The notes under the pieces: model-generated
Told to the model about the DNA's origin: nothing
The model's input: the letters and a program-made list of their open reading frames with translations, nothing else
Database searches by the model: none
Origin: a virus
Virus record (IMG/VR): IMGVR_UViG_3300042691_011352
Span: 1-35,234 of that record
DNA length: 35,234 nucleotides
Direction: 5' to 3' (one strand)
Shown here: positions 1 to 35,234 of the stretch, piece by piece
Numbering within the stretch: the first letter of the stretch is position 1
How the letters are laid out: every line of letters starts with the position of its first letter
Position numbers and translations under genes: made by a program

Positions 1-2
1 AT

Positions 3-1505
3 TACGGTTTGGTTATGGATCTTGAAGGTGTCATTAAGAATGAAAACGATCTTATTCGTAGATATCGAGAAGTTGCTCAATACAGCGACTGCGATTCTGC
101 TATTGAAGACATCATCAATGAATCTATTGTAGCCGACGAAAAAGAACTACCTGTTGAGATTATTCTCGACAACCTTAATGTTAGTGATAACATTAAGAAA
201 AAAATTAAAGAAGAATTTGCTAATATTCTTAAACTATTAAAGTTTGAGGAAAAAGCACATGAAATTTTCCGCACATGGTATGTCGATGGAAGATTATATT
301 ACCAAATTCTAATTGACGAACAGAACATTAAAAGAGGTATTGTAGAATTACGCTACATTGACCCACGTAAAATTCGTCGTATTAAAAATATTAAAAAAGA
401 AAAGACACAACAAGGTGTCGAAGTTGTTAAAAAGATAGAAGAATATTATCTTTATAATGACAAAGGAATTACTGAGCAAACAACGCATGGTGTTAAACTT
501 GCTCTTGACTCAGTAGTTTATTGCTCTTCTGGAAATGTAGACCAGAACACTGGAATGACACTGTCTTATTTACATAAGGCAATTAAACCAGTTAATCAAT
601 TAAAGATGATTGAAGATGCGTTAGTTATCTATCGCATTTCACGTGCACCAGAACGTCGTATTTTCTACATTGATGTTGGTAACTTACCAAAATTAAAAGC
701 TGAACAATACGTGTCTGACATTATGAACAAGTTCCGTAACAAGATTGTTTATGATGCGACTACTGGTGAGACACGAGACGATCGTCGTCACTTATCAATG
801 ATGGAAGACTTTTGGATACCACGTCGTGAAGGTGGTAAGGGTACAGAAATTGATACTCTTCCAGGAGGACAAAATCTTGGTGACATTCAAGATATTGAAT
901 ACTTCCAAAACAAATTATATCACGCATTGAACGTACCTATTAGTCGTTTGCAACCGCAACAAGGTTTTAGTATTGGTCGTTCTCAAGAAATTAATCGTGA
1001 TGAGATTAAGTTTAATAAATTTATTGTTAGACTTCGTAAGAAATTTTCTATATTATTTACTAGTGCACTTCGTGTACAGTTAATTGCTAAAAATATAATT
1101 AGTCCAGATGATTGGGATGATATATCATCTGATATTAAATATGATTATATTGAAGATAATCATTATTCAGAATTAAGAGATTCTGAAATTATGCAATCAC
1201 GTATGTCACTGCTTCAAATTATTGACCCATTTATTGGTAAATATTATTCAATGGAATGGGCTAAGAAAAACGTGTTACGTATGGATAATGATGAAATGAA
1301 AGAGATTGAAAAACAGATTAAAAATGAGCAGGCAGAACTAATAGAATTTGCTCAACATCAAGGTGAGTTGCAAGTAGCACAACAGCAACCAATGATGGCT
1401 GTTCAACAAGCTGCACAACAAAACCAACAGGCAGTTGAACAAACACAAGATTCGACTCAACAAGAAACTGGCAACCCAGCGAAATCAGCAGGTTGGCCAA
1501 ATTAA
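3..1505 (+). CDS. 20: Portal protein gp20, 5'-truncated by window edge
   Basis: Portal vertex protein of a T4-like head: the dodecameric ring through which DNA is packaged and on which the prohead assembles. The reading frame is open to the window edge. The first visible residues align by eye with a point roughly 75 residues inside T4 gp20 (ELIDTYR.. of T4 versus DLIRRYREVAQ here), so the true start is upstream and the TTG at 9 is not a start. The FRTWYVDGRLYYQILID and LRYIDPRKIRRIK blocks and the IEYFQNKLYHALNVPISRL segment are characteristic. The C-terminus (about the last 50 visible residues) is a Gln/Ala-rich low-complexity tail. It is followed 12 bases later by a gp67-like gene, the T4 order. 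Confidence 0.95.
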   Translation, partial: YGLVMDLEGVIKNENDLIRRYREVAQYSDCDSAIEDIINESIVADEKELPVEIILDNLNVSDNIKKKIKEEFANILKLLKFEEKAHEIFRTWYVDGRLYYQILIDEQNIKRGIVELRYIDPRKIRRIKNIKKEKTQQGVEVVKKIEEYYLYNDKGITEQTTHGVKLALDSVVYCSSGNVDQNTGMTLSYLHKAIKPVNQLKMIEDALVIYRISRAPERRIFYIDVGNLPKLKAEQYVSDIMNKFRNKIVYDATTGETRDDRRHLSMMEDFWIPRREGGKGTEIDTLPGGQNLGDIQDIEYFQNKLYHALNVPISRLQPQQGFSIGRSQEINRDEIKFNKFIVRLRKKFSILFTSALRVQLIAKNIISPDDWDDISSDIKYDYIEDNHYSELRDSEIMQSRMSLLQIIDPFIGKYYSMEWAKKNVLRMDNDEMKEIEKQIKNEQAELIEFAQHQGELQVAQQQPMMAVQQAAQQNQQAVEQTQDSTQQETGNPAKSAGWPN

Positions 1506-1517
1506 TAGGAGAAAATT

Positions 1518-1940
1518 ATGAATGAAACAGTAATCCGCTTAGTAGATGCTATTAAATCTGGTGATGTATTAGAAACAGAAAAAGCATTTGCTGCAGCGAT
1601 GGCTGAAAAATTAGCACCAGCGATTGATAACTATCGCCAAGAAGTTGCTGCTAATATGTTTAAACCAGCTGCAGAAACTGTAGAAGAAGATGTTTATGAA
1701 GACGTAGAACTCTCACAAGAAGAGTATGACGCTCTTACTGATGATGAAAAACAAGCATTTACACTAGACGAAGGTTTAGGTAAATTTGTTGGTAAAGTAG
1801 CTAAAGGCACAGCAGATGCATTTGGTAATCTTATCGGTGGAGTTGCTAAAACCGTTGGTGCGATTCGTCAGACTCCAGCTGCAATAGGTTCTGCATATAA
1901 TCGTGGTCGTGCAGCTGCACAAAAATCAATAGACAAATAA
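1518..1940 (+). CDS. 67: Prohead core protein, gp67-like
   Basis: 140 aa. The N-terminus (residues 1-48: VDAIKSGD..., AMAEKLAPAIDNYRQEVAANMF) resembles T4 gp67, a small internal scaffold-core protein cleaved by gp21, and the position directly after gp20 is the T4 position. The middle (about 54-80) is strongly acidic. Unlike T4 gp67 (about 80 aa) it has a Gly/Ala/Lys-rich C-terminal extension (about 85-140). The stop overlaps the next start (TAATG), suggesting coupled translation. RBS AGGAG lies upstream. Assignment rests on position and N-terminal pattern. Confidence 0.7.
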   Translation: MNETVIRLVDAIKSGDVLETEKAFAAAMAEKLAPAIDNYRQEVAANMFKPAAETVEEDVYEDVELSQEEYDALTDDEKQAFTLDEGLGKFVGKVAKGTADAFGNLIGGVAKTVGAIRQTPAAIGSAYNRGRAAAQKSIDK

Positions 1941-2488
1941 TGCAATATAAAGATTTTATCAATAGTTTTAAAAGACCTGGTGTTGTAGAAAGCATTAGGT
2001 CTTATCTTCAGTTAATTGAAAAAACTGAAGAAGGAAAAATATTGATTAATGGTACAGAAACTAAATTTAGTACGATTGAGGAAGCAAGAGAATATATTAA
2101 ACAAGACTATACTAATCAACAATTAGAAGATAAAGCGTCTAAAGAATTATATGAAGAATTAGATGATACTATCATAGCAAATATTATTAAAGAATACCAT
2201 AATATTAAAGTTACAGATACGTTAATAGAATCATATAAAGAGTTTGCTTCCTCTCAAATTTTTAGTATCGATCCAGTTGTTCAAAAAATTCGTTCTATTA
2301 ATAAATTAGATCGTATAGTTGAAGGTAAACTTCATTATAAATTAAACGATGATACTGTTATAGCTATTAGTGACGCAACACAACAAAAGCTAAATAATCT
2401 ATTGGAAACGCATACAGATGTAATAGATTACATGCGAGAATCTAAAGATAATTTTATGTATGTAATTACAAAATTAGAGGAACATTAA
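1940..2488 (+). CDS. 68: Prohead core protein, gp68-position
   Basis: 182 aa, charged, mostly helical by composition, with no signal peptide, membrane segment or catalytic motif. It occupies the slot of T4 gene 68 (a minor prohead-core protein) between the gp67-like gene and the protease gene 21. T4 gp68 is about 141 aa, so this one is longer. The start overlaps the previous stop (TAATG). I recognise it mainly by position; the sequence alone does not prove the family. Confidence 0.5.
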   Translation: MQYKDFINSFKRPGVVESIRSYLQLIEKTEEGKILINGTETKFSTIEEAREYIKQDYTNQQLEDKASKELYEELDDTIIANIIKEYHNIKVTDTLIESYKEFASSQIFSIDPVVQKIRSINKLDRIVEGKLHYKLNDDTVIAISDATQQKLNNLLETHTDVIDYMRESKDNFMYVITKLEEH

Positions 2489-2489
2489 G

Positions 2490-2954
2490 ATGGCAATGCA
2501 ATTCTTAACACTTAAAAATACAAATCAGGAGACTGTGATTCATTTCGCATCAACTGCAGCAGAATCAGGAACTATCGCTCTGAACACACTAGCAGCTTCA
2601 ACACAAGCACTTATCGTAGGTGGTACACCTACTGTTGATATTGTTAAATGGTCAATTACTGGTGCTCTTGGTTCAAAAGTTACTATTACTAGAAATTCTA
2701 AACTTGTTATTGCTACTGCACCAGAAAATGCTCCGTATCTAGAAGATAATGCATGGGGTGTGCCTTTAAATATTGAAAACACCAGTGACATTGTTGTTGT
2801 TAATGGTGCAGCAACAGAAGTTACTGGTATTTTAGTTTTACGTAAACAAGCTGGTTGGGCTACTAAAGTTGAGAACGAAGTGTATGGTGCTTACGATGAT
2901 GTTACTCGTGTTGGAGCTTCTACTACACTAAGCGGATCTCCAGATAAGGTATAA
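2490..2954 (+). CDS. Unrecognised protein in head module, probably structural
   Basis: 154 aa, rich in Thr, Val, Ala and Gly, with alternating hydrophobic residues suggesting a beta-sandwich (for example TVDIVKWSITGALGSKVTIT and DIVVVNGAATEVTGILVL). No membrane segment and no enzymatic motif. It lies 1 base after the gp68-like gene and 2 bases before protease gene 21, in a position with no T4 equivalent. A head decoration or minor virion protein is a reasonable inference, not a demonstrated function. A second ATG two codons in (2496) is an alternative start. Confidence 0.6.
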   Translation: MAMQFLTLKNTNQETVIHFASTAAESGTIALNTLAASTQALIVGGTPTVDIVKWSITGALGSKVTITRNSKLVIATAPENAPYLEDNAWGVPLNIENTSDIVVVNGAATEVTGILVLRKQAGWATKVENEVYGAYDDVTRVGASTTLSGSPDKV

Positions 2955-2956
2955 AC

Positions 2957-3613
2957 ATGAAACTAATTAGAGAAGATTTAACGCATGATACTAAGTTTGT
3001 AGTTGAAGAAAAACTTGGTAAGAAAAAAGAATATTTTATTGAAGGTATTTTTCTTCAATCAAATTTGAAAAACCGTAATGGTCGTATGTATCCAGAAGAA
3101 GTTATGGATAAAGAAGTTGCTCGTTATATGCAAGAACAAGTTAAAACTAATCGTGCATATGGTGAGTTAGGTCATCCAGATACTCCAAGTATAAATTTAG
3201 ATCGTGTTTCACACATGATCGTTGATATGCGCAAAGAGGGTACTAACTATATCGGTAGAGCAAAAATCATGGAAACTCCAATGGGGCAAATTGCTCGTGG
3301 TCTATTAGACGGTGGAGCTAATTTGGGAGTTTCTAGTCGTGCACTTGGCACATTAAAAATGAATGAAGATGGTGTTAATGTTGTACAAGACGATTTTATG
3401 CTGTCCACTGCAGCTGACATCGTGGCAGACCCTTCCGCTCCCGATGCTTTCGTTCGTGGTATTATGGAAAGCAAAGAGTGGGTTTTCGTTGATGGAAAGT
3501 TCGTGGAACAACATATTGAGGAAGTCAAAAATTTTATAAAAAAGACTTCTTCTCGTCAGTTACAAGAAGCTAAAATTTTGGCTTTCAAAAAATACTTGAG
3601 TAAAATAAAATAA
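2957..3613 (+). CDS. 21: Prohead core protease gp21
   Basis: 218 aa serine protease of the T4 gp21 family, which cleaves scaffold and capsid precursors during head maturation. Diagnostic blocks are SNLKNRNGRMYPEEVM (about 35-50), GELGHPD with the likely catalytic His73, and GVSSRALG (about 124-131) carrying the likely catalytic Ser. STAADIVADPSAPDAFV (about 164-180) is another conserved stretch of the family. Neighbours gp20, 67, 68, 22 and 23 confirm the identity. The C-terminal 35 residues are Lys-rich, as expected for the part removed on self-processing. Confidence 0.95.
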   Translation: MKLIREDLTHDTKFVVEEKLGKKKEYFIEGIFLQSNLKNRNGRMYPEEVMDKEVARYMQEQVKTNRAYGELGHPDTPSINLDRVSHMIVDMRKEGTNYIGRAKIMETPMGQIARGLLDGGANLGVSSRALGTLKMNEDGVNVVQDDFMLSTAADIVADPSAPDAFVRGIMESKEWVFVDGKFVEQHIEEVKNFIKKTSSRQLQEAKILAFKKYLSKIK

Positions 3614-3615
3614 TT

Positions 3616-3623
3616 TATAAATA
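3616..3623 (+). promoter_or_regulatory. T4-type late promoter (TATAAATA) for gene 22
   Basis: Exact TATAAATA match, the T4 late -10 element read by RNA polymerase with gp55 and the gp45 clamp. It lies just after the gene 21 stop. Expected start near 3630 gives a leader of about 28 nt that includes AGGAGA before the ATG at 3658. Confidence 0.75.
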
Positions 3624-3657
3624 ACTTAATAGAACTTATCCAGTTAGGAGAACATAG

Positions 3658-4710
3658 ATGTCAATCGAACAAAAAATTGCGCAAATCTTGGCAGAGTCTA
3701 ATAAACTAGACGAATTCAAGGTGCACGGTAATGAAGGTGGTAGCAATTCTGCTACTGGTGGTGCAACTGCTGGTGATCAGTCACCTGTTCGCAAGAGCAA
3801 AGAAGCAGTTCCAGCACAAGGCGAAAACGAAAACGCTGATAACAAACGTAATAACGTTGATGATGAAGATGAAGCTGCAGAAGCTACATCTAAAAAATCT
3901 AATCCAGCTAATTCATCTGCTACATCTGGCGATCAAGAACCTGTTCGCAAAGGTGATACAGCAGTTAAGGGTGTCAAAGAAGACGTTGATGCTCTATTGA
4001 ATGGCGAAGAACTTTCTGAAGAATTCCGTCAGAAAGCTACTACAATTTTTGAAGCAGCTGTTCTTGCTCGTGTAAAAGAAGAAGTTGCTCGTATTGAAGA
4101 AGAATTTGAAGCTAAACTTGCAACGCAAGTTGCTGAAAATACAGAGGGTGTTGTTGAACAGGTTGATGGATATCTCGGTTACATTGCCGAGCAGTGGATG
4201 ACTCAAAATGAAATTGCCCTTGAGAATGGTATTAAGTCTGAAATCTTTGAAAGTTTCGTTGCTGGTATGAAATCTCTATTTGAAGAGCACTATATCGAAG
4301 TTCCTGAAGAACGTTTCGATGTGCTTGGTGAAATGGAAGAACATATCGGTGAACTAGAAGCTAAACTTAATGAACAACTTTCTGTAAACATTGAGTTGTC
4401 TAAAGCAATTGCTTGTGCACAACGTGCAGAAATCGTTAAGAAAATAAGTGAAGGTCTTTCTGATGTTGAAATTGAAAAATTCAATGCATTAGTTGAAGAA
4501 CTTTCTTATGAAGATGCGGAATCTTTCGAAACTAAAGTTAAGACTATCCGTGAAAATTATTTCACTAACAAAGCAAACCCAATCGTTGAATCTGTAGTTA
4601 CTGATGCTCCAGTTGAAATTTTAACTGAAGATGGTAAAGGTGCGAAACAAGTTGATCCAACAATGGCTGCTTATGTTACAGTCCTAAGCAAAAACAAATC
4701 TGTTAAATAA
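3658..4710 (+). CDS. 22: Prohead scaffold protein gp22
   Basis: 350 aa major internal scaffold of the prohead. Acidic and Glu/Lys-rich, with long predicted helices/coiled coil from about residue 110 (AAVLARVKEEVARIEEEFEAKLA, then MEEHIGELEAKLNEQLSVN). An ILAE motif at 10-13 matches the gp21 cleavage rule (L/I-x-E). Odd feature: the N-terminal linker carries an imperfect duplication, GDQSPVRKSKEAV (39-51) and GDQEPVRKGDTAV (91-103), each after a Ser/Thr/Ala-rich stretch. It is preceded by a late promoter and a good RBS and followed directly by the major capsid gene. Confidence 0.93.
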   Translation: MSIEQKIAQILAESNKLDEFKVHGNEGGSNSATGGATAGDQSPVRKSKEAVPAQGENENADNKRNNVDDEDEAAEATSKKSNPANSSATSGDQEPVRKGDTAVKGVKEDVDALLNGEELSEEFRQKATTIFEAAVLARVKEEVARIEEEFEAKLATQVAENTEGVVEQVDGYLGYIAEQWMTQNEIALENGIKSEIFESFVAGMKSLFEEHYIEVPEERFDVLGEMEEHIGELEAKLNEQLSVNIELSKAIACAQRAEIVKKISEGLSDVEIEKFNALVEELSYEDAESFETKVKTIRENYFTNKANPIVESVVTDAPVEILTEDGKGAKQVDPTMAAYVTVLSKNKSVK

Positions 4711-4722
4711 AGGAAAACTAAA

Positions 4723-6021
4723 ATGACAACACGTCAACAATTGATGGAAAAATGGGCTCCTGTCCTTGACCATGAAAGTGCTGCTCCGATTAAGGATCAG
4801 TATCGTAAAGAAGTAACAGCAGTTCTTTTGGAAAACCAAGAACGTGAAATGGCTAAACAACGTGAAGCGTTGTTCGAAGCTGCACCAGCTAATGCAGTTG
4901 GTTCATATGGTGATACAAATGGCTTTGCTAAGTTTGATCCAGTTTTGATCAGCTTGGTTCGCCGTGCAATGCCACAACTTATCGCTTATGATGTTGCTGG
5001 TGTTCAACCAATGACACAACCTACTGGTCTCATCTTCGCGATGAAATCACGTTATTCAACACAAGGTGGTACTGAAGCATTATTCAACGAAGCTGATACA
5101 GACTTCGCTGGTACAGGTACTCACTCTGGTGTTTATGACTTCGGTGGTTCTGAAACAACTGGTACTGGCTTAGCAACAGCTGATGGCGAACGTCTAGGTC
5201 AAGGTGGTACTGGTGACGGTTCTTTCGGTCAAATGGCATTCTCAATCGAGAAAACATCTGTAACTGCTAAGACACGTGCTCTAAAAGCAGAATACTCAAT
5301 CGAATTAGCTCAAGATATGAAATCTGTTCATGGTCTTGATGCTGAAGGTGAATTAAGCAACATTCTTTCAACAGAAATTCTTGCTGAAATTAACCGTGAA
5401 GTTATTCGTACAATTTACAAAACAGCTAAAGCTGGTGCTGCTGTTGGTACAGCTGCAGCAGGTACATTCGACTTAGATGTTGATTCAAATGGTCGTTGGT
5501 CTGTTGAAAAATTCAAAGGTTTAATGTTCCAAATCGAACGTGAAGCCAATGCGATTGGTCAACAAACTCGTAGAGGTCGTGGTAACTTCATCATTACTTC
5601 TGCAGACGTTGCATCTGCATTAGCAATGGCTGGTGTTCTAGACTACTCTTCTGCTCTAAACGGCATGAACAATCTAACTGTTGATGATACATCTACTACA
5701 TACGCTGGTGTATTAAACGGTAAATACAAAGTATATGTTGATCCATATACATCTAACGTATCTAACACACAATTCTTTGTTGTTGGTTACAAAGGTCAAT
5801 CAGCGTTTGATGCTGGTTTATTCTACTGCCCATACGTTCCTCTCCAAATGGTTCGTGCAGTTGATCCAAACAGCTTCCAACCAAAAATTGGCTTCAAAAC
5901 ACGTTATGGTTTAGCAGCTAACCCATTCGTTAATTTGGATGACGGTACAAGTGGTCAAGACAACTTGACAGCTAATGCTAACTACTACTACAGACGTGTT
6001 AAAGTTACTAACTTAATGTAA
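4723..6021 (+). CDS. 23: Major capsid protein gp23
   Basis: 432 aa hexamer-forming capsid protein of the T4 family (HK97 fold). The N-terminal propeptide contains the WAPVLDH segment and a gp21 cleavage site, LFE|AAPANAVG, after residue 52. Hallmarks follow: FDPVLISLVRRAMPQLIAYDVAGVQPM, the TGLIFAM(K)SRY segment, and the C-terminal KIGFKTRYGL.A.NPF block. It is shorter than T4 gp23 (521 aa), with a size typical of marine and freshwater relatives. No separate vertex-protein gene 24 follows, unlike in T4. A strong terminator 43 bases downstream ends the head module. Confidence 0.98.
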   Translation: MTTRQQLMEKWAPVLDHESAAPIKDQYRKEVTAVLLENQEREMAKQREALFEAAPANAVGSYGDTNGFAKFDPVLISLVRRAMPQLIAYDVAGVQPMTQPTGLIFAMKSRYSTQGGTEALFNEADTDFAGTGTHSGVYDFGGSETTGTGLATADGERLGQGGTGDGSFGQMAFSIEKTSVTAKTRALKAEYSIELAQDMKSVHGLDAEGELSNILSTEILAEINREVIRTIYKTAKAGAAVGTAAAGTFDLDVDSNGRWSVEKFKGLMFQIEREANAIGQQTRRGRGNFIITSADVASALAMAGVLDYSSALNGMNNLTVDDTSTTYAGVLNGKYKVYVDPYTSNVSNTQFFVVGYKGQSAFDAGLFYCPYVPLQMVRAVDPNSFQPKIGFKTRYGLAANPFVNLDDGTSGQDNLTANANYYYRRVKVTNLM

Positions 6022-6063
6022 TTTAAGAAGGTAATTGAACCACCTATAAGAAGTGGTACTCAT

Positions 6064-6093
6064 ATGGGGATCTTTCGGGATCCCCATTTTTTT
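6064..6093 (+). terminator. Rho-independent terminator after gene 23
   Basis: Perfect 9-bp stem ATGGGGATC/GATCCCCAT with a 6-nt TTTCGG loop, followed by a run of seven T. It insulates the capsid gene from the next gene. Confidence 0.92.
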
Positions 6094-6097
6094 ATTG

Positions 6098-6105
6098 GAT
6101 AAATA
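6098..6105 (+). promoter_or_regulatory. Late-promoter-like box GATAAATA before gp3-like gene
   Basis: One mismatch to TATAAATA and followed by G, lying between the gene 23 terminator and the next ATG. Only 5 bases separate the box from the ATG at 6111, so a transcript from it would be essentially leaderless or start inside the codon. No Shine-Dalgarno is present here. Confidence 0.5.
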
Positions 6106-6110
6106 GAATT

Positions 6111-6644
6111 ATGGCTAATACACTTTCATGTCCTATTCCAGCAAACATTACACCATTATCACCTAATGGGTTCTTGTTTAGCATTCAGAAACTGCCAAGT
6201 TTAAACTTTTTCTGTCAACAGGCTAATCTTCCAGGAATTACTATTGGTGAACCAGAATTTGCCAACCCATTTTCTAAACAACCAATTCCAGGCGAAACAT
6301 TAACTTATGATACTATGTCTGTTCAGTTTTTAGTTGACTCTAATATGGAAAACTATAAAGCGATTTATAATTGGATTGTTGCATTAGGATTTCCAAATGA
6401 TTATGAACAATATGTATCTTTTATTAATGAAGACGAGCGTGGTGTTATTTCTGAATTAGCTAAAAACTATTCTGATGCGGTGCTTCAGATTTTAGCAGGA
6501 AACAATCAACCTATTGCAACAGTGCAATTTATTGACTTATTCCCTGTCGCAATAGAATCATTAGTATTTGCAGGAACTAACCAAGATGTTCAATATTTGG
6601 TTGGAAATGCAACTTTTAGATACGCATATTACAAATTCTTGTAA
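6111..6644 (+). CDS. 3: Tail completion/sheath stabiliser protein, gp3-like (tail-tube fold)
   Basis: 177 aa, close to T4 gp3 (176 aa), which caps the tail and stabilises the sheath. It has the tail-tube-family layout: an F..SI strand near 22-25, the ANLPGI turn (about 38-43), a P.PGETLTYD.M.VQFLVD block (about 56-74), then YKAIYNWIVALGFP (about 79-92), comparable with T4 gp3's Y-W-M segment. The position between gene 23 and the recombination genes matches the cyanophage order. A gp19-type tube protein is the alternative. The start has no visible RBS and sits 5 bases after a late-promoter-like box. Confidence 0.65.
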   Translation: MANTLSCPIPANITPLSPNGFLFSIQKLPSLNFFCQQANLPGITIGEPEFANPFSKQPIPGETLTYDTMSVQFLVDSNMENYKAIYNWIVALGFPNDYEQYVSFINEDERGVISELAKNYSDAVLQILAGNNQPIATVQFIDLFPVAIESLVFAGTNQDVQYLVGNATFRYAYYKFL

Positions 6645-6651
6645 GACAAAT

Positions 6652-6680
6652 TTGCTTTTTTGTGGTAATTGTTGTATAAT
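6652..6680 (+). promoter_or_regulatory. Sigma70-like promoter before uvsY
   Basis: TTGCTT (6652-6657), a 17-bp spacer, then TATAAT (6675-6680). First member of a recurrent promoter class in this window. Expected start near 6687, 21 nt before uvsY. Confidence 0.75.
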
Positions 6681-6707
6681 AGCAATTATCTAAACTGTGA
6701 GATTATT

Positions 6708-7145
6708 ATGAACATTGACCAATTACAAGAAATGTGGGAAACTGACTCAAACATCGATGATAATTATCTCGGTGAACAAGCAATCGCCACACCCAAACTT
6801 CACGCCAAATATGTCAAACTATTGGTGCAGATTAAACTCAAACACACTAAACTTCAATCCGAATATAATATGTTACGTAAAAATAAATTTCGCTACTATC
6901 GTGGAGAAATGTCACGTGATGAACTTCAACAACTAGATTGGAATCAGTGGCAAGGTGTTAAACCATTAAAGAACGAAATGGACGAATTTCTTACTGGCGA
7001 TGAAGATTTAAATACTTTACAAGTAAAAACTGAATATCTTCAAACTATGATCTATTTGTTAGAATCTATACTTGGTCAAATCAAAGCTAGAGACTGGCAA
7101 ATTAAATCAGCTATTGAATGGAAAAAATTCTTAGCAGGAATGTAA
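6708..7145 (+). CDS. uvsY: Recombination mediator UvsY
   Basis: 145 aa from the ATG at 6708. UvsY is the single-strand-DNA-binding mediator that loads UvsX recombinase onto gp32-covered DNA. The pattern matches T4 UvsY: N-terminal DQLQEMWETDSNID, a central helical HAKYVKLLVQIKLKHTKL, then KNKFRYYRGEMS (T4: RLDYYSGRG), the LNTLQVKTEYLQTMIYLLE block and the C-terminal IKARDWQIKSAIEWKKFLAG (T4: IKSRGFAIK..FEAG). An upstream in-frame TTG at 6669 is unlikely because it lies at the promoter. The stop overlaps the uvsW start (TAATG), indicating coupling of two recombination genes. Confidence 0.88.
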   Translation: MNIDQLQEMWETDSNIDDNYLGEQAIATPKLHAKYVKLLVQIKLKHTKLQSEYNMLRKNKFRYYRGEMSRDELQQLDWNQWQGVKPLKNEMDEFLTGDEDLNTLQVKTEYLQTMIYLLESILGQIKARDWQIKSAIEWKKFLAGM

Positions 7146-8626
7146 TGCAGAATATCGTAACTATTGAAAAACTAGATGATGTTTTTATTCGTGTGTTTTC
7201 TGAACCCAGTATCGAACAAGAACTAGCTGATTTTTTCACATATGAATATCCAGGAGCAAGATTTACCCCACAATATAGAGCCAGACTGTGGGATGGGAAA
7301 GTTCGCCTGTATGATTCTATAAGAAAAACATTATACATTGGTCTTATTCAATATGTCGAAAAGTTTTGTGAACGAAATCAATATAATCTTACATATAAGT
7401 CACACATTAAATTATCAAACGGATACACATCAGAACAAATTGAAACATATGTTCGTTCGTTAAATTTACCAAAAAAAATTGAGTTTCGTGAATATCAAAT
7501 CGAATCAATAAAAACTGCTTTAGATAAAAATAGAACTTTACTTTTATCTCCAACAGCTTCAGGTAAATCATTTATAATTTATAGTATTATGCGTTGGCAT
7601 ATTGAACAAAATAGAAAATGTATTATTATTGTTCCAACAACATCTCTTGTTGAACAATTACATTCAGATTTTCAAGATTATTCTTCTGAAAATGGTTGGA
7701 ATGTTTCTAAACAATGTCAAAAATTATACAGTGGATTCCCTAAAGAATTTACGAGTAATGTTCTTATTACAACTTGGCAATCTATCTACCTTCAACCCAA
7801 AGCATGGTTCAAACAATTTAGTGTAGTGTTTGGCGATGAAGCACATCAATTCAAAGCAAAATCTTTAATTTCAGTAATGGAAAAAATGGAAAATGTTCCA
7901 TACCGTATTGGTACAACTGGAACTATTGATAATAAGAAAATTCATCAGTTAGTTCTTGAAGGTGTTTTTGGACCACTTCATAAAGTCACCACAACTAAAG
8001 CATTAATGGATTCAGACAAATTAGCTAAACTAAATATTAGTTGTGTGGTGTTTAAATATCCTGAAGATGTAAGACAATCTCGTAAAAATAACACGTATCA
8101 AGATGAGATTGATTGGATTGTATCTAATGAAAAACGAAACAAATTTATTCGCAATCTTGCATTAAAAAATACAGGTAACACTCTAGTGCTTTTCCAATAT
8201 GTTGAGAAACATGGAAAAATTTTATATGAGATGATTAAACAAAAAGCACATGACGATAGAAAAATATTTTTTGTTTATGGCGGAACAGAAACTTCTGATC
8301 GTGAAGCGATCCGACATATCACTGAATTAGAAAATGACGCTATTATTGTTGCTAGTTTTGGTACATTCTCTACTGGTATAAACATACCATCTATCGAAAA
8401 TGTTATTTTTGCATCGCCAAGTAAATCTAAAATTCGCAATCTACAAAGTATTGGTCGCGGATTAAGATTAAAAAATGGTAAGACGCATTGTAATCTTTAT
8501 GACCTTGCTGATGATTTGCATTGGAAGTCATGGAAAAATCATACATTAAATCATGCTGCAGAAAGATATAGAACTTATACAGAAGAAGAGTTTAAAATAA
8601 AACTCGTAGAGGTAGAATTATGTTAA
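7145..8626 (+). CDS. uvsW: RNA-DNA/DNA helicase UvsW
   Basis: 493 aa SF2 helicase that unwinds branched DNA and R-loops and drives the switch from origin- to recombination-dependent replication in T4. The N-terminal domain (about 1-110) is followed by the helicase core: Q-motif-like REYQIESI (115-122), Walker A SPTASGKS (135-142), DEAH (231-234) in a GDEAHQF context, GTTGT motif III, and motif VI QSIGRGLRLK (about 440). The start at 7145 overlaps the uvsY stop and fits T4 UvsW. Strongly assigned. Confidence 0.95.
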   Translation: MQNIVTIEKLDDVFIRVFSEPSIEQELADFFTYEYPGARFTPQYRARLWDGKVRLYDSIRKTLYIGLIQYVEKFCERNQYNLTYKSHIKLSNGYTSEQIETYVRSLNLPKKIEFREYQIESIKTALDKNRTLLLSPTASGKSFIIYSIMRWHIEQNRKCIIIVPTTSLVEQLHSDFQDYSSENGWNVSKQCQKLYSGFPKEFTSNVLITTWQSIYLQPKAWFKQFSVVFGDEAHQFKAKSLISVMEKMENVPYRIGTTGTIDNKKIHQLVLEGVFGPLHKVTTTKALMDSDKLAKLNISCVVFKYPEDVRQSRKNNTYQDEIDWIVSNEKRNKFIRNLALKNTGNTLVLFQYVEKHGKILYEMIKQKAHDDRKIFFVYGGTETSDREAIRHITELENDAIIVASFGTFSTGINIPSIENVIFASPSKSKIRNLQSIGRGLRLKNGKTHCNLYDLADDLHWKSWKNHTLNHAAERYRTYTEEEFKIKLVEVELC

Positions 8627-9060
8627 CTGGTAATGAATTTTTTATTGTTTTAAAATTAGTTAGTGGTGAAGATGTCATGGCTGTTTTGTCTGCTGAAGAT
8701 GATGAGTATATAGAACTAACATCTCCCATGTGCATTAGAACTCACCCTATATTAAATGCTGGTAGAGAACAAGTTACTGCAGTTCCTCTCTGTCCATTTT
8801 CTGAAGAAAACAAATACGTCTTACATAAACGCAACGTTATGTTTATAAAAAAACTACATTACGCTTTTATCCCACATTATAAGAAAATTGTCGCTGACCA
8901 AGAAAAAACTGCAACATTTAAACCTACAGAACAATCTCAACAAGTAGAAGAAGATTTGAAGAAACGTATTGATATGTTAAAATCTTTGTTAAATGAAACT
9001 GATGAAGATACAGATTACGAAACAAAAGTTTTTATTAAAGGTAATGATACAATTAACTAG
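8620..9060 (+). CDS. Conserved small phage protein, Sm-like-type N-terminus
   Basis: 146 aa. The first 45 residues (FFIVLKLVSGEDVMAVLSAED..YIELTSPM) follow the pattern 'KLvtGEelia.....y.l.sP', seen again in the 97-aa protein at 24027, so the two are distant paralogues in one genome. This pattern recalls small beta-barrel (Sm/LSm-like) phage proteins; that link is from memory and unproven. The C-terminal third is charged and helical (EEDLKKRIDMLKSLLNE). The start overlaps the uvsW end by 7 bases. Function unknown. Confidence 0.7.
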   Translation: MLTGNEFFIVLKLVSGEDVMAVLSAEDDEYIELTSPMCIRTHPILNAGREQVTAVPLCPFSEENKYVLHKRNVMFIKKLHYAFIPHYKKIVADQEKTATFKPTEQSQQVEEDLKKRIDMLKSLLNETDEDTDYETKVFIKGNDTIN

Positions 9061-9160
9061 TAATCTTAATCTCATCATCAACCCCCACACCCTGAATTAT
9101 GCCTCAAGACAAATAAAAAAACAAGTTTATTTTGCAACTTTGTGAGAACCAGAAAAAGAT

Positions 9161-9189
9161 TTGTCTTTTCTCTTATCTTATTGTATACT
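9161..9189 (+). promoter_or_regulatory. Promoter before gene 55
   Basis: TTGTCT (9161-9166), 17-bp spacer, TATACT (9184-9189), with a TTTTC run after the -35. It lies in the 161-base gap after the Sm-like gene, which otherwise shows no gene. Start expected near 9196. Confidence 0.75.
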
Positions 9190-9221
9190 AATCGAAAATT
9201 GACTTAAGAAAGTTGTATGGT

Positions 9222-9764
9222 ATGGCACATTATGTAAACAACGCTGATTTGCTAGCGGAACTAATAAAATATAGAAAACAGGTAGAAGAATCAAAAGAAA
9301 AAGGTTTGCCAAAACCTATTCTAAGTAATTATATCGGCGAATGCCTTTTAAAAATTGCTACACATCTTTCTTATAAACCTAACTTTATTAATTACTCTTA
9401 TCGAGATGACATGATTCTTGATGGTGTAGAAAATTGTATTCAATATATTGATAATTTTGATCCTTCTAAATCTAAAAATCCATTTTCTTATTTCACTCAA
9501 ATTATTTGGTATGCATTCTTAAGAAGAATCGCCAAAGAAAAGAAACAGAGTTATATTAAAGGTAAACTAATACAAAATTTACCATATGATGCGTTTGAAT
9601 TACAAGAACAGGATGAAGACGGAGAATTTAATAATGCATATCTAGACTTTATGCAAAACAATAATACCTTTGATGATTTTATTGAACGCAAAAAACAACG
9701 TAAGAAAAAGAAACAAGTTAATTTAGATGACTTTATGGGTGATGAAGGAAATGAACAGGTATAA
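9222..9764 (+). CDS. 55: Late-transcription sigma factor gp55
   Basis: 180 aa minimal sigma factor that directs host RNA polymerase to TATAAATA late promoters, with clamp gp45 as activator. It has the gp55 pattern: N-terminal VNNADLLAELIKYRKQ, LPKPILSNYIGECLLKIATHLS, the region-2-like block DDMILDGVENCIQYIDNFDPSK and NPFSYFTQIIWYAFLRRIAKEKKQ (region 2.3/2.4-like). The C-terminus has the polybasic KKQRKKKKQ and a final acidic VNLDDFM segment, the likely clamp-binding tail. ATG 9222 is chosen over an upstream TTG at 9213. The AAA+ gene starts within its last codons. Confidence 0.93.
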   Translation: MAHYVNNADLLAELIKYRKQVEESKEKGLPKPILSNYIGECLLKIATHLSYKPNFINYSYRDDMILDGVENCIQYIDNFDPSKSKNPFSYFTQIIWYAFLRRIAKEKKQSYIKGKLIQNLPYDAFELQEQDEDGEFNNAYLDFMQNNNTFDDFIERKKQRKKKKQVNLDDFMGDEGNEQV

Positions 9765-10899
9765 TACATTTTATGATTTTATTACCCAAAGCAGACCATC
9801 CCTTGCAAGAAAACTAAAAAGAAAAAGAGCAAAATCCAAAAGAACCAAACGTCTTTTAAGAAGACATGTTTGGGATGCAACCGATAATGGTATACATTTG
9901 AGAAAGACTATGGACTATAAAGAAACTATATTTTTGGGCGTGTCTGATGTTGAAGATCTAGTAACAGCTGAGATTATAAAACGTAGAGTTGATAATAAAC
10001 AAACAACTGTCCAACGTGAAACTAATGTTCTTTGCAATCGCGAGACATGGCAAAAATGGGCTGAACATCAATTTCAAGATTATTTTTATATGCAAAATAA
10101 TTCTTCTTCAGGAATGATTATTGAAGAGGAAACAAATAATTTTATTAAATTTGATGTTGATAGTAACTCAACATCAGTCCGTGCATATGGGGATGAACCT
10201 TTTGCAAATAAAATTATAACATTAATTACAAGTCATTTCTCTATCGTAACATCACAGATTGAATGGGTTTATTCTAGCGATGGTAGTTCTGTTAGTGTTC
10301 CATTAAATCGTGATCGTTTACCAATTGATGAAATGTATCCATTTCTTAATGGCGAGTCATTAACTGATTACTATGAACGTTATATGAATTCCTCTGCAAA
10401 TATTCTTTTGCTAATTGGTCCACCTGGAACTGGCAAGACTACCTTCATTCGTGGTTTATTGGCACACACTAATTCATCTGCAATTGTTTCATATGATTCT
10501 AATATTTTAGACAAAGATGCTTTCTTTGCACGGTTTATTGAAGATAATGCAGGTGTCATGGTTCTTGAAGATTCAGATGCTTTTTTAAAATCTCGTTCAG
10601 ATGGTAACACAATGATGCATCGATTTTTAAATGTTGGTGATGGACTAGTGACAACACGAGGTAAAAAGATGATTTTCTCTACTAATCTTCCAAGCGTTAG
10701 AGACATTGATTCTGCTTTGGTACGTCCAGGAAGATGTTTTGATATCATTACATTTGATGCATTAAGTCATAAACATGCAACTGCTTTGGCAAAGAAACTT
10801 AATGTATCTCTCCCAGAAATAAAAGACTCTTATTCTATTGCTGAAGTGTTTCATGAACAGCAACATAAGCCAAAAGAAAGAAAGGTAGGTTTTATTTAA
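9751..10899 (+). CDS. AAA+ ATPase of unknown role, between gp55 and gp47
   Basis: 382 aa from ATG 9751 (in-frame ATGs at 9742 and 9727 are alternatives; GAAGGA immediately precedes 9751). A very basic N-terminus (KRKRAKSKRTKRLLRRH) is followed by a domain of about 170 residues I do not recognise, then an AAA+ core: Walker A GPPGTGKTT (223-231), Walker B VMVLEDSDAF (269-278, E-D-S-D rather than D-E-x-D), sensor-1 STN (310-312) and the arginine-finger segment ALVRPGRCFD (about 322-331). The core resembles Bcs1-type/classic AAA unfoldases more than clamp loaders. It overlaps gene 55 by 14 bases and abuts the 43-aa ORF, so it is in the gp55-gp47-gp46 operon. A protein-remodelling role is inference. 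Confidence 0.85.
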   Translation: MNRYNTFYDFITQSRPSLARKLKRKRAKSKRTKRLLRRHVWDATDNGIHLRKTMDYKETIFLGVSDVEDLVTAEIIKRRVDNKQTTVQRETNVLCNRETWQKWAEHQFQDYFYMQNNSSSGMIIEEETNNFIKFDVDSNSTSVRAYGDEPFANKIITLITSHFSIVTSQIEWVYSSDGSSVSVPLNRDRLPIDEMYPFLNGESLTDYYERYMNSSANILLLIGPPGTGKTTFIRGLLAHTNSSAIVSYDSNILDKDAFFARFIEDNAGVMVLEDSDAFLKSRSDGNTMMHRFLNVGDGLVTTRGKKMIFSTNLPSVRDIDSALVRPGRCFDIITFDALSHKHATALAKKLNVSLPEIKDSYSIAEVFHEQQHKPKERKVGFI

Positions 10900-11030
10900 T
10901 GTTTAAAGTTACATATAGAATGAAAACAATCCATTCAGTACAAATGTTTAAATGGTTTAAAACTAAAACCGAAGCAGAGTTATTTGCTAAGGGTATGGGC
11001 GATCGTTTGATTGGAGTTACTAAGGGATGA
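10899..11030 (+). CDS. 43-aa conserved-context mini-gene upstream of gene 47
   Basis: A small ORF read directly from the sequence: starts on the last base of the preceding stop (TAATG) and ends overlapping the gene 47 start (ATGA), so both junctions are translationally coupled. The product begins MFKVTYRMKTIHS and is basic and Phe/Lys-rich, with no cysteine or membrane segment. The middle (KWFKTKTEAELFAKGMG) looks like the end of a small alpha-beta domain. No function recognised. The tight packing argues that it is real. Confidence 0.65.
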   Translation: MFKVTYRMKTIHSVQMFKWFKTKTEAELFAKGMGDRLIGVTKG

Positions 11031-12079
11031 AAGTAGCAATTATTACAGACCAACATTTTGGTGCAAGAAATGATAGTGTAACATTCCTTGATTTCTTTGA
11101 AAAATTTTATGACAACATTTTCTTTCCTGCACTAGATCAAAATAATATAGATACTCTTCTCATTCTTGGTGATACATTTGATAGAAGAAAATACGTAAAT
11201 TTTTATGCTTTGCAACGAACGAAAGAAATGTTTTTTGATAAACTTAAAAATAAAAATATTAAAGTTTACATGCTTGCAGGAAATCATGATACATATTTTA
11301 AAAATACTAACGAGGTAAACTCTCCAGATTTGCTATTAAAAGAATATGACAACATTACAATAATTGATGACCCAACTACCATTAATGTTGATGGAGTTAA
11401 TATTTGTATGATGCCATGGATATGTCCAGATAATTATAGCAAATCAATAGATCTAATTAATAAGACTAATGCAGAAATATGTATGGGTCATTTCGAAATC
11501 GCAGGATTTGCGATGTATAGGGGTATGCAAAATCATGAAGGGTTGTCTAAAGATTTATTTGAAAAATTTGATTTGGTTTTCTCTGGGCATTATCATCACC
11601 GTTCTGACGATGGTCATATTTTCTACCTTGGAAATCCATACGAACTTACTTGGCAAGATTACAACGATCCCAGAGGATTCCATTTGTTTGATTTATCAAA
11701 TAGAGAAAAACAATTCATTGCAAACCCTTATACTATGTTCTCCAGAGTCGAATATGACGACAAAGAAAGAGAGCCTGTCAATTTAGATGAATTAGATTTA
11801 AAAGACAAGTATGTTAAATTGGTTATTATAAACAAGACTGATTATTATAAATTTGACAAGTTCATCCAAAAGTTGTATAATAAAGGATGTTTCGAAATTA
11901 AAATTATTGAAGATATGTCTGAATTTCAAGATGGTGAGATTGATGAAAACATTAATCTAGAAGATACTATATCAGTTCTTGGTCACTACATTGATTCTAT
12001 TCAAACAGATGTAGATAAAGAACAAGTTAAAACTTTTATGAGATCTTTATACACTGAAGCAATTAACGTGGAGGTATAA
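11027..12079 (+). CDS. 47: Recombination nuclease subunit gp47 (Mre11/SbcD family)
   Basis: 350 aa metallophosphoesterase nuclease that acts with gp46 to resect DNA ends and degrade host DNA. All phosphoesterase motifs are present: DQHFG (8-12), GDTFDRR (48-54), GNHD (85-88), GHFE (154-157) and SGHYHHR (186-192). The C-terminal capping region (about 210-350) is acidic. It is coupled to the preceding 43-aa ORF (ATGA overlap). After its stop there is one base, then a 17-codon ORF before gene 46. Confidence 0.97.
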   Translation: MKVAIITDQHFGARNDSVTFLDFFEKFYDNIFFPALDQNNIDTLLILGDTFDRRKYVNFYALQRTKEMFFDKLKNKNIKVYMLAGNHDTYFKNTNEVNSPDLLLKEYDNITIIDDPTTINVDGVNICMMPWICPDNYSKSIDLINKTNAEICMGHFEIAGFAMYRGMQNHEGLSKDLFEKFDLVFSGHYHHRSDDGHIFYLGNPYELTWQDYNDPRGFHLFDLSNREKQFIANPYTMFSRVEYDDKEREPVNLDELDLKDKYVKLVIINKTDYYKFDKFIQKLYNKGCFEIKIIEDMSEFQDGEIDENINLEDTISVLGHYIDSIQTDVDKEQVKTFMRSLYTEAINVEV

Positions 12080-12080
12080 C

Positions 12081-12134
12081 ATGCAACTGGAATTAGATTT
12101 TGGACAATATATACAATTGGAATTATTTGAATGA
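12081..12134 (+). CDS. 17-aa leader-like mini-ORF between genes 47 and 46
   Basis: ATG at 12081 has the strong Shine-Dalgarno GGAGGT (12070-12075, 5-nt spacing). The frame runs 17 codons (MQLELDFGQYIQLELFE) and its stop overlaps the gene 46 start as ATGA (12131-12134). Gene 46 itself has no comparable RBS, so its translation is likely to depend on ribosomes terminating on this ORF. The peptide is acidic, with two near-repeats (QLELDF / QLELFE). It may be a coupling leader rather than a functional protein. Confidence 0.6.
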   Translation: MQLELDFGQYIQLELFE

Positions 12135-13849
12135 TAATTTTTCATTCAGTGTGTTGGAAAAACTTTCTTTCAACAGGCAATTCGCTTAACAAAGTTTTAC
12201 TAAACAAATCAAACACCACTTTAATTATTGGTAAAAACGGTGAAGGTAAAAGCACAATTTTAGATGCATTATGTTTTTCACTTTTTGGTAAACCGTTTCG
12301 TGATATTAATAAGGCACAATTGGTCAACAGCATTAATGGTAAAGGGTGTGTTGTTGAAATAGAATTTTCTGTTAATTCAAAACAATATAAAATCATTCGA
12401 GGTATTAAACCAAATGTGTTTGAAATTTGGTGTGATAATATTATGATTAACCAAGATGCAGCTTCACGTGATTACCAAAAAGTTCTTGAACAACAAATTC
12501 TTAAATTAAATTACAAAACATTTACTCAGGTTGTCATTCTTGGATCAGCTTCTTTTGTTCCATTTATGCAACTTCCTTCTTCTCAAAGAAGAGAAGTTAT
12601 TGAAGATATTCTTGATATTAGAATTTTCTCTACAATGAACCAACTATTAAAAGAGAAAGCACAGGAAACAAAAGACGCTATTATTAATATTGAAAATGAA
12701 ATTAAATCTGCAAAAGATAAAGTAGAAGCACAACAGGTTCTTATCAAAACAATATCAGAAGCTAAAAGCGAAACTATTAAAAATATACAAACAAAAATAC
12801 AAACTAATAGTTCTACAATTTTTTCAACACAACAAGAAGTACAAACTCTTATTACAGAAATAGCTACATTAAAAAAACAAACAGAAATAAAAGATAAAAT
12901 AAACGAAGATATTGATAAGGCAAAACAGTTAAAATCTAAATTGTCTCAGAAAGTTGAGACTTGTGAACACGATGTTCATTTTTTCTCTGACCATGACACC
13001 TGTCCATCATGTTCTCAAAACATACCAGAAGAATATAGACAACAAATTCTAAAAGATTTAAATGGTAAAATGGAAGACAGTAATATTAAAATTGAAGAGT
13101 TGAGTAATATCTTAACTTCATTGAATGATAAATTGGTTGTTATGAACCAAGTTATGGATAAGATCACTGATAAGAATATTGAATTGTCTACAAAAGTTTC
13201 AACTATCACACTACTTAACACACAGAACACCGAGTTGGAAAAAGAAATTCAAGAACACACACAAGACACAGCAAACATTGATGAAGAAAAACGCAATCTA
13301 AAACAATTAGCACAAGATGCTTTAACTAAAGTTCTTGATAAAAATAAATTGTTGGAACACCGTAATCTAGAAGAAGTTGCCACAGTATTATTAAAAGATA
13401 CTGGTATTAAAACTGCAATCATTCGTGAGTATCTTCCAGCAATGAATAAACTTATTAACAAGTATCTTAATGCAATGGATGCTTATATCCATTTTGAATT
13501 AGATGAAGCGTTTAATGAAACAGTTAAATCTCGTCATAGAGATGACTTCACTTATGCAAGTTTCTCAGAGGGTGAAAAGATGCGTATCGACTTGGCTATC
13601 TTATTTACATGGAGACAGATTGCAAAGATGAAGAATTCCGTCAACACAAACCTACTAATCCTAGACGAGATCTTTGACTCCTCTCTAGACACGTCAGGAA
13701 CAGACTATTTCTTGAACCTAATGAATAGTTTTGGAGATAATACCAATATATTCGTTATATCCCATAAAGGAGATCAGCTGTTCGATAAGTTCCGAAGTGT
13801 TATCAAATTTGAGAAGCGCAACGACTTCTCTATCATAGCAACTAGCTAA
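12131..13849 (+). CDS. 46: Recombination nuclease subunit gp46 (Rad50/SbcC family)
   Basis: 572 aa SMC-like ATPase, partner of gp47. Walker A GKNGEGKST lies at 34-42, followed by the Q-loop region. Long coiled-coil arms (about 175-285 and 300-400) flank a zinc hook CPSC (about 291-294) for dimerisation. The ABC signature FSEGEKMR is at about 478-485 and Walker B LLILDEIFD at about 508-516, with the D-loop and ISHKGD switch His following. Start overlaps the 17-aa ORF. Base composition shifts toward C-rich codons in the last 250 bases. A strong terminator follows immediately. Confidence 0.97.
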   Translation: MIIFHSVCWKNFLSTGNSLNKVLLNKSNTTLIIGKNGEGKSTILDALCFSLFGKPFRDINKAQLVNSINGKGCVVEIEFSVNSKQYKIIRGIKPNVFEIWCDNIMINQDAASRDYQKVLEQQILKLNYKTFTQVVILGSASFVPFMQLPSSQRREVIEDILDIRIFSTMNQLLKEKAQETKDAIINIENEIKSAKDKVEAQQVLIKTISEAKSETIKNIQTKIQTNSSTIFSTQQEVQTLITEIATLKKQTEIKDKINEDIDKAKQLKSKLSQKVETCEHDVHFFSDHDTCPSCSQNIPEEYRQQILKDLNGKMEDSNIKIEELSNILTSLNDKLVVMNQVMDKITDKNIELSTKVSTITLLNTQNTELEKEIQEHTQDTANIDEEKRNLKQLAQDALTKVLDKNKLLEHRNLEEVATVLLKDTGIKTAIIREYLPAMNKLINKYLNAMDAYIHFELDEAFNETVKSRHRDDFTYASFSEGEKMRIDLAILFTWRQIAKMKNSVNTNLLILDEIFDSSLDTSGTDYFLNLMNSFGDNTNIFVISHKGDQLFDKFRSVIKFEKRNDFSIIATS

Positions 13850-13853
13850 CTCG

Positions 13854-13883
13854 AGATCCCTGTGTTTACAGGGATCTTTTTTT
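13854..13883 (+). terminator. Strong terminator after gene 46
   Basis: Perfect 10-bp stem AGATCCCTGT/ACAGGGATCT with a GTTT loop and a 7-T tract. Ends the gp55-gp46 operon five bases after the gene 46 stop. Confidence 0.93.
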
Positions 13884-13894
13884 ATAAAAAACGC

Positions 13895-13923
13895 TTGTCT
13901 TTTATTTCAATTTATAGTAGAAT
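13895..13923 (+). promoter_or_regulatory. Upstream tandem promoter of the VWA/MoxR block
   Basis: TTGTCT (13895-13900), 17-bp spacer, TAGAAT (13918-13923), with a TTTTATT run after the -35. The -10 is embedded in a TAGTA...TACTA inverted repeat. Confidence 0.6.
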
Positions 13924-13977
13924 TATACTATTGAATTAAGAATGCTTGTGTTAGAACATTAATTATTGCAATTTTTG

Positions 13978-14007
13978 TTGACATAAATTATGAAGTTGTA
14001 GTATAAT
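13978..14007 (+). promoter_or_regulatory. Downstream tandem promoter with consensus sigma70 boxes
   Basis: TTGACA (13978-13983), 18-bp spacer, TATAAT (14002-14007). Both hexamers match the sigma70 consensus. Start near 14014, about 22 nt before the ATG at 14036, with GGAGA as RBS. A TATAAATT (14011-14018) overlaps the start region and could add late expression. Confidence 0.82.
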
Positions 14008-14035
14008 AGCTATAAATTGATGGAGAAACTATATA

Positions 14036-16213
14036 ATGGAAATTAAATCTACTGATCTTTCTGCAAGACTGTTAGCTACCGAGAACATCTCTGTTCTACG
14101 TGCTAATACTCAAACTGCATCTTTTGATATCCAATCACGTGTTCTAACACTTCCTCTTTGGAAAGAAATGACTCCAGAAATTGAAGACATGTTAGTTGGG
14201 CACGAAGTTGGTCATGCTCTTTATACAGGTGAAAAATACATGGAGCCTATTAAAGAGAATCGTAAGATGATGTCTTATCTCAACATCCTAGAAGATGTTC
14301 GTATCGAAAAACTAATTAAACGTAAATATCCAGGATTACGTAAACGCATGAACGAGGGTTACAAACAACTCAACGATCGTGACTTTTTTGGCATCAGCAA
14401 GGTTCAATCTTTTGATGATTTATTATTGATTGACAAAATCAATCTATATTTCAAAGCTGGTTATAATTGTGGTGTGACGTTTAATCCAGAAGAACGCACT
14501 TTTATATATCGTGCAGAACACACAGAAACTGTTGAAGATGTTATCCAACTAGCTAAAGAAGTATATGCTTACTCCAAGGAACAATTGGAGAAAAAACTAG
14601 AAGAGATAAAAGAATCACTTGAAGAAGATCAAGAGGAACTTTCCCAAGATGAAAAACAGTCTACCTCTGGTAAGGGTGACTGGGATCCTGAAGAAGAATA
14701 TGATGAAGAAACGAATCATGGTATTCCTGATGTATTTGAAGAGCAATCTCCAGTTATGTCTGATGATATGGAAAAATTGCTTGAGTCTATTACTGAAAAA
14801 ACATTTAGTTCCAAACTTAATGAACTTGCTGACAGCAACACAACATATGTTTATTGGAAATTTGACAATGAATTTTACAAAGACCCAGTTATAGATTATA
14901 AACGTGTTTTAAATGAAACTGTTGATCCAGATGCATGGACTGAAGAACAGTATGAATACTACAGTGGTAGATATCGTAGTATGGAAGAAGATGAACGTTC
15001 TGCAGCAAAAGCCAAATACGATGCAGAATTTAATGCATTTAAGTCTGATTCTGCACGCACCGTAAATTATCTAGTGAAAGAATTTGAAATGAAGAAATCT
15101 GCTGATGTTTACAAACGTGCAAAGATTTCTAAAATTGGTTCTTTAGACATGCGCAAAATTTATGCATACACATTAAAAGACGATTTGTTTAAACGTGTTA
15201 CTATGTTACCACAAGGTAAAAATCATGGTATGGTGATGCTTGTTGATTGGTCTGGCTCAATGAACCATGTTCTTAAGTCTGTTCTAGAACAAGTTATTAA
15301 TCTTGCTATGTTTTGTCGTCGTGTGCAGATTCCTTTCCGTGTACTAGCATTTACATCTGACTATAATAAGGATCAAGATGATTGGGAAAAGTATCGTGCT
15401 TGGAGAGACATACATGATGAAAAACTCAAAAATTCTAAAGAAAAGTTTTTGAACACTGCAAGACAATTTAATTTGTTAGAACTGTTGTCTGACAAAATGA
15501 CTCAAGCAGAATTTAATATTATGTCTCGTCGTTTATTGCATTACAGTTTTATTTGGAACAAAGGTTATGGTACTGGTGGAACACCTTTAAATGAAGCATT
15601 GGCATGGATTTACGAAAATCTTGGTAAATTTATTAAAAAGAACAATCTACAAAAAACTACCTTTATCACTCTCACTGACGGTGAAGGTTCTAGTCTAAGT
15701 GGATATAATTCTTCTTTGGTGACTTCTGATTATGTTTGGGATGAAACAGAAAATCGTCATAAGTCTTTAAATATTAAAAACTTTATACTCGACCCTGTTA
15801 CACAAAAAACTTATTTTATTGATAGATATTCTAATCAACAAACTGAGACGATCTTAAATATGATTAAAGATCGTTATGGTGTTACTATGGTAGGTTTTCA
15901 TTTGACTGATAATCGTCGTCGTGATTTGGTTGGTGCAATTCGTGCTAATCTTCCAGATTATAACGGTAATATTGATTTGCTTATCGAGCAATGGAAGAAA
16001 CAATTTCGTGCAGATGGTGTTGCTGTAGTTAAAAACGCTGGACGTGACGAGTTGTATATCGTTCCACAATCATCTACACAGATTGACGAGGGTGATTTGA
16101 AGATCGATGCGAACAGTTCTTCTAAAATAATTGCAAGAAATTTTACAAAATTCATGAACGTTAAGAAGACTTCTCGTGTTCTTCTAAATCGTTTCGTGTC
16201 TCTAGTAGCCTAA
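14036..16213 (+). CDS. CobT-like protein: HExxH metallopeptidase-type domain plus VWA domain
   Basis: 725 aa, cytoplasmic (no signal or membrane segment). The N-terminal domain holds HEVGH (56-60) followed by NILEDVRIE (about 83-91), the layout of a gluzincin-type zinc site. A Glu-rich low-complexity linker spans about 185-235. The C-terminal half is a von Willebrand A domain with MIDAS motif DWSGSM (404-409) and a later ITLTDGEG strand. The next gene is a MoxR/CobS-type AAA+ ATPase, the usual partner of VWA proteins in MoxR-VWA systems (cobaltochelatase CobS/CobT is one branch). The HExxH domain, and no other cobalamin genes in the window, argue for protein remodelling or proteolysis rather than B12 synthesis; the target is unknown. 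Confidence 0.85.
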   Translation: MEIKSTDLSARLLATENISVLRANTQTASFDIQSRVLTLPLWKEMTPEIEDMLVGHEVGHALYTGEKYMEPIKENRKMMSYLNILEDVRIEKLIKRKYPGLRKRMNEGYKQLNDRDFFGISKVQSFDDLLLIDKINLYFKAGYNCGVTFNPEERTFIYRAEHTETVEDVIQLAKEVYAYSKEQLEKKLEEIKESLEEDQEELSQDEKQSTSGKGDWDPEEEYDEETNHGIPDVFEEQSPVMSDDMEKLLESITEKTFSSKLNELADSNTTYVYWKFDNEFYKDPVIDYKRVLNETVDPDAWTEEQYEYYSGRYRSMEEDERSAAKAKYDAEFNAFKSDSARTVNYLVKEFEMKKSADVYKRAKISKIGSLDMRKIYAYTLKDDLFKRVTMLPQGKNHGMVMLVDWSGSMNHVLKSVLEQVINLAMFCRRVQIPFRVLAFTSDYNKDQDDWEKYRAWRDIHDEKLKNSKEKFLNTARQFNLLELLSDKMTQAEFNIMSRRLLHYSFIWNKGYGTGGTPLNEALAWIYENLGKFIKKNNLQKTTFITLTDGEGSSLSGYNSSLVTSDYVWDETENRHKSLNIKNFILDPVTQKTYFIDRYSNQQTETILNMIKDRYGVTMVGFHLTDNRRRDLVGAIRANLPDYNGNIDLLIEQWKKQFRADGVAVVKNAGRDELYIVPQSSTQIDEGDLKIDANSSSKIIARNFTKFMNVKKTSRVLLNRFVSLVA

Positions 16214-16237
16214 GTTGTTGATTTTATGTAATAAAGA

Positions 16238-16260
16238 AACCTCCAAAAAGTTGGGGTTTT
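16238..16260 (+). terminator. Probable terminator after the VWA gene
   Basis: AACC-T-CCAA pairs with TTGGGGTT (one bulged T, loop AAAG), followed by TTTT. Weaker than the others. Confidence 0.5.
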
Positions 16261-16273
16261 CTGCAAAAAATGC

Positions 16274-16302
16274 TTGCCTTTTATTGCGATTTAAGGCATA
16301 AT
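16274..16302 (+). promoter_or_regulatory. Promoter before the MoxR/CobS-like gene
   Basis: TTGCCT (16274-16279), 17-bp spacer, CATAAT (16297-16302). The GCAAAAAATG stretch just upstream recurs at 17511 and 24370 in the same position. Start near 16309. Confidence 0.68.
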
Positions 16303-16342
16303 TATACTGTAATTTGATGATGAATTTATTTGGAGATATATG

Positions 16343-17485
16343 ATGGCAAAGATTGATTTGAATTTCCGTGAAACGTTTGAGTCCAAGCTGAATGAAATGT
16401 TCCCTGATGTTAATACTAAGGGTATTGTTGCACGACCACAGCTTGTTGAAGTTATGCAGACATTGAAAACAGACAAGTATCCTCTCTGGTTGATGAAGAC
16501 AAAGGTTGGTCGTGGTCTTTACGCAATTAACGGTGGTGCTGCAGTCGCTGTAAAAGAGGAAGCACCACAGATGTCATATAATGTTGATTATACAAACACC
16601 AGTTCTTTAATTCCTAAAAAAGACGAAAACTTTGTTCCATTTGGTAATTACAATGACCTAGAGAACATTATTAAGTCTAGTATTTTCTATCCTGTCTATA
16701 TTAGTGGTCCAACTGGTAACGGTAAGTCCACGATGGTAGAACAAATCTGTGCTAAGCACAATAAGCCACTTATCCGTGTCAATCTTAATATGATGACCGA
16801 TGAAGAACAGCTTATCGGTTCCAAGACTCTCGAAAACGGCAACGTAGAGATAGTCGAGGGTCCAGTGCTTATCGCTATGCGTACTGGCACTACTATTCTT
16901 CTCGATGAGATAGATGCTGGTGCAGCTAACACCCTGCTTTGTTTGCAACCTATTCTTGAAGGTAAACCATACTACTTTAAGCTGAAGAACGAAATGATTG
17001 TTCCAGCGAAAGGTTTTAATGTGATTGCCACTGCAAACACTAAGGGTAAGGGTTCAGACGATGGTCGTTACATTGGTACCAACGTATTGAACGAAGCATT
17101 CCTCGAACGTTTTGCAGTTACATTCGAACAGGATTATCCTAATTCAAAAATTGAAATCAAGATTATCAAAAACTTGATGGCAACTTTCGGATGTGTTGAC
17201 GAGGAATTCTCAGAAACTTTGGTCAAGTGGGCAGATGCAATTCGCAAGACTTATGATGATGGTGGTGTTGATGAAACAATTACGACTCGTCGTATGATCC
17301 ACATCGTTCGTGCTTTTGCGATATTCAAGAATCAGACCAAAGCAGTGGAACTATGTTGCAACCGTTTCGATGTTTCTACTAAGGAAGCATTCCTAAAACT
17401 CTACGATATGGTTGCAAATCCCCAGCCTGAACCTGTTGTAGAACAGGCTCCTCCTGCGGAAGCTAACGTAGAATCACCGTTTTAA
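16343..17485 (+). CDS. cobS: MoxR/CobS-type AAA+ ATPase
   Basis: About 380 aa. An N-terminal domain (about 25-66, including YPLWLMKTKVGRGLY) precedes an AAA+ core: Walker A GPTGNGKST (about 122-130), Walker B ILLDEID (about 185-191), sensor 1 TANT (about 230-233) and NVLNEAFLERF (about 248-258). It ends with a Pro/Glu-rich tail. Homologues in T4-like cyanophages and pelagiphages are annotated cobS (cobaltochelatase subunit), but the core equally fits MoxR chaperone ATPases that work with a VWA protein, here the gene just upstream. Two ATGs overlap (16340, 16343); GGAG at 16332 spaces better for 16343. It has its own promoter. Confidence 0.9.
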   Translation: MAKIDLNFRETFESKLNEMFPDVNTKGIVARPQLVEVMQTLKTDKYPLWLMKTKVGRGLYAINGGAAVAVKEEAPQMSYNVDYTNTSSLIPKKDENFVPFGNYNDLENIIKSSIFYPVYISGPTGNGKSTMVEQICAKHNKPLIRVNLNMMTDEEQLIGSKTLENGNVEIVEGPVLIAMRTGTTILLDEIDAGAANTLLCLQPILEGKPYYFKLKNEMIVPAKGFNVIATANTKGKGSDDGRYIGTNVLNEAFLERFAVTFEQDYPNSKIEIKIIKNLMATFGCVDEEFSETLVKWADAIRKTYDDGGVDETITTRRMIHIVRAFAIFKNQTKAVELCCNRFDVSTKEAFLKLYDMVANPQPEPVVEQAPPAEANVESPF

Positions 17486-17510
17486 TAACCTTGCAACCTA
17501 CAGGGTTATT
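17484..17510 (+). repeat. Inverted repeat after the MoxR-like gene
   Basis: AATAACC and GGTTATT, 7 bp, with a 13-nt loop, starting at the stop codon. No T-tract follows (GCAAAAAAG instead), so termination is doubtful. It abuts the next promoter. Confidence 0.35.
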
Positions 17511-17521
17511 GCAAAAAAGTG

Positions 17522-17550
17522 TTGTCTTTAATTTAAAATTGTAGTATAAT
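17522..17550 (+). promoter_or_regulatory. Promoter before the 169-aa gene
   Basis: TTGTCT (17522-17527), 17-bp spacer, TATAAT (17545-17550), preceded by GCAAAAAAGTG. Start near 17557. Confidence 0.8.
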
Positions 17551-17579
17551 AGTCATACAAACTTGTGAAAGGATATATT

Positions 17580-18086
17580 ATGTTGAAGTTTGCAAATCTT
17601 ACTCTCGCCCAGAAACGTTTCGTTGTTTCTGTTATTGAGAGCAATCCGCAGTATAAGAGAGATCCTATGATCACTCTAAAAGAATGTGCTTCGATTTATT
17701 ACGAACTCCGTGATAAGCGAACTGGTGTTAAAGGTGAGAAAGTCGGTTATCCTAACTGGCTTTATAACAAGAACAAGGTATCTCGTGGTGTATACCAACT
17801 ACCTGTTCCTACTGATGCAGAACTGTCTAAGTTTGCACAGGATTTGGCTGCAAAAGCTAACCCTGTAAAAGCTGCCAAGACTAAAGTCGCTAAGTTAGCT
17901 AAAGCAAAGATTATCAACGTCAAGCAGAAGTCTACTGCTGCATCGCTAGCATCTACTAGCATCGATGCTCAAAATGATGCCGTTGATGCATCTCGTTTAG
18001 CTAAAATTATCGAAGATTCAGAACCGTATGATGCAGATGTTGAAGATTTCAACCGCATCTTGCGAGAGAATGGTATCGAAGCATAA
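17580..18086 (+). CDS. Unknown protein sharing a block with the MoxR-like ATPase N-terminus
   Basis: 168-169 aa from ATG 17580, chosen because AAAGGA (17568-17573) lies 6 nt upstream; a GTG at 17565 is rejected. Residues 57-75 (YPNWLYNKNKVSRGVYQLP) resemble residues 46-63 of the neighbouring ATPase (YPLWLMKTKVGRGLYAIN), and both follow a helical stretch of similar length, so the two share a small N-terminal domain. The middle (about 85-130) is Lys/Ala-rich (AAKTKVAKLAKAK), as in nucleic-acid-binding tails; the C-terminus is acidic (DADVEDFNRIL). It may be an adaptor or substrate for the ATPase, or a DNA-binding protein; both are inference. Confidence 0.75.
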   Translation: MLKFANLTLAQKRFVVSVIESNPQYKRDPMITLKECASIYYELRDKRTGVKGEKVGYPNWLYNKNKVSRGVYQLPVPTDAELSKFAQDLAAKANPVKAAKTKVAKLAKAKIINVKQKSTAASLASTSIDAQNDAVDASRLAKIIEDSEPYDADVEDFNRILRENGIEA

Positions 18087-18103
18087 TAAATTAGTTTTTA
18101 AAG

Positions 18104-18140
18104 TCGTCTGGGTTTTGCCATCACCCAGACGATTCTTTTT
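18104..18140 (+). terminator. Strong terminator after the 169-aa gene
   Basis: Perfect 10-bp stem TCGTCTGGGT/ACCCAGACGA with a 9-nt loop, then TTCTTTTT. Confidence 0.9.
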
Positions 18141-18169
18141 ATAACGATGGTTCATTATGGAGATATTTT

Positions 18170-18427
18170 ATGTCTAGAACAGCAAAACTTTTAAATCACC
18201 TTAGTTCTGGTGCTGAAGTTACTGCTCGCCAGATTTCTGGCTCTTTTGGTTTGAAGAACCCACATGAAGCAATTCGTTCCCTACGTGAGCAGGGTTATTG
18301 CATTTATAGTAACAAAGCAGTACTTTCAGATGGAAGTGACACTACAAAATACCGTATCGGTCGCCCATCTCGTCGTATGGTAGCATTAGCTAATTCTATT
18401 GCTGGTGCAAGCATTTTCACTCGCTAA
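18170..18427 (+). CDS. Small helix-turn-helix DNA-binding protein
   Basis: 85 aa. The pattern AEVTARQISGSFGLKNPHEAIRSLREQGYCI (about 15-45) is a winged-helix/HTH in which the second helix and recognition helix precede a strand, as in small phage HTH proteins that often begin with S.TAKLL.HL. The C-terminus is basic (YRIGRPSRRMV). RBS GGAG at 18159-18162 supports the ATG. It follows a strong terminator and no class-typical promoter is visible in the 29 bases between, so its transcription is unexplained; read-through is possible. A regulatory role is likely, its target unknown. Confidence 0.75.
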   Translation: MSRTAKLLNHLSSGAEVTARQISGSFGLKNPHEAIRSLREQGYCIYSNKAVLSDGSDTTKYRIGRPSRRMVALANSIAGASIFTR

Positions 18428-18488
18428 GTGAAATACGATTGGGTATTCTTTTGAGTATCCAGTCTTGTTTTCATTTAAGGAATTACTC

Positions 18489-18704
18489 TTGTTTGCTCGG
18501 TGGTGTACTACTTGGCTCTACATAATTGGTGGTTTACTTTTAATAGCATCTAAAAGTACATTATGGATATTTGCTTTTTTATGTGCACATGGGATATTAT
18601 TTGTTCTGTCTGTAGAGTTAAATGACTTTAGATTAAAACTACAATATTCATTTATGATGATTGTGGATTGTTTTGTTATTATTCATTTGTTTTTGTCGAG
18701 GTAA
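18489..18704 (+). CDS. Small two- or three-pass membrane protein
   Basis: 71 aa from TTG 18489, chosen because AAGGAA (18477-18482) lies 6 nt upstream; the TTG at 18465 has no RBS. Hydrophobic stretches WLYIIGGLLLIAS, WIFAFLCAHGILFVLSV and FMMIVDCFVIIHLFLS suggest three membrane segments. No catalytic motif. Unknown function; inner-membrane location is likely. The next gene starts 1 base after its stop. Confidence 0.6.
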   Translation: MFARWCTTWLYIIGGLLLIASKSTLWIFAFLCAHGILFVLSVELNDFRLKLQYSFMMIVDCFVIIHLFLSR

Positions 18705-18705
18705 T

Positions 18706-19038
18706 ATGGTCACTAAAGAAGAAATAAAGAAATCGCAAAACGCAACAACTGGTGGTCGTAAATTTGATGGTGGTAAACTTCAATATGGTTTATTGCCACC
18801 TTTAGCATTAAAAGCCACTGTAGAAATTCTAACATTTGGTGCAGAGAAATACGAACCAGATAATTGGAAACATGTTCCAGATTCTAAACGAAGATACTTT
18901 GACGCAATGCAAAGACATCTATGGGCATGGAAAGAAGGAGAGCAAGACGATCCAGAAACTGGAAAGAATCACTTAGCACATGCAATGTGTTGCCTTATGT
19001 TCTTATATGAACACGATGTAAAGTATAGTAAAAAATAA
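18706..19038 (+). CDS. dATP/dGTP diphosphohydrolase-like (DUF5664/MazG-type) protein
   Basis: 110 aa from ATG 18706 (GAGG at 18698-18701). Motifs are those of the phage family annotated 'dATP/dGTP diphosphohydrolase, N-terminal': GGRKFDGGKLQYGLLPP, ILTFGAEKYEPDNW (about 44-57), YFDAMQRHLWAWKEGEQDDPETG and NHLAHAMCCLMFL. The acidic/His residues in RHL..W..GEQ.D and HLAHA are the expected metal/nucleotide site of this all-alpha fold. A role in trimming the host or phage nucleotide pool is inferred from family annotation. A second, unrelated-looking MazG-type gene sits at 19904. Confidence 0.75.
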   Translation: MVTKEEIKKSQNATTGGRKFDGGKLQYGLLPPLALKATVEILTFGAEKYEPDNWKHVPDSKRRYFDAMQRHLWAWKEGEQDDPETGKNHLAHAMCCLMFLYEHDVKYSKK

Positions 19039-19209
19039 TTATAGTTTTGGTGTAACTAGTAAAATTTGCCAAGAAACATCTTGCGGATTTAAAGATTCTA
19101 GTATGGAGACATTGAGTTCTTGAGACAATTTTTTCGATTGTTCGCCATCTTCCGATTGGTAAAAGTAATTTGTCTTGGAACGCTTTTTGATGTATAATGT
19201 TTTATACAT
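19039..19209 (-). CDS. Possible antisense 56-aa gene overlapping the clamp promoter
   Basis: A minus-strand ORF filling almost the whole gap between two + genes. It starts at ATG (complement of 19207-19209) and its stop is the complement of 19039-19041, abutting the neighbouring gene's stop. The product starts MYKTLYIKKRSKTNYFYQ, and the later LSQELNVSILESLNPQDV and WQILLVTP read like a real small domain. No RBS is visible. An AATAAATA box on the minus strand (19224 to 19217) lies 7 bases before the ATG. The + promoter of gene 45 lies within it. It could be a chance ORF. Confidence 0.4.
   Translation of the reverse strand: MYKTLYIKKRSKTNYFYQSEDGEQSKKLSQELNVSILESLNPQDVSWQILLVTPKL
19170..19198 (+). 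promoter_or_regulatory. Promoter before clamp gene 45
   Basis: TTGTCT (19170-19175), 17-bp spacer, TATAAT (19193-19198). Start near 19205, giving a leader of about 37 nt with AAGGAGA. Confidence 0.82.
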
Positions 19210-19241
19210 AATAATGTATTTATTTGAAGGAGAAACTCACA

Positions 19242-19901
19242 ATGAAACTTAGTAAAGAAACCGTTAACCTATTTAAGAATTTTGCAGGTATTAATAGCAA
19301 TCTTCTTTTAAAATCAGGTAATAAATTAGCCACAATTTCTGCTCAGAAAAATGTCATGGCTGATGTTACTGTAAATGAAACATTCCCTGACTTTGCCATT
19401 TATGACCTGAATGAATTTTTAGGTGCAATGTCTTTGTTTGAAGATCCAGAATTGGACTTTAAAGATAAGTTTGTATCAATTAAACAAGGAACATCAGAAA
19501 TTAAATTCTATGCAGCAGATCCAAGTGTATTGACAGCACCAAATAAAGAAATTACATTCCCATCTGCAGAAGTTGAATTTCGTTTGACTACGCAAATATT
19601 AAATATGATTCATAAGACTGCTTCAGTTCTTCGTGCAGCTGATGTTTCTATCGTTGGCGACGGTGCTAATATTACTGCAGTTGTAGGTGATAAGAAAAAC
19701 GCATCTGGTAATTCTTTTAGTGAACCTGTTGGAAGCACTGATAAAAAATTCCGAGTTAACTTGAAAGTAGAAAACTTAAAGATGCTTCCAGGAGATTATG
19801 ATGTTAGTATTTCTAGCAAGAAAATTTCTCGTTTCAAGTCATCAAATAATGATCTAGTTTATTATGTTGCAGTTGAAGCTGATTCTACTTTCGAAGTTTA
19901 A
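19242..19901 (+). CDS. 45: Sliding clamp gp45
   Basis: 219 aa (T4 gp45 is 228 aa), a trimeric processivity clamp for gp43 and the activator of late transcription with gp55. The pattern includes N-terminal KLSKETVNLFKNFAGINSN, the SLFEDPELDF segment typical of T4-like clamps, SVLTAPNKEITFPSAEVEF, and the C-terminal FRVNLKVENLKMLPGDYDVSIS strand set. ATG 19242 is chosen for its AAGGAGA; a TTG at 19224 is rejected. It is followed 2 bases later by a MazG-like gene and then the clamp loader. Confidence 0.95.
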   Translation: MKLSKETVNLFKNFAGINSNLLLKSGNKLATISAQKNVMADVTVNETFPDFAIYDLNEFLGAMSLFEDPELDFKDKFVSIKQGTSEIKFYAADPSVLTAPNKEITFPSAEVEFRLTTQILNMIHKTASVLRAADVSIVGDGANITAVVGDKKNASGNSFSEPVGSTDKKFRVNLKVENLKMLPGDYDVSISSKKISRFKSSNNDLVYYVAVEADSTFEV

Positions 19902-19903
19902 TA

Positions 19904-20164
19904 ATGGCACTTGGCGAATACGAAAAAGAAATGCTCACCATTACGATGGAAGAATGTGCTGAAGTAATTCAAGCATGTTCTAAACTTATACGGTTTGGTG
20001 AGACACCTATAAATCTAACTGAACTTGAAAAAGAACTTGGTGATTTATATTGTATGATTGATTTACTACATCAAAATGACTATATTTCTTTTACAAGAAT
20101 TGATGATTTTAGTTTAGCTAAAAAAGAAAAACTAAAGATTCATTCAAATTTATTTGGATCATAA
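19904..20164 (+). CDS. MazG-like nucleotide pyrophosphohydrolase
   Basis: 86 aa all-alpha NTP-PPase. It has the EExxE metal-binding helix (MEECAEVIQACSKLIRFG, about 15-32) and the second half-site LEKELGDLYCMIDLL (about 45-59, ExxD). This is the minimal MazG core; such phage enzymes hydrolyse (d)NTPs to monophosphates and have been proposed to lower alarmone or non-canonical dNTP levels. Placing it inside the replisome operon between gp45 and gp44 suggests co-expression with replication. Stop overlaps the next start (TAATG). Confidence 0.82.
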   Translation: MALGEYEKEMLTITMEECAEVIQACSKLIRFGETPINLTELEKELGDLYCMIDLLHQNDYISFTRIDDFSLAKKEKLKIHSNLFGS

Positions 20165-20358
20165 TGGATCCAATATTAATCCCAACGTGGATAGCAACCA
20201 TTATAATGACATACTCATCTACGGTTGCTGACTTCAGACAGAACGCAAAGTATCAATTTGTTATTGACACCGATCATACTGTCGTAGTCATGAATTCACA
20301 GACAGGTAAGATGTGGCGTTGCGAAAAAGATTTGAAATGTGAAGAACCAAAAGAGTAA
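20164..20358 (+). CDS. Small unknown protein with N-terminal hydrophobic segment
   Basis: 64 aa. Residues 3-16 (ILIPTWIATIIMTY) form a short hydrophobic segment, a possible membrane anchor. The rest (KYQFVIDTDHTVVVMNSQTGKMWRCEKD) looks like a small beta-rich soluble part. Coupled to the MazG-like gene by TAATG overlap. Not recognised. The downstream clamp-loader gene is 20 bases away. Confidence 0.6.
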   Translation: MDPILIPTWIATIIMTYSSTVADFRQNAKYQFVIDTDHTVVVMNSQTGKMWRCEKDLKCEEPKE

Positions 20359-20378
20359 TTATATTATGGAGAATTGTT

Positions 20379-21332
20379 ATGATTGAAAGTCGTGACGAAC
20401 AATTTTTGTGGGTAGAGAAGTATCGCCCACAGACTATTGATGAATGTGTACTTCCTGACAGCATTAAAAATACATTTAAACAATATATTGAAAAGGGAGA
20501 ACTTCCAACTTTTCTGTTTAGTGGTACAGCAGGTGTAGGCAAAACTACTGTAGCTAAAGCACTGTGTAACGAAATAGGTGCTGAATATATTATGATTAAC
20601 GGATCTGATGAAGGACGTATGATTGATACGCTTCGTGTCAAGATTAAAAACTTTGCATCAACGGTTTCTCTAACTGAAGCTAAAAAAGTTGTTATTATTG
20701 ACGAAGCAGATTATATGAATGCAGATTCAGTGCAACCTGCTTTACGATCATTCATTGAAGAGTTTTCTTCGAACTGTCGTTTCATTTTTACATGTAATTT
20801 TAAAAACAAGATTATTGAACCACTGCACAGTCGGTGTGCAGTAGTCGAGTTTAAGATCGAGTCAACAGACAAGCAATCTATTGCTGCGCAGTTTTTCAAA
20901 AGGGCAACTCAAATTCTCAAACAAGAGAATATTGACTTTGATCAAAAAGTAGTTGCGGAACTAATCACTAAACACTTTCCAGATTGGAGACGTGTTTTAA
21001 ATGAACTTCAAAGATATTCAGTATCAGGTAAAATTGACTCTGGTATTCTGGTCAATCTTTCCGAAGAATCTTATAAACAATTAATAAAACTTTTGTCAGA
21101 GAAAAACTTCACAGAGGTTCGTAAATGGTTAGGTAAGAATTCTGATATTGATACTACATTCTTATTCAGAGAACTTTACAATTCTTCTGTTCAACATATG
21201 GAACAGAATAGTATTCCACAACTTGTTTTAATTTTAGCTGATTATCAATACAAATCTGCATTTGTGGCAGACCATGAACTAAATATAATGGCAGCTCTAA
21301 CTGAGATTATGGCTCAGTGTAAATTTAAATAA
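20379..21332 (+). CDS. 44: Clamp loader large subunit gp44
   Basis: 317 aa AAA+ ATPase that with gp62 opens and loads the gp45 clamp. It begins with WVEKYRPQTIDECVLP, the clamp-loader N-box. Walker A SGTAGVGKTT is at 48-57, Walker B VVIIDEAD (104-111), sensor 1 FTCN (137-140) and the SRC motif PLHSRC (148-153) with the arginine finger. The C-terminal collar domain (about 230-317) is present. RBS GGAG at 20368-20371 with 7-nt spacing supports ATG 20379. T4 gp44 is 319 aa. Confidence 0.96.
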   Translation: MIESRDEQFLWVEKYRPQTIDECVLPDSIKNTFKQYIEKGELPTFLFSGTAGVGKTTVAKALCNEIGAEYIMINGSDEGRMIDTLRVKIKNFASTVSLTEAKKVVIIDEADYMNADSVQPALRSFIEEFSSNCRFIFTCNFKNKIIEPLHSRCAVVEFKIESTDKQSIAAQFFKRATQILKQENIDFDQKVVAELITKHFPDWRRVLNELQRYSVSGKIDSGILVNLSEESYKQLIKLLSEKNFTEVRKWLGKNSDIDTTFLFRELYNSSVQHMEQNSIPQLVLILADYQYKSAFVADHELNIMAALTEIMAQCKFK

Positions 21333-21340
21333 GGTGTGCT

Positions 21341-21661
21341 ATGGAATATTTAATTCTATCTTTAGTTTCATTTTATATTGGATGGAAACTTGCGCATTTT
21401 TTTATTGTTTGGAAATCTAATAGGTTTATCAAACATATTCAAGAACAAGTTTCTGAACAAATCGAAGAGGTTAAAAAAGATTTAATTTCTGTGGTTATAG
21501 AAAAACATGAAAATACCTTTTTTGTTTATGATATGAAAACAAATCAATTTATGGCTAAAGGCGATAGTCGTAACGAATTAGAACAGAAGTTGGGTGAAAT
21601 GTTCCCTGGAAAACGTTTTGCAGTTACTCCAGAAAATCTAAAGGAAGTGGGTTTCTTCTAA
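21341..21661 (+). CDS. Unknown membrane-anchored protein between genes 44 and 62
   Basis: 106 aa. One N-terminal membrane helix (LILSLVSFYIGWKLAHFFIVW, about 4-24, shown here as a hydrophobic stretch), a basic/coiled linker (FIKHIQEQVSEQIEEVKKDL) and a small soluble domain with FFVYDMKTNQFMAKG and a LGEMFPGKRF block near the end. It separates the two clamp-loader subunit genes, which are adjacent in T4. Stop overlaps the gene 62 start (TAATG). Function unknown. Confidence 0.65.
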   Translation: MEYLILSLVSFYIGWKLAHFFIVWKSNRFIKHIQEQVSEQIEEVKKDLISVVIEKHENTFFVYDMKTNQFMAKGDSRNELEQKLGEMFPGKRFAVTPENLKEVGFF

Positions 21662-22038
21662 TGACTCCTTTTGATTTCGTTAATGCTATAAATTTTACCA
21701 AACAAGATCTTTTTCAGGATCCCCAAGCGAACAAGGATTATGTTGCGTTTATTGTGAACAGAGGATTGTCATATTTTCCAGACACTGTTTTATACTCTAA
21801 CGAAATGAACCTACGTAATGAGATCCCTAAAGACTGGCAATTTTATTTTTTCCTAAATAGTGTAGTAAAAAGGAAAAGATTTAGCAAATGGCATAAAAAA
21901 GACGCTGAATCGGAACCTTTACGTCTTGTTATGGAATACTTTGGTTATTCTTCAGAGAAGGCAAAACAAGCGTTGACTATCCTTGGTGATGATCAACTTA
22001 CTATGATAAAAGAAAAACTATACAAAGGTGGAAAGTAA
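21661..22038 (+). CDS. 62: Clamp loader small subunit gp62
   Basis: 125 aa, shorter than T4 gp62 (187 aa). It is recognised by position (44-x-62-regA) and by the pattern TPFDFVNAINFTKQDLF, DYVAFIVNRGLSYFPDTVLYSNEMN and KDWQFYFFLNSVVKRKRFSKW, followed by a helical C-terminus (YSSEKAKQALTIL). It is the non-ATPase subunit contacting gp44 and the primer-template. The start overlaps the preceding stop and its own stop overlaps regA (TAATG), so the three are translated as a chain. Confidence 0.88.
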   Translation: MTPFDFVNAINFTKQDLFQDPQANKDYVAFIVNRGLSYFPDTVLYSNEMNLRNEIPKDWQFYFFLNSVVKRKRFSKWHKKDAESEPLRLVMEYFGYSSEKAKQALTILGDDQLTMIKEKLYKGGK

Positions 22039-22454
22039 TGACTACGGAGATTTACTATGACTGGACTCCAGAGTCGATGCTTGAAGTAAGTTTGCCAGAG
22101 CCAGATAACTTTTTGAAGGTTCGTGAAACACTTACCCGCATCGGGATCGCATCCAGAAAAGAAAACAAATTATATCAATCTTGCCACATTTTACATAAGC
22201 AAGGTAGATACTTCATTGTCCATTTTAAAGAGTTATTCGCTCTTGATGGAAAAGAATCGAATATCACTACTGGTGATATCGAAAGAAGGAATGCAATTGC
22301 AAGTTTATTGCAAGACTGGGAATTACTAAAAATTTTAGTTTCTAGTCAAGCTGAACCTAAAGCATCTCTTTCTCAAATTAAGGTGGTCTCTTATAAAGAA
22401 AAAGACCAGTGGGAATTGGTACCAAAATATAACATAGGAAAAAAGTCAAAATGA
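22038..22454 (+). CDS. regA: Translational repressor RegA
   Basis: 138 aa RNA-binding protein which in T4 represses translation of early replication mRNAs by binding near their start codons. It aligns closely by eye with T4 RegA (122 aa): FLKVRETLTRIGIA, LYQSCHILHKQGRYFIVHFKELF, a central RRNAIASLLQDWELLKIL and the C-terminal VVSYKEKDQWELVPKYNIG. It has an N-terminal extension of about 16 residues. Its own start region overlaps gene 62 and may be a target for autoregulation. The stop overlaps the next gene by 4 bases (ATGA). Confidence 0.96.
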   Translation: MTTEIYYDWTPESMLEVSLPEPDNFLKVRETLTRIGIASRKENKLYQSCHILHKQGRYFIVHFKELFALDGKESNITTGDIERRNAIASLLQDWELLKILVSSQAEPKASLSQIKVVSYKEKDQWELVPKYNIGKKSK

Positions 22455-22636
22455 TTAAACTTGAATTGAGTGTTGATGAAGTAAATATTATTCTTCGTTC
22501 TCTCGGTAAACATCCATTCGAAGAAATTGCCATGTTGATTTCTAAAATCAAACAACAAGGCGAACCACAAGTAGCTGAACTTATTAAACAACAAGAAGAA
22601 GCTGCAAAAGATAAAACATCAGAACAACCAGCTTAA
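22451..22636 (+). CDS. Small conserved phage protein downstream of regA
   Basis: 61 aa, helical. The N-terminal IKLELSVDEVNIILRSLGKHPFEEIAMLISKIKQQ pattern is seen in small T4-like cyanophage proteins of unknown function. The C-terminus is Gln/Glu/Lys-rich and unstructured. The start overlaps the regA stop (ATGA). The stop codon lies in the loop of a CAGCT/AGCTG hairpin (22629-22643) that begins a run of RNA hairpins. Confidence 0.7.
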   Translation: MIKLELSVDEVNIILRSLGKHPFEEIAMLISKIKQQGEPQVAELIKQQEEAAKDKTSEQPA

Positions 22637-22811
22637 TTAGCTGATAATAATTATCTGTCTTATAGAACACTAATGATTTTCATTAGGTGGTTTTTAGGAG
22701 TTTTCAGATAAGTAGTAATGTATGGGAAACTATACAAAAGGAATATGAGCCTCAAGTTAGACCTTTGACGAAAGTCATCTCTAACGATCTGAGTTTATAA
22801 ATTTTATAAAC
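22629..22811 (+). ncRNA. Candidate structured leader RNA upstream of the pqqA-like gene
   Basis: About 180 bases without a gene but dense in stems. CAGCT/AGCTG (22629-22643). TTATCTG (22651-22657) pairs with CAGATAA (22705-22711), enclosing CACTAATG/CATTAG-GTG (22668-22689, one bulge). TGTAT/ATACA lies near 22719-22736. A compound hairpin at 22751-22793 has CTCA/TGAG, GTTAGA/TCTAAC and a TGAC-GAAA-GTCA tip with a GNRA tetraloop. A 9-bp palindrome GTTTATAAA/TTTATAAAC (22793-22811) ends just before the RBS. No tRNA or riboswitch class I know matches. It may be a cis-regulatory RNA, a small RNA, or processed read-through from regA. Confidence 0.45.
22796..22803 (+). promoter_or_regulatory. Late-promoter-like box TATAAATT before the pqqA-like gene
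   Basis: One mismatch to TATAAATA, inside a palindrome. A start near 22810 would give a 16-nt leader containing AAGGAG, so the gene may be transcribed late on its own. Confidence 0.4.
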
Positions 22812-22825
22812 AAAGGAGAAACATT

Positions 22826-22897
22826 ATGTGGACAAAACCAACAGCAACTGAAATGCGTTTCGGTTTCGAAGTAACCATGTACGTAATGAACAAGTAA
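22826..22897 (+). CDS. pqqA: PqqA-like PQQ precursor peptide
   Basis: A 23-residue ORF with strong RBS AAGGAG (22813-22818, 7-nt spacing) and its own terminator. The peptide starts MWTKPTATEMRFGF and continues EVTMYVMNK. It matches the bacterial PqqA pattern (M-W-x-K-P, R-x-G-x-E-V-T-M-Y), including Glu15 and Tyr19, the pair that PqqE cross-links and from which pyrroloquinoline quinone is made. It has the same length as common PqqA peptides. No other pqq gene is in the window, so it would depend on host PqqB-E. Supplying substrate to host PQQ synthesis is inference; a decoy or inhibitor of PqqD/PqqE is also possible. Assignment from the peptide pattern is strong. Confidence 0.85.
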   Translation: MWTKPTATEMRFGFEVTMYVMNK

Positions 22898-22915
22898 TTG
22901 TTCACCGTATAAATG

Positions 22916-22941
22916 AAAAGGGGAGCTTAGCTCCCTTTTTT
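22916..22941 (+). terminator. Terminator after the pqqA-like gene
   Basis: GGGAGC/GCTCCC with a TTA loop, extended by A-T/G-T pairs, then six T. It lies 18 bases after the pqqA stop. Confidence 0.88.
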
Positions 22942-22958
22942 GTTTTAGTTTAAAAAAT

Positions 22959-22966
22959 ACTAAATA
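22959..22966 (+). promoter_or_regulatory. Late-promoter-like box ACTAAATA before the 48-aa gene
   Basis: TAAATAG core, like the boxes at 6098 and 23144, with two mismatches to TATAAATA. It follows the pqqA terminator; a start near 22973 would give a leader of about 29 nt with AAGGAGA. Confidence 0.45.
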
Positions 22967-23001
22967 GAATACAAACCCATTAATCCCAAAAGGAGATAAT
23001 C

Positions 23002-23148
23002 ATGGTTGATCAAAAAGAGTCACAAACTCTACAAGACAAACCTGAGACTATTAAAGAAATACCACAGCCACAAACTAATACTGTATGCAAACCAGAAGAT
23101 ATAGATTGTAATAAAAGATGGATTGATGCATTTAGTGACTGTGTATAA
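23002..23148 (+). CDS. 48-aa acidic peptide with three cysteines
   Basis: Short ORF with RBS AAGGAGA (22990-22996) before ATG 23002. The N-terminal 28 residues are polar and Gln/Pro/Thr-rich (a leader-like, disordered part); the C-terminal 20 hold Cys29, Cys36 and Cys47 and end in RWIDAFSDCV. No membrane segment. It lies between the pqqA terminator and the hsp20 leader; the last codons contain the late promoter of hsp20. Not recognised. The leader/Cys-core layout resembles many small peptides, but no modification enzyme lies nearby. Confidence 0.7.
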   Translation: MVDQKESQTLQDKPETIKEIPQPQTNTVCKPEDIDCNKRWIDAFSDCV

Positions 23149-23151
23149 ATA
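23144..23151 (+). promoter_or_regulatory. Exact late promoter TATAAATA for hsp20
   Basis: Perfect match overlapping the stop of the 48-aa gene. Start near 23158 places a pseudoknot at the 5' end of a leader of about 111 nt. Confidence 0.75.
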
Positions 23152-23171
23152 GTTTATCCTTTGGAATAAAA

Positions 23172-23232
23172 ACGTGGCTAGTCGGTACCACGTAAAAAGC
23201 CGACCACTTAATTGCTATGCCTTTGGGGTAGC
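23172..23232 (+). ncRNA. H-type pseudoknot plus hairpin in the hsp20 leader
   Basis: Stem 1 ACGTGG (23172-23177) pairs with CCACGT (23188-23193). Its loop holds GTCGG (23181-23185), which pairs with CCGAC (23200-23204). Loops are CTA, TA and A-rich AAAAAG, ideal for an H-type pseudoknot. A hairpin GCTATGCC-TTT-GGGGTAGC (23214-23232, imperfect) follows, then 36 unpaired-looking bases with the RBS and ATG. It is a cis-acting leader candidate; the layout recalls the T4 gene 32 leader pseudoknot and tmRNA PK1, but no tmRNA body is present. Confidence 0.55.
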
Positions 23233-23268
23233 AAATTTTTAATAAACTCGCTTAATAGGAGAAATGAT

Positions 23269-23781
23269 ATGACAAAACTAAGTCCATTCACATTCAACGA
23301 TCTTAAAGATCTAGAAAAATTCTTTGTTGGTTTCGATGACCAATTTAATCGTCTAGCTAGAATGCATGACGATTTAACAAAGAATGTTCCAAATTACCCA
23401 CCATACAACATCAGAAAAGTAGAAGACAACAAGTACATTATTGAACTTGCAATCGCTGGCTTTTCTAAACAAGAAGTTGAGATTGAACTTCAAGATGATA
23501 AACTTGTTGTTAAGGGTAATGCTACTGAAGATAAAGAAACCGATTGGATTTACAAAGGTATCGCTACACGTAACTTTACTCGAACATTCGCATTGAATGA
23601 CCAAGTAGAAGTGCGTGGTGCAGAAATGCTAAATGGTATGCTAAAGATTTTCTTGGAGCGTATTATTCCTGAGCATAAGAAACCTAAGAAGATTGATATT
23701 AGTGACGAGCCAAATACAGTATCTGAGTTTGCTGCTAATAACAAATCGCTTCTGCTTGAAGAAATAGAAGATAGAATGTAG
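23269..23781 (+). CDS. hsp20: Small heat-shock protein Hsp20
   Basis: 170 aa ATP-independent chaperone. The alpha-crystallin domain spans about 41-133 (PPYNIRKVEDNKYIIELAIAGF, then VEIELQDDKLVVKGNA, IATRNFTRTFAL and MLNGMLKIFLERIIPE, each a typical strand block), with a C-terminal IDI motif (142-144) that could dock in a neighbouring subunit. T4-like cyanophages commonly carry hsp20. ATG 23269 is preceded by AGGAGA; the upstream leader is structured. Neighbour genes suggest late expression from 23144. Confidence 0.93.
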   Translation: MTKLSPFTFNDLKDLEKFFVGFDDQFNRLARMHDDLTKNVPNYPPYNIRKVEDNKYIIELAIAGFSKQEVEIELQDDKLVVKGNATEDKETDWIYKGIATRNFTRTFALNDQVEVRGAEMLNGMLKIFLERIIPEHKKPKKIDISDEPNTVSEFAANNKSLLLEEIEDRM

Positions 23782-23782
23782 T

Positions 23783-23821
23783 CATACAATAGGGAGCTTC
23801 GGCTCCCTAAATAGTTGTATG
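23783..23821 (+). promoter_or_regulatory. Very stable UUCG hairpin with outer stem at the next start codon
   Basis: TAGGGAGC-TTCG-GCTCCCTA (23790-23809) is a perfect 8-bp stem with a C(UUCG)G tetraloop. An outer 7-bp stem CATACAA (23783-23789)/TTGTATG (23815-23821) includes the ATG at 23819. There is no T-tract, so it is unlikely to be a classical terminator. It could stabilise the hsp20 3' end or hide the next start. Confidence 0.6.
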
Positions 23822-24025
23822 ATGAAAGCAAAAATAACACAAAACATGATATCCTTTGTCACAGTTAGACGTGGTGACTGGATTATGAAAGTGTCTATTT
23901 ACAAAACAAAACAAATAATGATAGTTGCACAAAATTGTTATGATACAGATAATATTTTTATTAAATATTTTACAAATCAAAATGATGCTGCAGAATTTAT
24001 TGAAAAACTTATTATAGAGGATTGA
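23819..24025 (+). CDS. Small unknown protein after hsp20
   Basis: 68 aa from the first ATG, but no RBS is visible and the start lies inside a hairpin. An internal ATG at 23885 gives a compact 46-aa product starting MKVSIYKTKQIMIV and ending in a helix (DAAEFIEKLIIED), which looks complete and may be the real protein. No motif recognised. The next gene begins 1 base after its stop. Confidence 0.5.
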   Translation: MMKAKITQNMISFVTVRRGDWIMKVSIYKTKQIMIVAQNCYDTDNIFIKYFTNQNDAAEFIEKLIIED

Positions 24026-24026
24026 T

Positions 24027-24320
24027 ATGACTATTCGTATTTTTAAGTTAGTGACTGGTGAAGAATTAATCTCCGAGTATGATGACCTTGCTGGTACATA
24101 TACTCTCAAATCTCCTGCTGTTATCGTAATGCAGAGAACTGAACAAGGTGTTGGTGTCGGATTGATGCCTTACATGCCTTACGCTTCAGGAAAAATCACA
24201 CTAAACCCCCAAGCTGTTGTAAGTCACTGCGAAGCTGATGTTAAGATGGTAAACGAGTACAACCGTCTTTTTGGATCAGGGATTCAAATCGCTTCTGCTG
24301 GTTCGGTTCCAGGGCTGTAA
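24027..24320 (+). CDS. Conserved small phage protein, paralogue of the 8620 gene
   Basis: 97 aa. IRIFKLVTGEELISEYDDLAGTYTLKSPAVIV (about 3-35) parallels the N-terminus of the 146-aa protein at 8620 (KLVSGEDVMAV..SPM). The pattern fits a small beta-barrel (Sm-like-type), with a central VGLMPYMPYA segment and a HCEADVKMVNEYNRLFGSGI C-terminal helix. RBS GAGG is upstream. Function unknown; RNA binding is only a guess from the fold resemblance. Confidence 0.72.
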   Translation: MTIRIFKLVTGEELISEYDDLAGTYTLKSPAVIVMQRTEQGVGVGLMPYMPYASGKITLNPQAVVSHCEADVKMVNEYNRLFGSGIQIASAGSVPGL

Positions 24321-24336
24321 AACACCTGTAAATAAC

Positions 24337-24357
24337 AGGGTTTAATCCCTATTTTTT
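24337..24357 (+). terminator. Possible terminator with competing hairpins
   Basis: AGGG-TTTAAT-CCCT followed by ATTTTTT. AGGG can instead pair upstream (ACCTGT...ACAGGGT, about 24324-24341) and CCCTA can pair downstream with TAGGG (24359-24363), so alternative structures are mutually exclusive. Confidence 0.4.
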
Positions 24358-24380
24358 GTAGGGGTATTTGCAAAAAGTTG

Positions 24381-24409
24381 TTGTCTTTTATTCCGAATTA
24401 CTGTATAAT
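24381..24409 (+). promoter_or_regulatory. Promoter before the 79-aa gene
   Basis: TTGTCT (24381-24386), 17-bp spacer, TATAAT (24404-24409), preceded by GCAAAAAGTTG. Start near 24416. Confidence 0.82.
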
Positions 24410-24438
24410 ATACTTATACTTGATGAGGAGATTAAATT

Positions 24439-24678
24439 ATGACTAATGTGAACAAATCCGTTATTTACAATCGTTCTACTAAAACTAAAGCAGAACTTCG
24501 CACTGAAGGAGAAATTGCACTACAGGATTTCCTTAGACGTGGTGGAGTTATCCAAGTAGATTCACGAAAAAGCAAAACCCCCAAATCTAAAATGACTGCT
24601 AAAAACTCTCGTGGATTTATGGGTGGATCTTCTGGTTTTTCTAATGGCTTTCCTCGTAAAGTGGCAGGTCTATTATGA
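24439..24678 (+). CDS. Small basic unknown protein
   Basis: 79 aa, Arg/Lys/Gly/Ser-rich. The N-terminal half contains ELRTEGEIALQDFLRRGGVIQ, a short helix-turn pattern; the C-terminal half is a flexible basic tail (SKTPKSKMTAKNSRGF..). Promoter and GAGGAGA-type RBS are upstream. Overlaps the next gene by 4 bases (ATGA). Nucleic-acid binding is plausible from charge only. Confidence 0.68.
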   Translation: MTNVNKSVIYNRSTKTKAELRTEGEIALQDFLRRGGVIQVDSRKSKTPKSKMTAKNSRGFMGGSSGFSNGFPRKVAGLL

Positions 24679-24887
24679 TTCTTGCAAAAGAAATAACTAA
24701 GTGGAAAGTTGATTTCCGTCAACCTAACCACACTTATCTAATGTCTGATAGTATGCATAAGATATATGGATATTTCAAATGGAACAATCCTAATGATTTT
24801 AAAATGTTTACAAAACCTATGAGGTTTGATAAACGATACAGGCAATTTAAAATTCTAAAACGAAACTTGTCTTCCAAGTCTATTTGA
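24675..24887 (+). CDS. Small basic unknown protein upstream of DNA ligase
   Basis: 70 aa, basic and aromatic-rich (WKVDFRQPNHTYLMSD, KIYGYFKWNNPNDFKMF). No motif recognised. Start overlaps the preceding stop (ATGA). The ligase promoter lies inside its 3' end, with the -35 at 24867. Confidence 0.6.
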   Translation: MILAKEITKWKVDFRQPNHTYLMSDSMHKIYGYFKWNNPNDFKMFTKPMRFDKRYRQFKILKRNLSSKSI

Positions 24888-24895
24888 GGTATACT
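24867..24895 (+). promoter_or_regulatory. Promoter before DNA ligase
   Basis: TTGTCT (24867-24872), 17-bp spacer, TATACT (24890-24895). The -10 ends 6 bases before the ligase ATG (24902), so a transcript from here would be leaderless. Confidence 0.7.
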
Positions 24896-24901
24896 TACAT
24901 T

Positions 24902-26206
24902 ATGAATATCCATGAATTCTTAAACGATCTGGCTGCAAATGCTTCCAGAAATTATAAGCTGGACAAGCTAAGACAAAATGTAAACAATCAACTTCTTAGA
25001 CAAGTAATCTTTCTTGCATTGGATCCGTTTACTCAATTTTACATTCGTAAGATTCCTAGTTATACAACTAACAATAATCAAACCAGCTTGCAAAATGCTC
25101 TTGGTGGACTCTATGAACTTTCTAGTAGAAATGTAACAGGTAATGCAGGTATTGAATATCTGCGCACTCTTCTATCATCTGTTAGTGCAGATGATGCTAA
25201 GGTGATTGAACGTATTATTCAAAAAGATTTAAAATGTGGTGTTTCTATTTCTACAGCTAACGATGTATGGATGGGATTGATTAGAGAATATCCATGTATG
25301 TTGTGTTCTGGTTATGAGCAGAAACTAGTGGATAAACTTGAGTACCCAGCTTATGTTCAGTTAAAAATGGATGGTATGCGTTTTAATGCGATTGTTCGTT
25401 CTGGTCAGGTAGAATTCCGTAGTCGTAATGGTAAAGAGATTCATCTACTTGGCAATTTAGAAAAAGAATTCGCTGCATTGGCAGGTGATATAGATTGTGT
25501 TTTCGATGGTGAGTTGATGGTAATGGATCCTATGGATTATCAATTTATGGATCGTCAGACAGGTAATGGTATTCTTAGTAAAGCTAACAAAGGAACTATT
25601 TCTGACAAGGAAGCATCTATGGTTCATGCTACTGTTTGGGATATAATTCCATACATTAATTTTACTGATGGAGAATATGCTAAACCTTATAACGAACGAT
25701 TCGAGAAACTTTCTAAACTTATTGAAGAACAGCCATCCAAAAACAAACGTATCTGGTTAGTAACATCAGATGTTGTTTCTTCTTTAGAAGAAGCTACAAC
25801 AATTTTCAAACAATACTTGGCTGATGGGCTTGAAGGTATTATTTTAAAAGATTACAAAGGTATTTGGGAAGACAAAAGAACTAAGTCACAAATTAAATTC
25901 AAAGGTGAATTAGAGTGTGATTTAAAAATTGTAGCAGTTGAAGACGGTACTGGTAAGTATACTGGTATGCTTGGTGCTATTGTTTGTGAGTCTTCTGATG
26001 GAATTATTAAAGTTAATGTTGGGAGTGGATTTAATGACACGCATCGTAAGACGTATAAAGAGAAAGATCTTTTGGGTAAAATTGTGGCTATCAAGTACAA
26101 TTCTCGTATTAAAAACAAATCTGGTGAACACAGTTTGTTCCTTCCCATATTTGTCGAGATCCGTGAGGACAAAGATGTGGCAGATTCTTCTAAGGAAGTG
26201 AAATGA
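24902..26206 (+). CDS. 30: ATP-dependent DNA ligase gp30
   Basis: 434 aa (T4 gp30 is 487). It seals nicks in lagging-strand DNA and in recombination. Motif I KMDGMR starts at the nucleotidyl-accepting Lys155, followed by the FRSRNGKE motif, CVFDGELMV (motif III), DGLEGIILKD (motif IV) and IKFKGELECDLKIV (motif V region). The N-terminal all-alpha DNA-binding domain is present (about 1-145). ATG 24902 has no clear Shine-Dalgarno and sits at the expected transcript start; an earlier in-frame TTG at 24884 lies in the promoter. Overlaps the next gene by 4 bases. Confidence 0.96.
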   Translation: MNIHEFLNDLAANASRNYKLDKLRQNVNNQLLRQVIFLALDPFTQFYIRKIPSYTTNNNQTSLQNALGGLYELSSRNVTGNAGIEYLRTLLSSVSADDAKVIERIIQKDLKCGVSISTANDVWMGLIREYPCMLCSGYEQKLVDKLEYPAYVQLKMDGMRFNAIVRSGQVEFRSRNGKEIHLLGNLEKEFAALAGDIDCVFDGELMVMDPMDYQFMDRQTGNGILSKANKGTISDKEASMVHATVWDIIPYINFTDGEYAKPYNERFEKLSKLIEEQPSKNKRIWLVTSDVVSSLEEATTIFKQYLADGLEGIILKDYKGIWEDKRTKSQIKFKGELECDLKIVAVEDGTGKYTGMLGAIVCESSDGIIKVNVGSGFNDTHRKTYKEKDLLGKIVAIKYNSRIKNKSGEHSLFLPIFVEIREDKDVADSSKEVK

Positions 26207-26553
26207 AAATAGTTATCAATACATGTTATGGTGGGTTCGGTTTATCGCACGAAGCAATTATGCGTTACGCTGCACTCAAGAACATCAATCTTATTGTTGA
26301 AGAAAAAGATTCTTCTTTCAGTAAGTACGAATATTATGTTGATCAGATTTCTGATGACAATTATTGGCATGACGGAAAAATTTTAGATCGTTCTAACCCT
26401 GATCTTGTTCAAGTTGTAGAAGAACTTGGTGAAGCAGCAAACGGTTGGGCAGCAGAGCTGAAAGTTGTTGATATTCCAGATGATGTCCAATGGTATATCG
26501 AAGAATATGATGGTATTGAATGGGTAGCTGAGAAACACCGAACATGGAAATAA
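26203..26553 (+). CDS. Conserved phage protein of unknown function
   Basis: 116 aa. It begins KIVINTCYGGFGLSHEAIMRY, a pattern seen in many T4-like and other phage hypothetical proteins, continues with an RSNPDLVQVVEELGEAANGWAAELKVVDIP block and ends in an acidic YIEEYDGIEWVAEKHRTW segment. Soluble, no catalytic signature known to me. Start overlaps the ligase stop (ATGA), so it is coupled to ligase. Confidence 0.75.
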   Translation: MKIVINTCYGGFGLSHEAIMRYAALKNINLIVEEKDSSFSKYEYYVDQISDDNYWHDGKILDRSNPDLVQVVEELGEAANGWAAELKVVDIPDDVQWYIEEYDGIEWVAEKHRTWK

Positions 26554-26554
26554 T

Positions 26555-26899
26555 ATGGAAGAATATACACCAGATTATTGGGTAATGGTAAAGTTTACCC
26601 ACGAGGAAAATGTAACCTTTAAGATACTTGCAAGTTGGAATAGTAGTTATCTCTCTGGATCATCTTGGAGGATGAACAGTGGTATTACTAAGATTGAAGA
26701 AGATGGACAATGTTATTTGTTCTATGGACATTCTGGAAGCGTATACCGTTGCCACAAATCAAGATATGGTATGAATGGCTATACTTCTGCAGTTTATGGT
26801 GATTACGAAGAAAAATTTAAAAAGTCAAAATCCACTATGGAAATCATTGACGAAAATATAAACTTTATGGAGATTGATTATGGCATGGGTTCTAGTTGA
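26555..26899 (+). CDS. Unknown soluble phage protein
   Basis: 114 aa, Tyr/Trp/Ser-rich with WVMVKF, FKILASWNSSYLSGSSWRMNSGITKIEE and YLFYGHSGSVYRCHKSRYG blocks, predicted beta-rich. It resembles phage hypothetical proteins of this size that accompany the 26203-type protein. No function known. Its last 20 bases overlap the next gene. Confidence 0.65.
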   Translation: MEEYTPDYWVMVKFTHEENVTFKILASWNSSYLSGSSWRMNSGITKIEEDGQCYLFYGHSGSVYRCHKSRYGMNGYTSAVYGDYEEKFKKSKSTMEIIDENINFMEIDYGMGSS

Positions 26900-27227
26900 A
26901 TGTATTTCTCAATATCGTATGCGTTATATGGTGGAAGCACCAGATGCTCATCCAGATTATGCACTTGATACTGTAACTATGGACGAAGCAAAAGAGTTTT
27001 CTCAAAAACATCTTGGTGAAGTTATTACAAGTCATCGTGTTGTTTCTGAAGAAGAAGCATTAAAATTATTTGATGAGGATAATGATTATTTGTCTTCATG
27101 GGATAAAGAATTAAAGATGAAGAATACATTCACAACAATGGTTGAACAGGGATATGAAGGAAAAGTGCTTGAACAAGATAATGTTGTCCACACTGAACAA
27201 TATTCTGATACTGATAGGAATCGTTGA
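26880..27227 (+). CDS. Unknown protein, conserved N-terminal VECISQYRMRY pattern
   Basis: 115 aa from ATG 26880, supported by GGAG (26869-26872); a TTG two codons earlier is rejected. WVLVECISQYRMRYMVEAPDAHPDYALDTVTMDEA (about 3-37) is a pattern I associate with cyanophage hypothetical proteins. The rest is acidic and helical. Overlaps the DexA-like start by 1 base. Confidence 0.65.
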   Translation: MAWVLVECISQYRMRYMVEAPDAHPDYALDTVTMDEAKEFSQKHLGEVITSHRVVSEEEALKLFDEDNDYLSSWDKELKMKNTFTTMVEQGYEGKVLEQDNVVHTEQYSDTDRNR

Positions 27228-27799
27228 TGTTTATTTTTGATGTAGAAACTTTGGGTGTTGAATCCAATGCTGTCATTTTATCGGCAGCATTAATTCAATT
27301 CGATCCAGAGAAAAGACCAACATACCAAGACTTGTTGGACTCTGCTTGTTTTGTTAAATTTAATGCAAAGGAGCAGGCGCAGATGGGTCGTAGTATTTCT
27401 AAATCTACTCTTGATTGGTGGAAGGAACAGCACGAATATACTCGCAAAGTTTCATTCGATCCATCTCGCGAAGACATGACTGCAGAGAATGCAATTAAAA
27501 CTCTGCAAAATTATATGGCAAAATTCCCGAACGCAGATAAACAAACAATGTGGGCACGAGGTTCTCTTGACCAACTTGTAATAGATTCATTGTGTGTTAA
27601 ACTTGGCTTGCAAGAAATTACAGGGTATAATATGTGGAGAGATGTGAGAACTGCAGTTGACATTTTGTATGGAACTACAAATGGATATGTAGAAGTAGAA
27701 CATCCTCTCTTCAAACGACATGAGGTGATTAAGCACCACCCTGTTCACGATTGCGCACTAGACGCAATGCAACTAATGTATGGGAAAGTTATTTCTTAA
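27227..27799 (+). CDS. dexA: DexA-like 3'-5' exonuclease
   Basis: 190 aa, RNase H-fold DEDD exonuclease resembling T4 exonuclease A. Exo I DVET at about 5-8 (FIFDVETLGV); KSTLDWWKEQ matches T4 DexA's KSTIEWWKNQ; exo II-like WARGSLDQLVIDSL (about 105-118); RDVRT (T4: RDIRT); and exo III HPVHDCALDAMQL (about 167-179, His-Asp as in DEDDh). Overlaps both neighbours by a base (TGATG, TAATG), directly ahead of DNA polymerase. Confidence 0.88.
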   Translation: MFIFDVETLGVESNAVILSAALIQFDPEKRPTYQDLLDSACFVKFNAKEQAQMGRSISKSTLDWWKEQHEYTRKVSFDPSREDMTAENAIKTLQNYMAKFPNADKQTMWARGSLDQLVIDSLCVKLGLQEITGYNMWRDVRTAVDILYGTTNGYVEVEHPLFKRHEVIKHHPVHDCALDAMQLMYGKVIS

Positions 27800-30297
27800 T
27801 GGAATTTTATACTTCGGCACAACCACTTGGTGACAAGATTCTCGTTCGAGGATACCGCAATGGGAAACGTTATCAAGTAAAGGTTGATTTTCAACCGACT
27901 TTGTATGTAACAAATCATAAACAAGATAAACCGTCAGAGTGGAGAACTCTTGACGGAGATAAAGTGTATGCAATCCAACCTGGAACTATTAAAGAAACTA
28001 GAGACTTCTTAAAACGATATGAAGAAGTGCAAGGTTTCTCAATTTACGGTAACACCAATTATGCATATCAATATATCAGTGACACATATCCAGATGACAT
28101 CAACTGGGATATGGAACAAATCAAAGTGTTCACAATTGATATTGAAACTGCCACTGAGAATGGATTCCCAGATATCAGAATGGCGAATGAAGAGATTCTT
28201 CTGATTACGTTAAAGGATCTTCAAACTAAAAAGATAACAACCTTTGGCACACGATCATTTAATTCTAATCGTAATGATGAAGCAAAATACATTTACTGTT
28301 CAACTGAACAACAACTACTCAAAGAGTTTATTATTTTCTGGCAACAAAATTATCCAGATATTGTAACTGGTTGGAATACAGACTTTTTTGATATTCCGTA
28401 TTTGATTAAACGTATTGCCAGAGAACTTGGAGATTCCTTTGCAGAAAAGATTTCTCCATGGGGATACATAAGTGAACGAAAGATTTTCGTGAAAGGTAAC
28501 GAAGAAATTTCATATGACATCCTTGGTATTTCTCAGCTAGATTATTTGGAACTGTATAAAAAATATACATATACTAAACAGGAATCATATCGTTTGGATT
28601 ATATTGCTGATATGGAACTCGGTGATAAGAAAAAAGAAAATCCAGGAACTGACTTTAAAGATTTTTATACAAATTATTGGGAACAGTTTGTTGAATATAA
28701 CATTCATGACGTTGAACTTGTTGACCGTCTGGAAGACAAGATGCGATTGCTTGAGTTACATTTGACCATGGCATATAATGCTAAGATTAATCCAGAAGAT
28801 GTTTATTCTCAGGTTCGTATGTGGGACACTATCATCTATAATCACTTGAGAAAGAAGAAGATTGTTATTCCACAGAAGTCATCTTCTGGCAAAGATGCTC
28901 AATTCGAGGGTGCATATGTTAAAGATCCTCTGATTGGAGAGCATAAGTGGGTTGCGTCTTTTGACTTAAACAGTCTATATCCACATTTAATTATGCAATA
29001 TAACATTAGCCCAGAAGCACTAACCAGCGAGAAGATGTCAGTGACTGTTGATAAGTTATTAAACAAAGAGATTGATACATCATATCTCAAACGTAGAGAT
29101 TTAGCATTGACAGCTAATGGGTGGACTTATCGCAAAGACGTAAAAGGTTTTATGTCTGAATTGATGGAACAAATGTATGTAAACCGAAGTAAGTTTAAGA
29201 AGCAGATGTTGAAAGCTGAGCAAGAATATCAAAACGATAAAACTAAAACACACTTATTAAAAGACATATCACGTTTGACTAATCTGCAAATGGCGATGAA
29301 GATTGCTTTGAATTCAGCATATGGTGCAATGGGTAATCAGTATTTCCGATACTTTGATATTCGTATGGCTGAAGGAATCACCACTTCAGGTCAGTTATCC
29401 ATTCGTTGGATGGCAAATAAACTGAACGCTTTCCTAAACAAAACGCTTAAGACACAAGACAAAGACTTCGTAATTGCAATTGATACTGATTCCATTTATT
29501 TGTCATTGGAAGAATTGGTTGAAAAGGTTTGTATTGATAAAACTACTGAACAGAAGATTAAGTATATGGATCGTGTTTGTGAAGAAGTTTTTCAACCATT
29601 CATTGATAGTAGTTATCAGGAATTGGCAGATTATATGAATGCATATAGTCAAAAGATGCAGATGAAGCGAGAGGTTCTAGCTGATAAAGCAATCTGGACT
29701 GCCAAGAAACGATATGTTATCAATGTGCATAACTCTGAGGGTGTTCAGTATGCTAAACCTAAAATTAAAGTTATGGGTTTGGAAATGGTTAAATCATCCA
29801 CACCTGCAGTTATTCGTGATAAATTAAAAGACTCTTTGAATGTTATTTTAAATGGTAACGAAAAGTCATTACATACATATGTTACAGATTTTAGAAAAGA
29901 ATTTAATAAGATGCCAGTGGAAGACATTGCCTTTCCTCGTGGTGTGAATGGTATGAAACAATATGCAGGTAGTCCGATTTATGCTAAAGGAACACCAATT
30001 CATGTTCGTGGTGCACTGCTTTATAATCACCATTGTAAACGATTGGGTCTTGATAAAAAATATCAACCAATTCGTGATGGAGATAAGATTAAGTTCGTTT
30101 ATTTGAGAACACCAAATCCATTCCAAGAAGATGTTATCGCATTCAGCCAGCATCTTCCTAAGGAGTTTAAATTGGAAGCATACATAGATTATGATACTCA
30201 ATTTGAAAAGGTGTTTATTGATGCACTTCAAATTGTTATTGAACCGTTAAAATGGAAAACCGAAGAACAGGTTTCTTTGGAAGACTTTTTTGGATAA
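27799..30297 (+). CDS. 43: Family B DNA polymerase gp43
   Basis: 832 aa (T4 gp43 is 898) replicative polymerase with proofreading. Exo I TIDIETAT (Asp114), exo II GWNTDFFDIPYLIKR, exo III YNIHDVELVDRL. Polymerase motif A SFDLNSLYPHLI (Asp389), motif B KIALNSAYGAMGNQ (about 501-514), motif C AIDTDSIYL (Asp562-Thr-Asp564). The C-terminus ends in VSLEDFFG, a likely gp45 clamp-binding peptide. ATG 27799 overlaps the DexA-like stop (TAATG); an upstream in-frame ATG at 27751 inside dexA is rejected. Intact, no intein or intron. Confidence 0.98.
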   Translation: MEFYTSAQPLGDKILVRGYRNGKRYQVKVDFQPTLYVTNHKQDKPSEWRTLDGDKVYAIQPGTIKETRDFLKRYEEVQGFSIYGNTNYAYQYISDTYPDDINWDMEQIKVFTIDIETATENGFPDIRMANEEILLITLKDLQTKKITTFGTRSFNSNRNDEAKYIYCSTEQQLLKEFIIFWQQNYPDIVTGWNTDFFDIPYLIKRIARELGDSFAEKISPWGYISERKIFVKGNEEISYDILGISQLDYLELYKKYTYTKQESYRLDYIADMELGDKKKENPGTDFKDFYTNYWEQFVEYNIHDVELVDRLEDKMRLLELHLTMAYNAKINPEDVYSQVRMWDTIIYNHLRKKKIVIPQKSSSGKDAQFEGAYVKDPLIGEHKWVASFDLNSLYPHLIMQYNISPEALTSEKMSVTVDKLLNKEIDTSYLKRRDLALTANGWTYRKDVKGFMSELMEQMYVNRSKFKKQMLKAEQEYQNDKTKTHLLKDISRLTNLQMAMKIALNSAYGAMGNQYFRYFDIRMAEGITTSGQLSIRWMANKLNAFLNKTLKTQDKDFVIAIDTDSIYLSLEELVEKVCIDKTTEQKIKYMDRVCEEVFQPFIDSSYQELADYMNAYSQKMQMKREVLADKAIWTAKKRYVINVHNSEGVQYAKPKIKVMGLEMVKSSTPAVIRDKLKDSLNVILNGNEKSLHTYVTDFRKEFNKMPVEDIAFPRGVNGMKQYAGSPIYAKGTPIHVRGALLYNHHCKRLGLDKKYQPIRDGDKIKFVYLRTPNPFQEDVIAFSQHLPKEFKLEAYIDYDTQFEKVFIDALQIVIEPLKWKTEEQVSLEDFFG

Positions 30298-30304
30298 GGA
30301 AAAT

Positions 30305-30958
30305 ATGGAAGCACTAATTTATAATGTTGGTGGTATACCTATTATGTTGTATAACACTGGTAGAGTCGTAACAGATAAAGAATATGAAACAATAATTATG
30401 CATGATTATTCTGCTCATATGTATAAGGACACACCAACACCAGGACTTATCACTAAGTCACATTATGTTCTGGAGCATAAAGATCTAATTGATATTAAAT
30501 TGTTTTGTAAACAATATCTTGACAAATATGTTAAAGAAACCCTATGCATTACTAATGACTTTATGATAACCAATTCTTGGTTTACAAGAAATCCAACAGG
30601 TGCTTCTCATCATGCTCATAATCACCCAAATTCTATATTTTCTGGTGTGTATTATTTGGATGCAGAAACATCTGATGTTACATTTGAATTTGAAAGTACT
30701 ATTAGTAAACATTTTAGATTTAACTATGAGTTTTCTGAGTTAAATGGATTCAATACTAATTCTATTACGCTTTCTCCGAGAACTGGAGATGTTTTAATAT
30801 TTCCAAGTTGGATTTTACATAAGGTATCACCGAACACTGGCTCAACAGATAGATTAGTATTGGGTTTTAATTCATTTGTCACTGGTGAACTAGGATGTGT
30901 AGATATTAATACATATTTAAATTTAAACACAAAAAATGCAACGATTGAGGAGAAATAA
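30305..30958 (+). CDS. 2OG-Fe(II) oxygenase, phage prolyl-hydroxylase-like
   Basis: 217 aa from ATG 30305 (AAGGA just upstream). The double-stranded beta-helix signature is clear: SWFTRNPTGASHHAHNHPNS with the His cluster (102-107) and following FSGVYYLDAE, then GDVLIFPSWILHKV with His172, and Arg183 in DRLVLGF as 2-oxoglutarate ligand. T4-like cyanophages carry several such oxygenases of unknown substrate. It heads a three-gene cassette with thioredoxin and a carbamoyltransferase inserted between gp43 and uvsX. Substrate unknown. Confidence 0.87.
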   Translation: MEALIYNVGGIPIMLYNTGRVVTDKEYETIIMHDYSAHMYKDTPTPGLITKSHYVLEHKDLIDIKLFCKQYLDKYVKETLCITNDFMITNSWFTRNPTGASHHAHNHPNSIFSGVYYLDAETSDVTFEFESTISKHFRFNYEFSELNGFNTNSITLSPRTGDVLIFPSWILHKVSPNTGSTDRLVLGFNSFVTGELGCVDINTYLNLNTKNATIEEK

Positions 30959-31210
30959 ATGAAAGTTTTAAAATTTTACGCAGAGTGGTGCGCACCATGT
31001 AAAGGATTAACTATGATTATTAATGGTGCTAAAGATAAGATTAATATTCCTATTGAAGAAGTTAATATTGATGATAATGTTTTTATGGCAACAGAATTTA
31101 ATATTCGTTCTGTTCCAACACTGGTTATTGTTGATGATCAAGAAAATGAAATTAAACGACACACTGGTATGTTGAATGAAACTCAATTGCTAGAATTTTT
31201 ACAAGTTTAA
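30959..31210 (+). CDS. Thioredoxin
   Basis: 83 aa, a short thioredoxin-fold protein. Active site WCAPC (10-14), the conserved cis-Pro segment RSVPTLVI (about 51-58) and C-terminal helix ETQLLEFL. It lacks the N-terminal strand/helix of host thioredoxins (about 105 aa), a size common in phages. It could serve a redox partner such as ribonucleotide reductase or the neighbouring oxygenase; not decidable here. Starts 1 base after the oxygenase stop; GGAG upstream. Confidence 0.92.
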   Translation: MKVLKFYAEWCAPCKGLTMIINGAKDKINIPIEEVNIDDNVFMATEFNIRSVPTLVIVDDQENEIKRHTGMLNETQLLEFLQV

Positions 31211-31211
31211 T

Positions 31212-32897
31212 ATGAATATTCTTGGAATATATGGTGGTTTTGATTGGGATGCTAATAAGTTTTGGCATCCCAATAGATTAAATTACACAACATGGGTGCA
31301 TGATGCTGGTGCCACATTGTTTTGTAGTGGAAAACATATACATTCTGTTTCAGAAGAAAGATTAACTGGTATAAAATATGATGGTAACTATCCAATAAAC
31401 TCAATTAAACAGTGTTTAGATATTGGTGGTATCTCTGAGGTTGATATAGATGTTGTTTGTATACCAACACAGTGTATTGAGATATTTTATGAACAGTTAG
31501 AACTTGGTATAGTGGAAAAAACTATAAAACGAATGTTTCCTAATGCAAAATTAGAAATTTATTCTCATCATTTATGCCATGCAGCTTCTTCTGTGTTTAC
31601 CAGTAATTTTAATGATGGTGTTATTATTACGCTAGATGGTGCTGGCTCTTTAGCCTTAGATTTACACAATAGAGTTTTTGAACATGAGTGTAACACTATA
31701 GGATATTTTGACAAAAGTAAAAAACAATTTAAGCTATTTGTTGGGGATAGATTGGTCAACAGGTTTGGAGATTACTACCATAGGAATTCTTTTAAAGCCT
31801 ATGTTACCAAACAGAATATACCAGAAGAAACATGGGATGATATAATACCAGAATCAGTAGATGGTAAAGTTATGGGGTTATCTAGTTATGGTAAAGCCAG
31901 CAAAATACAACGATATAAAAAATCTGATAAATCTTGGGGTGGCGTTCCTTATGTAATGTTTGATCTTAATGACATAGATACATCTTTATCTCCAGAAGAT
32001 CTTGCTGCAACATGTCAAAAAACATTTGAGTCTTCGATGCTTGATTATATCAAAATGTTATCTGAAATGGATTATTTAAAATCAAACGTCTGTTTTGCTG
32101 GTGGTGTTTTTCTAAATGTATTGTCTAACACAAACATCATCAGAACAGGTATATTTGATAATGTTCATATACCACCATTTACTAATGATACTGGTTTAAA
32201 TTTTGGTGCTGCAGCTTATCATGCATTTAAACAGGGGTTTGATATTGAAGTGCCTGTTAATATAGCACTTCTTGGAAAGAAATATTCTGATGAAGAAATT
32301 GGATTGGAAATAAACAAACACCCAGTGAATGCTACATATTATAAGCAGTCTGATTTAGTATTCAAAGATGTTGCTAATAAACTACACCAAAATAAAATTG
32401 TTGCATGGTTTCAAAATAGATCTGAGGCTGGACCAAGAGCATTAGGTGCTAGATCTATTTTAATGAGTGCTCGTAAAAAAGAGCACAAAGATATTTTAAA
32501 TACAAGAGTTAAACATAGAGAATACTGGAGACCATTTGCTGGAATTATTTTAAAAGAATATGTTGATGAATATTTTGAAGATGCGTTTGAAACACCATAT
32601 ATGTTATATTCATTAACAGTTAAAGAAGATAAACGTGGTGTTATCCCTGCCATAACCCATGAAGATAATAGCTGTAGAATACAAACAATTACATATGAGC
32701 AGAACCCAGAAGTGACACAATTAATAACTGAGTATCAAAAACTATCAGGTGTACCAGTTATTTTGAACACTTCATTTAATGATAATGGTAAACCGATAGT
32801 TGAAACACCAACTCATGCAATTGAAGCATTTTTGAAAATGGATATTGATTATTTGGTAATTGGAAATTATATTGTAAATAAAAAGGATATTAAATGA
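31212..32897 (+). CDS. Carbamoyltransferase (NodU/CmcH/TobZ family)
   Basis: 561 aa O-carbamoyltransferase using carbamoyl phosphate and ATP. The N-terminal Kae1-like domain has HDAGATLFC (about 30-38), SEERLTGIKYDG, HHLCHAASSVF (H119, H120, H123: metal site) and GVIITLDGAGS; next FAGGVFLNVLSN and PFTNDTGLNFGAAAY. The C-terminal domain has QNRSEAGPRALGARSIL and HREYWRPFAGIIL. Complete, no frameshift. Overlaps uvsX by 4 bases (ATGA). Family members modify sugars, antibiotics or Nod factors. In a phage the target might be a nucleotide, glycan or small molecule; unknown. Confidence 0.93.
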   Translation: MNILGIYGGFDWDANKFWHPNRLNYTTWVHDAGATLFCSGKHIHSVSEERLTGIKYDGNYPINSIKQCLDIGGISEVDIDVVCIPTQCIEIFYEQLELGIVEKTIKRMFPNAKLEIYSHHLCHAASSVFTSNFNDGVIITLDGAGSLALDLHNRVFEHECNTIGYFDKSKKQFKLFVGDRLVNRFGDYYHRNSFKAYVTKQNIPEETWDDIIPESVDGKVMGLSSYGKASKIQRYKKSDKSWGGVPYVMFDLNDIDTSLSPEDLAATCQKTFESSMLDYIKMLSEMDYLKSNVCFAGGVFLNVLSNTNIIRTGIFDNVHIPPFTNDTGLNFGAAAYHAFKQGFDIEVPVNIALLGKKYSDEEIGLEINKHPVNATYYKQSDLVFKDVANKLHQNKIVAWFQNRSEAGPRALGARSILMSARKKEHKDILNTRVKHREYWRPFAGIILKEYVDEYFEDAFETPYMLYSLTVKEDKRGVIPAITHEDNSCRIQTITYEQNPEVTQLITEYQKLSGVPVILNTSFNDNGKPIVETPTHAIEAFLKMDIDYLVIGNYIVNKKDIK

Positions 32898-33946
32898 GTA
32901 TACTAGACAAGATTAAAAATAATAGCACGATTAAAGATACTGCTATTTTATCGCAATCAAAATTCTTCACAAAGAAGGATATGATTCCAACCAGCATTCC
33001 TATTATCAACGTGGCTCTTTCTGGTCGGCTTGATGGTGGTCTGACTCCAGGACTTACCATGTGGGCTGGTCCAAGTAAGCATTTTAAGACTGCGTTTTCT
33101 TTATTGATGGCAAGGTCTTACATGGAAAAGTATGAAGATGCAGTTCTTCTATTTTATGATTCAGAGTTTGGCACACCACAATCTTATTTCGATTCATTTG
33201 GTATCGATACAGAACGTGTAGTTCATACACCAATTATGGATGTTGAACAATTGAAGTTTGACATTATGCAACAATTGAATAACATTGAACGTAATGAACA
33301 CGTTATTATCGTTATTGATTCTATTGGTAATCTGGCTTCTAAGAAAGAAGTTGAAGATGCCATGGATGGTAAATCGGTAGCTGATATGTCTCGTGCGAAA
33401 CAAATGAAGTCATTGTTTCGTATGGTCACACCACACCTTACAATGAAAGATATTCCTTTGGTTGTAGTAAATCATACATACAAAGAAATTGGTTTATTTC
33501 CAAAAGATATCGTTGGTGGTGGTACTGGTTCTTATTATTCTGCAGACAATATTTTTATTCTAGGTCGTCAACAAGAAAAAGAAGGCACTGAAGTTACAGG
33601 TTACAATTTTATTATCAATGTAGAAAAATCTCGTTATGTTAAAGAAAAATCTAAGATCCCTGTTTCTGTATCTTTTGACGGTGGTATTAGTAAGTGGTCT
33701 GGTTTGCTTGATCTCGCTATCGAAAGTGGTCATGTAGTAAAACCATCTAATGGTTGGTACTCGATTGCTGGAGATGAAAAGAAATATCGTATCAAAGATA
33801 CTGATACCAAAGAGTTCTGGATGCCAATTATTATGGATAAAACATTTTATGATTATGTTAAAAACAAATACTCTATGGGTACAAGTGATATGATTAAACC
33901 TGATGATTTGGATAAAGCATTGGAAGAATTGCAGTTTGACGAATAA
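32894..33946 (+). CDS. uvsX: RecA-like recombinase UvsX
   Basis: 350 aa (T4 UvsX 391). Strand-exchange protein that works with UvsY. Walker A is the phage-type GPSKHFKT (59-66), Walker B VIIVIDSIGNLAS (about 137-149), and MKDIPLVVVNHTYKEIG precedes GGTGSYYSADNIFIL, typical of T4-like UvsX. The C-terminus is acidic (DDLDKALEELQFDE), as in UvsX and RecA. ATGA overlap with the carbamoyltransferase; stop overlaps the next start (TAATG). Confidence 0.96.
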   Translation: MSILDKIKNNSTIKDTAILSQSKFFTKKDMIPTSIPIINVALSGRLDGGLTPGLTMWAGPSKHFKTAFSLLMARSYMEKYEDAVLLFYDSEFGTPQSYFDSFGIDTERVVHTPIMDVEQLKFDIMQQLNNIERNEHVIIVIDSIGNLASKKEVEDAMDGKSVADMSRAKQMKSLFRMVTPHLTMKDIPLVVVNHTYKEIGLFPKDIVGGGTGSYYSADNIFILGRQQEKEGTEVTGYNFIINVEKSRYVKEKSKIPVSVSFDGGISKWSGLLDLAIESGHVVKPSNGWYSIAGDEKKYRIKDTDTKEFWMPIIMDKTFYDYVKNKYSMGTSDMIKPDDLDKALEELQFDE

Positions 33947-34245
33947 TGCTAAACTATGAAATTCTGCAAAAAGATGTTAATGGTTTTCAGTTAATAGAAT
34001 TGACATCTGGGAAGTATTCAGGTATAATATACTCCTACGGTAAAGTTGAGTTTGAAGAAATGGAAAACCAACTCAAACTTAAATTCGATTATCATATTCA
34101 TGATGATTATGGTATTAGTGTGGTCCAAGAAGAATTCAAGCAAGAAATCGGAAATATTCTTGTTGATTTAATAGAACAAAATCTTGCAAAAAATAGTATA
34201 GTTTATTCAGGTGGAATTGATGAGAATAGAACAAAAGATTCTTAG
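33946..34245 (+). CDS. Unknown protein between uvsX and gp41
   Basis: 99 aa. Beta-strand-rich first half (YEILQKDVNGFQLIELTSGKY, GIIYSYGKVEFEE) and helical second half (EFKQEIGNILVDLIEQNLAK). T4-like cyanophages have a protein of this size here. No motif recognised. Start overlaps the uvsX stop; its last 26 bases overlap the gene 41 start. Confidence 0.7.
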   Translation: MLNYEILQKDVNGFQLIELTSGKYSGIIYSYGKVEFEEMENQLKLKFDYHIHDDYGISVVQEEFKQEIGNILVDLIEQNLAKNSIVYSGGIDENRTKDS

Positions 34246-35234
34246 TAGTCTTATTCATGATGAGCATTATTGTAGAAAAGTAATTCCTTTCATAAAGAAA
34301 GAATATTTTTCAGATAGAAAAGAAACAATCATTGCTAGTGAGTTGATTGAGTTTTTTAACACGTATAACAAACCTGCAACAAAAGAAATTTTACAAATTG
34401 AAATATCAAACAGAAAAGACCTGACTGATAAAGAGTTGGTTGACGTTAATAGTTATGTTACACAGTTATCTGATGAACCATCCAATGATGAATGGATGTT
34501 AGAAAACACAGAGAAGTTTTGTAAAGATCGTGCTGTGTATAATGCAATTCTTGCTTCAATTAAAATTATTGATGGTAATGATAAAAACTTTACACAAGAT
34601 TCAATACCCCATATTCTTAGCGAAGCATTGGCTGTTACATTTGACAATCATATTGGTCATGATTATTTGGATGACCATAGTGCACGTTATGACTTTTATC
34701 ATAGAGTTGAGGAAAAGATTCCATTTGACCTTGACATGTTTAACAAAATCACTAAGGGTGGGTTGAGTAAGAAAACTTTGAATATTGCGTTGGCAGGAAC
34801 TGGTGTTGGTAAATCCTTATTCATGTGTCACGTTGCTGCATCTACTTTGATGCAAGGTAAAAATGTATTATACATAACAATGGAAATGGCAGAAGAAAGA
34901 ATTGCAGAACGTATCGATGCTAATTTATTAAATTTGTCAATGGATGAATTGAAAGTTGTTGATAGAGATATCTTTGATAGTCGTATTGAAAAGATTGCCA
35001 AGAAAACACAAGGTAAACTAATTATCAAAGAATATCCAACTGCAGGTGCTCACTCTGGTCACTTCCGTGCTTTGTTGGAAGAATTGAAATTAAAACGAGA
35101 GTATGTTCCAGATATTATTTTTATTGATTATTTAAACATCTGTGCTAGTCAAAGAATGAAGCAGGGTGGAAGTATTAATTCTTATACATATATTAAGGCA
35201 ATCGCAGAAGAATTAAGAGGTTTGGCAGTTGAAT
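34220..35234 (+). CDS. 41: Replicative helicase gp41 (DnaB-like), 3'-truncated by window edge
   Basis: The frame opens at ATG 34220 (GGTGG at 34210-34214 as RBS), inside the end of the preceding gene, and runs open to the window end: 338 codons visible (T4 gp41 is 475 aa). The N-terminal helical domain begins MRIEQKILSSLIHDEHY, followed by the RecA-like core with GGLSKKTLNIALAG leading into Walker A GTGVGKS (193-199), the TMEMAEERIAERIDANLL motif and Walker B IIFIDYLNI. Hexameric 5'-3' helicase of the primosome. The missing part is only the edge of the window. Confidence 0.95.
   Translation, partial: MRIEQKILSSLIHDEHYCRKVIPFIKKEYFSDRKETIIASELIEFFNTYNKPATKEILQIEISNRKDLTDKELVDVNSYVTQLSDEPSNDEWMLENTEKFCKDRAVYNAILASIKIIDGNDKNFTQDSIPHILSEALAVTFDNHIGHDYLDDHSARYDFYHRVEEKIPFDLDMFNKITKGGLSKKTLNIALAGTGVGKSLFMCHVAASTLMQGKNVLYITMEMAEERIAERIDANLLNLSMDELKVVDRDIFDSRIEKIAKKTQGKLIIKEYPTAGAHSGHFRALLEELKLKREYVPDIIFIDYLNICASQRMKQGGSINSYTYIKAIAEELRGLAVE

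Follow-up and report, generated by a model that had tools for sequence, protein, structure and literature searches.

In marine phages, "cobS" and "cobT" rank as vitamin B12 "auxiliary metabolic genes", and a 2010 comparison of 16 cyanophage genomes lists cobS in the core shared by all of them (excerpt of PMC3037559). Does such a gene pair contribute to cobalamin synthesis, or does it encode a protein-remodelling machine with a peptidase-like site? The question is raised by a fragment of a T4-like phage of 35,234 nt, the whole of which is called the window here. It contains the following two genes.

14036..16213, plus strand: HExxH-VWA protein gene, an open reading frame of 725 aa (PHROG 459 "peptidase", 591.6 bits)
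16340..17485, plus strand: MoxR/CobS-type AAA+ ATPase gene, 381 aa (AAA_5, PF07728, 68.4 bits; PHROG 249, 350.7 bits)

These profile matches place the pair in PHROG 459 and in PHROG 249, the label of the latter being cobS or porphyrin biosynthesis. Both open reading frames and the HEVGH, NILEDVRIE, DWSGSM and Walker A and B motifs given in the initial annotation were present, and the assignment as a MoxR/CobS-type AAA+ ATPase paired with a MIDAS-VWA protein was borne out by the AAA_5 match, the invariant motifs, the VWA fold and the pairing of the genes. The VWA gene was located 5' of the ATPase gene in all 46 viral loci with at least 3 kb of upstream sequence, these loci having been found via the ATPase. 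The two genes are obligatorily linked. With the same gene order and context, the window pair is a member of the phage "cobST" described in the excerpt of PMC8651126 (PHROG 459/249, 1576 and 17276). The gene family itself is already known, and the point disputed here is the B12 function published for it.

The VWA protein, modelled with a mean pLDDT of 81.4, is composed of an N-terminal domain, an acidic linker and a VWA domain.

14054..14380, plus strand: N-terminal zincin-like domain, residues about 7 to 115 (DSSP on the model; relatives are homologous to the CobT N-domain)
14201..14215, plus strand: HEVGH, residues 56 to 60, with putative zinc ligands H56 and H60 and putative catalytic E57
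14282..14308, plus strand: NILEDVRIE, residues 83 to 91
14636..14755, plus strand: acidic linker of low confidence, residues 201 to 240 (pLDDT below 50)
15218..16078, plus strand: VWA domain, about residues 395 to 681, with structure matches to NorD and MDN1-MIDAS
15245..15262, plus strand: MIDAS motif DWSGSM, residues 404 to 409
15671..15685, plus strand: MIDAS motif LTDGE, residues 546 to 550, with D548

In the predicted model, the N-terminal domain starts with a helix, followed by three strands (residues 19 to 22, 29 to 31 and 36 to 39), the HExxH helix (47 to 63) and the helix of the second motif (78 to 97), so that HExxH is positioned on a helix after a beta-sheet, as in zincins. Evaluation of this motif needs to consider how the proteins compared were collected. 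The set used contained 51 unique Kyanoviridae-type VWA proteins with a covered N-region, all identified by way of the ATPase, without use of HExxH; another 80 loci, found with HExxH-bearing patterns, were left out of this count and were used in alignment A4 for the model. H56, E57, H60, N83, E86, D87 and R89 were unchanged in 51 of 51 proteins, as were the MIDAS residues D404, S406, S408, T516 and D548, which the window protein also possesses. None of the 71 VWA open reading frames in the ATPase-found set had a substitution at H56, E57 or H60, and 18 to 19 partial ones had a gap at the HExxH positions. Conservation of the HExxH residues was complete across proteins down to 21% identity. A chance occurrence of HExxH was ruled out by the conservation in all 51 proteins from loci found via the ATPase, and the N-terminal zinc-peptidase pattern of the initial annotation is a conserved zincin-type motif.

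The residues of the second motif behaved differently from each other in the alignment with distant relatives. N83 and D87 were both present in 18 of 18 rows with HExxH and each in one of eight rows without it, while E86 was found in 17 of the 18 rows with HExxH (ICP2 has V at this position) and in all eight without. All three residues are candidates for the third zinc ligand, with N83 and D87 covarying with HExxH. Searches with the window protein itself, by phmmer against the PDB and as a single-protein scan of viral contigs, gave no useful match and no match, respectively, and its N-domain had no Pfam match. In a PDB search, the N-domain profile retrieved neither a zincin (leishmanolysin, at E 1.8, was the only one) nor CobT with a meaningful E-value; two weak matches, AcrIIA26 at E 0.0047 and RPA1 of RNA polymerase I at E 0.0082, were taken as chance.

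The ATPase contains the expected nucleotide-binding motifs and an additional N-terminal domain, the predicted helix/strand order of which resembles a winged helix.

16358..16525, plus strand: ATPase N-terminal domain, residues 7 to 62 (DSSP on the model; no Pfam match)
16706..16729, plus strand: Walker A GPTGNGKS, residues 123 to 130, with invariant columns G123, G126, G128 and K129
16895..16909, plus strand: Walker B ILLDE, residues 186 to 190, with invariant D189 and E190

The best sequence match of the ATPase in the PDB was midasin/Rea1/Mdn1 (1.6e-43, versus 1.9e-22 for CobS). In the structure search, among the matches listed, CbbQ2 was nearest to the ATPase (Z 25.5) and NorQ second (Z 23.7), and the VWA protein was nearest to NorD (9qh6_G, Z 15.9, 260 residues, rmsd 6.1), with the MIDAS domain of MDN1 (8ql1_A) at Z 14.7; the matches of the VWA protein cover residues 335 to 725. 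CobS and CobT chains were absent among the matches listed, an absence that excludes nothing. Midasin/Rea1/Mdn1 is a single giant chain of eukaryotic ribosome assembly and is not known to have a peptidase domain. NorQ and NorD, the second nearest AAA+ protein and the nearest solved VWA fold among these matches, have nitric oxide reductase as target, and the excerpt of PMC13036017 makes no mention of an HExxH domain in NorD.

By treating "CobT/CobS" as merely a usual label, the initial annotation went too far: sequence comparison shows the pair to be genuinely homologous to CobST, with the N-domain linked to CobT through relatives. PhiR41_1, SSU5 and other relatives match Pfam CobT (PF06213) and CobT_C (PF11775), and seven of ten N-domains tested alone were over the PF06213 cut-off, among them the HExxH-bearing ones of E. 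coli, Klebsiella, SSU5 and CRP-810. The phage N-domain profile aligned with the cellular CobT N-domain profile (Prob 94.9, E 4.7e-8). This link became firm only once distant phages had been added: in hhalign, the Kyanoviridae profile A4 aligned with full CobT in the VWA part only (E 3e-6; N-domain, E 0.26). The window VWA protein itself was not over the cut-offs of PF06213 and PF11775, TIGR01651 (CobT) matched neither this protein nor any of nine entries tested, including four phage records, and the window ATPase did not reach the cut-off of TIGR01650 (CobS; 83.1 bits versus 558.55). Both systems have the AAA+/VWA-MIDAS gene pair in common, and in the tree cellular CobS groups within the phage ATPases, with those of cobaviruses and roseophages, at 100/98. 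In contrast to the phage-type VWA protein, which keeps HExxH, 30 of 30 cellular CobT proteins lack it at the N-domain site. No paper linking CobT to HExxH was found among open-licence PMC papers, preprints not being included; the authors of PDB entries 9ujv, 9uka and 21vu may already note the CobT fold.

The gene neighbourhood of the pair points to replication and recombination, instead of the action on host or virion proteins that had been suggested. In the window, the pair is located between gp46/47 and the sliding clamp.

11027..12079, plus strand: gp47-like SbcD nuclease (PHROG 100)
12131..13849, plus strand: gp46-like SbcC (PHROG 77)
19224..19901, plus strand: gp45-like sliding clamp (PHROG 223)
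20379..21332, plus strand: gp44-like clamp loader (PHROG 168)

Among the viral loci with room, gp46 accompanied the pair in 31 of 35 cases, and gp45/gp44 did so in 36 of 42. Several unrelated phages and a plasmid carry the pair at most a few genes away from DNA polymerase III alpha or from primase/DNA polymerase genes.

Concerning expression, each gene had been assigned its own promoter, one of them with consensus hexamers, which might mean strong early expression.

13853..13878, plus strand: terminator-like hairpin after gp46
13893..13923, plus strand: second promoter-like site, GCTTGTCTTTTATT...TAGAAT, 5' of the VWA gene
13978..14007, plus strand: consensus sigma-70-like promoter TTGACA-18-TATAAT, 5' of the VWA gene (12 of 12 positions)
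16241..16256, plus strand: terminator-like hairpin between the VWA and ATPase genes
16272..16302, plus strand: weaker promoter-like site, GCTTGCCTTTTATT...CATAAT, after this hairpin and before the ATPase gene

The consensus hexamers before the VWA gene were confirmed, and a perfect site occurred in 7 of 20,000 shuffles of the 186-nt gap upstream of this gene; the site before the ATPase gene, which can also be delimited as 16274 to 16302, is promoter-like and weaker. Only the perfect site stands out, because the number of promoter-like sites in the region (59) equals the shuffle mean (61.5). A search for a conserved promoter motif gave 27 matches with up to three mismatches versus 28.3 by chance, but the two exact matches precede the two genes.

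Three phage or plasmid lineages (hairong, BUCTxx99 and an Acinetobacter plasmid) have lost HExxH and keep the pair, adjoining DNA polymerase III alpha. Therefore, some members must work without HExxH, and cleavage would not be essential in all of them. The losses in CobT and in this phage-plasmid group were separate (fewest changes, three), with a single clade of all HExxH losers being rejected (p-AU 7e-8). Such losses favor a possible, if somewhat doubtful, alternative, a non-proteolytic remodelling or metal-insertion chaperone with a structural, regulatory or substrate-binding metal site, in which AAA+ twisting does the work as proposed for NorQD. NorD/NorQ and Rea1/Mdn1, the closest folds among the matches listed, act by remodelling their targets, and the excerpts concerned do not mention cleavage. 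On the other hand, E57 and both histidine residues are invariant in the 51 Kyanoviridae-type proteins and the 18 distant rows with HExxH. This counts against a purely structural site because such a site would not need E57, but the point is weakened because the three HExxH losers also keep E57. Separate losses would also agree with HExxH being a leftover without present function, which the complete conservation across such divergent proteins makes extremely improbable.

CobN accompanies CobT in 26 of 29 genomes. The check for CobN in phage or host named in the initial annotation yielded none in the window, none in 26 phage or plasmid records, none in three cellular genomes with the HExxH type and none in one host, E. 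coli, which harbors PhiR41_1. SAR11, the host of HTVC008M, is not known to synthesize B12. The published proposal has phage CobST cooperate with the CobN of the host, hijacking it to raise cobalamin synthesis (excerpt of PMC8651126). It can refer to the true homology, to the grouping of cellular CobS with cobavirus and roseophage ATPases and to one cobavirus with a B12-dependent ribonucleotide reductase over the cut-off. The other 25 of the 26 records had no such reductase over the cut-off, with weaker matches below it in 17 records; the window ATPase reached 83 bits on PD_CobS against 558.55, and the site kept by the phage proteins is the one lost in CobT. Assistance to a cobaltochelatase is, hence, a very improbable role of the pair. 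According to a published statement, phage cobT was "mistakenly annotated as a peptidase". As far as the active site is concerned, this view looks wrong, because the phage proteins keep HExxH, CobT has lost it and CobN is absent, the homology to CobT being real nevertheless.

The pair is probably a phage AAA+/VWA remodelling machine of the CobST/NorQD/midasin type with an intact N-terminal metallopeptidase-like site, and not a cobaltochelatase. Of the preference for a metallopeptidase or remodeller over B12 metal insertion, the part on B12 stood, cobaltochelatase being the poorer explanation without CobN and with a CobT lacking the motif; proteolysis as such was put too firmly, three relatives retaining the pair without HExxH. 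In the remodelling machine, the ATPase would form a ring, on which the VWA protein would dock via its VWA domain and C-terminus, as in NorQD. The MIDAS metal would grip an acidic residue of the target protein, ATP turnover would twist or pull this target through the linker, and the HExxH domain would cleave it. Judging from the gene context, the target is likely to be a protein that acts at the replication machinery or close by. SPRTN/Wss1 with p97 is an HExxH protease with an AAA+ partner at replication forks, beside the sliding clamp; its likeness to the phage pair is solely an analogy in such features. A decidedly unlikely extension would see the pair as an ancient mobile-element AAA+/VWA metallopeptidase machine at the replication module, a counterpart of SPRTN/Wss1-p97 perhaps clearing or cutting proteins that block the fork, from which the aerobic cobaltochelatase CobST was recruited on loss of the peptidase site, with CobT as a pseudo-peptidase.

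The kinship to CobT is surprising since it would make CobT the bearer of a peptidase-like domain with a lost metal site. The B12 question is directly testable with PhiR41_1, since its host, E. coli K-12, lacks CobN. Should the pair prove to be a remodelling peptidase, a great deal of virus-ecology annotation would be wrong, and "cobST" would represent a widespread phage machine that has so far been unstudied.

The two genes of the pair read as follows.

14036-16213, + strand, VWA protein (PHROG 459 "peptidase," 591.6 bits)
16340-17485, + strand, AAA+ ATPase (PHROG 249 "porphyrin biosynthesis," 350.7 bits)

The window VWA protein gave no Pfam match above the cut-off, while AAA_5 was found in the ATPase, which reached 83 bits on the NCBIfam model PD_CobS, far below its cut-off of 558.55. 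When the PDB was searched with the ATPase, midasin ranked first and CobS next, both with the sequence (1.6e-43 and 1.9e-22) and with the profile (3e-76 and 7e-39). Relatives of the VWA protein were detected by tblastn in 463 of 50,697 phage records. Because selection by the motif under test was to be avoided, 80 viral loci were gathered via the ATPase. A VWA open reading frame was present in 71 of them, and 51 unique frames spanned the N-terminal region. All 51 kept H56, E57, H60, N83, E86, D87, R89, and the MIDAS residues. The HExxH-VWA and MoxR-type ATPase pair of the initial annotation is present as described, with HExxH, NxxED, and MIDAS conserved. In all 46 loci where at least 3 kb of sequence precedes the ATPase gene, the VWA gene was located upstream on the same strand, and the nine loci without a VWA frame all had less than 3 kb. 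Where the flank was long enough, 31 of 35 loci contained gp46, and 36 of 42 contained gp45 or gp44.

HExxH occurred in 21 of 24 diverse proteins. The proteins without it, from hairong, BUCTxx99, and an Acinetobacter plasmid, were each still paired with an ATPase adjoining DNA polymerase III alpha. In a site alignment combining five CobT with 21 rows from phages, plasmids, and cells, in which the rows are not independent, N83 and D87 were found in 18/18 rows with HExxH and each in one of the eight rows without, and E86 in 17/18 and 8/8, respectively. Since the distribution of N83 and D87 follows HExxH and that of E86 does not, N83 and D87 appear to belong to the metal site, unlike E86. HExxH status required at least three changes on the ATPase tree. 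A single clade of all proteins without HExxH was rejected (p-AU 7e-8); one of the three phage and plasmid proteins was not (p 0.25).

The model of the VWA protein, built from a 55-row alignment, had a mean pLDDT of 81.4. In its predicted N-domain, one helix and three strands precede the HExxH helix (residues 47 to 63), after which comes a helix from 78 to 97 carrying N83 to E91. A minimal zincin has its elements in this order. In structure searches, the VWA part was nearest to NorD (Z 15.9, rmsd 6.1, 260 residues), followed by the MIDAS domains of Mdn1 (Z 14.7) and Rea1 (Z 13.7), and the ATPase fold to CbbQ2 (Z 25.5), followed by NorQ (Z 23.7). The first 60 residues of the ATPase may form a winged-helix-like order. 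Four of six SSU5-type phages and their kin gave Ros/MucR zinc-finger matches at the ATPase N terminus, all below the cut-off (best 24.5 versus 25.4). The N-domain profile also matched the anti-CRISPR AcrIIA26 (9zq6_B) weakly across the NxxED helix (E 0.0047), probably by chance.

Full-length relatives outside the Kyanoviridae combine HExxH with Pfam CobT; the PhiR41_1 (E. coli K-12) protein carries HEVAH and matches PF06213 with 94.7 and PF11775 with 274.6 bits. When only residues 1 to 170 were searched, PF06213 exceeded the cut-off in 7 of 10 proteins, four with HExxH (PhiR41_1, GArcari, SSU5, and CRP-810) and three without (hairong, BUCTxx99, and the Acinetobacter plasmid); Rhizobium N1_10 and Succinatimonas were slightly below it, and the window protein did not match. 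A profile of 21 N-domains matched cellular CobT (Prob 94.9, E 4.7e-8). The HExxH was absent from this site in all 30 cellular CobT fetched out of 47 genomes above the NCBIfam cut-off, one of which has an unrelated HExxH close to the start of the open frame. The N-domains are thus homologous, but the metallopeptidase-like site is missing in CobT and retained in the phage protein. In the ATPase tree, which is unrooted and has several long branches, cellular CobS grouped with the cobavirus and roseophage ATPases (100/98) and the window ATPase with the Kyanoviridae (100/99). The phage gene is called a lower-ligand-base phosphoribosyltransferase in record OV696614.1 and in PMC11288001; this label confuses it with an unrelated protein that is also named CobT.

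A remodelling peptidase is the reading favored here, with moderate confidence. Another possible but distinctly less probable reading is a remodeller without proteolysis; the proteins lacking HExxH keep their ATPase partner, and PMC13036017 gives a twisting model for NorQD. Against this reading, the site is kept in all 51 proteins above. A cobaltochelatase, according to the view of PMC8651126 that phage CobST acts with host CobN, which PMC9503304 repeats, is improbable despite the shared ancestry with CobST. A check for CobN in phage or host had been proposed by the initial annotation: CobN (PF02514) was found in none of 26 phage and plasmid records carrying the pair or relatives, nor in E. coli, one of 14 control genomes. 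Of the 29 genomes with CobT, 26 have CobN; the three cellular genomes with an HExxH-type protein have none. A B12-dependent reductase exceeded the cut-off in one of the 26 records, with weaker matches in 17 others.

The window is the complete 35,234-base record of a T4-like phage. According to the PHROG descriptions, to which the T4 gene names are matched here, the pair follows genes for portal, scaffold, major head protein, UvsW-like helicase, late sigma factor, gp47, and gp46, and precedes gp45, gp44, ligase, DNA polymerase, and UvsX. The polymerase-UvsX interval also contains genes for a Nol-like carbamoyltransferase (31212-32897) and a 2OG-Fe(II) oxygenase (30290-30958). The pair stays with replication genes in unrelated phages: near DNA polymerase III alpha in several, near primase or polymerase in others, and with gp46/47 and the clamp in the Kyanoviridae. 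In S-CREM2 the pair has another location, near primase, MazG, and glutaredoxin. No polymerase was seen within the stretch fetched for the Microcystis, Roseobacter, Gordonia, and Rhodococcus phages, and no annotated ATPase adjoins the Reynauld VWA gene. The consensus-hexamer promoter also held up, as a perfect site upstream of the VWA gene that exceeds chance (7/20000 shuffles). Sites of the TTGTCT...TATAAT type also precede the 17565 gene and the clamp gene, and the pair may be expressed early. A short motif is common to the product of the gene behind the ATPase (17565-18086) and the ATPase N terminus, YPLWLMKTKVGRGLYAI versus YPNWLYNKNKVSRGVYQL (E 3e-4, single comparison). Relatives of this gene also come after the ATPase gene in several nearby viral loci, and its product may be a third component.

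Cellular HExxH-VWA proteins occur in Anaerobiospirillum, Succinatimonas, and uncultured Aeromonadales (loci L190, L192, and L193), all without CobN. The gene adjoins a CobS-like ATPase in L193 and DUF3413 in the other two; in L192 it also adjoins queA and tgt, with no evident prophage there. Three further cellular loci (L230, L231, and L232) contain CobT/CobS-like pairs without HExxH next to a gene that resembles one for sulfoacetaldehyde acetyltransferase; one of the three genomes has CobN. Among 72,556 plasmid records, 956 contain a relative of the PhiR41_1 VWA protein, in many cases under a cobalamin or porphyrin biosynthesis annotation; the 956 records look like phage-plasmids.

The role of the phage gene is called uncertain in PMC11288001, and PMC7911831 handles the halovirus pair as an AAA+/vWA chaperone. 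The present evidence agrees with the literature on homology to CobST and disputes the function. Caulobacter vibrioides, a control genome, has CobT above the cut-off and no CobN, as do 3 of the 29 CobT genomes, and CobST may do other work in cells, too. The observation that the phage pair retains a metallopeptidase-like site lost by CobT is true, and it serves as a useful correction.

Follow-up and report, generated by a model that had tools for sequence, protein, structure and literature searches.

Synthesis of the cofactor PQQ uses up one PqqA peptide per PQQ; the Pqq enzymes act as catalysts. Cyanophage psbA, encoding the D1 protein, is an auxiliary metabolic gene with which a phage supplies a fast-consumed part of the energy metabolism of its host. 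The PqqA peptide is cross-linked by PqqE with PqqD (PMC7678222, PMC9851590). In viruses, PqqA together with methanol dehydrogenase was described by Coutinho et al. 2020 (PMC7678222) in VP_266, a T4-type methylophage population of Lake Baikal, and a study of reservoir sediments (PMC13188868, 2026) lists virus-encoded pqqA, pqqE and pqqD. Papers on OM43 phages discuss auxiliary genes and do not report pqqA in the main text; in the open-licence literature we found no report of pqqA in isolates, of its breadth, of its lone state or of the conservation of Glu15 and Tyr19. Phage pqqA as such is already known, a point on which the original prediction, which took such a gene to be unusual, is corrected; the breadth, lone state and conservation described below appear to be new.

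The DNA analysed here (the window) comes from a marine phage; as an IMG/VR virus record it comprises 35,234 bases, with 34% G+C. Its gene set is T4-type, with gp20, gp22, gp23, a UvsW-like gene, clamp, clamp loader, regA, ligase and UvsX; among cultured phages, the major capsid protein nearest to the window gp23 is that of the OM43 phage Melnitz (64%). The gene pqqA (22826..22897, + strand) is located among phage genes inside the phage genome (gp20/gp22/gp23, clamp loader, regA).

The 72 bases (23 codons) of pqqA are translated into MWTKPTATEMRFGFEVTMYVMNK, followed by a stop. This peptide scores 40.7 bits against the Pfam PqqA family PF08042 (cut-off 21.1, E = 2.2e-10) and 39.3 bits against the NCBIfam equivalog TIGR02107 (cut-off 20). 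A six-frame PqqA search of the whole window record had the pqqA ORF as its single match (E = 7.8e-11), and the same search on 14 control genomes produced no match. The Glu-x-x-x-Tyr pair, the PqqE cross-link site, is present as Glu15/Tyr19; the peptide size and the short intact ORF with a ribosome-binding site fit the PqqA norm (about 22-24 aa). PHROGs has no family for the window PqqA. Judged by its sequence, the ORF encodes a true PqqA, with a likeness beyond what chance would give.

A Shine-Dalgarno sequence AAGGAG (22813..22818, + strand) is situated 7 nt before the pqqA ATG, and an intrinsic terminator (22915..22940, + strand) follows directly after the gene; RNA 22898-22950 folds at -18.7 kcal/mol (z = -4.4), which no shuffle matches. 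The original prediction had read these features correctly: the 23-codon ORF, the strong Shine-Dalgarno sequence with 7-nt spacing, the gene's own terminator, the M-W-T-K-P start with Glu15 and Tyr19 and, as both profiles now confirm, the PqqA identity. The leader between an upstream 61-aa ORF and pqqA (22637..22825, + strand) has a folding z of -2.8 and contains TATAAATT at 22796-22803. This sequence, 30 nt before the pqqA ATG, was considered as a T4-type late promoter and rejected, being kept in only 2 of 31 T4-type contigs; a search for a sigma-70 promoter-like site around pqqA found none. A preQ1-II Rfam match at 22904-23004 was rejected as well (28 bits versus a gathering threshold of 47, E = 0.77).

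The slot occupied by pqqA is anchored on the left by the regA-type translation repressor gene (22038..22454, + strand; phrog_242, E = 3.5e-60) and on the right by an hsp20-type small heat-shock protein gene (23269..23781, + strand), the Hsp20 identity being a reading of the sequence and of the likeness of its leader to that of annotated cyanophage hsp20, with no profile behind it. The 61-aa ORF (22451..22636, + strand) forms the left border of the slot and is kept in relatives with and without pqqA. Close relatives have the order regA, 61-aa ORF, pqqA, hsp20, and other relatives keep the slot, with both anchors, and lack pqqA; in other T4-type phages pqqA is found beside gp23 or elsewhere. Among 80 loci chosen by regA similarity, pqqA is near regA in 17 of the 45 whose regA identity is 78% or more and in none of the 35 below this level. 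When 25 longer relative records were searched whole, pqqA was absent from 24, the sole carrier being the one already known. L319 (174 kb) is an example of a T4-type relative lacking pqqA. This patchy occurrence among close T4-type relatives, a second point on which the original prediction is amended, suggests a cassette that comes and goes.

Several other features of the window were observed. Between pqqA and hsp20, a 48-aa ORF (23002-23148) beginning MVDQKESQTLQDKPETIKE... has its own Shine-Dalgarno sequence and is 77% identical in L314. A conserved non-coding leader precedes hsp20 at 23140-23262 (in relatives, L316:6585-6732, L337:6430-6586 and others); in some T4-like phages it precedes a small ORF instead of hsp20, and a part of it is also upstream of hsp20 in Prochlorococcus phage P-HM2. 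It combines the invariant CTCGCTTAATAGGAG with two hairpins, a CUC/GAG one across the Shine-Dalgarno sequence and another with five covarying pairs, and has no match in Rfam; it is a candidate RNA thermometer or riboswitch. Farther away, a Nol-like carbamoyltransferase (31212-32897; phrog_1601, E 2e-124) adjoins a thioredoxin-like ORF (30959-31210), and a CobT-like/peptidase protein (phrog_459) is paired with a MoxR-type AAA protein (PF07728) at 14036-17485.

We compared the window region with 50,697 phage records at the DNA level. Matches were confined to the pqqA stretch and came from nine records of Methylophilales isolates, namely MEP301, MEP401 and MEP402 (Zobellviridae), Venkman, P19250A and four Melnitz records (Kyanoviridae), as well as from an uncultured phage of Manatee Spring. 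The tblastn searches with the window, Pseudomonas and Klebsiella PqqA returned the same phage set; beyond it, only two records, both named 'Acinetobacter phage', were matched, and pqqA was found in no further true phage isolate of the 50,697 records. Every Methylophilales isolate here means every one returned by the searches; MEP431-434 and HIM624-A, for example, were not among the matches. Annotation shows no gene at pqqA in five of seven phage records examined; the other two, the Manatee Spring phage and Melnitz-1, have a gene annotated there on the opposite strand. Since 72 bases are below the usual limits of gene callers and PHROGs has no family for it, pqqA was missed even in the well-studied OM43/LD28 phages.

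One of the two 'Acinetobacter phage' records was examined (CAKLQF020000010.1, L393, named Acinetobacter phage MD-2021a): a pqqA-like stretch is followed by pqqB, pqqC, pqqD and a radical-SAM gene. At least part of the record therefore resembles a bacterial chromosome, and we rejected these matches as phage pqqA. The record appears to be a case of host DNA mis-binned as virus, and the same origin could be proposed for other carriers. However, the window pqqA lies between phage regA and hsp20, pqqA is carried by nine isolate records, and neither PqqC nor PqqD was found in 49 records (48 long or complete carriers and the window record). Mis-binning is refuted for the window and the isolates, and as a general account of phage pqqA it is hardly credible.

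PqqA was confirmed in all 48 of these long or complete carrier phage records. None of the 48 has PqqE above the cut-off (three have only weak matches of radical-SAM type) or a PQQ alcohol dehydrogenase; in this search for partner genes the window record itself was covered for PqqC and PqqD. With neither PqqC nor PqqD encoded in its record, the window pqqA lacks the usual pqqBCDE neighbourhood at least as far as these two; such adjacency is not required, and extra host copies stand alone too. The precursor is carried and never the enzymes, a pattern that would also suit a decoy, a short peptide that competes with host PqqA for PqqD/PqqE and lowers PQQ synthesis, e.g. redirecting carbon or electrons. 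Against such a decoy, the collection includes phages of the PQQ-makers Pseudomonas and Klebsiella, none with pqqA, and the window peptide differs from a host PqqA in one residue; evidence from the reactive residues is given below.

In the hosts, pqqA is multiplied as well. We counted 2-10 pqqA copies per genome in Methylophilaceae-type genomes (G042-G059, L131-L239) versus at most one pqqC; searched with the PqqC model, 15 of 18 such genomes gave a match, a single one in each. Two marine genomes of this type, of 1.2-1.3 Mb, have three pqqA each. These counts agree with the 3-12 pqqA per Methylophilaceae genome, with the remaining pqq genes single-copy, reported earlier (PMC4109929). The hosts raise pqqA dosage without raising that of the remaining pqq genes; their phages add just one further pqqA. 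Of the cellular genes found, the closest to the window pqqA (63 of 66 nt identical) belongs to a Methylophilaceae-type Nitrosomonadales MAG of marine origin. This match, the nine Methylophilales phage records and the Melnitz-like gp23 all fit a methylotroph host, as had been predicted.

At least 120 IMG/VR contigs match the PqqA pattern. By dividing the 43 contigs of one fully counted codon subset by the sampled share, 0.15 (ACG copies) x 0.125 (all), the number of IMG/VR carriers was extrapolated to ~2,300 (rough range 1,000-6,000), provided that the listed matches are a fair sample. Linked by at least two shared proteins, carrier contigs form 15 groups, a count that fragments limit both ways. 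At eight loci (L010, L015, L021, L025, L026, L030, L037 and L041) the phage PqqA is of a divergent type, with the ending ...RLGFE[VI]TMYFK.. or one much like it; this type may mark another PQQ-making host.

As a search pattern can itself force conservation, the IMG/VR search was repeated without any constraint on codons 15 and 19. Among the matches listed, all 104 distinct DNA copies, from related and unrelated phages, retain both Glu15 and Tyr19, with Tyr19 encoded by TAT in 59 and by TAC in 45. The conservation that the original prediction called for is therefore present. One would expect a blocking peptide to have one of its two reactive residues lost or replaced; since both are kept, the decoy, which had been offered as the alternative reading, is disfavoured, and we think it improbable.

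Aligned copies of the phage gene have an identity of 0.84 in the coding region and of 0.28-0.30, the chance level, in the 100 bases on each side. A stretch of about 70-90 bp common to otherwise unrelated phages might be thought to act as DNA, as an integration (att) site or another shared element rather than a gene. Yet variation is concentrated at third codon positions (0.345 vs 0.05-0.08), a stop follows codon 23 in 128 of 128 aligned copies, and T4-like phages are among the carriers; the att-site reading is refuted by this coding signature, and a role at the DNA level has next to no probability left.

Phage pqqA is under purifying selection over 111-156 distinct copies: pN/pS is 0.38 at codons unconstrained by the first pattern (binomial P about 1e-35, disjoint pairs) and 0.11 over the core type, the latter value being partly helped by the search pattern. 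A Shine-Dalgarno-like motif is located upstream of 127 of the 128 phage copies, and a terminator is found within 80 nt downstream in 75 of 174 copies versus 3 of 174 shuffled ones. These data bear on the idea that pqqA is a hitch-hiking host fragment of no use to the phage, an idea that the 63/66 match to a cellular copy and the patchiness among close relatives could be taken to favour. Selection on the peptide, homology ending at the gene borders with the Shine-Dalgarno motif intact, and presence of pqqA in several phage lineages argue against it, as does the distance to the nearest cellular copies found (median identity 0.894, none identical); we give it little credence.

With the PqqA identity, conservation, selection, lone state, repeated occurrence and host gene dosage as observed, we consider it likely that the window gene is a true PqqA acting as a stand-alone auxiliary metabolic gene of T4-like and other tailed phages of Methylophilaceae (OM43/LD28-type), supplying the consumable of PQQ synthesis; the profiles, the invariant residue pair and the host evidence all support the initial interpretation of a phage PqqA in a methylotroph. 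Carrier phages would in this way probably keep host methanol oxidation running during replication. Expression, processing by host enzymes and benefit to the phage are predicted steps. The infecting phage would make the 23-aa peptide; host PqqD would present it to host PqqE for the Glu15-Tyr19 cross-link; host PqqB, PqqC and a protease would then complete PQQ, for use by the methanol dehydrogenases on which the cell lives. Phage PqqA may make up for the host PqqA that disappears when transcription of host genes ends, or may raise PQQ flux; the simplest reading is that an infected cell would run short of precursor once host transcription stops or demand rises. Because PqqA is the only component consumed and PqqB-E persist as catalysts, a phage need bring only the precursor. 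As counterpoints to the auxiliary role, PQQ synthesis is not necessarily limited by PqqA in OM43, where several copies are already present, the gene is patchy in close T4-type relatives, and it has no recognised promoter.

The peptide could also be processed by PqqE/D for another product, such as a signal, an antimicrobial or another radical-SAM product; for a RiPP family annotated as PqqA, a metagenome study (PMC11118758) offers speculation about a part in phage-host interactions. However, the phage sequence throughout is that of a host-type PqqA, and every cultured carrier infects Methylophilales, whose energy metabolism runs on PQQ enzymes; we see only a slim prospect for such a product.

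Supply of PqqA for PQQ synthesis remains our preferred role and, if true, phages steer marine and freshwater methanol oxidation via one consumed part of a cofactor pathway. The chances are about even that nearly all phages of obligate Methylophilaceae methylotrophs have lone pqqA as an auxiliary gene that annotation overlooks, their lineages having repeatedly acquired the precursor only and leaving the remaining steps to host catalysts; the dosage of the precursor peptide would then be a point at which methanol oxidation of infected cells is controlled. Venkman and Melnitz infect H5P1, MEP phages infect FZCC strains and P19250A infects IMCC19250; with these cultured phage-host pairs the auxiliary-gene idea is directly testable. 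The OM43 medium of PMC9004378 contains 1 nM PQQ. The case of pqqA also suggests looking for other very short precursor genes in phages.

The window PqqA shares with cellular Methylophilaceae PqqA the length of 23 aa, the MWTKP start, the GFEVTMY core with Glu15/Tyr19 and the VMNK end, and the hosts too have stand-alone extra copies; unlike these, the window copy is phage-borne, in the regA-hsp20 slot, with its own terminator and in a record without pqqC or pqqD. VP_266 (PMC7678222) is likewise a T4-type Methylophilaceae phage with PqqA, and the same role was proposed for it. It was found once, with methanol dehydrogenase in the same contig, whereas the 48 carriers here are without PQQ alcohol dehydrogenase; beyond VP_266, we find pqqA in many phage types and demonstrate residue conservation and selection. 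The sediment study (PMC13188868) has pqqA among virus-encoded genes as well, framed as phosphate solubilisation, not methylotrophy. As with cyanophage psbA, the phage would supply a fast-consumed part and not the whole machine; there the part is a photosystem subunit, while PqqA is a ribosomal peptide precursor consumed as a substrate.
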